A stretch of 64,000 nucleotides of DNA from positions 398,183-462,182 of the forward strand of contig NZ_LMDW01000020.1 in assembly GCF_001425205.1 (NCBI RefSeq), written 5' to 3'. The notes under the pieces are model-generated. The model saw only the letters and a program-made list of their open reading frames with translations. It was not told the origin of the DNA and ran no database searches. Both the position numbers and the translations under genes were made by a program. Below are positions 1-64,000 of this stretch, in pieces (positions within the stretch are counted from its first letter, which is position 1; each line of letters opens with the position of its first letter). This DNA comes from Variovorax sp. Root411. GTDB lineage: Bacteria > Pseudomonadota > Gammaproteobacteria > Burkholderiales > Burkholderiaceae_C.

Positions 1-222
1 AGGCGCTATGAACGCGGCTCGATGCTGGTCACCAGCAACCGCTCGGTTGCCGAGTGGGGAGCCGTGTTCGGCGACGCCGTGGTGGCCACCGCGATCCTGG
101 ACCGGCTGCTGCACCACAGTCATGTCATCACGATACGTGGCGACAGCTACCGGCTCAGATCGAAGCGCCGCGCTGGCCTGGTTAACCAGGCCAGCGCGAA
201 AGACGCAGTCACGACAGATTGA
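1..222 (+). CDS. istB: IS21-family transposition helper ATPase IstB, C-terminal part
   Basis: The reading frame is open from the first base of the window and ends at the TGA at 220-222, so only the last 73 residues are visible. The stretch RGSMLVTSNRSVAEWG, followed by DAVVATAILDRLLHHSHVI, is the typical end of the IstB AAA+ ATPase (sensor region and C-terminal helix), which works with the IstA transposase of IS21-type elements. Two tandem 24-bp repeats follow immediately, as expected for an IS21 terminus. The start and the istA partner lie outside the window. It marks the inner part of the mobile element whose integrase lies at 1362-2573. Family call is firm; whether the IS is complete cannot be judged. 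Confidence 0.85.
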   Translation, partial: RRYERGSMLVTSNRSVAEWGAVFGDAVVATAILDRLLHHSHVITIRGDSYRLRSKRRAGLVNQASAKDAVTTD

Positions 223-232
223 TCAACAACCC

Positions 233-284
233 GGGGGGCAGTTCTTCATGTCGCCAGGGGGGCAGCTCCTGATGTCGCTTGACA
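233..284. repeat. Tandem 24-bp repeats at the end of the IS21-type element
   Basis: Two direct copies at 233-256 and 257-280 share GGGGGGCAG, then ATGTCGC, and differ at only a few positions. IS21 elements carry multiple terminal repeats that bind the transposase. A TTGACA hexamer at 279-284 points out of the element and could serve as the -35 half of an outward or junction promoter, a known property of IS21 ends. The exact IS boundary is not determined. Confidence 0.6.
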
Positions 285-717
285 GTGGATTCGCGCTGTG
301 ATGGCTTGTGTCACTGCTTGCCGGCGCGGATGGAGGGGACAAGAGACGGTTCTTCCATGCCCGCTCAAGGACGCACAGTCAAAGCTGGGTTGCGGGCCGG
401 CACAGGTCTGATGCAGCGCTGAGACGCTTTTGGAAGTGAGATGCCGCGCGCCATCAGGCCGTCCCGTCAGTTTTCAGAGGCCTCTCAAAAGTCCTAGTTG
501 TTTAAGGTGGCACCTCGTTGCACGCTAGGAGCAGATCCATGCGTAAGACGATTTTGAGAGGAGGCTGCCGCTGGGTCGAACAGCGATTTTCGAGCCCTGA
601 GCAGTGCACTTTCACTCTGGCGTGGGCACTGGTTCTGCTTCCATTCGGCTCTTCAAGCGAGGCACTCATCTCAAACAATGCGCGGCTTGAAGGCACGGCA
701 CCCATAAAGGATCTGTC
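285..717. other. Non-coding stretch between IS end and AlpA gene
   Basis: No convincing gene is seen. The short open frames on both strands have no recognisable protein features or ribosome binding sites. It probably contains the outer edge of the IS and degenerate element DNA. Confidence 0.4.
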
Positions 718-975
718 ATGCAACTCGAACACCACGTTGACGCTCGCGAGCTTGTTCCGCCGAATGTCGGCGCACCTGCGTTCTTTCGCTTGTCTGACGT
801 GATTCGCATCACTGCATTGAGTCGTGCCACCGTGTACCGAAGAATTGCCGAAGGCAAGTTCCCGCCACCGATACATATAGGAGTGCGCACCTGTCGTTGG
901 CCGCGCGCGGCACTTCAACAGTGGATCGAGGATCCGGAGAGCTATTCGAGTACACCTCTATCGCCGAAGCCTTGA
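718..975 (+). CDS. AlpA-like helix-turn-helix regulator
   Basis: An 85-residue protein. Residues about 22-72 form a MerR/AlpA-type winged helix: LSDVIRITALSRATVYRRI is the HTH, followed by EGKFPPPIHIG and a Trp-Pro wing. AlpA proteins are phage- or island-borne regulators that typically control excision and integrase expression. This fits its position about 0.6 kb from a convergent P4-type integrase. GTG-free ATG start; the frame closes at TGA 973-975. The extra 20 N-terminal residues are not part of the HTH. Target DNA is unknown. Confidence 0.8.
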   Translation: MQLEHHVDARELVPPNVGAPAFFRLSDVIRITALSRATVYRRIAEGKFPPPIHIGVRTCRWPRAALQQWIEDPESYSSTPLSPKP

Positions 976-1361
976 GCTAGGCGCATGCGCCGCTCCGGTC
1001 GACAGTAGCTGCCGCACGACTAGCCAAGCCGTTCTCTGGAACCACGGGGGTCGTGATGCGCCACGCGCCTCATCGCGTTTCGCAGGTTTCGCAGGCGGCG
1101 CGCTGCGTGATGATCGGACCTCAGGTGCTTTCGTCGGCGAGCTTCCAGATGCGTTCTTTGATGTGCTTGCCCTTTGCCGGCATGGGTGACACCCCTCAGC
1201 AGTTCGAGGATCGAGTCGGCTCCCGCCGAGTCCTGCCCGATCACGTGCGCGCCCTGCCAGAACAACACGCCCGCGCCATGCTTGGGGTTGCAGCCCAAGT
1301 CACCGATTCCTAGCTGGCTCTTCTGCCAACTGCCTGGTCGGCAATGGCGCACAAATTGCGT
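976..1361. other. Intergenic region with possible degenerate coding remnant
   Basis: A 386-bp gap between the convergent AlpA and integrase genes. On the minus strand a 110-codon open frame (1020-1352) and a short neighbouring frame beginning MPAKGKHIKER look protein-like in parts, but no complete gene or family is recognised. It is best read as a remnant of island DNA. Confidence 0.3.
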
Positions 1362-2573
1362 CTATTCGGCGCGCAATTTGTCGAGATAGTTTGCCCACGT
1401 CACCATCATCTTGCGGCGCTGGTCTTTGAACTTCGCACGGTTGTAGGCAGTGCCGAGCGGCCCGCGCTTGCCATGGGCGAGTTGCTCTTCGATGACCTCG
1501 GGGTCGATATGGAGTTCCTCAACCATGATCGTGCGAGCCATCGCGCGGAAGCCGTGCGCGGTCATCTCAGTATTGTCGAATCCCATGCGACGAAGCGCGG
1601 TGTTGATCGTGTTGTCCGACATCGGCCGCTCGCCCGTTAGTAGGCTCGGGAAGACGTAGCGACCATTTCCTGTGAGCACCTGCATGCGCTTCAAGGACTC
1701 TACGGCCTGCGGCGCTAGCGGAACCAGGTGCGGCTCGCCACTGAGTTTGGCCTGCTTGGTTCTCTTCATCGACGCGGCGGGGATAGTGAGCAAAGCGCCT
1801 TCGAGATCCACCCAGGCCCACTCCATTGCGCGAATGTTTCCGGGCCGTTGGAAAAGCAAGGCGGACAGCAGCAGCGCCTCTTGCGTGGCCGGCAGGCCGT
1901 GATAGCTGTCGATCGCGCGCATCAGCGCCGCGGCCTTCTCCGGCTTCAGCACCGCGGCCATGTTCTTCACGATGACTGCGCCTAAAGCATCGCGCAGCTT
2001 CGTCGCCGGATCGTCTTCACACCGCCCCGTGGCAATGCCATAGCGAAACACTTGGCCCGCGTACTGGCGAAGGGACACAGCCGTCTCATTGAGTCCTTTG
2101 CTTTCGACCCGCCGCAACGGCTCTAGCAACACGCGTGCCGTGATTTCGCGTAGCGGCAGACCGCCGATCCATGGGAACAGATTGCTCTCTTGCAGGCGCA
2201 GCCACTTCGCGCTATGGGCCTCGCTCCATTCCTTCTGCTTGATCGCATGAAACTCGCGCGCCACGAGTTCGTAGGTCGTGATCGCGCTAGCGCGGACGCT
2301 CGCCTTGTCGAGTCGCCGGCGCTGCGTCGGGTCGGCGCCGGTCTGAAGCACCTTGCGCGCCTCCTCCCGTGCGGTTCGTGCATCCTTGATTTTGATTGTC
2401 GGATAGCTGCCGATAGCCAAGCGCTTCTCTTTGCCATCGAAGGTGTACTTCCAGAACCAGCGTTTCGACCCGTTGGACGCGACCTCTAGGTAGAGATTAC
2501 CGCCGTCGGCGAAGCGCGCGCGCGCCTTGTCGATGGGGCATGACGCGTTCTTGCAAGCGACTTCTGTGAGCAT
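1362..2573 (-). CDS. P4-type tyrosine recombinase / integrase
   Basis: A 403-residue site-specific recombinase. Residues about 1-90 are the DUF4102 arm-binding domain (ADGGNLYLEV, KRWFWKYTFDGKEKRLAIG). The catalytic domain shows the R-H-R-H-Y set: Arg in LLFQRPGNIRAMEW, HGFR, LAHG and the terminal nucleophile in TAYNRAKF. The ATG at 2573 fits the usual family start (MLTEVACKNA) better than the upstream TTG frame extension to 2606. The gene lies 175 bp from the 3' end of tRNA-Gly(CCC), pointing away from it, the standard arrangement for an island inserted in a tRNA. The island extends leftwards beyond the window. Confidence 0.92.
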   Translation of the reverse strand: MLTEVACKNASCPIDKARARFADGGNLYLEVASNGSKRWFWKYTFDGKEKRLAIGSYPTIKIKDARTAREEARKVLQTGADPTQRRRLDKASVRASAITTYELVAREFHAIKQKEWSEAHSAKWLRLQESNLFPWIGGLPLREITARVLLEPLRRVESKGLNETAVSLRQYAGQVFRYGIATGRCEDDPATKLRDALGAVIVKNMAAVLKPEKAAALMRAIDSYHGLPATQEALLLSALLFQRPGNIRAMEWAWVDLEGALLTIPAASMKRTKQAKLSGEPHLVPLAPQAVESLKRMQVLTGNGRYVFPSLLTGERPMSDNTINTALRRMGFDNTEMTAHGFRAMARTIMVEELHIDPEVIEEQLAHGKRGPLGTAYNRAKFKDQRRKMMVTWANYLDKLRAE

Positions 2574-2660
2574 AGATAGGGGAACAGGCTTCTCAACCGA
2601 AGGCAAAAGCGCCTTCGTTCCCCGTGTTGTACCCCTTCATCCGGTGCGCTGCAATGAGCG

Positions 2661-2740
2661 AACATGAGAGGTCACGAGAGAAGTCCTGGAGCTAAGTCGT
2701 TGATCCGACTAGCTTTTGAGTCAACATGAGAGAACATGAG
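2661..2740. repeat. AACATGAGAG direct repeats in presumed att region
   Basis: AACATGAGAG occurs at 2661-2670 and 2723-2732, and the shorter AACATGAG at 2733-2740, all between the integrase gene and the tRNA 3' end. Short direct repeats here are what one expects of integrase arm-binding sites near an attachment site. No binding data; inference from position only. Confidence 0.4.
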
Positions 2741-2748
2741 TGACTAAC

Positions 2749-2822
2749 TGGAGCGGGTGAAGGGAATCGAACCCTCGTATGAAGCTTGGGAAGCTGCCGT
2801 TCTGCCATTGAACTACACCCGC
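2749..2822 (-). tRNA. glyU: tRNA-Gly (anticodon CCC), CCA encoded
   Basis: The minus strand reads GCGGGTG at the 5' acceptor arm, a TTCAATGGC D-loop, the anticodon loop TTCCCAA (anticodon CCC), the T-arm GAGGGTTCGATTCCC, and CACCCGC-T-CCA at the 3' end. The anticodon stem GCAGC/GCTTC has one C-T mispair (second pair). That is unusual and falls in the half that an integrating island would replace. The gene sits alone, next to the integrase. Confidence 0.93.
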
Positions 2823-3095
2823 ATCGCAAGTCGTTGATTTCAAACGACTTTTTAGAGGCCGAAACCGCATGATGGTCAGAGTTCGGCGGGGCAATTCTAT
2901 CCACACTTTCGGCTTCCCCTGCGCAACTGGTGGCCGCCAACTGCCGATAGGAATTTTCACCAATGAGCCCTTTAATAGTCAGGTAAAAGTCAGAAAACAG
3001 TTTCAGCATTGCGTTCGAAAGTATTACTTCTGTTCGTGGACTCCGCCCCGACCTCGGCTCAGGGCAGGAGCCCAAAAAGCGATCCGGAGGGTGCG

Positions 3096-4079
3096 ATGCG
3101 CTTGACCAGCTTGAATTGGGTCGGAACTTCGGAAACGATGTTTCGCGTGTGGGCGGACAATCCTGACCGCTTCTCTACCCAGAGGATCACGCCGATGCAC
3201 CACAACTTTCACGAGCATCCCCTGTTTCAGGTGCCCGAACTCGTGAAGCTCGGGATGGAACTCTCGAAACTGGACCAATGCAGGTTCATGAACCCGGACA
3301 GGACGGTCGCGTCCACGCTCGCGCACGACAGCCGGCATCCGGATGGGCGCAGCATCGAAGAATTCTTCCAGCGCATGGAGGAGCCGGGTTCGTCGGTTTC
3401 CTTCTACAACATCGAGGTCATCCCCCGCTATCAGGCCCTGCTGATGTCGGTGGTGAACTCGATGCGCTCGCTCGTCGAGCGCGAGCAGCCGGACATCTTC
3501 AGGGTGAACGGATTCGTCTTCTTCTCTGCGCCGCCATCCGTGACGCCCTTTCACATCGATCGCGAGAACAACTTCTGGCTGCAGTTGCACGGGCGCAAGA
3601 CCCTCAACGTCTGGGATCACCGCGATCGCACCATCGTGCCGGCCGAAGCCGTGGAGGACTTCATCGTCACGCAGTCGCTCAAGAAAGTGCGCTTCGACGA
3701 AGCGTTCTTGCCGCGCGGGCTGGAGTTCGATGCGCAGCCGGGAGATGCCATCTACTTCCCGAGCACCTCGCCCCACATGACGAGATCCAAGGCCGGCGGG
3801 ACTGCCCCTGGCGATCGCCTGTCGATCTCGATCGGGGTGACCTTCTACACCGCAGCCACGCGCGAGGTCGCCCGCATCCATCAGGTGAACCGGCTGATGC
3901 GCAAGTGCGGCCTGTCTCCCTCGTATCCGCGGGAATCGCCCACCGCGGACGCAGTCAAGTCGGCCGTCGGCGGCATGGTCGGCGCAGGGCGCGCCAGTCT
4001 CGGCGCCGCGCGGGCCCGGTTCATCAGCATGACGACGGCGCGACGTTTCAAGCACACGCCGCCGCCGGGCTCCTACTGA
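3096..4079 (+). CDS. Cupin-like / JmjC-type protein, putative Fe(II)/2-oxoglutarate oxygenase
   Basis: A 327-residue protein. The ATG at 3096 is chosen because GGAGGG lies 6 bases upstream; the open frame extends further back without a ribosome site. Residues 150-175 hold TPFHIDRENNFWLQLHG, giving an HxD pair at H153/D155, and TSPHMTRS gives a distal His at H227. Together these form the facial triad of JmjC/cupin_8 oxygenases. The C-terminal tail (about 290-327) is Ala/Arg-rich. Such proteins hydroxylate proteins or small molecules; the substrate here is unknown. It is the first chromosomal gene beyond the tRNA insertion site, in the same direction as the two small genes that follow. Confidence 0.65.
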   Translation: MRLTSLNWVGTSETMFRVWADNPDRFSTQRITPMHHNFHEHPLFQVPELVKLGMELSKLDQCRFMNPDRTVASTLAHDSRHPDGRSIEEFFQRMEEPGSSVSFYNIEVIPRYQALLMSVVNSMRSLVEREQPDIFRVNGFVFFSAPPSVTPFHIDRENNFWLQLHGRKTLNVWDHRDRTIVPAEAVEDFIVTQSLKKVRFDEAFLPRGLEFDAQPGDAIYFPSTSPHMTRSKAGGTAPGDRLSISIGVTFYTAATREVARIHQVNRLMRKCGLSPSYPRESPTADAVKSAVGGMVGAGRASLGAARARFISMTTARRFKHTPPPGSY

Positions 4080-4175
4080 AGAACTGGCCTGCGCGGGGCC
4101 ACTCCCTCCTGCTCGAACTGTGGGGGCATGCCCTTCGAGTTCGCCCCCCCGCGGGGGGCTGGCACCATATCGAGC

Positions 4176-4613
4176 ATGAAATTCAAACTCACCAGGCTGG
4201 CCGTCCATCTGCTCCTCGTCGCGGCAGCCGGGTCCTCCGCCGCGGGAACGATCGTGTGCGCGCCGGCTTCGAACAGCGCAGGGCCGGCTCCCTGGATCCG
4301 CAGGATCTCGATCGACGAGCACTCTCGCACCGTCAACATGGACGTCGTTCGCCAGAGGACGAAAGACACGGACACCATGGGCAAGATGAGGGCCGAACTG
4401 CTGAGCATGGACGAGACCCAGGGCGGCGAGCCGGTCTATGTGTTCAACGCCATTCCCACTGCGAGTGACGAAGTCACGCACCTCTTCAAGCTGTTCAAGG
4501 CGGGAGAATGGCGCCTGCTACGTGCCGGGGTGACGTTCGTCGGCAAGGTGCCGGCACTGCGAACGATCGAGACAAGCACGGTCCTGGATTGCAAGCGGTC
4601 GGACATGGGGTAG
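4176..4613 (+). CDS. Hypothetical secreted protein
   Basis: A 145-residue protein from ATG 4176. The N-terminus MKFKLTRLAVHLLLVAAAG, then SSAAG, is a typical Sec signal peptide with likely cleavage near residue 23. The rest is a small soluble domain with Cys residues at both ends (IVCAPAS and VLDCKRSD), which may form one disulphide. No family is recognised. The upstream 48 bases of open frame contain a GC-rich palindrome (CCCCCCGCGGGGGG) and are unlikely to be coding. Probable periplasmic location. Confidence 0.55.
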   Translation: MKFKLTRLAVHLLLVAAAGSSAAGTIVCAPASNSAGPAPWIRRISIDEHSRTVNMDVVRQRTKDTDTMGKMRAELLSMDETQGGEPVYVFNAIPTASDEVTHLFKLFKAGEWRLLRAGVTFVGKVPALRTIETSTVLDCKRSDMG

Positions 4614-4739
4614 CTCCGCCGCGATCGGAAACGCCGCAACGAAAGCAGGTAACCCGAAGGTAGGCTTGTTCCGACAGACTTGAAGGCTGGTGCGGAGGAA
4701 CATGGCTTCCTACCGCACCCTCGCGGAAAGGAGCTTGAA

Positions 4740-5030
4740 ATGACGTTCGACTTCTTGTTTCGCCCGAGTCACACCGCGTATCTCCGGCGCGCGGCGGCTC
4801 TTCTGGAAGAGGCGCAGATGGCGCGCATCGAGCATCAGGCTGCGGCAGAGCATCACAGTGCCCTCGCCAGGATGTACGCCGAACGCGTCAGGCGTCTCGA
4901 GAATGAGCTCTATCGCCAGCCGCAGAATGTGGCGCACGGAATGCCCGCCGAAGGCGCCGCCCCCGACGAGCGGCCGCAGTTGTATTCACTGGACGGAACC
5001 CGCAAGCCCGGGCTGACCTCGGCGACCTGA
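4740..5030 (+). CDS. Hypothetical small coiled-coil protein
   Basis: A 96-residue protein. ATG 4740 follows AAAGGAG at good spacing, so it is preferred to the ATG at 4680. Residues about 14-62 (YLRRAAALLEEAQMARIEHQ and on to RRLENELYR) have heptad-like Leu/Ala spacing and high charge, indicating a helical coiled coil. The C-terminal third is Pro-rich and probably disordered. No signal peptide or transmembrane segment. Function is not recognised. Confidence 0.5.
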   Translation: MTFDFLFRPSHTAYLRRAAALLEEAQMARIEHQAAAEHHSALARMYAERVRRLENELYRQPQNVAHGMPAEGAAPDERPQLYSLDGTRKPGLTSAT

Positions 5031-5077
5031 GGCAGGAGGCGGCCCCTGGGCCATGTGTTGGATGAGCCCAAAAAAAC

Positions 5078-5093
5078 ACCCGCCGAAGCGGGT
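5078..5093 (-). terminator. Intrinsic terminator, minus strand
   Basis: Stem ACCCGC / GCGGGT with tetraloop CGAA. On the minus strand it is followed by seven T. It would stop leftward transcripts coming from the 5485-6309 gene or from antisense transcription across the small-RNA region. Confidence 0.65.
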
Positions 5094-5194
5094 CGGAGCA
5101 GCCCGTGGGCGCACGCTCCAAGCACTGACCGAGAGCTCTTCTTTTATGCGGCCCTGTTGCGTGACAGCATCGGTATCGTCGGTGCTCCCCTGGG

Positions 5195-5420
5195 GCCTGG
5201 GTGTCAGCCAGAAATAGGTAGTCGCCGTAGGACACGCATAAAAACGTGAACTATTTGGCAGTATTTTTCGGCTGGGAGACTGATAGGGCCGATTCGGCCA
5301 GACCTGTTCGTCCCAAGTGTCGGCCCCGTCCGACAACGCGGCGGCACATGAAGCCCTAGATTTCGCGGGCTCGCTTCGAAGTGCGAGTTCTCTGTGCGTG
5401 ACAGCACCCGAGAGGTTCAA
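5195..5420 (+). ncRNA. ssrS: Probable 6S RNA
   Basis: No protein fits this region, yet it ends in a strong plus-strand terminator. The 3' part resembles 6S RNA segment by segment. An apical hairpin GTCGGCCCCGTCCGAC (5319-5334) matches the CGG..CCGTCCGA hairpin of E. coli 6S. It is followed by GCGGCGGCACAT, like its GCGACGACACAT. A second hairpin GCTCGC-TTCGAA-GTGCGAG corresponds to its 3' side hairpin, and CACCCGAGAGG to the closing stem. GACACGCA (5231-5238) can pair with TGCGTG (5393-5398), and CCTGGGTG near 5196 with the CACCC...AGG end. 6S RNA binds sigma-70 polymerase holoenzyme in stationary phase. The 5' end is uncertain by tens of bases, and 226 nt would be on the long side. Confidence 0.5.
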
Positions 5421-5421
5421 A

Positions 5422-5446
5422 CCCAGCCCCGTGCTGGGTTTTTTTT
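5422..5446 (+). terminator. Intrinsic terminator after the 6S-like RNA
   Basis: Stem CCCAGC / GCTGGG around a CCCGT loop, followed by eight T. It ends the plus-strand RNA just before the convergent ferritin-like gene. Confidence 0.8.
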
Positions 5447-5484
5447 GTGCCGCGTCTTCTTCTGCGTTGTGCCCACGGAATCCA

Positions 5485-6309
5485 TCAACGCAGGAACACG
5501 TGCCGCATGAACTGCATGATCGGGTACTGGATCACCGTCTGCACCTTTGCCGGCAGTTCCAGTGGCCGCATCAGCATCTTGAGCGTGTGGCCGGGGCTCA
5601 GGTTGGCGCGGATCGCGCTGTTCATGTCCGCGCTCAATTGCTGCACGTAGGCCGTGTCGGCGGCGCGGCCGGGCGAGCGCGTCTTCACCACATGGCGGAT
5701 CGCGCACTCGGCATCTTCGCTCTTGAGTTCGAGCGTGCGGCGGCCGATGGTGCCCATCACGCGCAGGCGGCCCAGCCTTTCCTGCTCGCGGTAGCGGCGG
5801 AAGAAGCGGTAGAAGTGCTTGTAGTGGTTGACCTCGTCGGTCGCGATGCGGGTCGCCAGGTCCTGCAGCACGGGCTCGTCGGTGCTGCGCGCCATGGCGC
5901 GGTAGTAGGTAGCGGTGCCGGTCTCGACCACGCAACGGGCGGTCATTTCGAGGGCGCGGGTCGGGGCCAGCAACTCGACCTTGCAGTAGGTCGCATATTC
6001 CTCCAGGAAGCCCTGGTAGGCGACATCCCATTCGAACTCCGGCCATACGTGGCGGACATATGCGCGCAGGGCCCTGCCGTGCTGCAGTTCCTCGAGTTCC
6101 CAGTGGTTCGACAACCAGTCGGTGACCTCGTCGTCGCCACGGAAAAAATCGACCAGGTTGTGTGTGTAGAGGTCCGAGCCGCTCTCGACGAAGGAGGCGG
6201 AGGTCACCAGGTAGAAGAGATTTTCGTCCGGGCGCACCTTGTCGAGCGCGATGCGCGAGAAATCCAGGTCTTCGATCTTCCAGTGCTGTTCCGCCTCTTG
6301 GCTTGCCAT
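5485..6309 (-). CDS. Ferritin-like (diiron-type) protein
   Basis: A 274-residue, all-helical protein. WELEELQHGRAL (near residue 72) gives an E-x-x-H pair, and ATDEVNHYKHFYRFFRRY (near 160-175) gives a second E-x-x-H. An additional Glu between them (LEMTARCVVETGTATYY) completes a ferritin-like diiron set as seen in rubrerythrin, acyl-ACP desaturase and related oxygenases. There is no signal peptide. It is convergent with the 6S-like RNA and divergent from alaS. A 14-bp dyad lies 22 bp upstream of its start. Substrate or redox partner is unknown; it could be an oxidase or a peroxide-handling protein. Confidence 0.7.
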   Translation of the reverse strand: MASQEAEQHWKIEDLDFSRIALDKVRPDENLFYLVTSASFVESGSDLYTHNLVDFFRGDDEVTDWLSNHWELEELQHGRALRAYVRHVWPEFEWDVAYQGFLEEYATYCKVELLAPTRALEMTARCVVETGTATYYRAMARSTDEPVLQDLATRIATDEVNHYKHFYRFFRRYREQERLGRLRVMGTIGRRTLELKSEDAECAIRHVVKTRSPGRAADTAYVQQLSADMNSAIRANLSPGHTLKMLMRPLELPAKVQTVIQYPIMQFMRHVFLR

Positions 6310-6330
6310 TCGAGCTCCTTGATCTTGTGT

Positions 6331-6344
6331 CCGTACAAGTACGG
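6331..6344. promoter_or_regulatory. Palindrome upstream of the ferritin-like gene
   Basis: CCGTAC-AA-GTACGG, perfect 6-bp arms, 22 bp before the start codon of the minus-strand ferritin-like gene. The position suggests an operator for that gene. No regulator is identified. Confidence 0.4.
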
Positions 6345-6449
6345 ATGGCGCCGGCCGTATTTGGTTCGCTTCTTTTGCGCCAAGTCACATATTAGCCGTG
6401 GCCTCCGGATCGTGCAGCTTGCGAGGCGGCGCGGGCGCATGGCCAAACC

Positions 6450-6455
6450 TATAAT
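6450..6455 (+). promoter_or_regulatory. Possible alaS -10 element
   Basis: Perfect TATAAT about 100 bp before alaS in an otherwise GC-rich region. No good -35 hexamer is seen at 17 bp, so this is tentative. An imperfect dyad TTGTTTG/CAAGCAA follows at once. Confidence 0.3.
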
Positions 6456-6557
6456 TGTTTGTTCAAGCAAATCAAGCAGTTAGGCCGGTTCGCCGCAGTG
6501 GGTTCGACATGAGGGTCGCCATCGCCGCGCCGCCCTCGACAGAAGACGAATCCAAAG

Positions 6558-9182
<2,625 letters not shown>

Positions 9183-9215
9183 CGCTCCGCCCGCCTCGAA
9201 CCGCACAAGCACTTC

Positions 9216-10232
9216 ATGCCAGACGCAACCCCCGGTGAAGTGCTCGTGATGGGGGCAGGCACCATCGGGTGCTTCATCGGCGGCAGCCTTGCGGCGGCCG
9301 GCGTGCCCGTCACTTTCGTCGGCCGTCCACGCATGCTGGACAAGCTCGCGGCGCATGGCCTGACGCTCACCGACATCGACGGGGCGACGCGCAGGCTGCC
9401 TGCCGAAAAATTGCGGCTGTGCGACCAGGTCCCGGTGGGTGCGCGGCCTTCGCTGGTGCTGCTGTGCGTGAAGAGCGGCGCCACTGCCGCGGCGGCCGGC
9501 GAGCTGGCTTTTGCATTGCCCGCGGGCACCACGGTGGTCTCGCTGCAGAACGGCATCTCCAATTCCGCGGCCGCATCGCAGACCGGCCCCTCGCTGAATG
9601 TGCGGGCCGGCATGGTGCCGTACAACGTGGCCGAGATCGGCCCCGGCGCCTTCCATCGCGGCACCGCTGGCCGGCTGGCCGCGGAAGACGATGCGGCGCT
9701 GCGCCCCTGGCTGCCCGTGTTCGAGCGCGCCGGCGTGCCGATCGACCTGCATGCCGATCTGCTGCCCGTACAGTGGGGCAAGCTGATGCTCAATCTCAAC
9801 AATTCGGTCAACGCGCTCTCGGGCCTGCCGCTGCGCGAAGAGCTGATGCTGCGCGGCTACCGCCGCTGCTTCGCGTCGCTGATCGAGGAGGCGTTGGACA
9901 TCCTCAAGGTCGCGGGCGTCGCACCGGCGCAGGTCGCTGCCGTTCCGGCGCACCGGCTGGTCAACCTGCTGCGCCTGCCCGACTGGCTGTTTCGCATCGT
10001 TGCGGCGCGCATGCTGCGCATCGATGCCAAGGCTCGCTCCAGCATGGCCGACGACCTTGCGCTGGGCCGCCGCACCGAGATCGACTCGCTCAGCGGCGAG
10101 GTCGTGCGCCTCGCGCAGGAGCACGGCCTGAGCGCGCCGCGCAATGCGCGCATGGTCGCGTTGCTCGATGCCTGGCCGCAGAGCCCCAAGCGCTGGACGG
10201 CACGGCAATTGCAGGATGCGCTTGGCCTGTAG
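9216..10232 (+). CDS. panE: 2-dehydropantoate 2-reductase family protein
   Basis: A 338-residue NADPH-dependent ketopantoate reductase homologue. The Rossmann motif is near the N-terminus ([19 protein letters not shown], residues about 10-28). The C-terminal ApbA domain contains [18 protein letters not shown], with the conserved Lys and the Asn-rich helix that bind substrate. PanE makes pantoate for coenzyme A. Several paralogues in Burkholderiales act on other 2-oxo acids, so the exact substrate is less sure than the family. It lies between alaS and a dadA-like gene and may share the alaS transcript. Confidence 0.8.
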
Positions 10233-10285
10233 CGCTTAGCCTGTACCCTCGGCTGCGTTGCAGCAGCTTTCAAAGGGTTGTTCTC

Positions 10286-11545
10286 ATGCAGGTCCTGATT
10301 CTCGGCAGCGGTGTCATCGGCACCTCGATGGCTTACTACCTGGCGCGTGCCGGGCACGAGGTGACGGTGCTGGAGCGCCAGCCGGCGCCCGCACTCGAAA
10401 CCAGCTTCGGCAACGCGGGGGAGGTCTCGCCCGGCTACTCGGCGCCGTGGGCCGGGCCCGGCGTGCCGGTCAAGGCCATCAAGTGGATGCTGATGCGGCA
10501 CAGCCCGCTGGTCATCAAGCCGATGCTCGATCCGGCCATGTGGCGCTGGGGCCTTGCGATGCTGCGCAACTGCACGCAGGCGCGCTACGAGATCAACAAG
10601 GGCCGCATGGTGCGGCTCGCCGAGTACAGCCGCGATTGCCTGAAGGCGCTGCGCGCCGATACCGGCATCGCCTACGACGAGCGCATGCAGGGCACGCTGC
10701 AGTTGTTCCGCACGCAGCAGCAGCTCGACGGCACCTCGAAAGACGTCGAAGTGCTCAAGGCCTCCGGCGTGCCCTACCAGGTGCTCGACCGCGAAGGCTG
10801 CGTGCAGTACGAGCCCGCGCTTGCAGGCGTGAAGGACAAGTTCGTGGGTGGCCTTCGCCTGCCGGGCGACGAGACCGGCGACTGCTTCAAGTTCACGCAG
10901 GCACTCGCCAAGCTGGCGGAGGCCGAGGGCGTGAAGTTCAGGTTCGGCGTGAACATCCAGGCCATCGAGCACGATGCAGTCAAGGGCGTGACGGCTGTGC
11001 GCACCGATGCCGGCGGCTTCACCGCCGAGCGCTACGTGGTCGCGCTCGGCAGCTACTCGTCCGCGCTGGTCAGGCCGCTGGGCATTCGCCTGCCGGTGTA
11101 CCCGGTCAAGGGCTTCTCGATCACCGTGCCCATCTCCGATGCCGGCGGCGCACCCGAGTCGACCGTGATGGACGAGACCTTCAAGGTGGCCGTCACACGG
11201 CTTGGCAGCCGCATCCGCGTCGGCGGCACCGCGCAGCTCTCGGGCTTCGACCTGCGCCTGGACGCGCGCCGGCGCGACACGCTCGAACACGTCGTGACGG
11301 ACCTGTTCCCCCGCGGCGGCAACGTGCGCGACGCCTCCTTCTGGACCGGCCTGCGCCCGATGACGCCCGACGGCACGCCGGTGATCGGCGCCACCCGAAT
11401 TCCCAACCTGATGCTGAGCACCGGCCACGGCACCCTTGGCTGGACCATGGCGGCCGGCACCGGCCGCGTGATGGCCGACCTGATCGCGGGCAGGGCGCCC
11501 GAGATCGACATGGAAGGTCTCACCGTGGCGCGCTACGGCGGCTGA
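10286..11545 (+). CDS. dadA: D-amino acid dehydrogenase
   Basis: A 419-residue FAD-dependent oxidoreductase of the DadA family, which deaminates D-amino acids to 2-oxo acids and passes electrons to the respiratory chain at the inner membrane. It shows the FAD motif [21 protein letters not shown] at residues 3-23, the DadA signature [17 protein letters not shown], and a C-terminal [19 protein letters not shown]. The ATG at 10286 is taken because the FAD-binding strand begins at once. The preceding gene ends 53 bp upstream. A strong terminator follows 26 bp after the stop. Confidence 0.9.
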
Positions 11546-11571
11546 GCGGCAACCGCGCTTTCCAATCCCGC

Positions 11572-11602
11572 AGGGCGGCCCGCAAAGGCCGCCCTGTTTT
11601 CG
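11572..11602 (+). terminator. Intrinsic terminator after dadA
   Basis: Perfect 9-bp stem AGGGCGGCC / GGCCGCCCT with a CGCAAA loop, followed by GTTTTCGTT. It separates the alaS-panE-dadA group from the catabolic operon. Confidence 0.8.
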
Positions 11603-11685
11603 TTGCATTACAAGAACTAGGGTTTCTACTTAGTCATGAAGTTTGTCTTCCTCGGTATTCTTCGTGGCGTTCCATTAATAAATCG

Positions 11686-11705
11686 TTGTTTCTTTAGTGA
11701 AACAA
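11686..11705. promoter_or_regulatory. Perfect inverted repeat, candidate IclR operator
   Basis: TTGTTTC-N6-GAAACAA, 7-bp perfect arms, centred about 31 bp before the ATG of the first operon gene in an AT-rich patch (ATTAATAAATCG). The only dedicated regulator in the operon is the IclR protein at 15028-15864, so it is the natural candidate ligand. Binding is inferred. Confidence 0.5.
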
Positions 11706-11726
11706 ATCCACGATCCCACGGACCCG

Positions 11727-12710
11727 ATGAAACACACACGCCGTCATGTCTTTGCCGCTGCCATTTCCCTGGCGGCCGCTTGCGCCACCGGACTCGCCTG
11801 GGCAGACAGCTACCCGAGCAAGCCGATCACCCTGGTCGTCGCCTATCCGGCCGGTGGCGACACCGACGCATTGGCGCGGCTTTTCGCCGAAAAGCTGTCG
11901 ACGCGCGTCGGCCAGCCCGTGGTGGTCGACAACCGCCCCGGTGCCAGCGGCATCATCGGCAGCGCCTACGTGTCGAAGGCCGCGCCCGACGGCTACACGC
12001 TGCTGCTCGCGCCCAGCACCTTCTCGATCGCGCAACTGGTGCTGAAGACGAACGGCTCTTCGGGCTACGACGTGCTGAACGGCTTCACGCCGATCGTGCA
12101 GACCGGCAGCCAGCCGCTGTTTCTCGTGGCCGCCGGCGGCAGCGGCTTCGCGAGCGTGAAGGATGCGGTGGCCGCCGCGAAGGACGGCAAGTCGCTGAGC
12201 TATGCGAGCCCGGGCAGCGGCTCGCCGATGCACATCCTCGGCGAGATGTTCGCCCGCACCTCGGGCGCGAGCCTCTCGCACGTGCCGTACAAGGGCGTGG
12301 CCCCCGCGGTCAACGACGTGCTGGGCGGCCATGTGCCGGTCACCTTCATCACGCTCGGCCCCGTGGCGCCGTATTTCGCCAACGGCAAGATGCGCCCGCT
12401 GGCCGTGGCCTCGGCCCAGCGCTCGCCGCTCGCGCCCAACGTGCCGACGCTGGCGGAGCTGGGATACAAGGACGTCGAGGTCGCGGCCTGGAACGGCCTC
12501 TGGGGCCCGCGCAACCTGCCGCCCGAGATCGTGAAGATGCTCAACGGCCACTTCAACGAGATCCTCAAGATGCCTGACATCGCCGCGCGCATGGCGGTGC
12601 TCGGCACCACGCCCGTGGGCGGCGGCGCCGACGTGCTCGGCAAGACCAACGCCGCCGACTACACGCGCTTCGGCAAGGTCATCAAGGAACTCGGCATCCA
12701 GGCCGACTGA
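11727..12710 (+). CDS. Bug/TTT-family periplasmic solute-binding protein
   Basis: A 327-residue TctC-like protein. ATG 11727 gives a good Sec signal peptide (MKHTRRHVFAAAISLAAACA, cleavage near AWA-DS); the ATG 30 bp upstream would disrupt it. Mature protein signatures are YPSKPITLVV, YPAGGDTDALAR, VVVDNRPGASG and HVPYKGVAPAVNDVLGGHV. Bug proteins bind carboxylated solutes. No TctA/TctB membrane genes are nearby, so it is an orphan receptor, as is common in this family. First gene of the catabolic operon, so probably the receptor for the substrate or for an intermediate. Confidence 0.88.
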   Translation: MKHTRRHVFAAAISLAAACATGLAWADSYPSKPITLVVAYPAGGDTDALARLFAEKLSTRVGQPVVVDNRPGASGIIGSAYVSKAAPDGYTLLLAPSTFSIAQLVLKTNGSSGYDVLNGFTPIVQTGSQPLFLVAAGGSGFASVKDAVAAAKDGKSLSYASPGSGSPMHILGEMFARTSGASLSHVPYKGVAPAVNDVLGGHVPVTFITLGPVAPYFANGKMRPLAVASAQRSPLAPNVPTLAELGYKDVEVAAWNGLWGPRNLPPEIVKMLNGHFNEILKMPDIAARMAVLGTTPVGGGADVLGKTNAADYTRFGKVIKELGIQAD

Positions 12711-12722
12711 ACCACGCATCCC

Positions 12723-13538
12723 ATGTCCGAACTCAAAGCCATTCCCGATCCCTCAAGCCTGCAGGCACTGCTGGCCGAACTGCCCGCCAACCTGCTGGCG
12801 GGCCGCCGCGTCCTCGTGACCGGCGGCGCACGCGGCCTGGGGCTTGCCTTCGCGCAGTGCATCGCCGCGGCGGGCGCGAGCGTGGTGCTGGCCGACATCC
12901 TCGGCGAGCTGGCCGACACCGAAGCGAAGGCGCTGCGCAAAGCGGGCCGCATCGCCCACGCGCTGCCGGTCGACCTGTCGAACCCGGGCTCCATCGTGGC
13001 CTGCGCCGATGAAGCTGTCCGACTGCTCGGCGGCCTCGACGGACTCGTGAACAACGCCGCCATCACCAACTCGGGCGGGCGCGACGCGCACCAGCTCGAG
13101 ATCGACATGTGGGACCGCGTGATGAACGTCAACGTGCGCGGCAGCTGGCTCATGGGCCGCGCCTGCCGGGCCGCGCTGGCCGAAAGCGGCCGCGGTGCCA
13201 TCGTCAACCTCGCGTCCGACACCGCACTGTGGGGCGCGCCCAACCTGCTGGCCTATGCGTCGAGCAAGGGCGCCGTCATTGCCATGACGCGCTCGCTGGC
13301 ACGCGAATGGGGCGGCGACAACATCACCGTCAACGCCGTGGCACCGGGCCTCACGCTGGTCGAGGCCACCGAGTACGTGCCGATGGCGCGCCACCAGAAA
13401 TACCTCGAAGGCCGCGCCATTCCGCGCGAGCAGCAGGCCGCCGACGTGTGCGGCGCGACCCTGTTCCTGCTTTCCGGCCTCTCGCGCTTCGTGACCGGCC
13501 AACTGCTTGCCGTCAACGGCGGCTTCGCGATGCACTGA
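12723..13538 (+). CDS. SDR-family NAD(P)-dependent oxidoreductase
   Basis: A 271-residue classical short-chain dehydrogenase. The coenzyme loop TGGARGLG is at residues about 33-40 and NNAA is present. The active site is complete: S165, Y178 and K182 (YASSK). The C-terminus ends in the usual VNGGFAMH. It starts 12 bp after the binding-protein gene. A 20-residue N-terminal extension precedes the Rossmann fold. In this operon it could dehydrogenate a cis-diol or another alcohol intermediate made by the Rieske oxygenase; that role is inference. Confidence 0.85.
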   Translation: MSELKAIPDPSSLQALLAELPANLLAGRRVLVTGGARGLGLAFAQCIAAAGASVVLADILGELADTEAKALRKAGRIAHALPVDLSNPGSIVACADEAVRLLGGLDGLVNNAAITNSGGRDAHQLEIDMWDRVMNVNVRGSWLMGRACRAALAESGRGAIVNLASDTALWGAPNLLAYASSKGAVIAMTRSLAREWGGDNITVNAVAPGLTLVEATEYVPMARHQKYLEGRAIPREQQAADVCGATLFLLSGLSRFVTGQLLAVNGGFAMH

Positions 13539-13568
13539 ACGAATTTTTCCGACCAAGGAGTACACCCG

Positions 13569-14114
13569 ATGAGCGATCTGTCCGAACAGCAAAAGATCAC
13601 CGATGGCAGCAACAGCCTGGCGCAGCCCGAAGGCGCGAGCCTCGCGGAGTGGATGAACACCCGCATCGCGCGCTACGAAACCCGCAAATACGACTGGGAT
13701 GCGCTGAAGTTCCAGGCCGACTTCGACCCCAAGTTCCGCCGCGCCCAGATGCGCTACGTGGGCACGGGCGGCACCGGCGTTGCGAAGGACGTCAACACCG
13801 TGCCCGCCGAGAACTTCACCTTCTCGACCATGGTGATCCCCGCCGGCCACGAAGGCCCGCCGCACTTGCACACCGACGTGGAAGAAGTGTTCTTCCTGAT
13901 CCGCGGCAAGCTCAAGGTGGTGATCGAGAAAGACGGCGAGCGCTTCGAGACCATCATGACCGACCGCGACCTGATCTCGGTGCCGCCCGGCGTGTACCGC
14001 GAGGAGATCAACATCGGCGACGAAGACGCGCTGATGTGCGTGATGCTCGGCGCGAAGAAGCCGGTCACGCCGACGTACCCTGCCGATCACCCGCTGGCCA
14101 AGATCAAGCGCTGA
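13569..14114 (+). CDS. Cupin-domain protein
   Basis: A 181-residue single-domain cupin. Motif 1 is GHEGPPHLHTDVEEVFFLIRG (PHLH plus Glu metal ligands, near residues 95-112) and motif 2 is PPGVYREEIN. An N-terminal helix-rich segment (about 1-60) precedes it. Cupins in catabolic operons act as dioxygenases, isomerases or substrate-chaperone enzymes. Motif 2 lacks an obvious His, so the metal site may be incomplete. A ribosome site (AAGGAG) lies 10 bases before the ATG. Exact reaction unknown. Confidence 0.7.
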   Translation: MSDLSEQQKITDGSNSLAQPEGASLAEWMNTRIARYETRKYDWDALKFQADFDPKFRRAQMRYVGTGGTGVAKDVNTVPAENFTFSTMVIPAGHEGPPHLHTDVEEVFFLIRGKLKVVIEKDGERFETIMTDRDLISVPPGVYREEINIGDEDALMCVMLGAKKPVTPTYPADHPLAKIKR

Positions 14115-14125
14115 GCGAGCCGGCC

Positions 14126-14986
14126 ATGAACGACGCAATCGCTTCCGACCTGACGACCTTGCCGGCCTCCGAGCTGACGCGGCTCGATGTCCGCTTTCCG
14201 GCCCGCCATGTGGCTGTGGGCGGCGGCGCCGTGGTGTCGGTGCGCGAATACGGCCAGGGGCCGGTGGCCGTGTGCCTGCACGGCATCGGCTCGGGTGCGG
14301 CGTCGTGGCTCGACACCGCCGCGTTGCTGGCGTCGCAGGCCCGCCTGATCGCGTGGGACGCGCCGGGCTACGGCGAGTCGACGCCGCTCGAAGCCGCTGC
14401 ACCGACTGCCGCTGACTACGCGGCGCGGCTGAGCGCCTTGCTGGACGCACTTGCCATCGATTCGTGCGTGCTCGTTGGCCACTCGCTCGGCGCAATCACC
14501 GCTGCGTCGGCCGCGCGCAGCGACAAGCGCATCCGCCGCCTCGTGCTCGTCAGCCCGGCCATCGGCTATGGCGCGCCGTCCCGCGCGGAAGCCCGCGCCA
14601 AGGTCCGCACCGAACGTCTCGCCACGCTCGACGAACTCGGCATCGCCGGCATGGCCGCGAAGCGTGCGGGCCGGCTCGTGTCCGACAAGGCGAGCGACCA
14701 CGCCCGCCGGTGGGTGCGCTGGAACATGGCTCGCCTCAACGACCATGGCTACCGCCAGGCCGTCGAGCTGCTGTGCAACGCCGACCTGCTGGCCGACCTG
14801 CCGCCGCCGATGCCGGTGCGCGTGGCTTGCGGCGCGCTCGACGTGGTCACGCCGCCGGCGTCGTGCGCCGAGGTTGCGCGCCAGTGCGGCGTGACGCTCG
14901 AATTGTTGGACGATGCGGGGCACGCCGGCTATGTGGAGCAACCGCAGGCCGTCGCCACGCTGCTGCGCGAATCGCTCGCCGGCTGA
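14126..14986 (+). CDS. Alpha/beta-hydrolase
   Basis: A 286-residue alpha/beta-hydrolase fold protein. The nucleophile elbow is GHSLG (S120), and the oxyanion-loop segment is CLHGIGSGAASW. The acid D239 (GALDVVTPP) and the base H266 (AGHAGY) complete the triad. Order and size match C-C bond hydrolases that split meta-ring-cleavage products (BphD/MhpC type), though lipase-like or esterase roles cannot be excluded. It sits in an operon with a two-domain extradiol dioxygenase, which supports a ring-cleavage-product hydrolase role by inference. Starts 11 bp after the cupin gene. Confidence 0.78.
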   Translation: MNDAIASDLTTLPASELTRLDVRFPARHVAVGGGAVVSVREYGQGPVAVCLHGIGSGAASWLDTAALLASQARLIAWDAPGYGESTPLEAAAPTAADYAARLSALLDALAIDSCVLVGHSLGAITAASAARSDKRIRRLVLVSPAIGYGAPSRAEARAKVRTERLATLDELGIAGMAAKRAGRLVSDKASDHARRWVRWNMARLNDHGYRQAVELLCNADLLADLPPPMPVRVACGALDVVTPPASCAEVARQCGVTLELLDDAGHAGYVEQPQAVATLLRESLAG

Positions 14987-15027
14987 CCGCAATACACACA
15001 GACAAGAAATTCAAGGAAAGAACAGGC

Positions 15028-15864
15028 ATGGCCACCAACGACAAGGAAGCGATGGAAGAGGGCGCCGACCGCTACAACGTGCCGGCGCTGGAGCGCGGCC
15101 TGCGCGTGCTGTGCGAGTTCAGCCGCGAGAGCCGCACGCTCTCCGCCCCCGAACTGGCCCGCCGCTTCGACCTGCCGCGCTCGACCGTGTTCCGCCTGCT
15201 CACGACGCTGGAGAACATGGGCTTTCTCGAACGCGCCGAGGGTGGGCGCGACTACCGCCTGGGCCTGGCCGTGCTGCGCCTGGGCTTCGAATACCTCGCC
15301 TCGCTGGAACTCACGCAACTCGGCACGCCGCTGCTCAACCGCCTGTGCGACGAACTGCGCACGCCCTGCAACCTGGTGGTGCGCGACGGCCGCTCCATCG
15401 TCTACGTGGCCAAGGTCGCGCCGCCCACGCCTTTCGCGAGCTCGGTGACGGTGGGCACGCGGCTGCCGGCTCATGCCACGGTGCTCGGCCGCATCCTGCT
15501 CGAAGACCTCACGCTGCCGCAGCTGCGCGCGCTCTACCCCGAGGACAAGCTCGAAACCTTCTCGCCGAGCACGCCCAAGACCGTGAACGAACTCTTCGAC
15601 ATGGTGCAGGCCGACCGCCAGCGCGGCTATGTGCTGGGCGAGGGCTTCTTCGAATCGAACATCTCCAGCATCGCCGCGCCGGTGCGCGACCACAGCGGCC
15701 ACATCGTGGCGGCGCTGGGAGCCACCGTCACCTCGGACCACATCGACGAGAGCCGCATGGACGAGATGGTGCTGCGCGTGCGCGGCACGGCGGACGAGAT
15801 CTCGGGCCTGCTGAACTATTCGCCCGCGCGCGCCGCAAAAGTGGTGCCACTTCGCAGCGCCTGA
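15028..15864 (+). CDS. IclR-family transcriptional regulator
   Basis: A 278-residue regulator. The N-terminal winged HTH spans residues about 18-80 (LSAPELARRFDLPRSTVFRL), and the C-terminal IclR effector domain spans about 95-265 (GRILLEDLTLPQLRALYP, ISSIAAPVRDHSGHIVAALG). IclR proteins bind small aromatic or carboxylic effectors and control catabolic operons. It lies inside the operon rather than divergent from it. A perfect inverted repeat at 11686-11705 upstream of the first gene is the likely operator. Repressor or activator cannot be told from sequence. Confidence 0.9.
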   Translation: MATNDKEAMEEGADRYNVPALERGLRVLCEFSRESRTLSAPELARRFDLPRSTVFRLLTTLENMGFLERAEGGRDYRLGLAVLRLGFEYLASLELTQLGTPLLNRLCDELRTPCNLVVRDGRSIVYVAKVAPPTPFASSVTVGTRLPAHATVLGRILLEDLTLPQLRALYPEDKLETFSPSTPKTVNELFDMVQADRQRGYVLGEGFFESNISSIAAPVRDHSGHIVAALGATVTSDHIDESRMDEMVLRVRGTADEISGLLNYSPARAAKVVPLRSA

Positions 15865-15869
15865 CAGTC

Positions 15870-16703
15870 ATGACGACGCATTCGTCTTCCCTCCTTGCTG
15901 CCGACGCATTGGCCGGCCGCGTGGCCGTGGTCACGGGCGGCTCGTCGGGCATCGGCCTCGCGACCGTCGAGCTGCTGCTCGGCTGCGGCGCGGCCGTTGC
16001 GCTGTGTGGCCGCAATGCCGAACGGCTCGACGCGGCCGTGGCCGGCCTGCGCAAGCGGCACCCGGATGCGAAGCTCTTCGCGCAGGCCTGCGACGTGCTC
16101 GACGCCAACTCGGTGAAGGCATTTTCCGCCGCCAGCGAGGCCGCGCTCGGCCCGGCCTCGATGCTCGTCAACAACGCAGGGCAGGGCCGCGTCTCCACCT
16201 TCGCCGACACCGACGATGCGGCCTGGACCGAAGAGCTCAACCTGAAGTTCTTCTCCGTCATCAACCCTACGCGTGCCTTCCTGCCGCAGCTCGCGGCGCA
16301 GCGCGCGGTGCTGGGCGACGCGGCCATCGTCTGCGCCAACTCGCTGCTCGCGCGCCAGCCCGAGCCGCACATGGTCGCCACCTCGGCAGCGCGCGCCGGC
16401 CTGCTGAACCTCGTGCGCTCGATGGCCACCGAGTTCGCGCCGCAGGGCGTGCGCGTCAACGGCATCCTGATCGGCCTCGTCGAGTCCGGCCAGTGGCGCC
16501 GCCGCTTCGAGGCGCGCGAAGACAAGTCGCAGGACTGGGCTGCCTGGAGCGGCCAGCTCGCGAAGAACAAACACATCCCGCTGGGTCGCCTGGGGCTTCC
16601 GACCGAAGCCGCGCGCGCGATCCTTTTTCTTGCTTCGCCCTTCGCGTCGTATACGACGGGCAGCCACATCGACATTTCCGGAGGCCTTTCGCGCCATGCA
16701 TAA
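15870..16703 (+). CDS. SDR-fold protein with non-canonical active site
   Basis: A 277-residue short-chain dehydrogenase fold. The coenzyme motif GGSSGIG (residues 23-29) and NNAG are intact. The catalytic Ser is S158, but where the Tyr should be (13 residues on) there is T171, and the usual Lys is R175 (TSAAR instead of YxxxK). The protein ends in the normal DISGG segment. It may be catalytically changed, may use another residue, or may be a non-catalytic partner. It starts 5 bp after the IclR gene and overlaps the next gene by 8 bp, so tight co-expression with the ThDP enzyme is likely. Confidence 0.82.
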   Translation: MTTHSSSLLAADALAGRVAVVTGGSSGIGLATVELLLGCGAAVALCGRNAERLDAAVAGLRKRHPDAKLFAQACDVLDANSVKAFSAASEAALGPASMLVNNAGQGRVSTFADTDDAAWTEELNLKFFSVINPTRAFLPQLAAQRAVLGDAAIVCANSLLARQPEPHMVATSAARAGLLNLVRSMATEFAPQGVRVNGILIGLVESGQWRRRFEAREDKSQDWAAWSGQLAKNKHIPLGRLGLPTEAARAILFLASPFASYTTGSHIDISGGLSRHA

Positions 16704-18393
16704 CCCCAACAAAACCGTCACGGTCGGCGCAGTCGTTGCCGCCTTCCTCGAGCAGTGCGGCGTCAAGGCAGCCTTTGGCGTGATCTCGATCCACAACATG
16801 CCGATCCTCGATGCCTTCGCGCAGCGCGGCACGATCCGCTTCATCTCGGCGCGGGGCGAGGCGGGCGCAGGCAACATGGCCGACGCCTATGCGCGCTCCA
16901 CCGCCAGCCTGGGCGTGTGCATCACCAGCACCGGCCCGGCCGCGGGCAACATCGCGGGCAGCATGGTCGAGGCGCTAACGGCCGGCGCGCCGCTCTTGCA
17001 CATCACCGGGCAGATCGAGACGCCGTACCTGGACAAGGGCATGTCGTACATCCACGAGGCGCCCGACCAGCTCACCATGCTCAAGGCCGTGTCGAAGGCC
17101 GCGCTGCGCGTGCGCAGCGTCGAGACGGTGCTCGGCACGCTCAAGCGCGCGGTAGAGCTCGCGCTGACCGCACCCACCGGCCCGGTCAGCGTGGAGATTC
17201 CGATCGACATCCAGTCGGCGCTGACGACCATGCCGGCCGACCTGTCGCCGCTGCCCATCGAGCGGCCGGTGCCGTCGGCCGCCGCGCTCGACGCGCTGGC
17301 CGCGCGCCTCGCCGTTGCCAAGCGCCCGATGCTGTGGGTCGGCGGCGGTGCCCGCCACGCCCGCGCCGCCATCCAGCGCCTGCAGAAGCTGGGCTTCGGC
17401 GTGGTCACCACGACGCAGGGTCGCGGCACGGTGCCCGAGGACGACGCCGGCTCGCTCGGCGCCTACAACATCCAGAAGCCGATCGAGGCCCTCTACCAGA
17501 CCTGCGATGCGATGCTCGTGGTCGGTTCGCGCCTGCGCGGCAACGAGACGCTGAAGTACGAACTGAAGCTGCCGCACCCGCTGTACCGCATCGACGCCGA
17601 TGCCGCCGCCGAAGGCCGCTGCTACGCGTCCGAGGCCTTCGTCTGCGGCGATTCCGCGCTGGCCCTCGAAGGCCTCGCCGATCGCCTCGAAGCCGCCAGG
17701 TACAAGGCCGACCCGCAACTGCTGGTCGACCTGCGCACCGCGCACGACCAGGCGGTCGCCACGCTGCGCGACGGCCTCGGCCCGTACGCCGAACTCGTGC
17801 GACAGATCCAGTCGGTGGCCGGCCGCAAGTTCAACTGGGTGCGCGACGTCACCGTTTCCAACAGCACCTGGGGCAACCGCGAACTGCGCGTGTTCGAACC
17901 CAGCGCCGGCGTGCACGCCACGGGCGGCGGCATCGGCCAGGGCATGCCCATGGCCATTGGCGCGGCCATCGGCGCGGCGGTGACGGGCTCGGGCCGCAAG
18001 ACCTTCTGCCTGGCCGGCGACGGCGGCTTCATCCTGAACCTGGGCGAGCTGGCCTGCATGGTGCAGGAGAAGGCGCCGATGGTGATCGTGCTCATGAACG
18101 ACAAGAGCTACGGCGTCATCAAGAACATCCAGGACGCACAGTACGGCGGCCGCCAGTGCTATGCCGAGCTGCACACGCCCGACTACGACCTGCTGTGCAA
18201 GTCGATCGCGCTGCCGCACGCCCGCGTGCAGGACCTGGCCGATCTGCCGGCCCGCCTGGACGAGGCGCTGTCCGCCAACGGCCCGTTCCTGCTGGAGATC
18301 GACATGCTGTCGATCGGCGGTTTCAAGACCACCTTCGCCGGCCCGCCGACCAACACGATCACGCAGATTCCTGCGCTCGGCGCGGCCAAGTGA
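16696..18393 (+). CDS. Thiamine-diphosphate-dependent enzyme (acetolactate synthase-like)
   Basis: A 565-residue protein with the three-domain layout of the acetolactate synthase / 2-oxoacid decarboxylase family. The N-terminal Pyr domain contains the activating Glu (E55 in ARGEAGAGNMADAYAR), and the central domain contains GGGARHARAA. The C-terminal PP domain has GDGGF (441-445) and the ThDP-Mg motif ending in N468 (MNDKSYG). The substrate is unknown: decarboxylation or carboligation of a 2-oxo acid product of the pathway is plausible. The start ATG lies inside the upstream SDR gene (8-bp overlap with its TAA). AspDH follows 14 bp downstream. Confidence 0.85.
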   Translation: MHNPNKTVTVGAVVAAFLEQCGVKAAFGVISIHNMPILDAFAQRGTIRFISARGEAGAGNMADAYARSTASLGVCITSTGPAAGNIAGSMVEALTAGAPLLHITGQIETPYLDKGMSYIHEAPDQLTMLKAVSKAALRVRSVETVLGTLKRAVELALTAPTGPVSVEIPIDIQSALTTMPADLSPLPIERPVPSAAALDALAARLAVAKRPMLWVGGGARHARAAIQRLQKLGFGVVTTTQGRGTVPEDDAGSLGAYNIQKPIEALYQTCDAMLVVGSRLRGNETLKYELKLPHPLYRIDADAAAEGRCYASEAFVCGDSALALEGLADRLEAARYKADPQLLVDLRTAHDQAVATLRDGLGPYAELVRQIQSVAGRKFNWVRDVTVSNSTWGNRELRVFEPSAGVHATGGGIGQGMPMAIGAAIGAAVTGSGRKTFCLAGDGGFILNLGELACMVQEKAPMVIVLMNDKSYGVIKNIQDAQYGGRQCYAELHTPDYDLLCKSIALPHARVQDLADLPARLDEALSANGPFLLEIDMLSIGGFKTTFAGPPTNTITQIPALGAAK

Positions 18394-18407
18394 GCGGAGC
18401 CTTTCCC

Positions 18408-19205
18408 ATGCCCGCCATCACGCGCATTGCACTCATCGGCTGCGGAGCCATCGGCACCTCGGTGCTCGAACTGCTCCGGGGCGATCCGGCCCTCGAGGTT
18501 GTGGCCATCGTCGTGCCCGCTGAGGGCATCGCCGCCGCGCAGAAGGCCGCCCCCGACGCACAGGTGGGCAGCGCCGTGCCCGCCGCCGGCATCGACCTCG
18601 TGGTCGAGACGGCCGGCCATGCCGCCATCGAAGAGCACGTGCTGCCTGCGCTGGCACGCGGCACGCCTTGCGTGGTGGCCTCTGTCGGCGCACTGTCGGC
18701 CACGGGCTTCGCCGAGAAGCTCGAGGCTGCCGCCATTGCCGGCAACACGCAGGTGCAGCTGATTCCCGGTGCCATCGGCGCCATCGACGCGCTCGCCGCG
18801 GCCCGCATCGGCGGCCTCGACAGCGTGCGCTACACCGGCCGCAAGCCGCCGCAGGCCTGGAAGGGCACGCCGGCCGAGCAGGGCCGCGACCTCGACAGGC
18901 TGGCGCGGGAAACCGTGATCTTCGAAGGCAGCGCGCGCGAAGCGGCCTTGCTGTATCCGAAGAACGCCAACGTCGCGGCCACGGTGTCGCTCGCGGGGCT
19001 GGGGCTGGACAAGACGGTGGTGCGCCTCATTGCCGACCCCGCCACCACCGAGAACGTGCACACCGTCGAAGCCGAAGGCGCCTTCGGCAGCTTCGAGCTG
19101 ACGATGCGCAACAAGCCGCTCGCGGCCAACCCCAAGACCTCGGCGCTGACCGTGTACAGCGCCGTGCGCGCGCTGCGCAACCGCGTCGCGCCTCTCGCCA
19201 TCTGA
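18408..19205 (+). CDS. nadX: Aspartate dehydrogenase
   Basis: A 265-residue NAD(P)-dependent L-aspartate dehydrogenase homologue. It shows the Rossmann motif IGCGAIGTSVLELL (residues 9-22), ASVGALS, and the conserved family segment LYPKNANVAATVSLAGLGLD. Known members oxidise L-aspartate to iminoaspartate or oxaloacetate, and some feed NAD synthesis. Its place between a ThDP enzyme and an aldehyde dehydrogenase in a Rieske operon suggests a catabolic role, for example handling an amino-bearing intermediate; this is inference. It is not beside nadA or nadC. Confidence 0.85.
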   Translation: MPAITRIALIGCGAIGTSVLELLRGDPALEVVAIVVPAEGIAAAQKAAPDAQVGSAVPAAGIDLVVETAGHAAIEEHVLPALARGTPCVVASVGALSATGFAEKLEAAAIAGNTQVQLIPGAIGAIDALAAARIGGLDSVRYTGRKPPQAWKGTPAEQGRDLDRLARETVIFEGSAREAALLYPKNANVAATVSLAGLGLDKTVVRLIADPATTENVHTVEAEGAFGSFELTMRNKPLAANPKTSALTVYSAVRALRNRVAPLAI

Positions 19206-19213
19206 GTCACCCC

Positions 19214-20692
19214 ATGATTTCTTCCGAACTTCTCCCGATCTGCATCGCAGGCGAATGGCGCCTGGGCGGCGGCGACGTGTACGAGAGCTTTTATCCGGCC
19301 ACCGGCGAACCCATCGCGCGCCTGAAGGCCGCGAGCCTCGCCGATGTCGAGGAGGCCATCACCCGTGCCGACCATGCGTTCCGCACCAGCGGCTGGGCCC
19401 AGCGCCTGCCGCACGAGCGCGCCGCCGTGCTGCACCGCGTGGCGCAGCTGATCCGCGAAGAGGGCGAGTCGCTCGCGCAGAAGCAGCGCCTGGACAACGG
19501 CAAGCCGATCAGCGAAACGCGCAACCTCGTGGCCAGCGCCGCGGGCACTTTCCAGTTCTTCGCGGCAGCGCTCGAGACGCTGGAAGAAACCATCACCCCT
19601 TCGCGCGGCGCCTTCGTCACGATGAGCGTGCACGAGCCGATGGGTGTGGTCGCGGCCATCACGCCGTGGAACTCGCCCATTGCGAGCGAAGCCCAGAAGC
19701 TCGCACCCGCGCTCGCGGCCGGCAACGCGGTGGTCGTGAAGCCCGCCGAAGTCACGCCGCTGATGGCGCTGGAGCTGGCGCGCATCTGCGAGCAGGCCGG
19801 CGTGCCGAAGGGCATCGTGAGCGTGCTGCCGGGCAGGGGCTCGGTCATCGGCGATGCGATCACCAAGCATCCGCTGGTCAAACGCGTGTCGTTCACGGGT
19901 GGCACCACCACCGGCAAGCACATTGCGCACATCGCGGCCGACAAGATGATGCCGGTGTCGCTGGAGCTGGGCGGCAAGTCGCCCACCATGGTGCTCGACG
20001 ACGCAGACCTCGAGCATGCGGTGAATGGCGTGCTGTACGGAATTTTCAGTTCGTCCGGCGAGTCGTGCATCGCGGGTTCGCGCCTGTTCGTGGCGCGCGG
20101 CATCTACGACGAGTTCCTCACGCGGCTGGCCGAAGGCGCCAATGCATTGCGCGTGGGCGATCCGGCCTTGGAGCGCACGCAGATGGGGCCGCTCATCACC
20201 GCCAAGCATCGCGAGGGCATCGAGCGTTATGTGGACCTGGGTGTGTCCGAAGGCGGGCGCATCCGCACTGGTGGCGTGCGCCCGCACGGCGCCGGCTACG
20301 ACGGCGGTTATTTCTACAAGCCGACCATCATCGAAGGTCTCGACAACAGCGCGCGCATCAGCCAGGAAGAGATCTTCGGCCCGGTGCTCGTCGCGATGCC
20401 TTTCGACGATGAAGAGTCCCTGATCGCGCAGGCCAACGACAGCGTCTACGCGCTGGCCGCCGGCATCTGGAGCCGCGACTTCAAGCGCGCCTGGAAGCTC
20501 GGCCGCGCGGTGCAGGCCGGCACGGTCTGGGTCAATACCTACAAGCAGTTCTCAGTGTCCACGCCGTTCGGTGGCTGGCGCGACAGCGGCCTGGGCCGCG
20601 AGAAGGGCCGCGAAGGCATCTTCCAGTACATGGAGCAGAAGAGCATGTACTGGGGAACGAACGAACAACCTTTGCCTTGGTCACTGGGATGA
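19214..20692 (+). CDS. NAD(P)-dependent aldehyde dehydrogenase
   Basis: A 492-residue ALDH-superfamily enzyme. Catalytic residues N153 (TPWNSP), E251 (LELGGKS) and C285 (SGESC) are all present with the usual spacing. The C-terminal motif STPFGGWRDSGLGREKG is typical of betaine/hydroxymuconic-semialdehyde-type ALDHs. It starts 8 bp after the AspDH gene. In the operon it would oxidise an aldehyde produced by the ThDP enzyme or by ring cleavage to a carboxylate. The exact substrate cannot be read. The palindromic element begins 34 bp after its stop. Confidence 0.92.
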   Translation: MISSELLPICIAGEWRLGGGDVYESFYPATGEPIARLKAASLADVEEAITRADHAFRTSGWAQRLPHERAAVLHRVAQLIREEGESLAQKQRLDNGKPISETRNLVASAAGTFQFFAAALETLEETITPSRGAFVTMSVHEPMGVVAAITPWNSPIASEAQKLAPALAAGNAVVVKPAEVTPLMALELARICEQAGVPKGIVSVLPGRGSVIGDAITKHPLVKRVSFTGGTTTGKHIAHIAADKMMPVSLELGGKSPTMVLDDADLEHAVNGVLYGIFSSSGESCIAGSRLFVARGIYDEFLTRLAEGANALRVGDPALERTQMGPLITAKHREGIERYVDLGVSEGGRIRTGGVRPHGAGYDGGYFYKPTIIEGLDNSARISQEEIFGPVLVAMPFDDEESLIAQANDSVYALAAGIWSRDFKRAWKLGRAVQAGTVWVNTYKQFSVSTPFGGWRDSGLGREKGREGIFQYMEQKSMYWGTNEQPLPWSLG

Positions 20693-20725
20693 AATCCTTC
20701 GCTTCCATTTGTCGCGTTGTGCGTT

Positions 20726-20983
20726 GTTCGGGGTGCGATCACGCCGACGGGGTACCTTGCTCCGCGAATGTCCCCCGGCCTGCGGCCTCCTCCTTTATTT
20801 CGCTGCGCAAGGCACCCCGCCAGCGTGATCGTTGGACAGAGCAGTCGTTGATCGGCCAACACCACAGCCGCGCTCATCGTGCACAGGGCACCGGGTGCTC
20901 CCCGCAGCGAAATAAAGGAGGAGCCGAAGGCGGGGGACATTCGCGGAGGGGAGTACCCGGTGGCCTGTGCACGCGCCCCGAGC
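20726..20983. repeat. Nested palindromic repeat element, copy 1
   Basis: About 258 bp between the ALDH and dioxygenase genes. The outer inverted ends are GTTCGGGGTGC and GCGCCCCGAGC. The left hairpin half (20751-20814) has stem CCTTGC/GCAAGG around GAATGTCCCCCG and CTCCTCCTTTATTTCG. The right hairpin half (20892-20959) carries the same core inverted, with stem GGGTGCTCCCC/GGGGAGTACCC. An unrelated spacer of about 75 bp separates them. The same structure recurs at 31278 and 44088. The right half contains AAAGGAGGAG but too far from the next ATG to act as its ribosome site. Confidence 0.85.
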
Positions 20984-21026
20984 AAGAGCACCCGAACGAA
21001 ACAACGCAGCACAGCGAAAGCCTGAC

Positions 21027-21998
21027 ATGAGCGTACTCGGCATCGACCAGATCACCTATGGGGCAGACGACCTGCCCACCTGCCGCCGCTTCTTCGAAGA
21101 CTGGGGCCTCGCGCTCAAGTCGGAAGCGCACGACGAACTCGTCTTCGAGTGCCTCAACGGCTGCAAGGTCGTCGTTGCGGCGTTGGACAAGCCCGGCCTG
21201 CCGAGCGCGATGGAAGAGGGCCCGACGCTGCGCGAAGTGGTGTGGGGCGTGCAGAACGATGCGGACCTCGACCGCTACGCCGCCGCCATCGCTAAAGATC
21301 CGGCCTTCTTCGACAGCACCGTCGACGGCGCACGCCGCATCGGCTGCATCGACCCCAACGGCCTCGCCGTGCGCCTGCAGGTCAGCCGCAAGCATGCCGT
21401 CGACGTCGAATGCGGCGCCATGAACACCTGGAACGCCAAGCCGCGCATCAACCAGGCCGCACCCATCTACGAACGCGCGACGCCCATCGAGGTCGGCCAC
21501 GTCGTGTTCTTCGTGAGCGACGTGAAGGCCACCAGCGCGTTCTACGCGCAGCGCTTCGGCTTCGTCTCGTCCGACAGCTATCCGAACCGCGGCGCCTTCA
21601 TGCGTTGCGCGGCGGAGGGCGGCCACCACGACCTGTTCCTGCTGCAGATTCCCTCGGGCAAGCGCGGGCTCAACCACGTGGCCTTCACCGTGCGCGACAT
21701 CCACGAGGTGTTCGGCGGCGGCCTGCATTTCTCGCGCCGCGGCTGGGAAACCCAGCTCGGCCCGGGCCGTCACCCGGTGTCTTCGGCGTACTTCTGGTAC
21801 TTCAAGAACCCGGCCGGCGGATTGATCGAGTACTACGCCGACGAAGACCAGCTCACCGCCGACTGGCAGCCGCGCGAATTCGAGCCCGGCCCCACGGTGT
21901 TCGCGGAATGGGCGGTCGACGGTGGCCTCGATGGAGACACGCGCCGCCAGAAGAACGCGGAAGGCCCCAAGGGCGCTTTCCTTACCGAAAAGAAATGA
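21027..21998 (+). CDS. Two-domain VOC protein, extradiol dioxygenase type
   Basis: A 323-residue protein with two vicinal-oxygen-chelate modules. The second carries the Fe(II) ligands of type I extradiol dioxygenases: H158 (VGHVVFF), H217 (LNHVAF) and E268 (GGLIEYY), with spacing close to BphC-type enzymes. The N-terminal module (about 1-140) lacks metal ligands, as in that family. It should cleave a catechol-like ring meta to the hydroxyls. The ATG at 21027 is taken because the first VOC strand (LGIDQITYGADDL) starts there; the upstream frame belongs to the palindromic element. The next gene overlaps or nearly touches its stop. Confidence 0.82.
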   Translation: MSVLGIDQITYGADDLPTCRRFFEDWGLALKSEAHDELVFECLNGCKVVVAALDKPGLPSAMEEGPTLREVVWGVQNDADLDRYAAAIAKDPAFFDSTVDGARRIGCIDPNGLAVRLQVSRKHAVDVECGAMNTWNAKPRINQAAPIYERATPIEVGHVVFFVSDVKATSAFYAQRFGFVSSDSYPNRGAFMRCAAEGGHHDLFLLQIPSGKRGLNHVAFTVRDIHEVFGGGLHFSRRGWETQLGPGRHPVSSAYFWYFKNPAGGLIEYYADEDQLTADWQPREFEPGPTVFAEWAVDGGLDGDTRRQKNAEGPKGAFLTEKK

Positions 21999-22012
21999 CC
22001 CACCCGACCACC

Positions 22013-23008
22013 ATGCAAAGACGTTTCACCATTTCCGTCCTGTTCGCCGCGCTCACGGCCTTCGCCGTGGCCGCACCCGTGCACGCACAGCAGAGCGACG
22101 CACAGAAGCAGCTCGCCAGCGAACGCTTCACCATCGTCTCGCCGTTCCCGCCCGGCGGCCCGGTCGACACGCTGGCGCGCGTTCTCTCCGACGGTCTCGC
22201 CAAGCGCTACGGCCAGGCCGCAGTGGTCGAGAACCTCGTCGGCGCGGCCGGCAACATCGGCATCGACAAGGTCAAGCGCGCCAAGGGCGACGGCCACACG
22301 CTGCTCGTGGTGCCGGCAGGCAACCTCACGATCAACCCGACGCTGATGCCGAACTTTCCGTTCGACATCGAGAAGGACTTCGTGCCCGTCACCATGCTCG
22401 CCAAGGCGCCCAACGTGCTGGTGGCGTCGCCGTCGTCGGGCATCAAGAGCGCGAAGGAACTGGTGGCGATGGCCAAGGCCAAGCCGAACACGCTGTCGTA
22501 CGCCTCGCCGGGCGTGGGAAGCGGCCTGCACCTGGCGGGCGAGCTGTTCAAGCAGCAGGCCGGCATCGATCTGCTGCACGTGCCTTACAAGGGCACGGCG
22601 CCCGCGCTGAACGACGTGCTCGGCGGCTCGGTGCCGCTGATGTTCAGCAACCTGCCCGCGAGCATGCCCTTCATCAAGAACGGCAAGCTCGTCGCATTGG
22701 GCGTGACCGAGGCCAAGCGCAGCGCCGCCGCACCGGACATCCCGACGCTCGCGGAACAAGGCATCCAGGGCGTGACCGTGACCTCGTGGTACGGCCTGCT
22801 GGCGCCCAAGGGCACGCCGCCCGCCGTGGTCGAGCAGCTCGCGAAGGACGCGGCGCAGATGCTGGCCCAGCCCGACGTGCGCGAGAGCCTGAAGGCGCAG
22901 GGCATGACCGACGCGGCGATGAAGCCTTCCGAGTTCTCTGCGCTCATCCGCGACGAGACAGCCGTGTGGGCCAAGATCATCAAGGCTCGCAACATCGTGG
23001 CCGAGTGA
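22013..23008 (+). CDS. Bug/TTT-family periplasmic solute-binding protein
   Basis: A 331-residue TctC-like protein with a Sec signal peptide (MQRRFTISVLFAALTAFAVA, cleavage near AHA/HAQ). An alternative ATG at 21995 overlaps the previous stop as ATGA and would add six residues. Signatures are SPFPPGGPVDTLAR, ENLVGAAGNIG, HVPYKGTAPALNDVLGGSV and a terminal helix. It is the second orphan Bug receptor of the operon; again no TctA/TctB genes are near. It probably binds a second carboxylate, or the same one with another affinity. Confidence 0.88.
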   Translation: MQRRFTISVLFAALTAFAVAAPVHAQQSDAQKQLASERFTIVSPFPPGGPVDTLARVLSDGLAKRYGQAAVVENLVGAAGNIGIDKVKRAKGDGHTLLVVPAGNLTINPTLMPNFPFDIEKDFVPVTMLAKAPNVLVASPSSGIKSAKELVAMAKAKPNTLSYASPGVGSGLHLAGELFKQQAGIDLLHVPYKGTAPALNDVLGGSVPLMFSNLPASMPFIKNGKLVALGVTEAKRSAAAPDIPTLAEQGIQGVTVTSWYGLLAPKGTPPAVVEQLAKDAAQMLAQPDVRESLKAQGMTDAAMKPSEFSALIRDETAVWAKIIKARNIVAE

Positions 23009-23052
23009 GCGGCCGGCCCCCATTTATTCACCTCATCCCACGGAGGCACACC

Positions 23053-23274
23053 ATGCAACAAGACCGCTATCTCCAACCGCACCAGGCGCGCCAGCGCCCC
23101 GCGACCACCTACGAAGACCTGCTGGGCGACGTGATCGAACGCGCCTTTGCCGACGGCATCCACGACCTTGGCGGGCTGGTGCAGCGCCTGAACGACAGCG
23201 GCCTCGCCACCCCCGGCGGCCAGCCGTGGACCGAAGCGCTGTACGGCAAGGAAATGGCCGCGCTCGGCGCCTGA
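23053..23274 (+). CDS. Small recombinase-like HTH-domain protein
   Basis: A 73-residue protein starting MQQDRYLQPHQ, preceded by GGAGGC at 8 bases. The segment from YEDLLGDVIERAFADGI through LNDSGLATPGGQPWTEALYG resembles the helix-turn-helix found in serine recombinases (the ...N..G..T..G..W pattern). It is too small to be an enzyme. It sits 26 bp before the Rieske oxygenase gene, so it may be an accessory or regulatory protein for it. No catalytic Ser domain exists here. Function is unproven. Confidence 0.65.
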   Translation: MQQDRYLQPHQARQRPATTYEDLLGDVIERAFADGIHDLGGLVQRLNDSGLATPGGQPWTEALYGKEMAALGA

Positions 23275-23300
23275 GCAGAGAGGCTGAGAGAGACATCACC

Positions 23301-24323
23301 ATGACCATCGCCATCACCCCCGTCCCCGCCGACCCGGTGGACCACCTGCTCGAGATCGGCCTGAAGGATCTCTGGTACCCGATCTGCCCCTCGCACTTCA
23401 TCAAGGAGAACCCCATCTCGCTGCGCCGCCTCGGCCGCAAGCTCGCGCTGTGGCGCGACAACGAAGGCGTGCTGCATGCGCTGGAAGACCGCTGCCCGCA
23501 CCGCGGCGCGCCGCTGTCGCAGGGCGTGGTGCTCGGCGACCGGCTTTCGTGCCCCTACCACGGCGTCGAGGTGCGCCACGACGGCGTCGTCACGCGCGTG
23601 CCCGGCAGCCCGGGCTGCAAGCTGGAAGGCTCGCAGGCCACGCGGCACTTTCATGTGCAGGAGCGTGCGGGCGCCGTGTTCCTCTACAACTCGAAGGAAT
23701 CGGTCGACGTGCCGCCGCCGCTGGTGCTGCCCGAGCAGCTGACAGACGACGCCGAATACGCGAGCTTCCTCTGCTACACCGAGTGGAAGGGCGACTACCG
23801 CTATGTGCTCGACAACGTGATGGACCCGATGCACGGCACGTACCTGCACAAGCAGTCGCACTCGATGGCAGAGGGCGACTCGAGCGCCAAGTTCGGCATT
23901 CGCGCGACCGACATCGGCTTCGTGTTCGAGAAGGAAGGCCAGCGCAACGTCAACTTCGACTGGACCGAATGGGCCGACACCGGCATCCACTGGATGCGCC
24001 TCGAAATCCCGTACCCGAAGACCGGCGGCCCCGGCGGCAACTTCATCATCATCGGTGCCTTCTCGCCGATCGCGAAGGGCATGACGGCCACCTTCTTCTG
24101 GCGCGTGCGCAAGCTGCCAGCAGGGTGGGAGCGCGACACCTGGCGCTTCCTCTACAAGAACCGCCTGGAGGCGCGCCACTGGCACGTGCTGGAGCAAGAC
24201 CGCGTGATGCTCGAAGAGATGGAGCCCGACGCCAACCAGCACGAGAACCTGTACCAGCACGACCTGGGCATCGTCCGCCTGCGCCGCCACATGCGCAACC
24301 TCGCGCAGGCACAAATTGGCTAA
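23301..24323 (+). CDS. Rieske non-heme iron oxygenase, alpha subunit
   Basis: A 340-residue aromatic-ring-hydroxylating type oxygenase. The Rieske [2Fe-2S] ligands are C65-x-H67 and C84-x2-H87 (CPHRG, CPYHG). The mononuclear iron site is D175-x2-H178-x4-H183 (DPMHGTYLH). The short length and lack of a beta subunit gene point to the homomeric phthalate/vanillate/carbazole-type group, which demethylates or hydroxylates aromatic acids. Its electron donor is the reductase encoded 124 bp downstream. The ATG at 23301 starts the conserved N-terminus; the upstream frame is not coding. Substrate unknown. Confidence 0.9.
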   Translation: MTIAITPVPADPVDHLLEIGLKDLWYPICPSHFIKENPISLRRLGRKLALWRDNEGVLHALEDRCPHRGAPLSQGVVLGDRLSCPYHGVEVRHDGVVTRVPGSPGCKLEGSQATRHFHVQERAGAVFLYNSKESVDVPPPLVLPEQLTDDAEYASFLCYTEWKGDYRYVLDNVMDPMHGTYLHKQSHSMAEGDSSAKFGIRATDIGFVFEKEGQRNVNFDWTEWADTGIHWMRLEIPYPKTGGPGGNFIIIGAFSPIAKGMTATFFWRVRKLPAGWERDTWRFLYKNRLEARHWHVLEQDRVMLEEMEPDANQHENLYQHDLGIVRLRRHMRNLAQAQIG

Positions 24324-24356
24324 CCCCCAGGCTTGCCCACTTCGTGTGGCCTCCAA

Positions 24357-24408
24357 CCCCCTTGCAGGGGGCAACACCAGCGGCCCGGCAAAGCCGGTTC
24401 CGCGGTGT
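24357..24408. repeat. REP-like intercistronic hairpin pair
   Basis: Two stem-loops lie in the gap between oxygenase and reductase genes. CCCCC-TTGCA-GGGGG is at 24357-24371. An imperfect hairpin with outer arms ACACC/GGTGT and inner CCGGC/GCCGG lies at 24374-24408. The arrangement is like intercistronic repeats that tune mRNA stability. Only one copy is in the window. Confidence 0.55.
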
Positions 24409-24447
24409 TTCTGGAATGAATCCGGGTCTTTGAAGAGGTAGTTACCA

Positions 24448-25416
24448 ATGTCTTCTCCCACGCTGAACGCCCTCGTGCACACCATGCGCTACGAGGCTGA
24501 CGGCATCGTCAGCGTCGAGTTCCGGCCGGCCACGCCGGCGGTGGACTTTCCCGCCTTCGAGGCCGGCTCCCACATCGACCTGCACCTGCCCAACGGGCTG
24601 GTGCGCAGCTACTCGCTGTGCAACCCTTCGAGCGACCGCCAGCGCTACGTGGTCGGCGTGCTCAACGACCGCAAGAGCCGCGGCGGCTCGCGCTACGTGC
24701 ACCAGCAGCTGCGCGTGGGCATGACGCTGCCCATCTCTGCGCCGCGCAACAACTTCAAGCTGGAAGAGGGCGCAGAGCGTTCGGTGCTGGTGGCCGGCGG
24801 CATCGGCGTGACGCCCATCTGGTGCATGCTGCAGCGGCTGGTGGCCATCGGTAAACCTGTCGAGATCCTGTACTGCGCACGCACCCGCAAGGAGGCGGCC
24901 TTCTGCGATGCCATCGAGGCGCTGGCGAAGGAAAAGTCGGTACAGCTCACCTGGCATTTCGACGACGAGAAGGGCGTGCCGCCCGACCTCGCATCGCTGC
25001 TTGCCGGCAAGGGCGCCACCAGCCACTACTACTGCTGCGGCCCGACGCCGATGCTCGACGCTTTCGAGAAAAGCTGCGAGCAACTCGGCTACGCCAACGC
25101 GCACATCGAACGCTTTGCCGCCGTGCACGTGGAGGCGCCCAGCGCCACGCAGAGCTGCGTGGTGATGTGTGCAAAGAGCGGCAAGAGTGTCGAGGTGCCT
25201 CCGGGTAAATCGATTCTCGACAGCCTGATCGACGCCGGCCTCAACCCGGACCACAGCTGCAAGGAAGGCGTCTGCGGCGCCTGCGAGACCGCTGTGATCG
25301 AGGGCGAAATCGATCACCACGACGGCATCCTCACGAAGATCGAACGTGCGTCCAACAAGACCATGATGATCTGCGTCTCTCGCTGCAAGGGCGAGCGGCT
25401 GGTGCTGGACATCTGA
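24448..25416 (+). CDS. VanB/PDR-type oxidoreductase (oxygenase reductase)
   Basis: A 322-residue three-domain reductase. The N-terminal flavin-binding barrel has RSYSLCNPS, and the NAD domain has GGIGVTP and CGPTPM. The C-terminal plant-type [2Fe-2S] ferredoxin has C271, C276, C279 and C309. This order is that of phthalate dioxygenase reductase and VanB, which pass NADH electrons straight to the Rieske oxygenase. Its pairing with the oxygenase upstream is therefore well supported. It starts 30 bp after the hairpin pair. Confidence 0.92.
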   Translation: MSSPTLNALVHTMRYEADGIVSVEFRPATPAVDFPAFEAGSHIDLHLPNGLVRSYSLCNPSSDRQRYVVGVLNDRKSRGGSRYVHQQLRVGMTLPISAPRNNFKLEEGAERSVLVAGGIGVTPIWCMLQRLVAIGKPVEILYCARTRKEAAFCDAIEALAKEKSVQLTWHFDDEKGVPPDLASLLAGKGATSHYYCCGPTPMLDAFEKSCEQLGYANAHIERFAAVHVEAPSATQSCVVMCAKSGKSVEVPPGKSILDSLIDAGLNPDHSCKEGVCGACETAVIEGEIDHHDGILTKIERASNKTMMICVSRCKGERLVLDI

Positions 25417-25465
25417 ACAAGGCCACAACCCAAAGGCGGCCGAGAAAAACCAACCGAGACATTCA

Positions 25466-26572
25466 ATGAAAAAGTACTTGATCGCGATGGCTGCGGCCAC
25501 CGCGGCTGGCGCAGCGCTGGCCCAATCTTCCGTCACGCTCTTTGGGGTGGTCGATACAGCCGTCACCTACACCACGGGCAGCGGCGACGGTTCGGCCCAC
25601 AAGACGCAGCTGACCAACAGCGGCAACATGTTCAGCCGCCTGGGCTTTCGCGGCACCGAAGACCTCGGCGGCGGCTACTCTGCCAACTTCTGGATGGAGA
25701 TGGGCCTGCAGAACGACAGCGGGCAGGGCTTTCCGTCGAACTCGAACAACCAGGCCAGCGGCAACGGCACCGCGGGCATCCTGAGCTTCAACCGCCGCTC
25801 GACGGTGAGCCTTGCGGGCCCCTTCGGCGAAGTGCGGCTGGGGCGCGACTACGTACCGGCGTTCTGGAACACGGCGATCTTCGATCCCTTCGGCACGGGC
25901 GGCGGCATCGGCGCTAACCAGATCTATTTCTCGGGCCTCGGCGGCCTGGTGGCACCCACCGGCACGCGCGCCTCGAACAGCGTCGGCTACTTCCTGCCGG
26001 CCAATCTTGGCGGCTTCTACGGGCAGGTGATGTACGCCATGGGCGAGAACGCTTCCAACACGGTGCTGCCGAACACGCTGGTGTCGAACAAGCACGACGG
26101 CGAGCATACCGGCGCGCGCTTAGGCTACCAGAGCGGCGGACTCAACGTGGCCCTGGCCACCGGCCGCACGCGCTACGCGAGCGGCGACCTGCGCGTGACC
26201 AACCTCGGCGCGGCCTATACCTTCGATGCCTCGCTCATGAACCTCAAGCTCACGAGCGAGCTGTACAAGGAATCGAAGGGCAGCACCGACGCCAAGGGCG
26301 CACTCATCGGCTTCCAGCTGCCCATCGGACCGGGCGAGATCAAGGCCTCGTATGCACGCTACAAGCTCGAGCCCGCCAACGCGGCGCTCAAGCCCACGTC
26401 GTCGAAGCTGGCCATCGGCTACGTGCACAACCTGTCGAAGCGCACGGCGCTGTACGCCACCATCGCGCGCATCAGCAACAAGAACGGTGCCTCGCAGGCC
26501 CTGGCGGGCGCGATCACCATGCCGAACCGCGCCTCCAGCGGCACCGAGTTCGGCATGCGCCACATGTTCTAG
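25466..26572 (+). CDS. Gram-negative porin (OmpC/Omp32 type)
   Basis: A 368-residue outer membrane porin with signal peptide MKKYLIAMAAATAAGAALAQ. The start SSVTLFGVVDTAVTYTTG and LGFRGTEDLGGGYSANFWME are typical of Burkholderiales general porins. The chain ends in RHMF, with the terminal Phe needed for outer membrane assembly. It lies 49 bp after the reductase gene, in the same direction, so it probably supplies outer membrane uptake for the substrate of the operon. Anion or aromatic-acid selectivity is likely from the family but not shown. Confidence 0.92.
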   Translation: MKKYLIAMAAATAAGAALAQSSVTLFGVVDTAVTYTTGSGDGSAHKTQLTNSGNMFSRLGFRGTEDLGGGYSANFWMEMGLQNDSGQGFPSNSNNQASGNGTAGILSFNRRSTVSLAGPFGEVRLGRDYVPAFWNTAIFDPFGTGGGIGANQIYFSGLGGLVAPTGTRASNSVGYFLPANLGGFYGQVMYAMGENASNTVLPNTLVSNKHDGEHTGARLGYQSGGLNVALATGRTRYASGDLRVTNLGAAYTFDASLMNLKLTSELYKESKGSTDAKGALIGFQLPIGPGEIKASYARYKLEPANAALKPTSSKLAIGYVHNLSKRTALYATIARISNKNGASQALAGAITMPNRASSGTEFGMRHMF

Positions 26573-26614
26573 GCGCGCAGGCGCGTCATCCCCCTCACAC
26601 CGGCAGGACAGATC

Positions 26615-27937
26615 ATGCAGAGCAAGAGCAAGAACTTTCGTTGGTACGGCGTCTTCACGCTGTTCGTGATCGTTGCGATCTCCTACGTGGACCGCATCAA
26701 CATCGCAGTGCTGATCACCGATGCCGCGTTCCTGAACCACGTGGGCATCGCCGCCACCGACCGCGTGAGCCAGGGCTTCCTGGCGACGGCCTTCATGCTG
26801 GGCTATGGCGTGTCGGCCTTCGTGCTCACGCCGTTCTGCTCGGCCTTGTTCGGCGTGCGGCGCAGCCTGGTCTACGGGCTGGTCCTCTGGGGCGTGGTGA
26901 CGTGGGCCTCGCCGATGTTGCACAGCTACGGCCTGCTGCTGGCTTCGCGCGTGCTGCTGGGCGTTTCGGAGGGGCCGCTGTTCTCGCTGGCCTCGTCGTA
27001 CATCAAGGCGCATTTCCGCAGCGACGAGAACGGCAAGCCCAATGCCTTCGTCAACATGGGCACGGGGCTGGGGCTGGCCATCGGCTATCCGCTGGTGGGC
27101 TGGCTGCTCACTCGGTTCGCGTGGGACACCTCGTTCCATGTGCTCGGCGTGCTGAACATCGTGCTCGGCATTCCGCTGGTGCTGGCCTTCGTGCGCATGC
27201 CGCCCGCTCATGCCGATGGTGTCAAGCCTTCGTCGTTCGGCGAGGCGATAGCGCGCGTGGGCGGCATCGTGAAGGGTGCGCTGCACACGCGGCACCTGTT
27301 CCTCATCACGCTGCTGACCTCTGCTGCGCTGGCCTACCTCTGGGGCAGCAGCAACTGGCTGCCGACCTACCTGCGCGAGGCGCGCGGCTTCTCGATGCGC
27401 GAGATGGGGTGGCTGGCCTCGCTGCCGCAATACGCCACAGTGCTCGCGGTGTTCGTGGGCGGCGTGCTCATCGACAAGATCGAGCGCGACCGCGTGCCCT
27501 TCATCTTCATGGGCGCGAGCGCGGGCGTGGCGCTGTCGGTGCTGATGGCCATCAACGCGAGCGACCCGTATGCGGCGGCGTGCTGCCTCGTGGCGGCCAA
27601 CTTCTTCTGGGGCCTGCAGAGCCCGGCCATTCCGAGCACGGTGCAGTACGGCTCGCGGCCCGAGCACACGGCCAGTGCGTTCGGCGTGACCAATGGTGCC
27701 GGCAGCCTGGTGGCGGGCTTCATGCCGGCGCTGATGGGCGGCGTGATCAGCGCGGTGTCGCATGGTTCGGGGGCATCGGGCGCGGCCGCGGCTTCGGCCG
27801 CATCTGCATCGGGCTTCTTCGCAGGCTTCGCGCTGCTGATCGGCACACAGGTCGTGGTGTTCGGCTGCGGCTTCATGCTGTGGCTGCGCGACCGTACGCC
27901 ACCGGTGGTGGGCGTGTCTCAGTCGCAGGTTTCATAA
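26615..27937 (+). CDS. MFS transporter, anion:cation / aromatic acid type
   Basis: A 440-residue protein with about 12 transmembrane helices. The N-terminus (VAISYVDRINIAV) is typical of the ACS/phthalate permease group. The loop-2/3 motif region GYGVSAFVLTPFCSALFG and the second-half YLWGSSNWLPTYLREARGF also match. It probably imports the substrate of the upstream enzymes across the inner membrane by proton symport. It is the last gene of the operon, 42 bp after the porin. A 613-bp gap without genes follows. Confidence 0.9.
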   Translation: MQSKSKNFRWYGVFTLFVIVAISYVDRINIAVLITDAAFLNHVGIAATDRVSQGFLATAFMLGYGVSAFVLTPFCSALFGVRRSLVYGLVLWGVVTWASPMLHSYGLLLASRVLLGVSEGPLFSLASSYIKAHFRSDENGKPNAFVNMGTGLGLAIGYPLVGWLLTRFAWDTSFHVLGVLNIVLGIPLVLAFVRMPPAHADGVKPSSFGEAIARVGGIVKGALHTRHLFLITLLTSAALAYLWGSSNWLPTYLREARGFSMREMGWLASLPQYATVLAVFVGGVLIDKIERDRVPFIFMGASAGVALSVLMAINASDPYAAACCLVAANFFWGLQSPAIPSTVQYGSRPEHTASAFGVTNGAGSLVAGFMPALMGGVISAVSHGSGASGAAAASAASASGFFAGFALLIGTQVVVFGCGFMLWLRDRTPPVVGVSQSQVS

Positions 27938-28550
27938 CTGCTCCGCGGCAGAAATCCATTGCTGTGGCTGCAAGGTCACAGCGAATGCGCGCGGCATTCA
28001 CAGCACGCGGCGCACGCAAAGAACCATCTTCGTACCGCATGGCACACGCGATGTGCGGTGACTCCATTCGGCCTATCGCGCGCGAACATTTTGAGAGGGA
28101 AAAGTTCCGCGATCCGTTGAGCGGACGTGTGCGATCAGATAAAACTGAGCGCACACCAATGGACGAGGGAATGCGCGTGAAATCAACGACAAGAGCCGCA
28201 GAGAGTCTTGCCATCGCCGAGATGGCCCGTGCCGCTTGCACTTCGCGCAAACGCACCGCGTCGATACCCGAGCACTGAACGCAAGCCTTCGCGCTACAAG
28301 CCCGCGTTCGCATCCCACCACCCCGCGTCTCGACGGGAATGGAACCTCTTACGCCCCGCATCCTGGGACCACCGCCTTCTGCGCGGTGTGCCCTTGCATG
28401 ACTGTGCGGTCCTGACGAACGCAAGCGTTCGCCGGGAGGGCATGGTGTTGTTCATCTCATCACCGCGCGCGTCACGCGCATCGCCGGCTATCCGCCGGTG
28501 CATGCGGGACGGCGCATGTTTCTTCTTACCAAGAGTACCCAGAGGCGATC
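27938..28550. other. Non-coding gap after the catabolic operon
   Basis: No gene is supported. Several open frames exist on both strands but have no ribosome sites or recognisable features. A minus-strand stretch near 28300-28420 has protein-like Arg-rich text in more than one frame, a sign of biased composition rather than a gene. The promoter of the M1 peptidase gene should lie in the last part. Confidence 0.4.
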
Positions 28551-30773
28551 ATGAAAAAATTCAGTACACCCGTCTTCAATCATCTTGCCATCACGGCGGT
28601 GACCCTTGCCGTGCTGACGGCATGCGGCGGCGGTGGGGACAGTGGTGGCGGTTCGCTCGGTGGCGCAGGCGTCGGTCTCGGTGCGCCGTCGGAGCCGGTC
28701 GCTTCCGCTCCGGCGTCCGATCCCACGGCGAAGGCCCCCGACGATGGCGTGCCCGCCGTGGCGGCCGTAGACCGCTCGGCCACGCCGATGGAACTGCCCG
28801 ACACCGTCTGGCCCAGCAACTACAAGCTGTGGTTCCGCCCCGATGCGGCGCTCAAGACCTTCGTGGGCCGCGGTGACGTGGAGATCGAGGTGCTCAAGCC
28901 GGTCGATGCCATCGTCGTCGCCGCGCACAACCTGAACTTCGCCAAGGGCCGCACCACGCTGCGCAAGGTGTCGAAACCGGGCGAGGCGATCCCGTTGATT
29001 CCCACGCCGCAGACGCTCGGCGATTTCGTGCAGCTGCGCCTGAACGACGGGCAGATCGCCAAGGGCAAGTACCTGCTGCACATGGAGTGGGACGGCAAGA
29101 TCCAGTTCTCCGATGCCGAGTACTGCCCGCCCGCCGAAGTGGCGCGCAACCCGTTCTGCTCGGCCGCCACCGGCGTCTTCAAGGTGGGCCTTTCCACACC
29201 TGAAGGCGTGAGCAGCGACGCCATCGTGACGCAGGGCGAAACCAACTATGCGCGGCAGTGGTTCCCGGGCTGGGACGAACCGGCCTTCCGCCACACCTTC
29301 GAGATCTCGGCCGAGGTGCCGGGCGACTGGAAGACGGTGTCGAACGGCGCGCAGACCGAGGCGACGAAGCTGCCCGACGGCTACCAGCGCGTGGCCTTCG
29401 AGAAGACGCCCTCGATGCCGATGTACCTGGCCTTCTTCGGCGGCGGCAAGTTCGACATCCTGGCCGACAACTTCAAGAACCCGCTCGATGGCAGCGACAT
29501 GCCGCTGCGCTGGTTCACGCCGCCGGGCCGCTCCGACTGGGCGAAGTTCGCTATGGAGTGGACCAAGGTGTCGATGGACTATTACTACAAGTACACCGGC
29601 ATTCCGCTGCCTTTCAAGAAGTTCGACACCGTCGCGGCCAACGACAGCTACGACAACAAGCCCAACACCGGCTTCGGCGGCATGGAGAACTGGGGCTCGA
29701 TCTTCGAGTTTGCCGATGCGGTGCTCACCAAGCCGGGCGACAAGCCCACGCTGTACTCGGTGACGGTGGTCACGCACGAGGTGGCGCACCAGTGGTTCGG
29801 CGACCTGGTCACGCTCGACTGGTGGGACAACGTGTGGCTCAACGAATCGTTTGCGCGCTGGTTCGAACGCCGCACCACGATCAAGTTCCACCCCGAGTAC
29901 TACAGCTTCTCCGACTACGTGCTGGACAAGCACAACGTGATCGTGGCCGACCTGAAGAGCACCGCGGTGCCCGTGCAGCGCAACCTGAACGATGCGGGTT
30001 CGTTCGGCTTCATCAGCCCGTCGATCTTCGTCTACAACAAGGGCAGCCACGTGCTGGAGACCATCCAGAACTACATCGGCGAAGAAGCGATGCAGAAGGG
30101 CCTGCAGATCTACCTGAAGGACTACGCGTTCGGCAACGTCACGCCTTCGCGCCTGTGGAGCTCGCTGGAGAAGGCGACCGACAAGAAGGTCAGCGAGATC
30201 GGCGACAGCCTGATCCGCCAGACCGGTATTCCGCTGCTCACGGTGGACGCGCAGTGCGCGGGCAACAGCACCTACGTGAACATCACGCAGGAGTCGTTCC
30301 CCAACCAGAACGTGTACCCGGCCTCGACGTGGACCATCCCCGTCACGCTGGCGTACGGCGACGCGATGGACCAGCGCAAGACCTTCGTGATGTCGAACAA
30401 CAGCACGCAGGTGGAACTGCCTGGCTGCACGGCTGTGCTGGCCGGGCCGACCGGGCAGGACTACTACGTGAGCAACTACAGCGCGCAGTCGTGGAGTGCG
30501 TTGCTGGCCAAGGCGCAGAGCTTTGCCGGCAACAAGCCGCTGCTGCTGAACATCGAGCGCGACGCGTTCCGGTTGCTGAGCGTGGGGCGTATCACGCAGG
30601 CGCAGTACGACCAGATCAAGGGCGTGCTGAACCTGCCGGCGACGCTGCTGGCCAAGACGCAACTCAGCGAGCAGAAGATGGCGGCGGTGGCCACCGGTGC
30701 GCAGAAGGAGGAGTACCCGCATGCGCTGCGCTTCCAGGGCGGCCTGAAGCTGCGCGAGAACCTCAAGCGCTGA
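28551..30773 (+). CDS. M1-family metallopeptidase, predicted lipoprotein
   Basis: A 740-residue zinc aminopeptidase. The signal peptide ends in a lipobox (AVLTAC, then a Gly/Ser linker to about residue 60), so it is membrane-anchored in the periplasm or outer membrane. The exopeptidase motif GGMEN is at 376-380. The zinc site H409-E410-x2-H413-x18-E432 (HEVAHQWFGD, WLNE) is complete. A Tyr region and a C-terminal ERAP1-like domain follow. M1 enzymes trim N-terminal residues from peptides. The next gene, another lipoprotein, starts 79 bp later. Confidence 0.9.
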   Translation: MKKFSTPVFNHLAITAVTLAVLTACGGGGDSGGGSLGGAGVGLGAPSEPVASAPASDPTAKAPDDGVPAVAAVDRSATPMELPDTVWPSNYKLWFRPDAALKTFVGRGDVEIEVLKPVDAIVVAAHNLNFAKGRTTLRKVSKPGEAIPLIPTPQTLGDFVQLRLNDGQIAKGKYLLHMEWDGKIQFSDAEYCPPAEVARNPFCSAATGVFKVGLSTPEGVSSDAIVTQGETNYARQWFPGWDEPAFRHTFEISAEVPGDWKTVSNGAQTEATKLPDGYQRVAFEKTPSMPMYLAFFGGGKFDILADNFKNPLDGSDMPLRWFTPPGRSDWAKFAMEWTKVSMDYYYKYTGIPLPFKKFDTVAANDSYDNKPNTGFGGMENWGSIFEFADAVLTKPGDKPTLYSVTVVTHEVAHQWFGDLVTLDWWDNVWLNESFARWFERRTTIKFHPEYYSFSDYVLDKHNVIVADLKSTAVPVQRNLNDAGSFGFISPSIFVYNKGSHVLETIQNYIGEEAMQKGLQIYLKDYAFGNVTPSRLWSSLEKATDKKVSEIGDSLIRQTGIPLLTVDAQCAGNSTYVNITQESFPNQNVYPASTWTIPVTLAYGDAMDQRKTFVMSNNSTQVELPGCTAVLAGPTGQDYYVSNYSAQSWSALLAKAQSFAGNKPLLLNIERDAFRLLSVGRITQAQYDQIKGVLNLPATLLAKTQLSEQKMAAVATGAQKEEYPHALRFQGGLKLRENLKR

Positions 30774-30852
30774 ACGTTGTTTGAAACCCCGGCGCGCACC
30801 GACCGGCATGCCTGCAGGGCGGTGCGCGCCTCATCATCACACCGGGATCATC

Positions 30853-31263
30853 ATGAACACAGCATTGAAATGGCTGGCCACGGGCGCTTGCGCCATGTTG
30901 CTTGGCGCTTGCGGCGCAAGCAATGGCGGGCCTGAGGCCGAATTGGTCGGCGTCTACGCCGTAAAGCAGAACGGCGCGCTCAAGGAACTGGTCAAGATCG
31001 AGCGGCAGGGCGACCACTACGTGATGCGCGACAAGGTGCGCACACCCGAATGGAGCGAACCCAAGATGCAGATGCAGCCCGTGACGCGCGAGCGCTGGAG
31101 CCGTATCACGACCGACACGGAGAACACGTCCTTCGTCGGCATCTCGAGCGACCAGCTCGGCATCTTCAAGGTGCCACCTGGGTGGCAGAAGAACGGCTTC
31201 AGGACGCAGACGGGGTACTTCCTGTTCTACTCACAAGGGCCTGTGGAGGCACACAAGCTTTGA
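30853..31263 (+). CDS. Hypothetical lipoprotein
   Basis: A 136-residue protein with a type II signal peptide (MNTALKWLATGACAMLLGAC). The mature part is mainly beta-strand text with no Cys. No family is recognised. It follows the M1 peptidase lipoprotein on the same strand and is probably co-transcribed. Palindromic element copy 2 starts 14 bp after its stop. Confidence 0.6.
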   Translation: MNTALKWLATGACAMLLGACGASNGGPEAELVGVYAVKQNGALKELVKIERQGDHYVMRDKVRTPEWSEPKMQMQPVTRERWSRITTDTENTSFVGISSDQLGIFKVPPGWQKNGFRTQTGYFLFYSQGPVEAHKL

Positions 31264-31277
31264 TTTCGCGCTGCTTT

Positions 31278-31473
31278 GTTCAGTGCGTCGCTCACGCCGA
31301 CGCGGTGACCTTTTTCGCGAATGTCCCCCGCTTCGCTCCTCCTTTATTTCGCGAAAAAGGCCCCCGCATCGGCGTGATCGTTCAGAGTGCTCCCCGCAGC
31401 GAAATAAAGGAGGAGCGAAGCGGGGGACATTCGCGGAGGGGAGTACCCGGTGGCCTGTGCACACGCCCCGAAC
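31278..31473. repeat. Nested palindromic repeat element, copy 2 (short form)
   Basis: About 196 bp, between two convergent genes. The left half is a perfect hairpin: 13-bp arms CCTTTTTCGCGAA / TTCGCGAAAAAGG around GTCCCCCG and CTCCTCCTTTA. The right half carries the inverted core with the TGCTCCCC / GGGGAGTA stem, as in the other copies. The spacer between halves is much shorter than in copies 1 and 3. The core of left and right halves is exactly complementary (GGAGGAGCGAAGCGGGGG on the right). Confidence 0.85.
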
Positions 31474-31485
31474 GAGAGCGCTTAA

Positions 31486-32223
31486 TTACGGCGCAACGAT
31501 CGCACCCTCGATGCGATGGCGTTTCAACGCATCGGCCACAAACCCCGAGGCCTTCATCTCCTCGACAAAGGACGAGAGCAACGCTTGCGCCTCGGCCCCA
31601 CGGCCGGCCGGTGTGCCCATGGCTTGCTGGATCACCATGAAGCGTCCCGGCAGCACACGCACGCCCGGCATGCGGGCAGCTTCGCCTTCGAGCAGCTGGC
31701 GGATGCCCGCCGCCACCTCGACCTGGCCCGCACGCAACGCGGCGAGCGCAGGGCCTGCACCCTGGAGGCGCACGATCTCGGCGGCCTTGATCTCGCGCGT
31801 GAGGAACAGGTCGTAGGCGCTGCCCGCGCCGACCGAGATGCGATGGCCTTCGGCATCGACCTGCGCGTTGTCGGTCAGCACCGACGATTCGGGCACGAGG
31901 TAGCTGCCTTCGATCAGCACGTAGGGTGCCGTGAAGCGCAGCCCTTCGCTGCGCGCCGGATCGACCGCGAAGAAGCCGATGTCGGCCTTCTCGTTTTTCA
32001 CCGCGTCCACCGAGGCCGCGGCCTTCTCGAACACCACCAGCTCGATGCCCACGCCAAGCCGCCGCGCGAACTCGCGTGCAACGTCGATCGACACGCCGAC
32101 GGGCTCGCCCGTGGCGACGTCCTTGTTGGCGAGGATCGGGTTGCCGAGGTTGATCGAGGCGCGCAGCGTGCCGCTGGGCGCGAAAGCGGAAACGAGGGCG
32201 GGGGAGATGGTCGGCTGTGTCAT
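31486..32223 (-). CDS. Family 3 extracellular solute-binding-like protein without signal peptide
   Basis: A 245-residue protein with the amino-acid-type SBP fold: LRASINLGNPILANKD, PVGVSIDVAREFARRLGV, ADIGFFAVDPARSEGLRFTA, ALRAGQVEVAAGIRQLLEG. Family members are periplasmic receptors of polar amino acid ABC transporters. No signal peptide is visible, and no permease or ATPase genes are adjacent. It may be cytoplasmic, exported by another route, or have a longer start not seen here. Its stop lies 12 bp from repeat copy 2. Confidence 0.75.
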   Translation of the reverse strand: MTQPTISPALVSAFAPSGTLRASINLGNPILANKDVATGEPVGVSIDVAREFARRLGVGIELVVFEKAAASVDAVKNEKADIGFFAVDPARSEGLRFTAPYVLIEGSYLVPESSVLTDNAQVDAEGHRISVGAGSAYDLFLTREIKAAEIVRLQGAGPALAALRAGQVEVAAGIRQLLEGEAARMPGVRVLPGRFMVIQQAMGTPAGRGAEAQALLSSFVEEMKASGFVADALKRHRIEGAIVAP

Positions 32224-32263
32224 GGCGTTGGAGCGTCGATGAAAGCTGGGAAGGCCGGCCAGT

Positions 32264-33091
32264 TTACGGCGCGGCCAGTGGCTCCAACCCGGTCTTCGCG
32301 ATGGTCGGCGCGGCGGCCGGCGAGTTGAGATAGCGGATTAGTTGCCGCGCCGCATCGGGCTGCTTCGACGCAGTGGCGACGCCTGCGGAAAACACCGTCA
32401 CGCGCTGCACCTCGGCGGGCAGCGGGCCGATGTAGTCGATGCCCTCGATGGGCAGCAGCTCGCTCACCTGCTGCAGGCCGAGCGCCGCATCGCCGCGCGC
32501 CACCACGGTGCCGACGCGCTCGCTCAGGATGCGCTTGCTCCTGGGCTTCACCTGGTCTTCGATGCCCAGCTTCTTGAGCAGCTCGGTCTCGTAGTAGGTG
32601 CCGCTCGCGCTCGCCGAGTAGGCGATCGACGGTGCCGCGAGCAGCGTGCGCTTGAGCGCGTCGACCGTGCCGATGTCGGGCTTGGGCGCGCCCTTGCGCA
32701 CCGCGAAGCCGATGGACGAGCGCACCAGGTCGACCTGGCTGCCCGCCACCACCCTGCCTTGCGCCACCAGCGCATCGAGCGCGGGGCGCGCGAGGATCAC
32801 CACGTCGGCGGGCTCGTTGCGCACGAGGCGGCTGGGGATGGAGTCGGCGGCGTTGCCCATCGAGGCGCCATAGGCGGTCTTCACGCTGCGGCCGCTGCTG
32901 CGCTCGAACTCGGGCCGCAGGTCGTTGTAGGCGGCGGTGAAGCCGCCCGAGGTCATGACGTGGATGTCTTCGCCCGCAGGTTTGTTGCCGCCGCCGAGGG
33001 TGCCGCAGCCGGCGAGCGCGAGGGCCGCGACCAGTGGCAAGGCGGCGCGGCGGGTAAGGGCGAGGAAGGGGGAAGGAAGGGGCTTCGTCAC
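32264..33091 (-). CDS. ModA-like substrate-binding lipoprotein
   Basis: A 275-residue protein. The N-terminus ends in lipobox ALALAGC. The mature chain follows the molybdate-binding ModA pattern: VMTSGGFTAAYNDL, SMGNAADSIPSRL, EPADVVILARPALDALV. No ModB/ModC genes are nearby, so substrate and partners are open. Proteins of this orphan type occur widely in Burkholderiales. The gene lies 40 bp upstream of the SBP gene at 31486-32223 and may be co-transcribed with it. Confidence 0.75.
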   Translation of the reverse strand: MTKPLPSPFLALTRRAALPLVAALALAGCGTLGGGNKPAGEDIHVMTSGGFTAAYNDLRPEFERSSGRSVKTAYGASMGNAADSIPSRLVRNEPADVVILARPALDALVAQGRVVAGSQVDLVRSSIGFAVRKGAPKPDIGTVDALKRTLLAAPSIAYSASASGTYYETELLKKLGIEDQVKPRSKRILSERVGTVVARGDAALGLQQVSELLPIEGIDYIGPLPAEVQRVTVFSAGVATASKQPDAARQLIRYLNSPAAAPTIAKTGLEPLAAP

Positions 33092-33193
33092 GATGTCTCC
33101 GGAAGGAAGAAAAGGGCGGTGGCCTGGAGGCCGCCTGTCGTTGCCATCGTAGAAGCCGGGGCTGTCATTCCGCCTTCAGCGGATTCGGGGTTA

Positions 33194-33391
33194 TCACCGA
33201 GACGGCGCAGGCTTGCCGGTCGCGTTGGCGTCCGTGGCCGGCAGGCGCCCGCGCCTGGCCAGGCCTTCGCGCAGCAAAAACTCGACCTGCGCGTTCGCGC
33301 TTCGCAGCTCCTGCGCCGCCAGGCGTTCGATCTCGGCCCACAAGGCCGGGTCGATGCGCAGGGGGTAGGATTTTTTTCCGGGACTGGCCAT
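33194..33391 (-). CDS. Small ribbon-helix-helix (Arc/HicB-type) DNA-binding protein
   Basis: A 65-residue protein. [19 protein letters not shown] is a classic ribbon-helix-helix start (beta strand with alternate residues, then helix), continuing [10 protein letters not shown]. Such proteins are repressors, often autoregulators or antitoxins. It follows the SPFH gene by 21 bp on the same strand, a pairing seen often in proteobacteria. The 16-bp palindrome upstream of that gene is a likely operator. No toxin gene is adjacent. Confidence 0.78.
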
Positions 33392-33412
33392 CGAGAGGGT
33401 CGGGAGCGGGCT

Positions 33413-34309
33413 TCAGGTGTACAGCGTACCGGTGTTCACCACGGGCTGCGTCTCGCGGTCCGAGCACAGCACCACCAGCAGGTTGGACACCATCGAGGCC
33501 TTGCGTTCGTCGTCCAGCACCACGAGATTGCGCTCCGACAGGCCCTTGAGCGCCGCTTCGACCATGCCGACCGCACCCGCCACGATCTGGTGCCGCGCAC
33601 TGACGATGGCTACTGCCTGCTGGCGGCGCAGCATCACCTGCGCGATCTCCGGTGCGTACGCGAGGTGGGTGAGCTTGGCGTCGAGCACCTCGACGCCCGC
33701 GCTGGCGAAGCGCTGGTTCAGCTCCTCCTTGAGCGCGTCGGCCACCGTGTCGAGCCCGGCGCGCAGCGTGGTCTCTTCGCTGTGCAGGTCGTCGCCGCTG
33801 TCGTAGGCGTAGAGGGTGGCGAGGTGGCGGATCGCGGCTTCGGCCTGGATGGCGACGAACCTGTTGTAGTCATCGATCTCGAACACGGCCTGCGCCGTGT
33901 CGTAGACCCTCCACACCACCGCCGCGCCGATCTCCACCGGGTTGCCGCGCTTGTCGTTCACCTTCAGCGGCGGCGTGTTGAGGTTGCGTGCGCGCAGCGA
34001 GATCTTCTGGCCGCTCTGCAGCGGGTTGGTCCAGCGCAGGCCTTCGGTGCGGTCGGTGCCCTGGTACTCGCCGAACAGCGTGAGGATGATGCCCTCGTTG
34101 GGCTGCAGCATGTAGAGGCCGGGGATCAGCACGAGGCCCACCACGATCAGCAGGATGCTCATCGGCAGAGGCATCAGGCGTTGCACTATCGCCAGCACGC
34201 CGACGGCGATCAGCAGCAGCACCACCGCGCACACGCCGTATCCGTTGATCGACCGGTAGGGGCGCTCCTTGCGCACGGGCCGTGGAGTGTTGCGGGTCTT
34301 CTCTTGCAT
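33413..34309 (-). CDS. SPFH-domain membrane protein (slipin/stomatin-like)
   Basis: A 298-residue protein. The ATG at 34309 is chosen because GGAGG lies 8 bases upstream. Two close membrane segments occur at residues about 25-65 ([36 protein letters not shown]). The SPFH/band-7 domain follows from about 70 to 230 ([33 protein letters not shown]), with a coiled helical C-terminus. SPFH proteins form large ring assemblies at the membrane. The downstream RHH gene appears to be in the same operon. Confidence 0.88.
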
Positions 34310-34323
34310 GGATGCCTCCGTTA

Positions 34324-34339
34324 AAAGTGATATCACTTT
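34324..34339. promoter_or_regulatory. Perfect 16-bp palindrome, candidate RHH operator
   Basis: AAAGTGATATCACTTT lies 15 bp upstream of the SPFH start and overlaps its likely ribosome-site/promoter zone (AT-rich TTTAATATC follows). The GTGATATCAC core is a plausible site for the RHH protein of the same operon, giving autorepression. Binding is inferred. Confidence 0.55.
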
Positions 34340-34460
34340 AATATCTTTTTGGAGGCGGTCAAGATTTTTTTCGCGGCACTGCGCCGCCGCGATGCCCGAA
34401 GCGGCGCCAAGTCACCAGCAGGGATTTGCCGGCCGGAGTTCCCCGGCCGGTTGGTGCGCG

Positions 34461-35231
34461 TCAGTCGACGAGGTCGAAGCAGCAGCCCGCGTAGTACGGC
34501 TTGTCGCCGCCGGCGACGAAGGGCACCTCGATCGGCTTGCCTTCGTTGCGCCACACGTCGCGCTTCCTGTAGCCCGAACGTGCGAGATCGGCCAGGAGTT
34601 CGTCGTGGTGCTGGATGCGATAGGCGCACACGGCCACGCCGATGCTGTTGAGCGTGTAGATCGTGCGCTCGGGGTGCACGGCCGTGGTGTTCATGATGAT
34701 GCGCGTGGGCTTCACGGCCAGCGCGGAAAGAATCGCGTCCATGCGCGTCGGCAGGTACTGCAGGCTGCCCGAGACATACAGCACGTCGCAGCCGCTCGCG
34801 TCGCGGTAGTCGGTGGTGAAGCCGAGCTGCGCGCTGGCCTCCCGCTTCACCGCCATCGCGCGGCCGCTCTCGACCACGCCGGGCACGTCGCACACGGTCC
34901 ACTGCAGGGTGGCGGGGTAGGTCAGCACGCGCCGGAATGCGTAGTACTTGATGCCAACGTGTCCGCCGAGGTCGAACACGCGCGTCAGCCCCGCATCGAT
35001 GGAGCGGCCCAGCCAGAAGAGGCCGGGATAGTCGTAGAAATAGATCTGCGGGCTGTAGAGATCGCTCGCATCGGCATTGGCGTAGCCCACGGCTTTGGAG
35101 GGCGGCGCGCCGGCCTCGGCTGCCGCGAAGCTCTCGAACGAGCCCATGAAGAGGTTCTCGTCCGTGTTGTTCAGGAACTTGCGCCTGTACGCACTTTCGC
35201 GGGGAGGAAACTGCAGGAGGCTTGAGAGCAT
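34461..35231 (-). CDS. TIGR04325-type putative methyltransferase
   Basis: A 256-residue protein. ATG 35231 (MLSSLLQFPP) is preferred since CCGGAG precedes it at good spacing. The SAM-binding strand and loop are RVFDLGGHVGIKYYAF (near residue 85-100), with VCDVPGVVESGRAMA as the second motif and DVLYVSGSLQYLP as motif IV. These match methyltransferases labelled TIGR04325, often found in polysaccharide or aromatic modification loci. No such locus is visible here. It is isolated from its neighbours by gaps of about 90-150 bp. Confidence 0.75.
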   Translation of the reverse strand: MLSSLLQFPPRESAYRRKFLNNTDENLFMGSFESFAAAEAGAPPSKAVGYANADASDLYSPQIYFYDYPGLFWLGRSIDAGLTRVFDLGGHVGIKYYAFRRVLTYPATLQWTVCDVPGVVESGRAMAVKREASAQLGFTTDYRDASGCDVLYVSGSLQYLPTRMDAILSALAVKPTRIIMNTTAVHPERTIYTLNSIGVAVCAYRIQHHDELLADLARSGYRKRDVWRNEGKPIEVPFVAGGDKPYYAGCCFDLVD

Positions 35232-35321
35232 TGTTGACTCCGGTGGCGTTCTCATTTTGAATGCAACCAAAGTATTCGCGACCTATAGCCCCGTGCCATT
35301 GGGGCGGTTACCCCATGGGGG

Positions 35322-36215
35322 TTACATACCGCTCGCCAGCGCCGCTGCAGCCGCCCGCGTCTCCACCCCCAGCTTCTCGAAGATGTGCTCCAGGTGCTTG
35401 TTCACCGTGCGCGGGCTGGTGCCGAGGATGTCGCCGATGTCGCGGTTGGTCTTGCCCTTGGCGAGCCAGGAGAGCACCTCGGTCTCGCGCGGCGTGAGGG
35501 CGGCATCGGCCAGCCGGGCCGCCGGGCCTTCACGCTGGATGGCGAACAGCAGCATCGTCTCGCCGAGCGCCGCGGCGCCCAGGTTGCGCACCGACAGCCG
35601 CATGCCCGTGGCGGTGCCGATGGCAATGGCCGCGCCCTGTGCCAGCGCCGGTTCCAGCGACGCGGGCAGCAGGCCCGGCGCCACCGGGTCTTCGAGCGCG
35701 TGCAGCCACAGCGCGGCCTGTGGCGAGCGCCACGCGATGCGTCCGCGCGTGTCGACGAACACCACGCCCATGCCGGCCACATCGACCGCGTCGCGCGCCA
35801 TGCGCGTGATGCGGGCGTTGCGCGCGTGCGTGTGCAGCCGCGCCAGCACCTCCTGTGCGCGGATCGGCTTCACCACGTAGTCGACGCCGCCGCACTCGAA
35901 GCCCTCGACCACGTGCGAGGTTTCCGACAGGCCCGTCATGAACAGCACCGGGATGTGCGCGAGCGCGGGGTTGGACTTGATGCGCCGGCAGGTCTCGAAG
36001 CCCGAGAGACCGGGCATCAGGCCGTCGAGCAGGATCGCGTCGGGCACCACGAGTTCGAGCCGCTGCAGCGCGGCCTCGCCGTCGACCGCCACCAGCACGG
36101 TGTAGCCGCTGGCCTCCAGCGTGTCGCACAGCATGCCGAGGCTGCTGGGCGCGTCGTCCACCACCAGCACCACGGGCCGTTCGGATGACGATTCAAGGGG
36201 CGAGGGTGTCTGCAT
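35322..36215 (-). CDS. LuxR-type response regulator
   Basis: A 297-residue protein. The receiver domain spans about 15-130 ([14 protein letters not shown], phosphoacceptor in [10 protein letters not shown], and KPIRAQEV). A middle PAS-like section includes [17 protein letters not shown]. The C-terminal LuxR HTH covers about 235-297 ([35 protein letters not shown]). ATG 36215 overlaps the end of the kinase gene by 23 bp, so the two are translationally linked and surely form a two-component pair. Likely targets include the divergent amide/urea transporter operon at 39836. Confidence 0.9.
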
Positions 36216-39200
36216 CTTCGGCCAGTGCGTTGCGGAGGTTGTCGAGTTCGAAGCGCACGACCATGCCGCGCAGCCAGGTGCAGGTCGTTGCGGCGGCGGG
36301 CGAGGCGGCTGCCAGCCGGTCGAGCGCCGTGTGCAGGCCGCGCACGTGGCCCATCTGCACGAGGCGCATGAGTTCGGCGCGGTCGTCTTCCGAAAGAGCG
36401 AGTTGCCGGGGGCGCTGCGGCGCTTCTTCTGCTTCACCCGCGAGAGGCGCGAGCGCATCGGCGGTCGACAGCCATTCGAGCCCGAGGTGGCGCTCCAGCG
36501 TGGCGATCAGCTCCGACTCGATCACCGGCTTGCCCACAAAGGCCTGGCAGCCCGCCGCTTGCAGGCGCTCGTTCTTGTTCTCGAACATGTTGGCCGAGAC
36601 GATGATGATCGGGATGTCCCCGAAGCCCGAGGCGCGCACCGAGGTGGCGGTCTGCCAGCCGTCCATGTCGTCCATCGTCAGATCGAGCAGGATGGCCGAG
36701 GGCAATTCTTCGCGCAGGCTGTCGAGACATTCGGTGCCGCTCGCGGCCTCGCGTATCTCGAAGCCCAGCGGTGCGAGCATGCCGGCCAGCATCTGGCGCT
36801 GCACGGGCTGGTCGTCGACCACCAGCAGCGTGCGGCGCGCGCCGATGTAGCCCGACACGGGCTGCCGCAGTGCGCCGGCCTTGGCCTGGGGGCCGGGGTC
36901 GGCCACCTCGCGCAGGTACACGCGCACGCTGAAGGTGCTGCCCTGCGACGAGGTCTGCGCCAGCTTGAGCTCGCCGCCCATCAGCGAGGTGAGCAGCCCG
37001 GTGATGGTGAGGCCCAGTCCCGTGCCCGGCTCGCCACGGCGGCGGCCCGCTGCGCCGCGCTCGAAGGGCAGGAAGATGCGCTGGTGGTCCTGCGGCGCGA
37101 CGCCGATGCCGGTGTCGACCACGTCGAAGCGCAGCACCTCGCGCCGCGCATCCACATGCAGCGTGACCGTACCGCTGTCGGTGAATCGCACGGCATTGGT
37201 CAGCAGGTTGATGAGGATCTGCCGCAGCCATTTCGCATCGGCGTGTACCCACGGCGGCAACTGCCCCGCATGCGTGCAGACGAAGGCCAGGCCCTTGTTC
37301 TCGGCCTGCGGGCGCACCATATGCACGAGCTGGTCGAGAAAGGCGGGCAGCGCGAGCGGCGCGGGTTCGAGCTGCAGCCGGCCGGCCTCGATGCGCGCCA
37401 GGTCGAGCAGCCCGTCGATCAGGCCCAGCATGTGCTCGCCGCTGCGATGAATGGTCTGCACCGCCTCGCGCGGGGGCGCGACCGCGTCGCCCTTGAGCAG
37501 GATCTGCGAGTAGCCCAGGATGCTATTGAGCGGCGTGCGCAACTCGTGCGTCATGCCGGCCACATAGCGCGTCTTGGCCTGGTTCGCTGCCTCGGCGGCT
37601 TCCTTGGCGGTCTGCAGCGCGGCGTCGGTGCGGCGGTGCGCCTCGATCTCGAGCGCGAGCAGGTTGTTGTGGCGCATCGATTCTTCCTGCGCCATCTGCC
37701 GGCTCTCGCTGCCCAGCACCACCCACCATGCGGCGACCGCGGCCACCACCGAGAGCAGCGCGAACACTTTCAGGAAGGCCGTGGCCATGACCGAATCGCT
37801 CGTGCCCGCCAGCGCCTCCTGCGCATAGACCACGCCGACCACGGTGGCCAGCAATGCAATGAGCGAGGTGGCAATCAGCAGGTAATGCGCCACGCGGAAG
37901 TTGAGCCGCGCCGACAGCGCCGGCGGCAGCAGCGCCTGCAGCCAGCCGCTCATCTGCTCGGCCGCGCGCGAGTCGGTCTTGCAGCGGTCGTGGCAGCGCG
38001 ATTCGAGCGTGCAGCACAGCGAGCAGATCGGTGCGCTGTAGGCCGGGCAGTGCGCCATGTCTTCCGACTCGAAGCTGTTGTCGCACACCGAGCACTTCAC
38101 GTTCTGACCGGGCGTCCAGCGGTCGATGTCATGGCGTGCGAGGTAGTAGCGTCCGCGCGTGCGCCAGGCCAGCAGCGGCGACACGGCCATGGCCGTCGCC
38201 AGCGCGATGAAGGGCGAGAAGGCTTTTGCCCAGTGGCCGAGCACGCCCGAGTAGGCCAGCATCGCCAGCGCGGCGGCCACCAGCATCGCCATCAGCCCGA
38301 CCGGGTTGATGTCGTACAGGTGCGCGCGCTTGAACTCGATGGTCTTCGGGCTCCACCCCAGCGGCTTGTTGATGACCAGGTCGGCCACCAGCGCGCCGAC
38401 CCAGGCGATGGCGATGTTGCTGTAGAAACCCAGCACGTGCTCCAGCGCCGCGAACACGCCCAATGCCATCAGCAGGATGGCGATGACCACGTTGAACACC
38501 AGCCATACCACGCGCCCCGGGTGGCTGTGCGTGAGCCGCGCGAAGAAGTTCGACCACGCGAGCGAGCCCGCGTAGGCGTTGGTCAGGTTGATCTTCATCT
38601 GCGAGACCACCACGAACAGCACCGTGATGCCCAGCACCCAGGCCGGGTCGCGCAGCACGTACGAGAAGCCCGTGAGGTACATCTGCGTGGGCTCGATCGC
38701 ATGATTGGCCGGTATCTCGTGCTGCAGCGCCAGGAAGGCGAGAAACGCGCCGCCCATCATCTTCAGCATGCCCGGCACGATCCAGCCCGGCCCGGAGACG
38801 AGCACCGCTGTCCACCAGCGCACGCGGTTGGCGGCGGTCTTCTCGGGCAGGAAGCGCAGGTAGTCGACCTGTTCGCCGATCTGCACCACCAGCGAGAAGG
38901 CCACCGTGGCGGCCGCGCCGAACATCAGCGGATCGAAGCCGCTGCTGTCCGAGGTGCGGCCCACGAGGCCGGTAAAGTCGGCGTACAGCTCGGGCTTCTT
39001 CGCCAGCACCGCGACGAAGGGGCAGACGAACAGCACGATCCAGATCGGCTGCGTCCACAGCTGCAGCCCCGATATGAGCGTGATGCCGCGCGCCACCAGC
39101 GGAATGATGACGATCGACGACACCATGTAAAGCAGCCACAGCGGCCAGTCCAGGTACATCTGCAGCGCCAGCGCGAGGATGGCCGCCTCCAGCGCGAAGA

Positions 39201-39591
39201 AGATGAAGGTGAAGCTCGCGTAGATCAGCGAGGTGAGGGTGGAGCCCAGGTAGCCGAAGCCCGCGCCGCGCGTGAGCAGGTCCATGTCCACGCCGTGGCG
39301 CGCCGCGTAGTAGGAGATCGGCAGCCCGGTGAGGAAGGTGATGAGCCCCACCACCAGGATGGCCCACAGCGCGTTCGAGAAGCCGTAGCTCAGTGCGATG
39401 GCCCCGCCGATGGCCTCCAGCGCCAGAAAGGAGGTGGCGCCGAAGGCCGCGTTCGCCACGCGGAACTCCGACCATTTGCGGAAGCTGCGTGGCGTGTAGC
39501 GCAGCGCGTAGTCCTCCAGCGTCTCGTTCGCGACCCAGGCGTTGTAGTCGCGGCGGATGCGAAAGATCTTCTGTCCGGAGACGGATTGCAT
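36193..39591 (-). CDS. NCS1 permease-histidine kinase fusion (hybrid sensor kinase)
   Basis: A 1,132-residue protein. Residues about 10-470 form a 12-helix permease of the NCS1 (cytosine/purine/allantoin) type, with [19 protein letters not shown] and [21 protein letters not shown] Cys-rich zinc-ribbon-like segment follows at about 498-540 (CSVC, CSLCC, CHDRC). Next come two more membrane helices, a HisKA domain with H682 ([17 protein letters not shown]), HATPase_c, and a C-terminal receiver ([27 protein letters not shown]). The domain order recalls CbrA, where a transporter domain serves as the sensor. ATG 39591 is one of three possible starts. It is divergent from the amide transporter operon, so it may sense a related nitrogen compound. 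Confidence 0.88.
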
Positions 39592-39835
39592 GGCGGGTTC
39601 TCGCGGCGGCGGTGGCATGAGGGCGGACACAGCAAGAAGTGCTCCCCGGTTGCATTGCCGCCAATGTCGTGCCTTCGAGTCTGCAGGCAGGGCGCCTGCG
39701 CACCGCTACGTTGAATGACGTATTCGCGAGTACGCAGGTGATTTCTAAAGTACCAGCCATGGTGCTCGGGGCACCGTCCGATGCACTTCGATGGTGCGCG
39801 GCCCTACTTTCCAACAACCTGCCTGGAGTTTCCTG

Positions 39836-41101
39836 ATGTCGCGTGATTCCGATCTTTCTCTCGATGCCCTGGCATTGCGCCGCCGCCGTCTGCTGCAGGG
39901 CGCCGCCGCGTTGCCCGTGTTGGGCCTGAGCGGCCTCAGCTTCGGCCAGGGACAGTTCCCCACGGCCAAGGTGAACACCACCAAGCTCGCCGTGACCGAC
40001 ACCGAGGTGACGGTGGGCCAGCTACACTCGTCCTCCGGCACCATGGCCATTTCGGAGACCGGCTCCATCCAGGCCGAGCAGCTCGCCATCGACCAGATCA
40101 ACGCGATGGGCGGCATCCTCGGCCGCAAGATCAAGGTCATCAAGGAAGACGGCGCCTCCGACTGGCCCACGTTTGCCGAGAAGTCGAAGAAGCTGCTCGT
40201 CAACGACCACTGCGCCGCCGTGTTCGGCTGCTGGACCAGCGCCTCGCGCAAGGCCGTGCTGCCGGTGTTCGAGAAAGAGAACGGCCTGCTGTACTACCCG
40301 ACCTTCTACGAAGGCCTGGAGCAGAGCAAGAACGTGATCTACACCGGCCAGGAAGCCACGCAGCAGATCATCTGGGGCCTGGACTGGGGCGCGAAGGAGA
40401 AGAAGGCCAAGACCTTCTTCCTGGTGGGCTCCGACTACATCTGGCCGCGCACCTCGATGAAGATCGCGCGCAAGCACATCGAGAATTTCCAGAAGGGTTC
40501 GGTCAAAGGCGAGGAGTACTACCCGCTGGGCCACACCAACTTCAACTCGCTGATCAACAAGATCAAGGTGGCCAAGCCGGACTGCATCTTCGCGGCGGTG
40601 GTGGGCGGCTCGAACGTGGCTTTCTACAAGCAGTTGAAGGCCGCGGGCATCACCGGCGACAAGCAGTTCCTGCTGACGCTGGCCGTGACGGAAGACGAAA
40701 TGACTGGCGTGGGCGGCGAGAACTTCGCGGGCTTCTACTCGTCGATGAAGTACTTCCAGTCGCTGGACAACGCGAACAACAAGAAGTTCGTGGAAGCCTT
40801 CAAGGCGAAGTACGGCAAGGACGCGGTGATCGGCGACGTGACGCAGGCGGGGTATCTGGGGCCGTGGCTGTGGAAGGCGGCGGTGGAGAAGGCGGGCAGC
40901 TTCGATGTGGACAAGGTCGTGGCCGGCTCGCCGGGCATCGAGCTGAAGACGGCGCCGGAAGGCTACGTGAAGCTGGATGCGAACCACCACCTGTGGAGCA
41001 AGGCGCGCATCGGGCAGGGGCAGCTGGATGGGACGTTCAAGGTGGTGGCGGAGTCGGCTGAGTTGATCAGGCCGGATCCGTTTCCGAAGGGCTATCAGTA
41101 A
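39836..41101 (+). CDS. fmdD: Amide/urea ABC transporter substrate-binding protein
   Basis: A 421-residue protein of the UrtA/FmdD type. ATG 39836 has TGGAG upstream and gives a Tat-like signal (ALRRRRLLQGAAALPVLGLSG). The mature part shows LHSSSGTMAISETGS, GCWTSASRKAVLPVFE and YYPTFYEGLEQSKN, typical of urea/short-chain amide binding proteins. The operon ends with formamidase rather than urease, so formamide or short amides are the favoured ligands. It is the first gene after the divergent promoter region shared with the NCS1-kinase gene. Confidence 0.88.
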   Translation: MSRDSDLSLDALALRRRRLLQGAAALPVLGLSGLSFGQGQFPTAKVNTTKLAVTDTEVTVGQLHSSSGTMAISETGSIQAEQLAIDQINAMGGILGRKIKVIKEDGASDWPTFAEKSKKLLVNDHCAAVFGCWTSASRKAVLPVFEKENGLLYYPTFYEGLEQSKNVIYTGQEATQQIIWGLDWGAKEKKAKTFFLVGSDYIWPRTSMKIARKHIENFQKGSVKGEEYYPLGHTNFNSLINKIKVAKPDCIFAAVVGGSNVAFYKQLKAAGITGDKQFLLTLAVTEDEMTGVGGENFAGFYSSMKYFQSLDNANNKKFVEAFKAKYGKDAVIGDVTQAGYLGPWLWKAAVEKAGSFDVDKVVAGSPGIELKTAPEGYVKLDANHHLWSKARIGQGQLDGTFKVVAESAELIRPDPFPKGYQ

Positions 41102-41118
41102 GTCGACCCTCACCCCAA

Positions 41119-41142
41119 CCCTCTCCCGCACGCGGGAGAGGG
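41119..41142. repeat. Intercistronic GC-rich hairpin
   Basis: CCCTCTCCCG-CACG-CGGGAGAGGG, perfect 10-bp arms, between the binding-protein and first permease genes. No T tract follows, so it is more likely an mRNA-stabilising or processing hairpin than a terminator. It would favour higher levels of the binding protein. Confidence 0.65.
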
Positions 41143-41177
41143 AGAGGGAGTAACTCCAACACTCCGGAACCTCCGCC

Positions 41178-42092
41178 ATGACTCTGTCGGACATGATGAA
41201 CATCGGCCTCATGCAGGGCTTCGCGGGGCTGAGCCTCTTCGCGGTGCTGCTGCTGATGGGGCTGGGCCTGGCGATCATCTTCGGCCAGATGGGCGTGATC
41301 AACATGGCGCATGGCGAGTTCATGACCATCGGCGCCTACTCGATCTACCTGGCCGCGCGCGTCACCGAGAGCCTGGCGCCCGCGTTCATGCCGTACTACT
41401 TCCCGATCGCCATCGGGCTGGCCTTCGTCTTCGCCTTCATCGTCGGCTGGCTCGTGGAGTGGGTGCTGATTCGACACCTCTACAAGCGACCGCTCGACAC
41501 GCTGCTCGCCACCTGGGGCGTGAGTCTGGGCCTGCAGCAGATCTTCCGCACCTTCATCGGCCCGAAGGAAGTGAGCCCGACGCTGCCCGAATGGCTCATG
41601 GGCTCGTGGACGCCGCACGAGGGCCTGGACATTCCGATCAACGGCCTGTTCGTGCTGGCCCTCACCGCGCTGGTCACCGGCGGCGTGCTGATCGCGCTGC
41701 ACAAGAGCCGCTGGGGCCTCAGGGTGCGCGCCACCGTCGCCAACCGCACGATGGCCAACGCCACCGGCATCGACACGAAGAAGACCGACCGACTCACCTT
41801 CGCCATCGGCTGCGGCATTGCCGGCATGGCGGGCGCGGCCTTCACCACCATCGGCTCCACCGGGCCGACCTCGGGCTCGCTCTACATCGTCGACGCCTTC
41901 CTGGTCGTCACCTTCGGTGGTGCGGCCAGCCTGCTGGGCACGGTTGTATCGGCCTTCGGCATCGCGCAGACGCAGTCGATTTCCGAGTTCTTCATGACCG
42001 GCTCGATGGCCAAGGTGCTGACGCTGTCGCTGATCGTGCTGATCCTGATGATGCGACCGCAGGGCCTATTCGCAGTCAAGGTCCGCCGCTGA
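41178..42092 (+). CDS. urtB: ABC transporter permease, UrtB/LivH type
   Basis: A 304-residue membrane protein with about 8 helices (FAVLLLMGLGLAIIFGQMGV, then NMAHGEFMTIGAYSIYLA). The latter is the LivH/UrtB hallmark. GTVVSAFGIAQTQSISEFF near the C-terminus also fits the urea/amide branch (length is short because the N-terminal extension of true UrtB is missing). It forms the membrane channel with the next gene product. It starts 77 bp after the binding-protein gene. Confidence 0.9.
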   Translation: MTLSDMMNIGLMQGFAGLSLFAVLLLMGLGLAIIFGQMGVINMAHGEFMTIGAYSIYLAARVTESLAPAFMPYYFPIAIGLAFVFAFIVGWLVEWVLIRHLYKRPLDTLLATWGVSLGLQQIFRTFIGPKEVSPTLPEWLMGSWTPHEGLDIPINGLFVLALTALVTGGVLIALHKSRWGLRVRATVANRTMANATGIDTKKTDRLTFAIGCGIAGMAGAAFTTIGSTGPTSGSLYIVDAFLVVTFGGAASLLGTVVSAFGIAQTQSISEFFMTGSMAKVLTLSLIVLILMMRPQGLFAVKVRR

Positions 42093-42121
42093 ACCCGATT
42101 CCTGTTTTGGAGAACGTTCCG

Positions 42122-43312
42122 ATGAATTTCATCAAGGCCTCGATCCAGCGCTACCAGCTCGGCAGCCTGTTGCTGCTGGTGCTGCTGCTCGCGGTGGTGC
42201 TGCCGCTGTCGCTCGACATCTTCCGCCTCAACCTCGTGGGCAAGTACCTCACCTACGCCTTCGTGGCCGTGGGCCTCGTCATGGTGTGGGGCTACGGCGG
42301 TGTGCTGAGCCTGGGGCAGGGCGTTTTCTTCGGCATCGGCGGCTATGCGATGGCGATGTTCCTCAAGCTCGAAGCCTCCGACCCCGTTTCCACCAAGATC
42401 CAGACCACGCCCGGCATTCCGGACTTCATGGACTGGAACCAGATCACCGAACTTCCCGCGCTGTGGCTGCCGTTCAAGAGCCTGCCGCTGAGCCTCGCGC
42501 TGGTGGTTCTTGCACCGATGGCGCTGGCCTGGCTCGTGAGCTTCGCGATGTTCAAGCGGCGCGTGGGCGGGGTGTACTTCGCGATCATCACGCAGGCGGT
42601 GGCGCTGATCTGCACCGTGCTCATCATCGGCCAGCAGGGCTACACGGGCGGCGTGAACGGCATGACCGACCTGAAGACGATGCTGGGCTGGGACACGCGC
42701 ACAGACGGCGCCAAGTACGTGCTGTATTACGTCTGCGTCGGCCTGCTGGTGGCGAGCATCGTGCTGTGCCGCTGGGTGCAGACCAGCAAGCTCGGCACGC
42801 TGCTGCTGGCCATGCGCGACAAGGAAGACCGTGTGCGCTTCTCGGGCTACGACGTGTCGAACTTCAAGGTCTTCATCTTCTGCCTGGCGGCCGGGCTTTC
42901 GGGCATCGGTGGTGCGATGTTCGCGCTGCAGGTGGGTTTCATGTCGCCGAGTTTCGTGGGCATCGTGCCTTCGATCGAGATGGTGATCTTCTGTGCGGTG
43001 GGCGGGCGCATGAGCCTGGTGGGCGCGGTGTATGGCGCGCTGCTGGTGAATGCGGGCAAGACGCTGTTCTCGGAGAGCTTTCCGGACCTGTGGCTGTTCC
43101 TGATGGCGGGCCTCTTCATCGGCGTGACCATGGCGTTCCCGATGGGGCTCGCGGGGTTGTGGGAAGAAAAGATCCGGCCGTGGTGGAAATCGCGCCGCCA
43201 AGCCTTGCGCGATGCGGCAGTCAGGCGACCAGCGGCCGCAGCACCCGTGGCACCCGCAGCAACACCGTCCGAACCCACGCTGCCCGACGGCGTCGGCAGC
43301 CAGCGCGCCTGA
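42122..43312 (+). CDS. urtC: ABC transporter permease, UrtC/LivM type
   Basis: A 396-residue permease. Hallmarks are VMVWGYGGVLSLGQGVFFGIGGYAMAM near residue 55-80 and GQQGYTGGVNGMTDLKTMLG, both characteristic of UrtC. A Pro/Ala-rich cytoplasmic tail of about 40 residues ends the chain. It pairs with UrtB-like permease 29 bp upstream and with the ATPase 18 bp downstream. Confidence 0.9.
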   Translation: MNFIKASIQRYQLGSLLLLVLLLAVVLPLSLDIFRLNLVGKYLTYAFVAVGLVMVWGYGGVLSLGQGVFFGIGGYAMAMFLKLEASDPVSTKIQTTPGIPDFMDWNQITELPALWLPFKSLPLSLALVVLAPMALAWLVSFAMFKRRVGGVYFAIITQAVALICTVLIIGQQGYTGGVNGMTDLKTMLGWDTRTDGAKYVLYYVCVGLLVASIVLCRWVQTSKLGTLLLAMRDKEDRVRFSGYDVSNFKVFIFCLAAGLSGIGGAMFALQVGFMSPSFVGIVPSIEMVIFCAVGGRMSLVGAVYGALLVNAGKTLFSESFPDLWLFLMAGLFIGVTMAFPMGLAGLWEEKIRPWWKSRRQALRDAAVRRPAAAAPVAPAATPSEPTLPDGVGSQRA

Positions 43313-43330
43313 ACCCGGAGCCACACCCTC

Positions 43331-44074
43331 ATGAGCAACACCGACTTCGCGCTCGCCGTGGAAGACCTCACCGTGTCCTTCGACGGCTTCAAGGCCATCG
43401 ACGACCTCACGCTGTACATCGACCGCAACGAACTGCGCGTGATCATCGGCCCCAATGGAGCCGGCAAGACCACGCTGCTCGACCTGATCTGCGGCAAGAC
43501 GCGTGCAAACGCCGGCAGTATCAAGTTCAACAACACCGAGCTCACGAAGCTGGCCGAACACAAGCGCGTGCGGCTGGGCATAGGCCGCAAGTTCCAGACG
43601 CCGTCGATCTACGAGAACCTCTCGGTGTTCCAGAACCTGGAGGTCTCATTCCCGAAGGGCCGCTCGGTGTTCGGTGCGCTGGCCTTCAGGTGCGACGACG
43701 AGGTCAAGGACAAGGTACAGGTCGTTGCCGAAGACATCGGCCTTGCCGACAGGCTGGACACCGAGGCCGGCCTGCTGAGCCACGGCCAGAAGCAGTGGCT
43801 CGAGATCGGCATGCTGCTGATGCAAGAGCCGGAGCTGTTGATGCTCGACGAGCCCATCGCCGGCATGAGCGCGCGCGAACGCGAACTCACGGCCGACCTG
43901 CTCAAGCGCATCTGCCAGAACCGCGCGGTGATCGTCATCGAGCACGACATGGCCTTCGTGAAGCAGATCGCGCACAAGGTCACCGTCATGCACCAGGGAA
44001 AGATCCTTGCCGAAGGGCCTATGGAGAAGGTGCAGGCGGATCCCAAGGTCATCGATGTCTATCTGGGGCACTAG
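43331..44074 (+). CDS. urtD: ABC transporter ATP-binding protein, UrtD type
   Basis: A 247-residue ATPase. Walker A is GPNGAGKTT, the Q-loop region is GIGRKFQTPSIYENLSV (a UrtD feature), the signature is LLSHGQKQWLEIGMLLMQEP, and Walker B is LLMLDEPIAGMS. It energises the amide/urea importer together with the UrtE-like ATPase. Palindromic element copy 3 begins 13 bp after its stop and separates it from the partner gene. Confidence 0.93.
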   Translation: MSNTDFALAVEDLTVSFDGFKAIDDLTLYIDRNELRVIIGPNGAGKTTLLDLICGKTRANAGSIKFNNTELTKLAEHKRVRLGIGRKFQTPSIYENLSVFQNLEVSFPKGRSVFGALAFRCDDEVKDKVQVVAEDIGLADRLDTEAGLLSHGQKQWLEIGMLLMQEPELLMLDEPIAGMSARERELTADLLKRICQNRAVIVIEHDMAFVKQIAHKVTVMHQGKILAEGPMEKVQADPKVIDVYLGH

Positions 44075-44087
44075 ATGAGGCGCCGTC

Positions 44088-44347
44088 GTTCAGGGCTCGC
44101 TCACGCCGACGGGGTACCTTGCTCCGCGAATGTCCCCCGGCCTTCGGCCTCCTCCTTTATTTCGCTGCGCAAGGCACCCCATCGACGTGAGCGTTGTTCG
44201 CTCCGGAGGTTGATCGGCCGCGAACCAGCAGCGTGTCCTCTTGCACAGGGCGTCGGGTGCTCCCCGCAGCGAAATAAAGGAGGAGGGCGAAGCCCGGGGG
44301 ACATTCGCGGAGGGGAGTACCCGATGGCCTGTGCAAGCACCCCGAAC
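44088..44347. repeat. Nested palindromic repeat element, copy 3
   Basis: About 260 bp between the two ATPase genes of one transporter operon. Outer ends are GTTCAGGGCTC and GCACCCCGAAC. The left half has stem CCTTGC/GCAAGG with tip GGCCTTCGGCC. The right half has stem GTGCTCCCC/GGGGAGTAC with tip GGGCGAAGCCC, so the tips differ in sequence but each is self-complementary. The operon on either side is intact, so the insertion is tolerated or useful. Confidence 0.87.
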
Positions 44348-44370
44348 ACAACCCAAACGAGTCCAAGAAT

Positions 44371-45072
44371 ATGAGCAACCTCATGCTGAAGGTAGAAGAC
44401 CTGCACGTAGCCTACGGCCAGAGCGAGGCCCTGCACGGTATCTCGTTCGAGGGAAGGGCCAACGAAACGATAGCCATCATGGGCCGCAACGGCATGGGCA
44501 AGACCACGCTGTTCAAGGGCCTGATGGGAATCTTGCCCTTGAAGAGCGGGCGCATCGAGGTAGCAGGCCAGGACGTGTCGCGCGACGAGAGCTTTCGCCG
44601 CGTCGCCAAGGGCATCGCCTACGTACCGCAAGGCCGGATGATCTTTCCGACGCTCACGGTGGAGGAGAACATCCAGACCGGCCTGGAGAACTCGAAGACC
44701 CGCCGCATCCCCGAGGAAATCTACGCGCTGTTCCCCGTTCTGTGGGACATGAAGACCCGCAAGGGCGGCAACCTTTCCGGCGGCCAGCAGCAGCAGCTGG
44801 CGATTGCGCGCGCCCTCGTCACCGACCCTAAGGTGCTGCTGCTCGACGAGCCCACCGAAGGTATCCAGCCTTCGATCATCAAGGACATCGCCAAGGCGCT
44901 CAACGAGATCCGCAAGCTGCGCGGCATCACCATCGTCGTGTCCGAGCAGGTGCTCAGTTTCGCGATGGACGTGGCCGACAGGCTCTTCGTCATCGAAGGC
45001 GGCCGGCTCGTGCACGAGACCGCGCGCGAGAAGACCGATGTCGACCACATCAAGGCCTATCTCTCCGTTTGA
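44371..45072 (+). CDS. urtE: ABC transporter ATP-binding protein, UrtE type
   Basis: A 233-residue ATPase. Walker A is GRNGMGKTT (the Met is typical of UrtE), the Q-loop is YVPQGRMIFPTLTVEENIQTG, the signature is NLSGGQQQQLAIARALV, and Walker B is LLLDEPTEGIQPSII. It is the second ATPase of the importer. It follows repeat copy 3 and precedes formamidase by 36 bp. Confidence 0.93.
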   Translation: MSNLMLKVEDLHVAYGQSEALHGISFEGRANETIAIMGRNGMGKTTLFKGLMGILPLKSGRIEVAGQDVSRDESFRRVAKGIAYVPQGRMIFPTLTVEENIQTGLENSKTRRIPEEIYALFPVLWDMKTRKGGNLSGGQQQQLAIARALVTDPKVLLLDEPTEGIQPSIIKDIAKALNEIRKLRGITIVVSEQVLSFAMDVADRLFVIEGGRLVHETAREKTDVDHIKAYLSV

Positions 45073-45108
45073 CCTGACCGCAACCAACCCAACCAGGAGC
45101 CACTGCAC

Positions 45109-46341
45109 ATGACTGACACGCTGATCAAGGTCGACCTGACCAAGTCGCCCGTCGAGAACGAGAACATCCACAACCGCTGGCATCCGGACATTCCGATGGC
45201 CTGCTGGGTCAACCCGGGCGACGACTTCATCCTCGAGACTTTCGATTGGACCGGCGGCTTCATCAAGAACAACGACAGCGCCGACGACGTGCGCGACATC
45301 GACCTGAGCACCGTCCACTACCTCTCGGGCCCCGTGGGCGTGAAGGGCGCGGAGCCCGGCGACCTGCTGGTGGTCGATTTGCTCGACATCGGCGCCAAGC
45401 AGGACAGCCTCTGGGGCTTCAACGGCTTCTTCTCGAAGAAGAACGGCGGCGGCTTCCTGACCGACCACTTCCCCGAGGCGCAGAAATCGATCTGGGACTT
45501 CAAGGGCATGTTCACCAGTTCACGCCACGTTCCGGGCGTGAACTTCGCGGGGCTGATCCACCCCGGCCTGATCGGCTGCCTGCCCGACAAGCCCATGCTC
45601 GACATGTGGAACGAGCGCGAGAAGGCCCTCATCGCCACCGATCCGGAGCGCGTGCCCGGCCTCGCGAACCCGCCGTTTGCGGGCACTGCCCACATGGGCA
45701 AGATGACCGGTGATGCCCGCGCCAAGGCAGCCGCCGAAGGCGCGCGCACCGTGCCGCCGCGCGAGCACGGCGGCAACTGCGACATCAAGGATTTGTCGCG
45801 CGGCTCCAAGGTGTTCTTCCCCGTGTACGTCGACGGCGCGGGCCTGAGCGTGGGCGACCTGCATTTCAGCCAGGGCGACGGTGAGATCACCTTCTGCGGT
45901 GCCATCGAGATGGCCGGCTGGGTGCACATGAAGGTCACGCTCATCAAGGGCGGCATGGCCAAGTACGGCATCAAGAACCCGATCTTCAAGCCCAGCCCGA
46001 TCACGCCGCAGTACAACGACTACCTGATCTTCGAAGGCATCTCGGTCGACGAGAGCGGCAAGCAGCACTACCTCGACGTCAACGTGGCCTACCGCCAGGC
46101 CTGCCTGAACGCCATCGAGTACCTGAAGAAGTTCGGCTACTCGGGCGCGCAGGCCTATTCGATCCTGGGCACGGCGCCGGTGCAGGGCCACATCAGCGGG
46201 GTGGTCGACGTGCCCAACTCGTGCGCCACGCTGTGGCTGCCCACGGGCATCTTCGACTTCGACATCAACCCGAACGCCTCGGGGCCGGTGAAGTTCATCG
46301 ACGGCAGCATCGACATGCCGCTGTCGCACGACCTGCGCTGA
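45109..46341 (+). CDS. fmdA: Formamidase
   Basis: A 410-residue enzyme of the FmdA/AmdA (acetamidase/formamidase) family, which hydrolyses formamide to formate and ammonia in the cytoplasm. Conserved segments are NRWHPDIPMACWVNPGDDF, HYLSGPVGVKGAEPGDLLVV, GNCDIKDLSRGSKVFFPVYV and VPNSCATLWLPTGIFDFDI. Length equals that of Methylophilus FmdA. It sits at the end of an amide-type ABC operon with fmdB next, which strongly supports nitrogen supply from formamide. Confidence 0.95.
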   Translation: MTDTLIKVDLTKSPVENENIHNRWHPDIPMACWVNPGDDFILETFDWTGGFIKNNDSADDVRDIDLSTVHYLSGPVGVKGAEPGDLLVVDLLDIGAKQDSLWGFNGFFSKKNGGGFLTDHFPEAQKSIWDFKGMFTSSRHVPGVNFAGLIHPGLIGCLPDKPMLDMWNEREKALIATDPERVPGLANPPFAGTAHMGKMTGDARAKAAAEGARTVPPREHGGNCDIKDLSRGSKVFFPVYVDGAGLSVGDLHFSQGDGEITFCGAIEMAGWVHMKVTLIKGGMAKYGIKNPIFKPSPITPQYNDYLIFEGISVDESGKQHYLDVNVAYRQACLNAIEYLKKFGYSGAQAYSILGTAPVQGHISGVVDVPNSCATLWLPTGIFDFDINPNASGPVKFIDGSIDMPLSHDLR

Positions 46342-46349
46342 AGCCAGCC

Positions 46350-46691
46350 ATGCCGACCTACGACTACGCCTGCGGGCAGTGCGGGGGCTTCGAGGCGTTG
46401 CGGCCCTCAGGCCTACGCGACGAGCCGGCTGCGTGCCCCGATTGCGGATGCGCTTCGCCGCGCGTGCTGTCGGCCGCGCCGCGGCTCGCACTGATGGCCT
46501 CTGGCACGCGCCGCGGCATGGAAACCAACGAGCGCGCGCGGCACGAGCCGGGCAGCTCGCGCGACTACGCGCGCTTCAAGCACCCGGCGGGGTGCGGCTG
46601 CTGCGGCTCGGGCAAACGAAGCGCGACGGTGACGGCGCCGAGCGGGGCCAAGTCTGCGCCGTCACGGCGACCGTGGATGATCAGCCACTGA
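46350..46691 (+). CDS. fmdB: FmdB-family zinc-ribbon protein
   Basis: A 113-residue protein. The zinc ribbon is YDYACGQCG at residues 4-12 and AACPDCGCAS further on (two CxxC knuckles). A second Cys group is CGCCGSG. FmdB was named as a putative regulator in the Methylophilus formamidase operon; the true function is not established. It starts 8 bp after fmdA, so it is the last gene of the operon. The C-terminal 30 residues are basic and probably disordered. Confidence 0.85.
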   Translation: MPTYDYACGQCGGFEALRPSGLRDEPAACPDCGCASPRVLSAAPRLALMASGTRRGMETNERARHEPGSSRDYARFKHPAGCGCCGSGKRSATVTAPSGAKSAPSRRPWMISH

Positions 46692-46820
46692 AGACCAGTT
46701 GTTTTTCAAGGGCTCGATTGTTTCAATCCCGTGAACGCCGTGGTTCCTTTTGCCGGCGTTTTCCGAGGCTTTTCAGGATCAAACTTCTCCTCACCAACCA
46801 ACCCCCTGAAGGAGATTGAA

Positions 46821-47171
46821 ATGAATGCCTCGAAGATCCTCGCTGCTGCTGCTCTCTCGCTCCTGGCCGCTGCCGGAGCTCATGCAGAAACCTACGACGG
46901 CGTGCACGTCGTGAACTCTTCTGTCACCCGCGCGGAAGTCGCACCGCAAGCCGCTGCCGCCGCACGCGCCGGCAACGAGTACGCCGATGCCTCCAGCGCT
47001 GGTGCACAGACCTTCACGTCGACCGCCAACCGCGCGACCGTGCAAGCCGAAGCCGTTGCCAAGGCCCACGACCCGCTCGCCAGCCTCGACCGCCGCGCGT
47101 TCTACCGCGACGAAGTGCCGCAAGCCTACAAGAAGCCCAGCGTGTCGTTCACGCGCCAAGCAGGCCTGTAA
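46821..47171 (+). CDS. Small secreted protein, DUF4148-like
   Basis: A 116-residue protein with signal peptide MNASKILAAAALSLLAAAGA (cleavage after AHA). GGAG lies 8 bases before the ATG. The mature part is Ala-rich with a C-terminal RRAFYRDEVPQAYKKP. It resembles the short periplasmic Burkholderiales proteins labelled DUF4148. Function is unknown. It has its own terminator and appears monocistronic. Confidence 0.6.
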   Translation: MNASKILAAAALSLLAAAGAHAETYDGVHVVNSSVTRAEVAPQAAAAARAGNEYADASSAGAQTFTSTANRATVQAEAVAKAHDPLASLDRRAFYRDEVPQAYKKPSVSFTRQAGL

Positions 47172-47196
47172 GCCGAACCGGCAAGCATGAAGAACG

Positions 47197-47215
47197 GGCC
47201 TTCGGGCCTTTTCTT
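47197..47215 (+). terminator. Intrinsic terminator
   Basis: GGCC-TTCG-GGCC hairpin followed by TTTTCTT, just after the small secreted-protein gene. AAGAAC before the stem lets it work partly on the minus strand too, which would serve the convergent RraA gene. Confidence 0.7.
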
Positions 47216-47247
47216 CGTGTCCGCGTCATCGACTGATGACGCCGACC

Positions 47248-47952
47248 CTAGAGGATCTCGTTTTCCTTGAGAACGCCCGCGTTGCGCAGCGCGGAGTTCA
47301 GCCATTTGGCAGCCGTGTTGCCATTCTTGATGGCCTCGATGCGCGCAGCCTCGTCCTCGACCTTCTTCGCCGCCGTCTGAAGAAGCGTCTCCACCTTCTC
47401 CCGCTCGATGACGACCACGCCATCCGCATCGCCGATGACGAGATCGCCGGGGCGTACCGCCACGCCGCCCACAGACACTGGATGCCCGATGCGCCCCGAG
47501 GCCAGCTTGGTCGGCCCATTGGGATTGGTGCCGACCGAGAACACCGGGAAGTCCATCTCGTCGATTTCCACGCTGTCGCGCACCGCGCCGTCGATCACCA
47601 CGCCCGCGATGCCGACCTGGCGGCAGGCGTTCATCATGATCGTGCCCATGAGGGCTGCGCTCTGGTCGCCCTTGCCGTCGATCACCAGCACGTCGCCGGG
47701 CTTCGCGAGCGCGATGGCGGCATGGATCATCAGGTTGTCGCCGGGCCGCACTTCCACCGTGAGCGCGCTGCCCGCCAGTGTCATCCGATGGCGCAAGGCC
47801 TGGATGCGGCCGTGCAGGGCGCCGCGGCGGCCCGCCACGTCGGCGAGGATGGCCGGCTGGAAGGCCGAAGCCTGGCGAATCTGCTCGGAGGAGACGCGCT
47901 CGAAGTCGCGGACGATGTCTGGAAGCTGGTTCATGCTCGGGTTCCCGTTCAT
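47248..47952 (-). CDS. RraA-family protein (HMG/CHA aldolase-like)
   Basis: A 234-residue protein of the RraA / 4-hydroxy-4-methyl-2-oxoglutarate aldolase family. Key segments are RPGDNLMIHAAIALAKPGDVLVIDG, then GTIMMNACRQVGIAGVVIDGAVRD with the catalytic Arg-Asp. The first ATG (47952) overlaps the upstream stop as ATGA; the ATG at 47934 is an alternative start. Members split pyruvate-derived aldol compounds from aromatic catabolism, or act on oxaloacetate. It is the last gene in a set with a Bug receptor and an aminotransferase. Confidence 0.85.
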   Translation of the reverse strand: MNGNPSMNQLPDIVRDFERVSSEQIRQASAFQPAILADVAGRRGALHGRIQALRHRMTLAGSALTVEVRPGDNLMIHAAIALAKPGDVLVIDGKGDQSAALMGTIMMNACRQVGIAGVVIDGAVRDSVEIDEMDFPVFSVGTNPNGPTKLASGRIGHPVSVGGVAVRPGDLVIGDADGVVVIEREKVETLLQTAAKKVEDEAARIEAIKNGNTAAKWLNSALRNAGVLKENEIL

Positions 47953-48935
47953 TCGGCCTTGACGTCGGCGTCCTTCACCACGCGGCCCCACTTGCGCTTG
48001 TCCGCAGCCAGGAAGGCGCGGAACTGCTCCGGCGTGCTTCCCACGGGCTCCAGCCCGTCGGCGATGAGCCGCTTGGCAATCTCGGGCATCGCCAGCACCT
48101 TGGCGACTTCGCGCTGGATGCGCTCGACCACGGCCGTCGGCGTGTTCTTCGGCGCGCAGATGCCGGCCCAGGTCACGGGGTCGAAGTCGGGAACGCCGGC
48201 TTCCGCCACGGTCGGGATGTCCGGAAAGGCCGGCAGCCGGCGCGGGCTGGCGACCGCCAGTGCGCGCAGCTTGCCCGAGCGGGCGTACTGCATCGAGCTC
48301 ACGGGCTGGTCGAAGATCATCGAGACCTGGCCCGCGATGAGGTCCGTCATCGCCTGGCCGGTGCCCTTGTAGGCCACGTGGACGATGTCGATGCCCGCGC
48401 GGCTCTTCAGCATTTCGCCCGCAAGGTGCCCGCCCGTTGCCGTGCCCGAGGAGGCGAAGTTGATCTCGCCGGGCTTCTGCCTGGCGTAGGCGATGAGTTC
48501 CTTCACGCTCTTCACCGGCAGATTCGAATTGACCAGCAGCATGTAGGGCGCGTTGACCACCTGCGTGACCGGCACGATGTCCTTCTCGGAGTCGAAGGGC
48601 ATGCTCTTGAGCACATGCGGCTGAATCGACAGCGTGCCCGTGGTGCACATCAGCAGCGTGTGTCCGTCGGCGGGCGCGGCGAGCATGGCCGACGCGGCGA
48701 TGTTGCCGCCGGCGCCCGGCCGGTTGTCGATCAGCACCTGCTGCCCGAGTCCTTCGGCCAGCTTCGGCCCGATCAGGCGCGCCACCATGTCGTTGGAGCC
48801 GCCGGGCGAGAAGCCCACGAGGATCTTGATCGGCTTCGACGGAAAGGCATCGGCGGCCCATGCGTGGGTGGTGCCGAACCAGGCGGTGCCGATGGCAAGG
48901 GCCGGCAGCAGCTTCAGAAGGGGGCGGAGTTTCAT
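47949..48935 (-). CDS. Bug/TTT-family periplasmic solute-binding protein
   Basis: A 328-residue TctC-like protein with signal peptide MKLRPLLKLLPALAIGTAWF (cleavage near AWA-AD). Signatures are FPSKPIKILVGFSPGGSNDM, LIDNRPGAGGNIAAS and HVAYKGTGQAMTDLIAGQV. It overlaps both neighbours by 4 bp (ATGA), so it is translationally coupled to the aminotransferase and RraA genes. No TctA/B genes are near. It probably binds the carboxylate handled by those two enzymes. Confidence 0.88.
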   Translation of the reverse strand: MKLRPLLKLLPALAIGTAWFGTTHAWAADAFPSKPIKILVGFSPGGSNDMVARLIGPKLAEGLGQQVLIDNRPGAGGNIAASAMLAAPADGHTLLMCTTGTLSIQPHVLKSMPFDSEKDIVPVTQVVNAPYMLLVNSNLPVKSVKELIAYARQKPGEINFASSGTATGGHLAGEMLKSRAGIDIVHVAYKGTGQAMTDLIAGQVSMIFDQPVSSMQYARSGKLRALAVASPRRLPAFPDIPTVAEAGVPDFDPVTWAGICAPKNTPTAVVERIQREVAKVLAMPEIAKRLIADGLEPVGSTPEQFRAFLAADKRKWGRVVKDADVKAE

Positions 48936-50161
48936 TGCGGTTCCTGGTTGATGGCTTGACCCGAGAGTTCGTCGCGTGCCCGCGCGATGCGTCGGCAGCC
49001 TTCCAGCAGCTGCTCGGTGCTGGCTGCGAAGGAGATGCGGAAATGCGTGGGCACCCCGTAGGCGCTGCCCTGGAGTGCAGCGAGATTCTGCGAGTCGAGC
49101 AGGTGCATCACCCAGTCGTCGCTGCTGTCGATTGCCGTGCCCTTGCGGGTGCGAAGCCCGAAGAGCGCGCTGCATGAGGCGAAGACGTAGAACGCACCGT
49201 CGGGCACTTCGCAGCGGATGCCGTCGATGGCATTGAGCGCGGCGACCACCATGTCGCGCCGCGTTTCGTATTCGCGCCGGTTGCTGGCGATGGTGTCCTG
49301 CGGCCCCGTGAGTGCCGCGACGGCCGCCGCCTGGGCGATCGAGTTCGGGCCGGACGTGCTTTGCGACTGCAGCTTGACCATCGCCTTGATGAGCGCCGAG
49401 GGGCCCGCGCCGTAGCCGATGCGCCAGCCAGTCATCGCGTAGGCCTTGGAGACGCCGTTCACCGTCAGCGTGCGGTCCTTGAGGTCGGGCGCCGCCTCGG
49501 CCATGGTGGCGAACTCGACGCCGCCATAGATCAGGTGCTCGTAGATGTCGTCGGTCAGTATCCAGACGTGCGGATGGCGCCGCAGCACCTCCGCCAGCGC
49601 CTGGAGCTCGGCGCGCGTGTACGTCGCCCCGCTCGGGTTGTTCGGCGAGTTGAGCATCAGCCAGCGCGTCCTGCCGGTGATGGCGCGCTCGAGGTCGGCG
49701 GCCTGGAGCTTGAAGCCCGCCGCCGCCGGGCAGTCGACGAAGACCGGGACACCGCCGGCCAGCAGGGCGATGTCGGGGTAGGACACCCAGTAGGGCGCCG
49801 GCACGATGACCTCGTCGCCCGCCGCGACCGTGCACATGAGCGCGTTGAAGATCACCTGCTTGGCGCCGGTGCCCACGATGATCTCGCCCGGCGCGTAGGC
49901 CAGCCTGTTCTCGCGCAGGAGCTTGCCCGCGGTGGCTTCCTTTAGCGCCGGCGTGCCACCGACGTCGGTGTAGCGGGTCTGGCCGTCCGCCATGGCGCGG
50001 GTTGCGGCCTCCTTGATGTGGGCTGGCGTGTCGAAGTCGGGCTCGCCCGCCGTCAGGCCGAGGATGTCCCGGCCCATTGCGCGCAGTTCGCGCGCCCTCT
50101 GGCCGGCCATGGAGCTGGGGGAAGGCTTGATACGGTTCAGGCGTGGAGCGATGTGAAGCAT
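48932..50161 (-). CDS. Class I aminotransferase (aspartate aminotransferase-like)
   Basis: A 409-residue PLP enzyme of fold type I. Conserved segments are GLTAGEPDFDTPAHIKEAA, NSPNNPSGATY and the PLP lysine K239 in VNGVSKAYAMTGWRIGY, with the Arg of FRISFA near the C-terminus. It belongs to the AspC-I-gamma group of broad-specificity aspartate/prephenate aminotransferases. As first gene of the coupled set it may convert an amino acid to the 2-oxo acid cleaved by the RraA-like aldolase. That link is inference. The divergent LysR gene starts 102 bp away. Confidence 0.88.
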   Translation of the reverse strand: MLHIAPRLNRIKPSPSSMAGQRARELRAMGRDILGLTAGEPDFDTPAHIKEAATRAMADGQTRYTDVGGTPALKEATAGKLLRENRLAYAPGEIIVGTGAKQVIFNALMCTVAAGDEVIVPAPYWVSYPDIALLAGGVPVFVDCPAAAGFKLQAADLERAITGRTRWLMLNSPNNPSGATYTRAELQALAEVLRRHPHVWILTDDIYEHLIYGGVEFATMAEAAPDLKDRTLTVNGVSKAYAMTGWRIGYGAGPSALIKAMVKLQSQSTSGPNSIAQAAAVAALTGPQDTIASNRREYETRRDMVVAALNAIDGIRCEVPDGAFYVFASCSALFGLRTRKGTAIDSSDDWVMHLLDSQNLAALQGSAYGVPTHFRISFAASTEQLLEGCRRIARARDELSGQAINQEPQ

Positions 50162-50263
50162 GCGCGCAGTATCGAAGTGCGCCCGCCGCGGGACAAACGA
50201 GAAATCGGAGCGGCGAGGTATTCCTTTTCCTCCTGCGCAGCCATGGGCGTACATTCCGGCGGA

Positions 50264-51268
50264 ATGAACTTCACCTTCAAGCAGCTGGAGGCGTTTCTCT
50301 TCAGCGCCAAGCTCCAGAGCTTCAGCGCGGCGGCGGTGAAGCTGCACACCACGCAGTCGGCCATCTCGAAGCGCCTGGCCGAGCTCGAGGATTCGCTCGG
50401 CGGCCCCTTGCTGCATCGCACCTCGCACGGCCTGGAATTGGCTCACTCCGGCCGCGAACTGCTGCCGCTCGCGGAAGAGGCCTTGCGGCTCTGGCAGCGC
50501 ATCCAGCATGACATCAGCCTCGACAAGACGCTGCGCGGCACCTTCCGCGTGGGCGTGACGGAACTGATCGCGATGACCTGGCTCACGCGGCTGATCCAGT
50601 TGCTGCAGAAATTGCACCCCGAGGTGACGCTCGAGCCGGTGGTGGATGCGGGACTGACGCTCTTCGAGCGGCTGGAAGCCAATAAGCTCGACCTGACCAT
50701 CATGCCCGGCACCTTCTGGGGGCAGGCCTTCGAGTCGATCAAGGTGGGGCAGGTCGACCAGGCCTGGATCGCGAGCCCGAGACTGGGCATTCCACAGCGG
50801 GCGCTGAAGCCGCACGAATTTGCCGACTATCCGGTGATCGAGCAGCCCGCCGGTGCCTCGAAGAACAGGTTCTACGAGGCTTGGCGCGCAGAGCATGGCT
50901 TCCGCTTCGGCAAGGTACTGCTGACGAACAGCACGACCGTGTTGCGCGAGCTGACGATCAGCGGCTTCGGCATCAGCCAGCAGGCGCTCGACTATGTGCG
51001 CCCGGACATCAGGAGCGGCCTGCTGCGCGTCGTCAGGAGCGACCCGATGCCGCCGCCGCTGGTCTACAGCGCCGTCTACCGGCGCGACAACGCCAGTCCC
51101 ACGCTGGCGCGCATCGTCGAGCTGGCGGTGAAGACATGCGATTTCACTTCGAGGGCGAGCCAGCACGACGTGGCGCCGGCGAACCCGCCGCGCGGTTCGG
51201 GCTCGACGCTGCGGCAGCGCTCGCAGCGCCAGGTGGCGAAGAAGCCCGCGAGGAAGACCCGGAGGTAG
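50264..51268 (+). CDS. LysR-family transcriptional regulator
   Basis: A 334-residue regulator. The HTH is at residues about 3-62 (FTFKQLEAFLFSAKLQSFSA, AAVKLHTTQSAISKRLAELE), and the effector domain is about 90-300. A Lys/Arg-rich tail (about 300-334) is unusual. ATG 50264 is the normal LysR start; 50243 is possible. It is divergent from the aminotransferase/Bug/RraA set, which it most likely controls. Confidence 0.9.
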   Translation: MNFTFKQLEAFLFSAKLQSFSAAAVKLHTTQSAISKRLAELEDSLGGPLLHRTSHGLELAHSGRELLPLAEEALRLWQRIQHDISLDKTLRGTFRVGVTELIAMTWLTRLIQLLQKLHPEVTLEPVVDAGLTLFERLEANKLDLTIMPGTFWGQAFESIKVGQVDQAWIASPRLGIPQRALKPHEFADYPVIEQPAGASKNRFYEAWRAEHGFRFGKVLLTNSTTVLRELTISGFGISQQALDYVRPDIRSGLLRVVRSDPMPPPLVYSAVYRRDNASPTLARIVELAVKTCDFTSRASQHDVAPANPPRGSGSTLRQRSQRQVAKKPARKTRR

Positions 51269-51301
51269 CTGAAACGGCAGGCAGTTTTTCGTTGGGTTTT
51301 G

Positions 51302-51327
51302 AAAATATACGCGTTGAGTATATATTT
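51302..51327. promoter_or_regulatory. AT-rich inverted repeat before the HTH-ATCase gene
   Basis: AAAATATAC and GTATATATTT form an imperfect dyad (8 of 10 positions) with a GCGTTGA spacer, ending 7 bp before the ATG at 51335. It overlaps the probable -10/ribosome-site zone. AATATACGC recurs inside the gene at 51540-51548. It may be an operator for the HTH part of the downstream protein. Confidence 0.5.
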
Positions 51328-51334
51328 GCGGCCC

Positions 51335-52630
51335 ATGAACATGCCGCAACAGGTGCTCCTCCGCGACGCGATGCGTCAACTCAACATGACGCGCGACGCT
51401 TTCGCGGAGCGCATCGGCAGTCGAAGAAGGGCGCTGGACGCCTGGCTGCTGCCCGACGAGTCCAATGAATTCAGGGCCATGCCCGAAGTGGCCCGGCGCT
51501 TCGTGAGCGAAATCCTGGCTTCTGACGGGCGTCGCGCAGAATATACGCAAAGCGCATATGAAAGCGCCTTGCGAAAGTCGCTTGCCACTGAAGGCTCGCA
51601 CCACCTGCTCTCGGTCAGCCAGTTCAACCGCGACGCCATCGACGAGCTGTTCCAGCTGGCCGACGTCATGCAGCCCATCGCGCGCCGACGCAAGGTCAGC
51701 CGCGTGCTCGAAGGCGCCGTGCTGGCCAATCTTTTCTTCGAGGCCAGCACGCGCACGCGCGTGAGCTTCGGCGCGGCGTTCTGCCGGCTCGGCGGCTCGG
51801 TGTGCGACACCACCGGCTTCACCTTCTCGTCGATGGCCAAGGGCGAATCGATCTACGACACCAGCCGCGTGATCAGCGGCTATGTCGACGCCATCGTGGT
51901 GCGGCATCCGGAGCAGGGCTCGGTCGCCGAATTCGCGCGCGCCACCAACGTGCCGGTCATCAACGGCGGCGACGGGCCCGGCGAACATCCGAGCCAGGCG
52001 CTGCTAGACCTGTACACCATCCAGCGCGAGTTCTCGCGCCTGGGCAAGCTGGTGGACGGTGCGCACATCGCCATGGTCGGCGACCTGAAATACGGGCGCA
52101 CCGTGCACTCGCTCATCAAGCTGCTCGCGCTGTACAAGGGGCTGAAGTTCACGCTGATCTCGCCGCCGTCGCTCGCGATGCCGGCGGAAATCGTGGACGC
52201 CGTGAGCCGCAACGGTCATGTGGTCCAGACTGCCGCCACGCCGGCGCAGGCGCTGGCCGGCGCCGACATCATCTACGCCACGCGCATCCAGAAAGAGCGT
52301 TTCGCGCATGACGAAATGCTGGAGGGCTTCGACAACGCCTTCGAGATCAACCGCGCACTCATCGAATCGGCCTGCAAGCCCGAGGTGGTGGTGATGCACC
52401 CGCTGCCGCGCGACGGCCGCCCCGGCTCGCACGACCTCAGCGTCGACCTGAACAACGATCCGCGCCTGGCCATCTTCCGCCAGACCGACAACGGTATTCC
52501 CGTGCGCATGGCGATCTTCGCCACGCTGCTGGGCGTGGAAAAGCTCGTGAGCCGCTCGATGCGCGATGCGGCCTGGACGCCGCCCTCGCACATCGGGCCG
52601 GACGACAGCGTGTTCCACGGGCTCGACTGA
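51335..52630 (+). CDS. pyrB: Aspartate carbamoyltransferase with N-terminal HTH-like extension
   Basis: A 431-residue protein, some 110 longer than catalytic PyrB. Residues about 1-65 (LRDAMRQLNMTRDAFAERIG, SRRRALDAWLLP) look like a Cro/antitoxin-type helix-turn-helix. The transferase part starts near 85: the carbamoyl-phosphate motif is FFEASTRTRVSF, and HPSQALLDL, DLKYGRTVHSL and HPLPRDGRPG are all present. It makes carbamoyl aspartate for pyrimidine synthesis. Such extended forms are known in Burkholderiales, but the role of the extension is not. No other pyr genes are near. Confidence 0.9.
   Translation: MNMPQQVLLRDAMRQLNMTRDAFAERIGSRRRALDAWLLPDESNEFRAMPEVARRFVSEILASDGRRAEYTQSAYESALRKSLATEGSHHLLSVSQFNRDAIDELFQLADVMQPIARRRKVSRVLEGAVLANLFFEASTRTRVSFGAAFCRLGGSVCDTTGFTFSSMAKGESIYDTSRVISGYVDAIVVRHPEQGSVAEFARATNVPVINGGDGPGEHPSQALLDLYTIQREFSRLGKLVDGAHIAMVGDLKYGRTVHSLIKLLALYKGLKFTLISPPSLAMPAEIVDAVSRNGHVVQTAATPAQALAGADIIYATRIQKERFAHDEMLEGFDNAFEINRALIESACKPEVVVMHPLPRDGRPGSHDLSVDLNNDPRLAIFRQTDNGIPVRMAIFATLLGVEKLVSRSMRDAAWTPPSHIGPDDSVFHGLD
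51541..51559. promoter_or_regulatory. Dyad inside the HTH-ATCase coding region
   Basis: ATATACGC-AAA-GCGCATAT, 7 of 8 pairs, at the junction between the HTH-like and enzyme parts of the gene. It shares AATATACGC with the upstream dyad. It may be a second operator or chance; the region is markedly AT-richer than its surroundings. Confidence 0.35.
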
Positions 52631-52673
52631 AACCTGTGCCATGGAGCAGCGCCCCTGACCGGCGCCGACGGCT

Positions 52674-54956
52674 TCAATCCCGCGTGAGCACGAAGCGCTT
52701 GCGGATGCCGCTCGCGGCCGAGGGCGCAACCCACAGGTCGAACTCGCCGGGCTCCACGGTCGGCTTCATGTCGCGGCCGATGAACGCCAGGTCGTCGGCC
52801 GTGAGCGTGAATTCGACGACCGTCGATGCGCCGGACGCAATGCTGACCTTGCGAAAGCCCTTGAGCTCGCGCACCGGGCGCGTCACGCTGGCTGCGCGCT
52901 CGCCGATGTAGAGCTGCACCACTTCCTGCGCATCGCGCTGGCCGGTGTTGGTGACGGCGGCGCGCACGCGCAGCGTGCCCGACAACGGCAGGCGCTCCGA
53001 ACTCAGCTCCACGCTGTCGTAGCGCACCGGCGCATACCCGATGCCGAAGCCGAAGGGGTAGAGCGCCTCGTTGGTCGCGTCCAGGTAGCGGGTCTTGAAG
53101 GCGGTGCCTGGTGCGTTCTCGGGCGAGGGGCGGCCGGTGCGCTTGTGGCCGTAGTAGTAGGGCACCTGGCCCGCCGTCTGCGGAAAACTCACGGGCAGGC
53201 GGCCCGAGGGATTGAAGTCGCCGAACACCACGTCGGCGATCGCGTTGCCGGTCTGCACGCCCAGGAACCATGTGACGAGGATGGCGCGCGCATCGCGCAC
53301 CGCACCCTTGAGCGCCATCGCGCGGCCGTTGCTCAGCAGCACGACCACCGGCTTGCCGGTGGCGGCCACGGCCTCCGCGAGATCCTGCTGCGCCTGCGGC
53401 AGGCCGATGTCGCTGCGCGAGCGCGCCTCGCCGGACATCTTCTGGCTCTCGCCGATGGCCAGCAGCACCACGTCGGCATCGCGCGCGGCGGCCACCGCGG
53501 CGTCGATGCCGCCGGGCAGCGCCGACTCGATGCCCGAGCCGCGCACCACGTTCACCGACGAACCGGACCCCAGCACAGCGCGCAGGCCTTGGTCGATGCC
53601 CACCGGCGCCGACTGGCCCGGGAACAGGCTCCAGGCGCCCATCAGATCGACGGTGCCTTCGGCGAAGGGGCCGATCAGCGCGATCTTCGTGCCGGCCTTG
53701 GGCAGCGGCAGCAGCATGCGCTCGTTCTTCAGCATCACGATGGAGCGGCGCGCGCTCTCGCGGGCCAGCGCGATGAATTCGGGGTTCTCGGTGCGTTGCG
53801 CGGCAGGCGGGCCGTCGAGGCCGCGCATGGGGTCGTCGAACAGGCCGAGCTTCTGTTTCACGCGCAGCACGCGGCGCACTGCGTCGTCGAGCCGCGCCAT
53901 CGGCACTTCGCCCGAAGCCACCAGCTCGGGCAGGTAGCGCGCGTACAGGCCGCTCTGCATGCTCACGTCGGTGCCGGCCATGAAGGCCTGCCTGGCCGCT
54001 TCGCGCGGGTTGGCGGCGTAGCCGTGCTCCACCAGTTCCTCATCGGCCGTGTAGTCGGACACCACGAAGCCCTTGAACTTCCATTCGTCGCGCAGCACGC
54101 CCGTGAGCAGCGCGGGGTTGGCGGTGGAGGGCACGCCGCCGATCTCGTTGAAGGCGCTCATGATCGACAGCGCGCCCGCGTCCAATGCCGCGCGGAAGGG
54201 CGGCAGGTACACCTCGCGCAGCGTGCGCTCGGAGATGTCGCTCACGCTGTAGTCGAGTCCGCCCTCGGCCGCGCCATAGGCCGCGAAGTGCTTGGGCGTG
54301 GCCAGCATGGCGTCGGGCCGCGAGAGGTCGGGGCCCTGGAAGCCTCGCACGCGCGCGGCGGCGAACTGCCTGGAGAGGTACGCGTCTTCGCCCGCGCCTT
54401 CGAGGCCGCGGCCCCAGCGCGCGTCGCGCGCGACATCGACCATCGGCGCGAAGGTCCAGCGGAAGCCGTCGGCCGTGGCTTCGACCGCCGCGGCGCGCGC
54501 GGTGCGCTCGGCGAGCGCGGGCTCCCAGCTCGACGCCTCGGCCAGCGGCATCGGGAACATGGTGCGAAAGCCGTGGATCACGTCCGCGCCGAAGATCAGC
54601 GGAATGCCCAGGCGCGACTCGTTCACCGCCATCTGCTGCAGCCGCCGCTTGCCCTCGAGGCCCGCGTTGTTGAACAGGCCCGTGAGGCGGCCGGCACGCA
54701 CGTCGGCGGTTTCCTGCTGCGCATTGCGCCAGCCCGCCTGCGGGTTGTTGGGGGTGTCGGTGTCGGCCGGGCCGTAGAGGCTGAGCTGGCCGGCCTTCTC
54801 CTGCACCGTCATGCGGGCGATGAGGGACTCGATGCGGGCCTCGGCCGGCTCCGCAGCATCTTCCGCAGGGGCGGCGGATACCGGGGGAAGCAGGAGCGCG
54901 AGGGAGAGAAAGGCCGAGGCGGGGGCTAGAAAGGAAGACGGGAATCGGACGTGCAT
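52674..54956 (-). CDS. bglX: Glycoside hydrolase family 3 beta-glucosidase
   Basis: A 760-residue periplasmic enzyme. ATG 54956 (GGGAGG upstream) gives a signal peptide ending near SAA. The GH3 N-domain has GIPLIFGADVIHGFRTMFP and ATPKHFAAYGA. The nucleophile is D301 in VVSDYTADEE (Tyr in place of the usual Trp). A C-terminal GH3 domain with KTIALIGPF-like text and an FnIII-like domain (TGQRDAQEVVQLYI) follow. It cleaves beta-glucosides in the periplasm. It is convergent with the ATCase gene and stands alone. Confidence 0.92.
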   Translation of the reverse strand: MHVRFPSSFLAPASAFLSLALLLPPVSAAPAEDAAEPAEARIESLIARMTVQEKAGQLSLYGPADTDTPNNPQAGWRNAQQETADVRAGRLTGLFNNAGLEGKRRLQQMAVNESRLGIPLIFGADVIHGFRTMFPMPLAEASSWEPALAERTARAAAVEATADGFRWTFAPMVDVARDARWGRGLEGAGEDAYLSRQFAAARVRGFQGPDLSRPDAMLATPKHFAAYGAAEGGLDYSVSDISERTLREVYLPPFRAALDAGALSIMSAFNEIGGVPSTANPALLTGVLRDEWKFKGFVVSDYTADEELVEHGYAANPREAARQAFMAGTDVSMQSGLYARYLPELVASGEVPMARLDDAVRRVLRVKQKLGLFDDPMRGLDGPPAAQRTENPEFIALARESARRSIVMLKNERMLLPLPKAGTKIALIGPFAEGTVDLMGAWSLFPGQSAPVGIDQGLRAVLGSGSSVNVVRGSGIESALPGGIDAAVAAARDADVVLLAIGESQKMSGEARSRSDIGLPQAQQDLAEAVAATGKPVVVLLSNGRAMALKGAVRDARAILVTWFLGVQTGNAIADVVFGDFNPSGRLPVSFPQTAGQVPYYYGHKRTGRPSPENAPGTAFKTRYLDATNEALYPFGFGIGYAPVRYDSVELSSERLPLSGTLRVRAAVTNTGQRDAQEVVQLYIGERAASVTRPVRELKGFRKVSIASGASTVVEFTLTADDLAFIGRDMKPTVEPGEFDLWVAPSAASGIRKRFVLTRD

Positions 54957-55098
54957 GGCCTCCCATTCTCCAGATAGAGCCTCCACCGTGCTTCGGCGGG
55001 TTTCCGGGGTATCCGTAGGCTTACTCCAATAACGCCTTGCGCCTTCGTCCAACCCGAAGGCGAATTGGAAGCTCTCGGAACCGGAGCCGGCGCGCGTC

Positions 55099-55866
55099 CT
55101 ATTGCTTGTAGCTGTCGTCGATGCGGTCGAGCTTGCGGATCAGCGAGGGCCACACGAACTGCCCACCCAGCCCGCCGGTCTGCACCTTCATCGCCTGGCC
55201 CACGCCCTCCACGATCTTGGGGTTCACCTGCGTGAGTTCGCTGCCGCCCGACTGTGCGGCGATCTGGATCTGGCAGGTGTTCTCGAAGGTGTACATCGAG
55301 AGGAAGGCGTCGGCAATGGTCTTGCCGCAGGTCATCAGGCCATGGTTGCGCAGCATGAGGAAGTTGGCGCTGCCCATGTCGGCCTGCAGGCGCGGCTTCT
55401 CGTCGTCGCGGAAGGCCACGCCTTCGTAGTCGTGGTAGGCCAGCGAGGCCAGCACGAAGGTCGATTGCTGGCTGATGGGCAGCACGCCGTTTTTCTGCGC
55501 GCTCACGGCAATGCCGGCCTTGGTGTGGGTGTGCAGCACGCACTGGATGTCTTCGCGCGCGGCATGCACGGCGCTGTGGATCACGAAGCCGGCCGGGTTC
55601 ACGGGGTAGGGCGAGTCGATGATCTTGTTGCACTGCTGGTCGACCTTGACCAGGCTCGACGCGGTGATCTCGTCGAACATCAGGCCGTAGGGGTTGATCA
55701 GGAAGTGGTGCTCGGGCCCGGGGATGCGTGCGCTGATGTGCGTGAACACGAGGTCGCTCCAGCCGTAGAGCGCCACGAGGCGGTAGCAGGCGGCGAGGTC
55801 GATGCGAAGCTGCCATTCTTCGGCGGAGACGAGCTTCTGGATTTCGGGTTGGGTGGTGGCGTTCAT
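55099..55866 (-). CDS. Class II aldolase/adducin-family protein
   Basis: A 255-residue zinc-dependent aldolase fold. Key segments are YGWSDLVFTHISARIPG, HTHTKAG (zinc His pair near residue 116-118) and MLRNHGLMTCGKT (third His). Sugar-phosphate aldolases and decarboxylases share this fold, and the substrate cannot be told. It lies 21 bp downstream of the HD-domain gene on the same strand and is probably co-transcribed with it. Confidence 0.83.
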   Translation of the reverse strand: MNATTQPEIQKLVSAEEWQLRIDLAACYRLVALYGWSDLVFTHISARIPGPEHHFLINPYGLMFDEITASSLVKVDQQCNKIIDSPYPVNPAGFVIHSAVHAAREDIQCVLHTHTKAGIAVSAQKNGVLPISQQSTFVLASLAYHDYEGVAFRDDEKPRLQADMGSANFLMLRNHGLMTCGKTIADAFLSMYTFENTCQIQIAAQSGGSELTQVNPKIVEGVGQAMKVQTGGLGGQFVWPSLIRKLDRIDDSYKQ

Positions 55867-55887
55867 GGGTGTTTCCTTTTTGGGTTC

Positions 55888-56484
55888 TCAGGCGGCCGCT
55901 GGCTGTTGCTGCAGCGCCGTCTTGTAGATGCTTTGCTTGGGGCTTGCCATCACACGGCGCAGCATGGGTTCGAATTCGCCGATCGGCAGGGTCTCGGCCT
56001 TGGGGTCGAAGGCGGGGTTGTCGTACAGCGCGCAGAACTCGGCCGTGCGCTCGTAGTGCGGATGGTCCTTGAAGTTGTCGCGCATGTCGCGGTCCAGGCC
56101 GATGTGATGGAAGAAGTAGTGGCCCTGGAAGATGCCGTGGTGCTGCACCATCCAGTGGTTGGCTTCGCTCACGAAGGGTTTGAGGATGGCGGCGGCGATG
56201 TCGGGGTGGTTGAAGCTGCCGAGCGTGTCGCCGATGTCGTGCAGCAGCGCGCACACCACGTACTCCTCGTCGCGGCCATCGCGCAGTGCGCGGGTGGCGG
56301 TCTGCAGCGAATGGGTGTAGCGGTCGACCGGAAAGCCGCCGTAGTCGCCTTCGAGGATCTGCAGGTGCTTGATCACGCGTGCGGGCAGGCCGCCCGTGAA
56401 CTGCATGAACTCGCCGCCGATCAGCTGCCAGTCTTCGCGCGTGCTTTCCTGCATGCTCCTGAAACTTGCGCGTGCGTTGCTCAT
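55888..56484 (-). CDS. HD-domain protein, PhnZ/TIGR03276-like
   Basis: A 198-residue protein. The HD core is YTHSLQTATRALRDGRDEEY followed by CALLHDIGD (H, HD). Further His residues come from HHGIFQGHYFFHHIG. The pattern matches the mixed-valent diiron oxygenase group that includes PhnZ and inositol oxygenase, but phosphonate genes are not seen around it. The ATG at 56484 follows GGAG on the minus strand. It is paired with a class II aldolase gene and faces a divergent Crp/Fnr regulator. Confidence 0.75.
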   Translation of the reverse strand: MSNARASFRSMQESTREDWQLIGGEFMQFTGGLPARVIKHLQILEGDYGGFPVDRYTHSLQTATRALRDGRDEEYVVCALLHDIGDTLGSFNHPDIAAAILKPFVSEANHWMVQHHGIFQGHYFFHHIGLDRDMRDNFKDHPHYERTAEFCALYDNPAFDPKAETLPIGEFEPMLRRVMASPKQSIYKTALQQQPAAA

Positions 56485-56542
56485 CGTGAGGTCTCCGTTC
56501 TTGTGGGTGCCGGTCACTGTATGCCTGCGCTTGACCTGGAAC

Positions 56543-56558
56543 TGTCAAGAATTTGACA
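56543..56558. promoter_or_regulatory. Inverted repeats in the HD/Crp-Fnr divergent promoter
   Basis: TGTCAA-GAAT-TTGACA, perfect 6-bp arms. An overlapping TTGAC-N8-GTCAA lies at 56531-56548. This resembles Crp/Fnr-type half-sites and lies between the divergent regulator and HD genes. Likely bound by the adjacent Crp/Fnr protein. Confidence 0.55.
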
Positions 56559-56587
56559 ATGCAGGGTTCTGGTAAACCCCCGCCCGT

Positions 56588-57310
56588 ATGGCCGCTTCAT
56601 CCAAACCCCGCCTCTCTGCCGCGCATCGCTCGGCACTCGAGGGCAATCCATGGTTCACCAGCATTCCGCGCGCGCAGCGGGAGGCGCTGCTCGGCGCGGC
56701 CGAGCTCATCCATGCACGGCGCGGCGCGATGGTGTTTCGCCAGGGCGATCCCATTCACGCGGCCGGCGGCGGCTTCTATGGACTGGTGGCGGGCACCATC
56801 AAGATCTCGTCTCTGCGGCAGGACGGACGCGAGGCCATCCTCGCGGTGCTGGAGCCCGGCAACTGGTTCGGCGAGATCACGCTGATCGACGGCTCGCCGC
56901 GCACGCACGACGCCACCGCGCTGGAAGCGCTCGACCTGCTCGCGGTGCCGCCCGCGGCCTTCGTGCAACTGATGCGCGACGTGGTCTTCTCCAACGCCAT
57001 CGCCGCGATGCTGGCCGCGCGCGTGCGCATGCTCTATAGCCTGGCGGAAGACGCCACCTTGCGCAGCCTGCGCGCTCGCGTGGCGCACCGGCTGCTGGTG
57101 CTGGCGCGCGGCGATGCCACGCAGTCGGTGCACCTGCGGCACCAACTGCAGCTGCCGCAGGAGGCGCTTGCCATGATGCTGGGCGTGACGCGGCAGACGC
57201 TGTCGAAGGAGCTCAATGCGCTGGCAGGCGAGGGCATCGTGGCGCTGGGCTACGGGCGCATCGAGCTGCGGTCGATCGATGCGCTGCAGGCGCTGGTGAG
57301 CACGGGTTGA
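56588..57310 (+). CDS. Crp/Fnr-family transcriptional regulator
   Basis: A 240-residue regulator. The cyclic-nucleotide-type sensor barrel spans about 25-140 (IHARRGAMVFRQGDPIHAAG, LEPGNWFGEITLIDG). The Crp HTH is at about 175-225 (LPQEALAMMLGVTRQTLSKE). No N-terminal Cys cluster is present, so it is not an oxygen-sensing FNR. It is divergent from the HD/aldolase pair, with paired inverted repeats in the 103-bp gap, and probably controls them. Confidence 0.88.
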   Translation: MAASSKPRLSAAHRSALEGNPWFTSIPRAQREALLGAAELIHARRGAMVFRQGDPIHAAGGGFYGLVAGTIKISSLRQDGREAILAVLEPGNWFGEITLIDGSPRTHDATALEALDLLAVPPAAFVQLMRDVVFSNAIAAMLAARVRMLYSLAEDATLRSLRARVAHRLLVLARGDATQSVHLRHQLQLPQEALAMMLGVTRQTLSKELNALAGEGIVALGYGRIELRSIDALQALVSTG

Positions 57311-57325
57311 GCCCGTGCGCCGGCG

Positions 57326-58495
57326 TCAGCGCAATACGCGGCCGTCGGCGGAGATGCTGATGAGGTCGATGCTGCGCACGCTGTCGCGCAGGCCCGGGCG
57401 CAGGTTGATGCGGAAGCCGCCCACGTCGTAGTCGGTCATGCCGGACATCACGCGCTGCAGGCTCGCCGTGTTGAAGCCGCGGCCCGCGCGGCGCACGGCC
57501 TCGCCGGCAGCCTTGGCCGCGATGAAGCCTTCGAGCCCTTCGTACGACGCGGTCTGGTCGGAGTTGTCGACGGCCGCAAGGTATTCCTTGACGATCGGAA
57601 TGGCCGATGGCCGTGGCGAGGGCACCACCTGGGAGATCACGATGCCGCCGATGTCCTTGCCGAGCGTGGCGTAGAGCGGGTCGATGCCGACGATGGAGAA
57701 GGCCATGAAGTTGCCCGCATAGCCGCTCTTGCGCAGCTTGCGGATGGCGTTGGCCGTGGTGCCCGAGAGCGACACCAGCACGATGGCCTGGGGCGACTGC
57801 TGCTGCACCGTCTTCAAGGCTGCGTCGAGCTTGTCGCCGGTCGGCGGCACCAGTGCGGTCGCCACCAGCGGCGCGAGCTTGAGTTCGCTGATGGCCTGCT
57901 CGACGGCCGCAAGGCCGGCGCGGCCCATCGCATCGTCGTCGCCCACCAGCGCCACGCGGGTCTGCCCCACGGTGGCGCACTGCTTCACGATCTTCAGGGC
58001 TTCGTCGATCATGCCGGGCCGCACGTGGAAGACGTTGGGATGGTCGGCGCCGCGCAGCGTGTCGGAGGCCGCGAAGGGCGCGAACAGCAGGCTGCCCTGC
58101 TGCGTGGCGACGTTGGCGCCGGCCTCGCTGCTGGCCGTGCCGACGAAGCCGAAGAGCATGTCGGCCTTCTGGGTGGTGAGCAGGGTGCGCGCGTTGACGG
58201 CGGCGCGGGCCGCATCGTAGCCATCGTCGAGCTGCAGCAGCTTCAGTTGCAGGCCGGTGGCGGCATTGCGTTCGTTGAAGTCGCTCACCGCAAGGCGGCT
58301 TCCGGCGGCGAAGGCGGTGCCGATCTCGTTGGCACTGCCCGTCAGCGGCACCGATTGCCCGAGCAGCACAACACGCGGTGCGCCGGCCGCCGCGCGCGCG
58401 GACTGCGCCATGGCGGGGTGGGCAATGCCGATGCCGCTGCCCAGCATCACCGCGCCCCATGCCTTGCCCAACCACTCTCTGCGAGATCCGTTCAT
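57326..58495 (-). CDS. Branched-chain amino acid-type ABC substrate-binding protein
   Basis: A 389-residue periplasmic binding protein of the LivJ type (type I fold). A Tat-like start (NGSRREWLGKAWGAVMLGSG) and cleavage near AMA-QS are seen. Mature segments are VVLLGQSVPLTGSANEIGTA, DMLFGFVGTASSEAGAN and KSGYAGNFMAFSIVG. No permease or ATPase genes are adjacent, so it is another orphan receptor. It is convergent with the Crp/Fnr gene. Confidence 0.87.
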   Translation of the reverse strand: MNGSRREWLGKAWGAVMLGSGIGIAHPAMAQSARAAAGAPRVVLLGQSVPLTGSANEIGTAFAAGSRLAVSDFNERNAATGLQLKLLQLDDGYDAARAAVNARTLLTTQKADMLFGFVGTASSEAGANVATQQGSLLFAPFAASDTLRGADHPNVFHVRPGMIDEALKIVKQCATVGQTRVALVGDDDAMGRAGLAAVEQAISELKLAPLVATALVPPTGDKLDAALKTVQQQSPQAIVLVSLSGTTANAIRKLRKSGYAGNFMAFSIVGIDPLYATLGKDIGGIVISQVVPSPRPSAIPIVKEYLAAVDNSDQTASYEGLEGFIAAKAAGEAVRRAGRGFNTASLQRVMSGMTDYDVGGFRINLRPGLRDSVRSIDLISISADGRVLR

Positions 58496-58590
58496 TGGAC
58501 ACCTTCTTTCACATTAGTAAAAAAGTGTAGCAATTTCGGGACCAAGGGGGAAGGCGGGTTAGCTCGGCCCCCTCGTCGCGAGAGGCCGGC

Positions 58591-59001
58591 TCAGGACAAC
58601 TGCTGGATGCGGATGAGGCTGCCCGCAGGATCGCGGACGGCGCAGTCGCGAACGCCGTACGGCTGGTCGGTCGGCTCCTGGACGATCTCGGTGTCGCTGG
58701 CCTGCAGCCGTGCGAAGGTGCCTTCGAGATCGGGGGTGGCCAGCAGGATGGCGGCGTAGGTGCCCTTGGCCATCATCTCGGCGACGGTGCGGCGCTCGTC
58801 GTCGGTGATGCCGGGGTAGGCGGCCGGTGGTGCCAGCACGATGGACGTGCCGGGCTGGCCGGCAGGGCCGACCGTGATCCAGCGCATGCCGCCGTATCCG
58901 ACGTCGTTGCGGACCTCGAAGCCGAGGAGGTCTCGGTAGAAGGCCAGGGAGGCTTCGGAGTCGTTGTGGGGAAGAAAACTCGCGTGAATGGTGATGTTCA
59001 T
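58591..59001 (-). CDS. VOC-family (glyoxalase-like) protein
   Basis: A 136-residue single VOC module. The N-terminal strand is ITIHASFLPHNDSEASLAFYRDLLGF and the C-terminal metal-side strand is VRDCAVRDPAGSLIRIQQ. The last Glu typical of glyoxalases is replaced by Arg/Gln, so enzymatic metal binding is doubtful. The ATG at 59001 is chosen as the conserved start. An AraC gene lies 35 bp upstream on the same strand and is probably its regulator or operon mate. Confidence 0.82.
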   Translation of the reverse strand: MNITIHASFLPHNDSEASLAFYRDLLGFEVRNDVGYGGMRWITVGPAGQPGTSIVLAPPAAYPGITDDERRTVAEMMAKGTYAAILLATPDLEGTFARLQASDTEIVQEPTDQPYGVRDCAVRDPAGSLIRIQQLS

Positions 59002-59036
59002 GGTGCTCTGTCCGGTCCAGGTGTTGTCAGGGCAGG

Positions 59037-59486
<450 letters not shown>

Positions 59487-59541
59487 CCGCGGGATCGTGC
59501 CACGCCGCACCGGGGCGCTCAAGCCCGCGGACGAGGCGTGG

Positions 59542-60315
59542 TCAGGTCGATGCGGCCCGCTCGAACACCAAGTCCCACACGCCATGCCCCAGCTTGATGC
59601 CGCGGTTCTCGAACTTGGTGAGAGGGCGGTAGCCGGGCTTGGGTGCATAGCCCTCGGTCGTGTTGCGCAGCAGCGGCTCGGCCGACAGCACTTCGAGCAT
59701 CTGCTCGGCATAGGGCTGCCAGTCGGTGGCGCAGTGGATGTAGCCGCCAGGGCGCAGATGCTGCGCGAGCTTGGTCACGAACTCGGGCTGGATCAGGCGG
59801 CGCTTGTTGTGGCGCTTCTTGTGCCACGGGTCGGGGAAGAACACATGCACGCCGGCCAGCGTGCCGGGCTGCAGCATGTGGTCGAGCACGTCGACCGCGT
59901 CGTGGGCGCAGATGCGGATGTTCGACAGCGACTGCTCGCCGATGCGCTTGAGCAGCGCGCCCACGCCGGGCTCGTGCACTTCGCAGCAGAGGAAGTTGGT
60001 CTCGGGCAGCACCGTGGCGATGTGCGCTGTGGCCTCGCCCATGCCGAAGCCGATCTCCAGCACCGTCGGGCCGGCGCGGCCGCCGAAGGTGGCAGTCAGG
60101 TCGAGCGGTACGGGCTTGTAGGGCAGGAGGAACAGCGGGCCCAGTTCGGAAAAGGCGCGTGCCTGGCCGTCGGTGGTGCGGCCGGCGCGCTTCACGAAGC
60201 TCTTGAGGCGGCGATGCAGCGGGTGCGGCTTGGCCGCGTCGTCGTCGCTGCCTTCGGAAGAGGGTGCATCGTCGCTGCGCGGGAGGTCGTTGGACACGGT
60301 GTCGGGAGAATTCAT
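59542..60315 (-). CDS. trmB: tRNA (guanine-N7-)-methyltransferase
   Basis: A 257-residue SAM-dependent enzyme that makes m7G46 in tRNA. SAM motif is [16 protein letters not shown] (near residue 88), the family hallmark is [17 protein letters not shown], and the end is [20 protein letters not shown]. The first 45 residues are acidic and disordered. ATG 60315 overlaps the gluQRS stop by one base (TAATG), so they are co-translated. Confidence 0.96.
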
Positions 60316-61283
60316 TACGGCTGCGAATTGTAGAGAGCGCGCCATTCGGGCACCCAGCCGGCCAGGGCGTCCGCGCAGCCGGTGGCGGTGGCGGGGCGCA
60401 GACCGAGCACGCGCGCGGCGCTGTCGAGCGCGGCCAAGGCGGCTTCGGGCGTGCCGGTGTCGATGGAGGTGGCGCCGTTCTGCTTCGACAGCTTGTCGCC
60501 GTCGGCGCCGCGCACCAGCGGCGTGTGCAGGTAGCTCGGCGTGGGAAAACCGAGCGCGCGCTGCAGCAGGATCTGGCGCGCCGTGTTGTCGGTGAGGTCC
60601 TCGCCGCGGACCACGTCGGTCACGCCCTGTTCGGCATCGTCGACCACTACTGCGAGCTGGTAGGCCCAGGGGCCGTCGGCGCGGCGCAGCACGAAGTCGC
60701 CGACCTCGCGGCTCACGTTCTGGCACTGGCGGCCGAGGCGGCGGTCGGTCCAGCGGAGTTCGCTGCCGGTGTCCGGGGCGTCGGCGTCTTCTTCCTCCCA
60801 GGGCACGCCCGGCGTGGGCGGCCGGTCGGCTTCGAATTTCCCGGTGGCGAAGCGCCAGGCGCGCGCCGGCTTGCCGTGCAGTCCGTTGCGGCAGGTGCCG
60901 GGATAGACCCGCTCGCCGTGGCGCTCGTGCCGCAGGCCGAGGCGCGCGAGCGCCTGGTTGATGTCCTTGCGCGAGCAGCCGCAGGGGTAGGCCAGGTCGC
61001 TGGCCTGCAGCCTGGCCAGTGCGGCTTCGTAGCGCGCGGTGCGCTGGGTCTGCCACACGGGGGCTTCGTCGGGCAGCAGGCTGCAATCGGCCAACTGCTG
61101 GAGGATGTGCTCGCCCATGCCGGGCAGGCAGCGCTCGGTATCGGCGTCTTCGATGCGGACAAGCCAGCGCGCCTGCGGACCGCGGGCGCGCACGTCGAGC
61201 CAGCTTGCCAGCGCTGCCACCAGAGAGCCCGCATGCAGCGGGCCGGTGGGCGAGGGCGCGAAGCGGCCGGTCTCCCTCATCAT
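60315..61283 (-). CDS. gluQRS: Glutamyl-Q tRNA(Asp) synthetase
   Basis: A 322-residue truncated GluRS paralogue without an anticodon-binding domain. The HIGH-type site is [18 protein letters not shown] and the KMSKS-type site is KLSKQNGA. Zinc ligands are CGCSRK and PGTCR. It attaches Glu to queuosine in tRNA-Asp. Two adjacent ATGs start the gene (61283, 61280). It lies between an FAD oxidoreductase gene (8 bp) and trmB (1-bp overlap). Confidence 0.95.
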
Positions 61284-61290
61284 CTCCCGG

Positions 61291-62373
61291 TCAGATGACT
61301 TCGAGAGCGAGCGACAGGCCGGAGAGGAACGCGTCTTCCACGCGGTGGCCGGTGCACCAGTCGCCGGCCACGCCGATGTGCGACTTGGCGTCCCAGAGGT
61401 GGGTGGTGCCCATCGGCACCTGTGTCTGCGCTTCGCTCCAGCACAGCGCCTGTGCGTGCGCGGGGGTGGCATGGACGCCGGTGATCTCGGCGAAGGCGCG
61501 CAGCAGCTTGGCCTCGACACGCGCGGGCGTGTCGCGCACGTGTTCCTGCGACCACGCGGCGCTGGCCTGCAGCGTCCAGCGTTCGACGGGCTCGCGGCCG
61601 GGCTTGGAAGATTCGCGTGCCAGCCATGCCACGCGGTGGTGAGTGCTGCGCGCAGCGTTCCACTGCGGGCCGAGGTGCGACATGGTGGGCTGGTTGGCCT
61701 GGGGGTAGGCGATCATCAGCGTCCAGCAGGGCGCGATGCGCACGGGTTCGATCTTGCGGCTGAGCGTGGCCGAGAGCTTGCCGTCGCCCAGCAGCGCGCG
61801 GGCGCGCGAAGGCGGCACGGCGAGCAGCACGGCGTCGAAGCCCGAATACACGTGCCGGGAGTCGTCGGTGCCTGTGGTGCGTAGCTGCCAGCGCTGGGGG
61901 GCGAGTGCATCGCGCTCGATTTGCGTGACCTGCGTGCCGGTCACTAGGCTGTCGCCGAGTGGCTTGGCCCAATGGGCCACCAGCGCATCCATGCCGGGCT
62001 GCGCCACCCAGTGCGGTTCGAGCGAAGGCAGGGCCGCCTCGGCTACGCGGCCGTGGGCGTCGAGCACGCGCACGAGATTGGCGCTCCAACGCTTGCACAT
62101 GCCGGGCGAGCTTTCGAGTGCCAGCGCAAAGCGCGGGTCGCGCACGGTGAAGTACTGCGCGCCGCTGTCGAAGCGGCCGAAGGCGGTGTCGATGCTCGCC
62201 ATGCGTCCGCCGGCCGCGGCCTCGCGTTCGAACAGCGTGACCTTGTGGCCGGCTTGCACCAGCGTTCGCGCACAGGCCACCCCGGCAATGCCAGCGCCGA
62301 CGACGGCGTAATGGCGCGGGGTGGCTGGGGTTCGGTGGCGGACGGAGGGCTTGGCAGTTGCGCGAGTGCTCAT
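61291..62373 (-). CDS. FAD/NAD(P)-binding oxidoreductase (renalase-like)
   Basis: A 360-residue amine-oxidase-type flavoprotein. The FAD motif is [20 protein letters not shown], followed by [12 protein letters not shown], and the C-terminal FAD segment is [21 protein letters not shown]. The group resembles bacterial renalases, which oxidise isomeric NAD(P)H forms; an unspecific role is possible. It starts an apparent three-gene operon with gluQRS and trmB. Confidence 0.85.
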
Positions 62374-62492
62374 TGCAGACTCTTTTCTTCTGGGTGGGAA
62401 TGCGGTTGGATGTGTCTGCACTCTACATCGGTCCGAGAGGGGCTTCGCCTGAGGGCACACCCTTAGCGAAGCCGCGCGATCCTCGGCAATAC

Positions 62493-63446
62493 TCATCGGC
62501 CCCGATGCCGCTCGAGCAACGCGCGCCGCGTGCCTTCATGCTCGAACTGCGCCAGCCACCATTCGAGCGCCTTCCCCGGCTTGCCCGCGCTGCGCACGCG
62601 CCATGCGCAATGCATCGTTCCAAGCGGCGGCTTGCGCTCCGTCTTCAGCTCGACCAGGTGCCCGGCTTCGATGTACGGCCGCGCCATCGGCTCCGGCAGG
62701 AAGCCGCCGCCCAGCCCGTGCAGCTGCGCCGCGATCTTGGCCTGCATGCTCGGCACGGTGAGCACGTCCTGCCCGCTCACGAGGTTCACCGTCATGCTGG
62801 GGCCGTGCCGCGCCGAATCGGCTGCGGCCACCGCGCGGTGCTGCCGCATCACCGCGTCGCTCAGCGGCTCGGACATGCGCGCCAGCGGATGGTGCGGCGC
62901 CACGGCGTAGACGAAGCGCAGCTCGCCGATCAGCCGGCTGCGGATGCCGGTGGCGGTGAACGTCAGGCTCGCCGCATCGAGCACCGCGCCGATGGCCAGG
63001 TCGGCCTCGCCGGTGGTCAGCGCCTCGATGGTGCCCAGCAGCGTCTCGTCGCGCAGCTTGAGCCTCGTCGGCGGCTCGAGGGCGAAGAAGGCGGTGGCCA
63101 GGTCGAGCAGCGGGTCGCGCGCGATCACGCTGTCTACCGCGATGGTCAGCATCGGCTCCCAGCCCGTGGCCACGCGCTTCACGCGGTTGGCCACCGCATC
63201 GATCTCGGCCAGCAGCCGGTCGGCCTCGCGCAGCAGTTCGGCGCCGGCCTCGGTCAGCCGCGCCTGGCGGGCGCTGCGGTCGAACAGCAGCACGTCGAGC
63301 GCGTCCTCGATCTGGCGCACGCGGTAGCTCAGCGCGCTCGGCACGAGGTTCAGCGCGCGGGCGGCGGCGGCAAAGCTGCCGGTGCCGGCCACGGTCTGGA
63401 GCATGGCAAGGGCGTCGGGGGTCAGCACATCGCGGGGGCTGGGCAT
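62493..63446 (-). CDS. LysR-family transcriptional regulator
   Basis: A 317-residue regulator. The HTH is [20 protein letters not shown], then [19 protein letters not shown], in residues about 10-60. The effector domain is about 95-300. ATG 63446 (MPSPRDVL) is preferred to the one 18 bp upstream. It faces the pirin gene across a 163-bp gap with a TCAAATTGTTTGA site, so it very likely regulates pirin. Confidence 0.9.
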
Positions 63447-63460
63447 GGGGGCTCCATTGA

Positions 63461-63473
63461 TCAAATTGTTTGA
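63461..63473. promoter_or_regulatory. LysR-type T-N11-A site between LysR and pirin genes
   Basis: TCAAA-TTG-TTTGA is a perfect short palindrome that fits the LysR T-N11-A rule. It lies 15 bp before the LysR start, where autoregulators usually bind. Confidence 0.5.
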
Positions 63474-63609
63474 ATGGTGCCATCAAACCGCGGCGTCTTT
63501 CCGGATGGGGTGCGGACCTAAAGTTCCCTACATCCGCTGCGCATCCGGCGCGGCATACGAAGAAGGCCCGCACACCCCCCATACGGGGCAGGGCCAAAGG
63601 AGTTCGACG

Positions 63610-64000
63610 ATGTTGCAAGTCCGTAAATCTCAGGAACGCGGTTATGCCGACCATGGCTGGCTGCGCTCGTTCCACAGCTTTTCCTTCGCCGGTTACTACG
63701 ACCCTGCCTACATGGGCTTCGGCAACCTGCGGGTGATCAACGAAGACCGCGTGGCGGCGGGCGCCGGCTTCGGCACCCACGGCCACAAGGACATGGAGAT
63801 CATCAGCTACGTGCTCTCGGGCGAACTGGCGCACAAGGACAGCATGGGCAACGTGGAAAGCATTCCGCCCGGCGACGTGCAGCGCATGAGCGCGGGCCGC
63901 GGCGTGATGCACAGCGAGTTCAACCACAAGGCCGACGAGACCACGCACTTCCTGCAGATCTGGATCGAGCCGAATGTGCGCGGCATTGCGCCGGGCTATG
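63610..64000 (+). CDS. Pirin-family protein, N-terminal part
   Basis: Open to the window end (130 residues seen; full length is about 230-300). AAGGAG precedes the ATG. Cupin-type segments are [20 protein letters not shown], then [20 protein letters not shown] with the HxH and Glu metal ligands, and [14 protein letters not shown]. Pirins are iron-binding bicupins; some show quercetin 2,3-dioxygenase activity. The C-terminal cupin lies outside the window. Its regulator is the divergent LysR gene. Confidence 0.92.

Follow-up and report, generated by a model that had tools for sequence, protein, structure and literature searches.

The stretch of DNA analysed here (the window) comprises 64,000 nucleotides of contig NZ_LMDW01000020.1 from Variovorax sp. 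Root411 and contains three copies of an element in which two hairpins, termed B and A, are arranged in inverted orientation around a spacer. Copy 1 (20726..20983, plus strand) has the layout B-spacer-A and lies between co-oriented genes for an aldehyde dehydrogenase and an extradiol dioxygenase-like protein. The purine strand, on which each half folds, is the minus strand for its hairpin B (20742..20825, 88.6 bits with a covariance model) and the plus strand for its hairpin A (20885..20966, 86.6 bits); copy 1 taken whole is far more stably folded than shuffled sequences, with z-scores of -12.0 and -10.5 on the two strands, and comparison with empty sites extends the additional DNA to about 20693-21026. 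Copy 2 (31278..31473, plus strand) has a shortened spacer and combines a C-type variant of the B half with an A half. Its hairpin B carries C-type arms (31295..31374, purine strand minus, 75.2 bits), and the inner arm of its hairpin A (31377..31456, purine strand plus, 59.8 bits) is cut by the spacer deletion. Copy 3 (44088..44347, plus strand) occupies the gap between the co-oriented genes urtD and urtE (NCBIfam assignments), with hairpin B at 44104..44187 (purine strand minus, 88.5 bits) and hairpin A at 44247..44330 (purine strand plus, 85.1 bits); full-length orthologous copies are found in 22 other genomes among the best 30 loci. The original prediction placed three copies of a nested palindromic element at these positions, each of which we re-found, and its description of two inverted hairpin halves with common outer ends and a near-constant core applies to all three. 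It also placed copies 1 and 3 inside operons, in agreement with their co-oriented flanking genes; copy 2 differs, being located between genes that converge according to a codon model, the left one an open reading frame with no family match.

A cmsearch of the window with the covariance model, which was built from 28 diverse hairpins including two rows (L235) that are the hairpins of copy 3 itself, returned exactly these six hairpins (59.8-88.6 bits, E <= 2.2e-11), all on the strand carrying GGAGG and GGGGG, and the next match has an E value of 0.67. At gathering score, Rfam identifies only a tRNA in the window and assigns the element to no family; below threshold, copy 1's hairpin B comes closest to a miRNA model, with 23.5 of 90 bits. 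Open reading frames cross the elements at 44075-44374, 20677-21030 and 31283-31816. We rejected a coding function because the hairpin tips (7, 9, 11 nt and other lengths) and the distances from stop codon to core vary out of frame. Hypothetical small ORFs called by annotation pipelines across such elements may be explained in this way.

The genome (6.06 Mb in 21 contigs) contains 183 half-copies at no more than one mismatch, and a control search with the reversed pattern returned none. This is far above the handful of copies below which the idea of a dispersed repeat was to be abandoned, and it corresponds to ∼90 elements, or about one per 67 kb; the predicted density of one per 20 kb thus holds locally but not genome-wide. 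From fetched stretches of this genome together with the window we parsed 77 inverted two-hairpin elements, five of which contain N, and 16 single halves. The core-to-core distance is 99-104 bp in 49 of the 77 elements and 31-92 bp in the other 28 (four of these contain N). Each hairpin measures 80-101 nt when cut with 22-nt arms, and pairing persists at positions 23-28 in 81-85% of 392 hairpins. The element has polarity, since its halves differ in their outer arms in 77 of 77 pairs: the mean outer-arm identity is 0.51, the maximum is 0.71, and no pair reaches 80%, nor does any pair in three further sets (0 of 42, 0 of 11, and 0 of 6). Typical arms read GTGCACAGGCCACCGGGTACTCCCC in A and GATCACGCCGACGGGGTACCTTGC in B, and a variant of the B half ends in CCTTTTTC. 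Long perfect palindromes tend to be deleted by bacteria, and the unlike arms possibly avoid the long perfect palindrome that like arms would form. The outer ends resemble GTTCRGGGYGCG on both sides in this genome, where 72 A and 68 B halves, compared over their outer 100 nt, have GTTC[GA]GGG as their conserved end. The inserted DNA exceeds the conserved part, as the copy 1 junction measures 342 nt compared with 4-21 nt in 26 relatives.

Some loci depart from the usual unit. One contains a five-hairpin array with orientations + - + - - (L226:4950-5710), reminiscent of BIMEs. In a Lysobacteraceae MAG, two hairpins of the same orientation directly follow a gene end (L131:2270-2530), and the preceding ORF resembles an ATP synthase epsilon subunit by eye. 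In a single case, inverted hairpins 736 bp apart surround an ORF for a DUF2306 membrane protein (L112:3590-4400), so that the unit might carry a gene.

An asymmetric internal loop of 11 x 8 unpaired bases, in which ATAAAGGAGGA faces GGGGGACA, is common to both hairpins. It is closed by GCGAA/TTCGC, and the arms of the hairpins are almost completely changed between genera yet still complementary. Standard pairs make up 93.4% of the 784 cells in the alignment of 28 diverse hairpins, compared with 63.8% after shuffling and 37-42% after sliding; seven misparsed, truncated or badly paired hairpins had been removed beforehand from a set of 35, which favours the pairing figure. Changes on both sides of a pair account for 222 cells (67.6 when shuffled) and affect 24 of the 28 pair positions. 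The closing stem itself covaries in a set of 313 distinct hairpins selected for complete pairing of the closing stem, of two or all three tip positions, and of 11 or more of the 20 arm positions (GCGAC/GTCGC in 8, GCGGC/GCCGC in 4). The loop strands TGTCCCCC and TCCTCCTTTAT are near-constant, a constancy that is partly due to data selection for core and loop, as most loci were fetched via the core. One position pair within the loop swaps (C·T in 298, T·C in 12, T·T in 2, and C·C in 1 of the 313 hairpins; Fisher p = 8e-19 from unweighted counts that ignore relatedness). On the purine strand this corresponds to an exchange of G·A for A·G, as would be expected if the two bases touch.

The hairpin B orthologs between urtD and urtE (n = 23) were retrieved with a query that included the flanks. 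Their stems show compensated changes, for example at positions 7, 8, and 13, and pairing is often lacking at positions 1, 3, 10, 16, and 20. In 19 of the 23 the loop has stayed the same while the arms have changed. These orthologs bear on the idea that the elements are passive palindromes whose perfection is maintained by template switching or gene conversion, and which spread through ordinary recombination. Template switching can yield complementary arms without selection, and shortened spacers are indeed common (the 28 of 77 pairs noted above). Such repair should, however, reach the 11 x 8 loop as well, and it leaves the orientation of the elements relative to genes (see below) unexplained; we therefore consider passive palindromes very improbable.

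The mismatches in the stems indicate which strand folds. Read on the pyrimidine strand, A·C cells outnumber G·T cells by 301 to 20 in A halves (n = 166), by 368 to 32 in B halves (n = 163), and by 135 to 33 in other hairpins (n = 63), the cells in these counts being in many cases co-inherited rather than independent events. Much of the excess comes from few columns, above all positions 10 and 16; restricting the comparison to columns that are at least 60% Watson-Crick leaves 78 versus 20 (A), 144 versus 28 (B), and 128 versus 33 (rest). The 35 diverse hairpins have 74 A·C and 31 G·T cells, the tips have 21 and 19, and 50 hairpins from Lysobacteraceae have 61 and 7. On the purine strand these A·C cells become G·T or G·U wobbles, and we thus take the purine strand as the folding strand. 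DNA folding energies point in the same direction: the purine strand of L235 folds with -25.9 kcal/mol and is open only at the loop and at two conserved mismatches, compared with -17.9 kcal/mol for the pyrimidine strand, and the corresponding values are -42.7 and -38.1 kcal/mol for L131 and -40.2 and -39.0 kcal/mol for L149. RNA folds agree in direction with the DNA folds.

Inversion of the halves places the purine strand of A and that of B on different DNA strands, each pointing away from the centre of the element. When the element is oriented as usual, A has its purine strand in the sense direction of the flanking genes and B has it in the antisense direction. This arrangement matters for the possibility that the element is a transcribed intercistronic RNA, whose cores would pair mutually or fold apart in the mRNA and so set the processing or stability of the neighbouring messages, with selection on expression keeping place and orientation. 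The wobble pairs in the stems are consistent with such a role, as are the gene context described below, in which divergent gaps are rare (2 of 76), and the orthologous retention with compensatory change between urtD and urtE in 23 genomes; Di Nocera et al. argue likewise for REPs from location and GT pairing in the accessible text of PMC3733652. A role in the sense mRNA alone, however, predicts no bias or the opposite bias for B, whose antisense purine strand is biased in the same way as that of A, and many relatives have no element at the same junction (for copy 1, 26 short junctions among the best 30 loci). An mRNA-confined role therefore leaves B unexplained, for which reason we favour a mechanism in which single-stranded DNA is recognised at both of two symmetric ends, and we regard the RNA element as unlikely.

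To type the gene context, we used log-odds of codon use derived from 28 window ORFs. The typing covers 76 elements of the genome, because in the remaining one of the 77 (L082) the typing rule labelled both halves alike; the 16 single halves were not used. Hairpin B faces the 3' end of a gene in 70 of the 76 elements, with 53 in the order gene-B-A-gene, 17 between convergent genes, 4 reversed, and 2 between divergent genes, which supports the predicted intergenic placement. Within co-oriented gaps, 53 of 57 elements have the order gene-B-A-gene (binomial, 53 versus 4, p = 6e-12). A cruder gene call based on GC3, superseded by the codon model, had given 25 forward, 13 reversed, 20 convergent, and 17 divergent among 75. 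In loci of other genomes, 23 of 43 pairs could be typed, with 17 in the order gene-B-A-gene, 6 convergent, and none reversed; one further genome (G119) has 3 convergent and 1 reversed among 4 typed of 6 pairs, and typing gave no result for 11 Lysobacteraceae pairs. A stop codon was located for 64 of the 70 elements, 1-82 nt from the conserved edge of B.

Comparison of the junctions in other genomes (best 30 loci per search, 29 rows for copy 2) reveals both filled and empty sites. The urtD-urtE junction of copy 3 is represented by 23 full copies (one our own), 3 with internal deletions, and 4 empty sites with only 1-3 nt from stop to start. At the copy 1 junction, 2 loci are filled (our own and G066), 26 have 4-21 nt, and 2 have another insert of 158-159 nt. 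For copy 2 we count 8 filled sites (one our own), 4 deleted forms, 16 sites without the element, and 1 ambiguous case. Filled and empty sites among relatives at tight stop/start junctions thus support dispersal of the element. The different 158-159 nt insert at the copy 1 junction of G039 and G016 (L309 and L322) starts with ATGAAA and contains CGCACTTCGTGTCGCT, which occurs with at most one mismatch in 9 loci examined; sites of this type may thus serve a second repeat family as well.

The B-side stop codon has an ATG no more than a few nucleotides away in 30 of 49 cases, and on the A side a TGA just precedes the downstream ATG in 17 of 38, as if a stop/start junction had once stood on both sides. 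These flanks resemble decayed duplications and bring to mind a classical MITE derived from a DDE insertion sequence, in which the 12-nt word GTTCRGGGYGCG would form the terminal repeats and insertion would leave a short target duplication. The word is present at both ends in this genome as a terminal inverted repeat, and at copy 1 the empty-site word CTGACATGA recurs unchanged on the right and as CTGGGATGA on the left, which is suggestive of a duplication at this copy. Yet 10-mers show no signal of target-site duplication over the 77 copies when compared with shuffled flanks, and 38 pairs anchored on stop and start score 6.13, compared with 6.05 ± 0.12 for shuffled pairs, 60 of 200 shuffles scoring as high as the real pairs. 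As the pairs are no more alike than shuffled ones, we claim no target duplication, and ATGA at both ends was dropped as proof of one. In addition, the 12-mer was not seen by eye in hairpins of other genera, and conservation is centred on the internal loop and less on the ends. A DDE-type MITE is thus improbable.

Exact cores are found in 73 of 100 genomes of the genus, ranging from 0 to 289 per genome (289 in G066). In a sample of the family they occur in 23 of 299 genomes and 12 of 141 genera, the genus itself contributing 4 of the 23. In a phylum-wide sample, a bipartite pattern matches 4 of 398 genomes, of which two belong to the genus, one to the family, and one (G425) to the class. In the family of the latter, 17 of 297 genomes and 5 of 54 genera match. 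The named matches of this kind, among the matches listed, are Lysobacter antarcticus and a Lysobacteraceae MAG, and we therefore read this family as Lysobacteraceae. NCBI taxonomy places Variovorax in Comamonadaceae and Lysobacter in Lysobacteraceae; the element is present in both families. Carriage by phages or plasmids was considered and rejected: viral contigs contain no exact bipartite match, a blastn search of phages with copy 1 returned none, and the three matching records in a plasmid collection are all Variovorax replicons of 1.19-1.30 Mb.

REP-type repeats are mostly known as short GTAG hairpins tied to RAYT transposases. A Y1_Tnp gene is present in 96 of 100 genomes of the genus, as a single copy in 93, irrespective of the number of elements, and its presence does not follow that of the element: 70 of 73 core-bearing and 26 of 27 core-free genomes have it. 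The 31 loci of 30 sampled Y1_Tnp genes contain no hairpin and no model match up to E = 1; six of them have a four-mismatch match to one half-word, which has no partner. The Y1 protein of our genome scores 74.2 of 80 bits with the NCBIfam model for REP-associated tyrosine transposases, below its cut-off. The original prediction had proposed a search for a RAYT-type transposase; with no association in our own and 100 genomes of the genus and no hairpin flanking the sampled genes, we rejected a RAYT origin. A conserved GTAG/GTGG-type foot is likewise not seen in the 28 aligned hairpins (22 nt outside GCGAA) or in the outer 100 nt of the 72 A and 68 B halves of our genome.

The predicted likeness to a REPIN with longer arms therefore stands for layout, copy number, intergenic sites, and dispersal, and falls for those defining features of RAYT-associated REPs that we examined. 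Inverted hairpin pairs and many intergenic copies are present (183 half-copies, 77 pairs), but the repeats measure 80-101 nt instead of ∼20-40 nt. Intergenic location, unidirectional and convergent sites after stop codons, GT pairing, and dimers are reported for REPs in the accessible text of the literature consulted (PMC3733652, PMC6006769, PMC8266576, and PMC2817692), and so these features are not new. The wider likeness to REPs, REPINs, and BIMEs, judged from the accessible portions of PMC3733652, PMC8266576, and PMC2817692, includes many intergenic copies, two inverted hairpins, compensatory changes in the stems, alternating arrays (as in L226), uni- and convergent sites after stop codons, and a strand-specific hairpin. 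Our element differs from them in its far longer hairpins, which pair as far as position 28 or beyond and contain the conserved 11 x 8 loop, in the lack of a visible conserved tetranucleotide foot, in halves that are unlike in every compared pair, in its nearly fixed direction relative to genes, and in that no sampled Y1 gene is flanked by its hairpins. CGTC-tagged REPs form palindromic dimers without a dedicated transposase, but as described in the accessible text of PMC3733652 they are short and carry the CGTC tag at one end, whereas the constant part here is the internal loop.

A further comparison concerns TIRYT repeats and TIRtrons. The motif GGGGWSAS is given for TIRYT repeats in the accessible text of PMC3733652 and for Y1 subclass 2.1 in that of PMC6006769. 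A single Y1 gene is usual in the genus. On its 3' side, 26 of the 28 loci shown have GGGGTCAG, and the element loop carries GGGGACAT, one base off GGGGWSAS. Differences from TIRtron repeats are that the Y1 loci (31 loci) have no hairpin and that the common word agrees in 7 of 8 bases, a motif resemblance only. From this resemblance the resident Y1 (HUH) transposase would be a doubtful candidate for the mover. We also observed a conserved, TIRYT-like stretch from TGTCCC to GAATCTGACCCC 3' of the Y1 gene in 26 of the 28 loci shown (for example L031:2180-2290).

The repeat family appears to be unnamed, as anticipated: besides the absence of an Rfam family at gathering score, a letter search of the literature, which covered mostly papers outside subscription, matched the core in two papers only, both titled on other subjects. 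With respect to this accessible literature, covered by letter and topic searches, four features are new: a constant part that consists of the large internal loop and shows G·A/A·G covariation, a polar unit with unlike arms, a near-fixed direction with respect to the neighbouring genes, and an occurrence in two families.

Starting from the observed structure, strand preference, polarity, location, and presence or absence among relatives, our preferred reading, to which we assign a probability of roughly 60%, is a non-autonomous, REPIN-like mobile element that is recognised at each of its ends in the form of a folded single strand. Each end carries a long imperfect hairpin, in which the conserved asymmetric purine loop with its GCGAA/TTCGC closing stem, and not the arms, may serve as the mark of identity. 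The strand that carries the loop points away from the element's centre at each end. A trans-acting factor would read this folded single strand at both of them and spread the element. The insertions lie shortly after a stop codon between tightly packed genes, with B toward the upstream stop and A toward the downstream start. The folded form is probably single-stranded DNA and the factor a transposase, and an asymmetric target, for instance a stop/start junction, may cause the orientation bias. Recent movement was not directly seen among the compared loci, and it speaks against a mobile element that no autonomous copy and no transposase gene bearing its ends was found among the elements and Y1_Tnp loci examined.

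More tentatively, and at odds that we place below even, the non-autonomous mobile element may represent a new class of single-strand-recognised mobile unit. Its address would be a G-rich, G·A-paired internal loop within a long hairpin of variable arms; polar two-hairpin elements of this kind, common to Comamonadaceae and Lysobacteraceae, would enter operon stop/start junctions one way, moved by an enzyme new to repeats. With its conserved large internal loop, polar unit, and near-fixed place and direction, the element provides a testable system for the recognition of folded strands, which bears on how mobile DNA may enter operon junctions without breaking genes and on how such inserts may affect operon expression.
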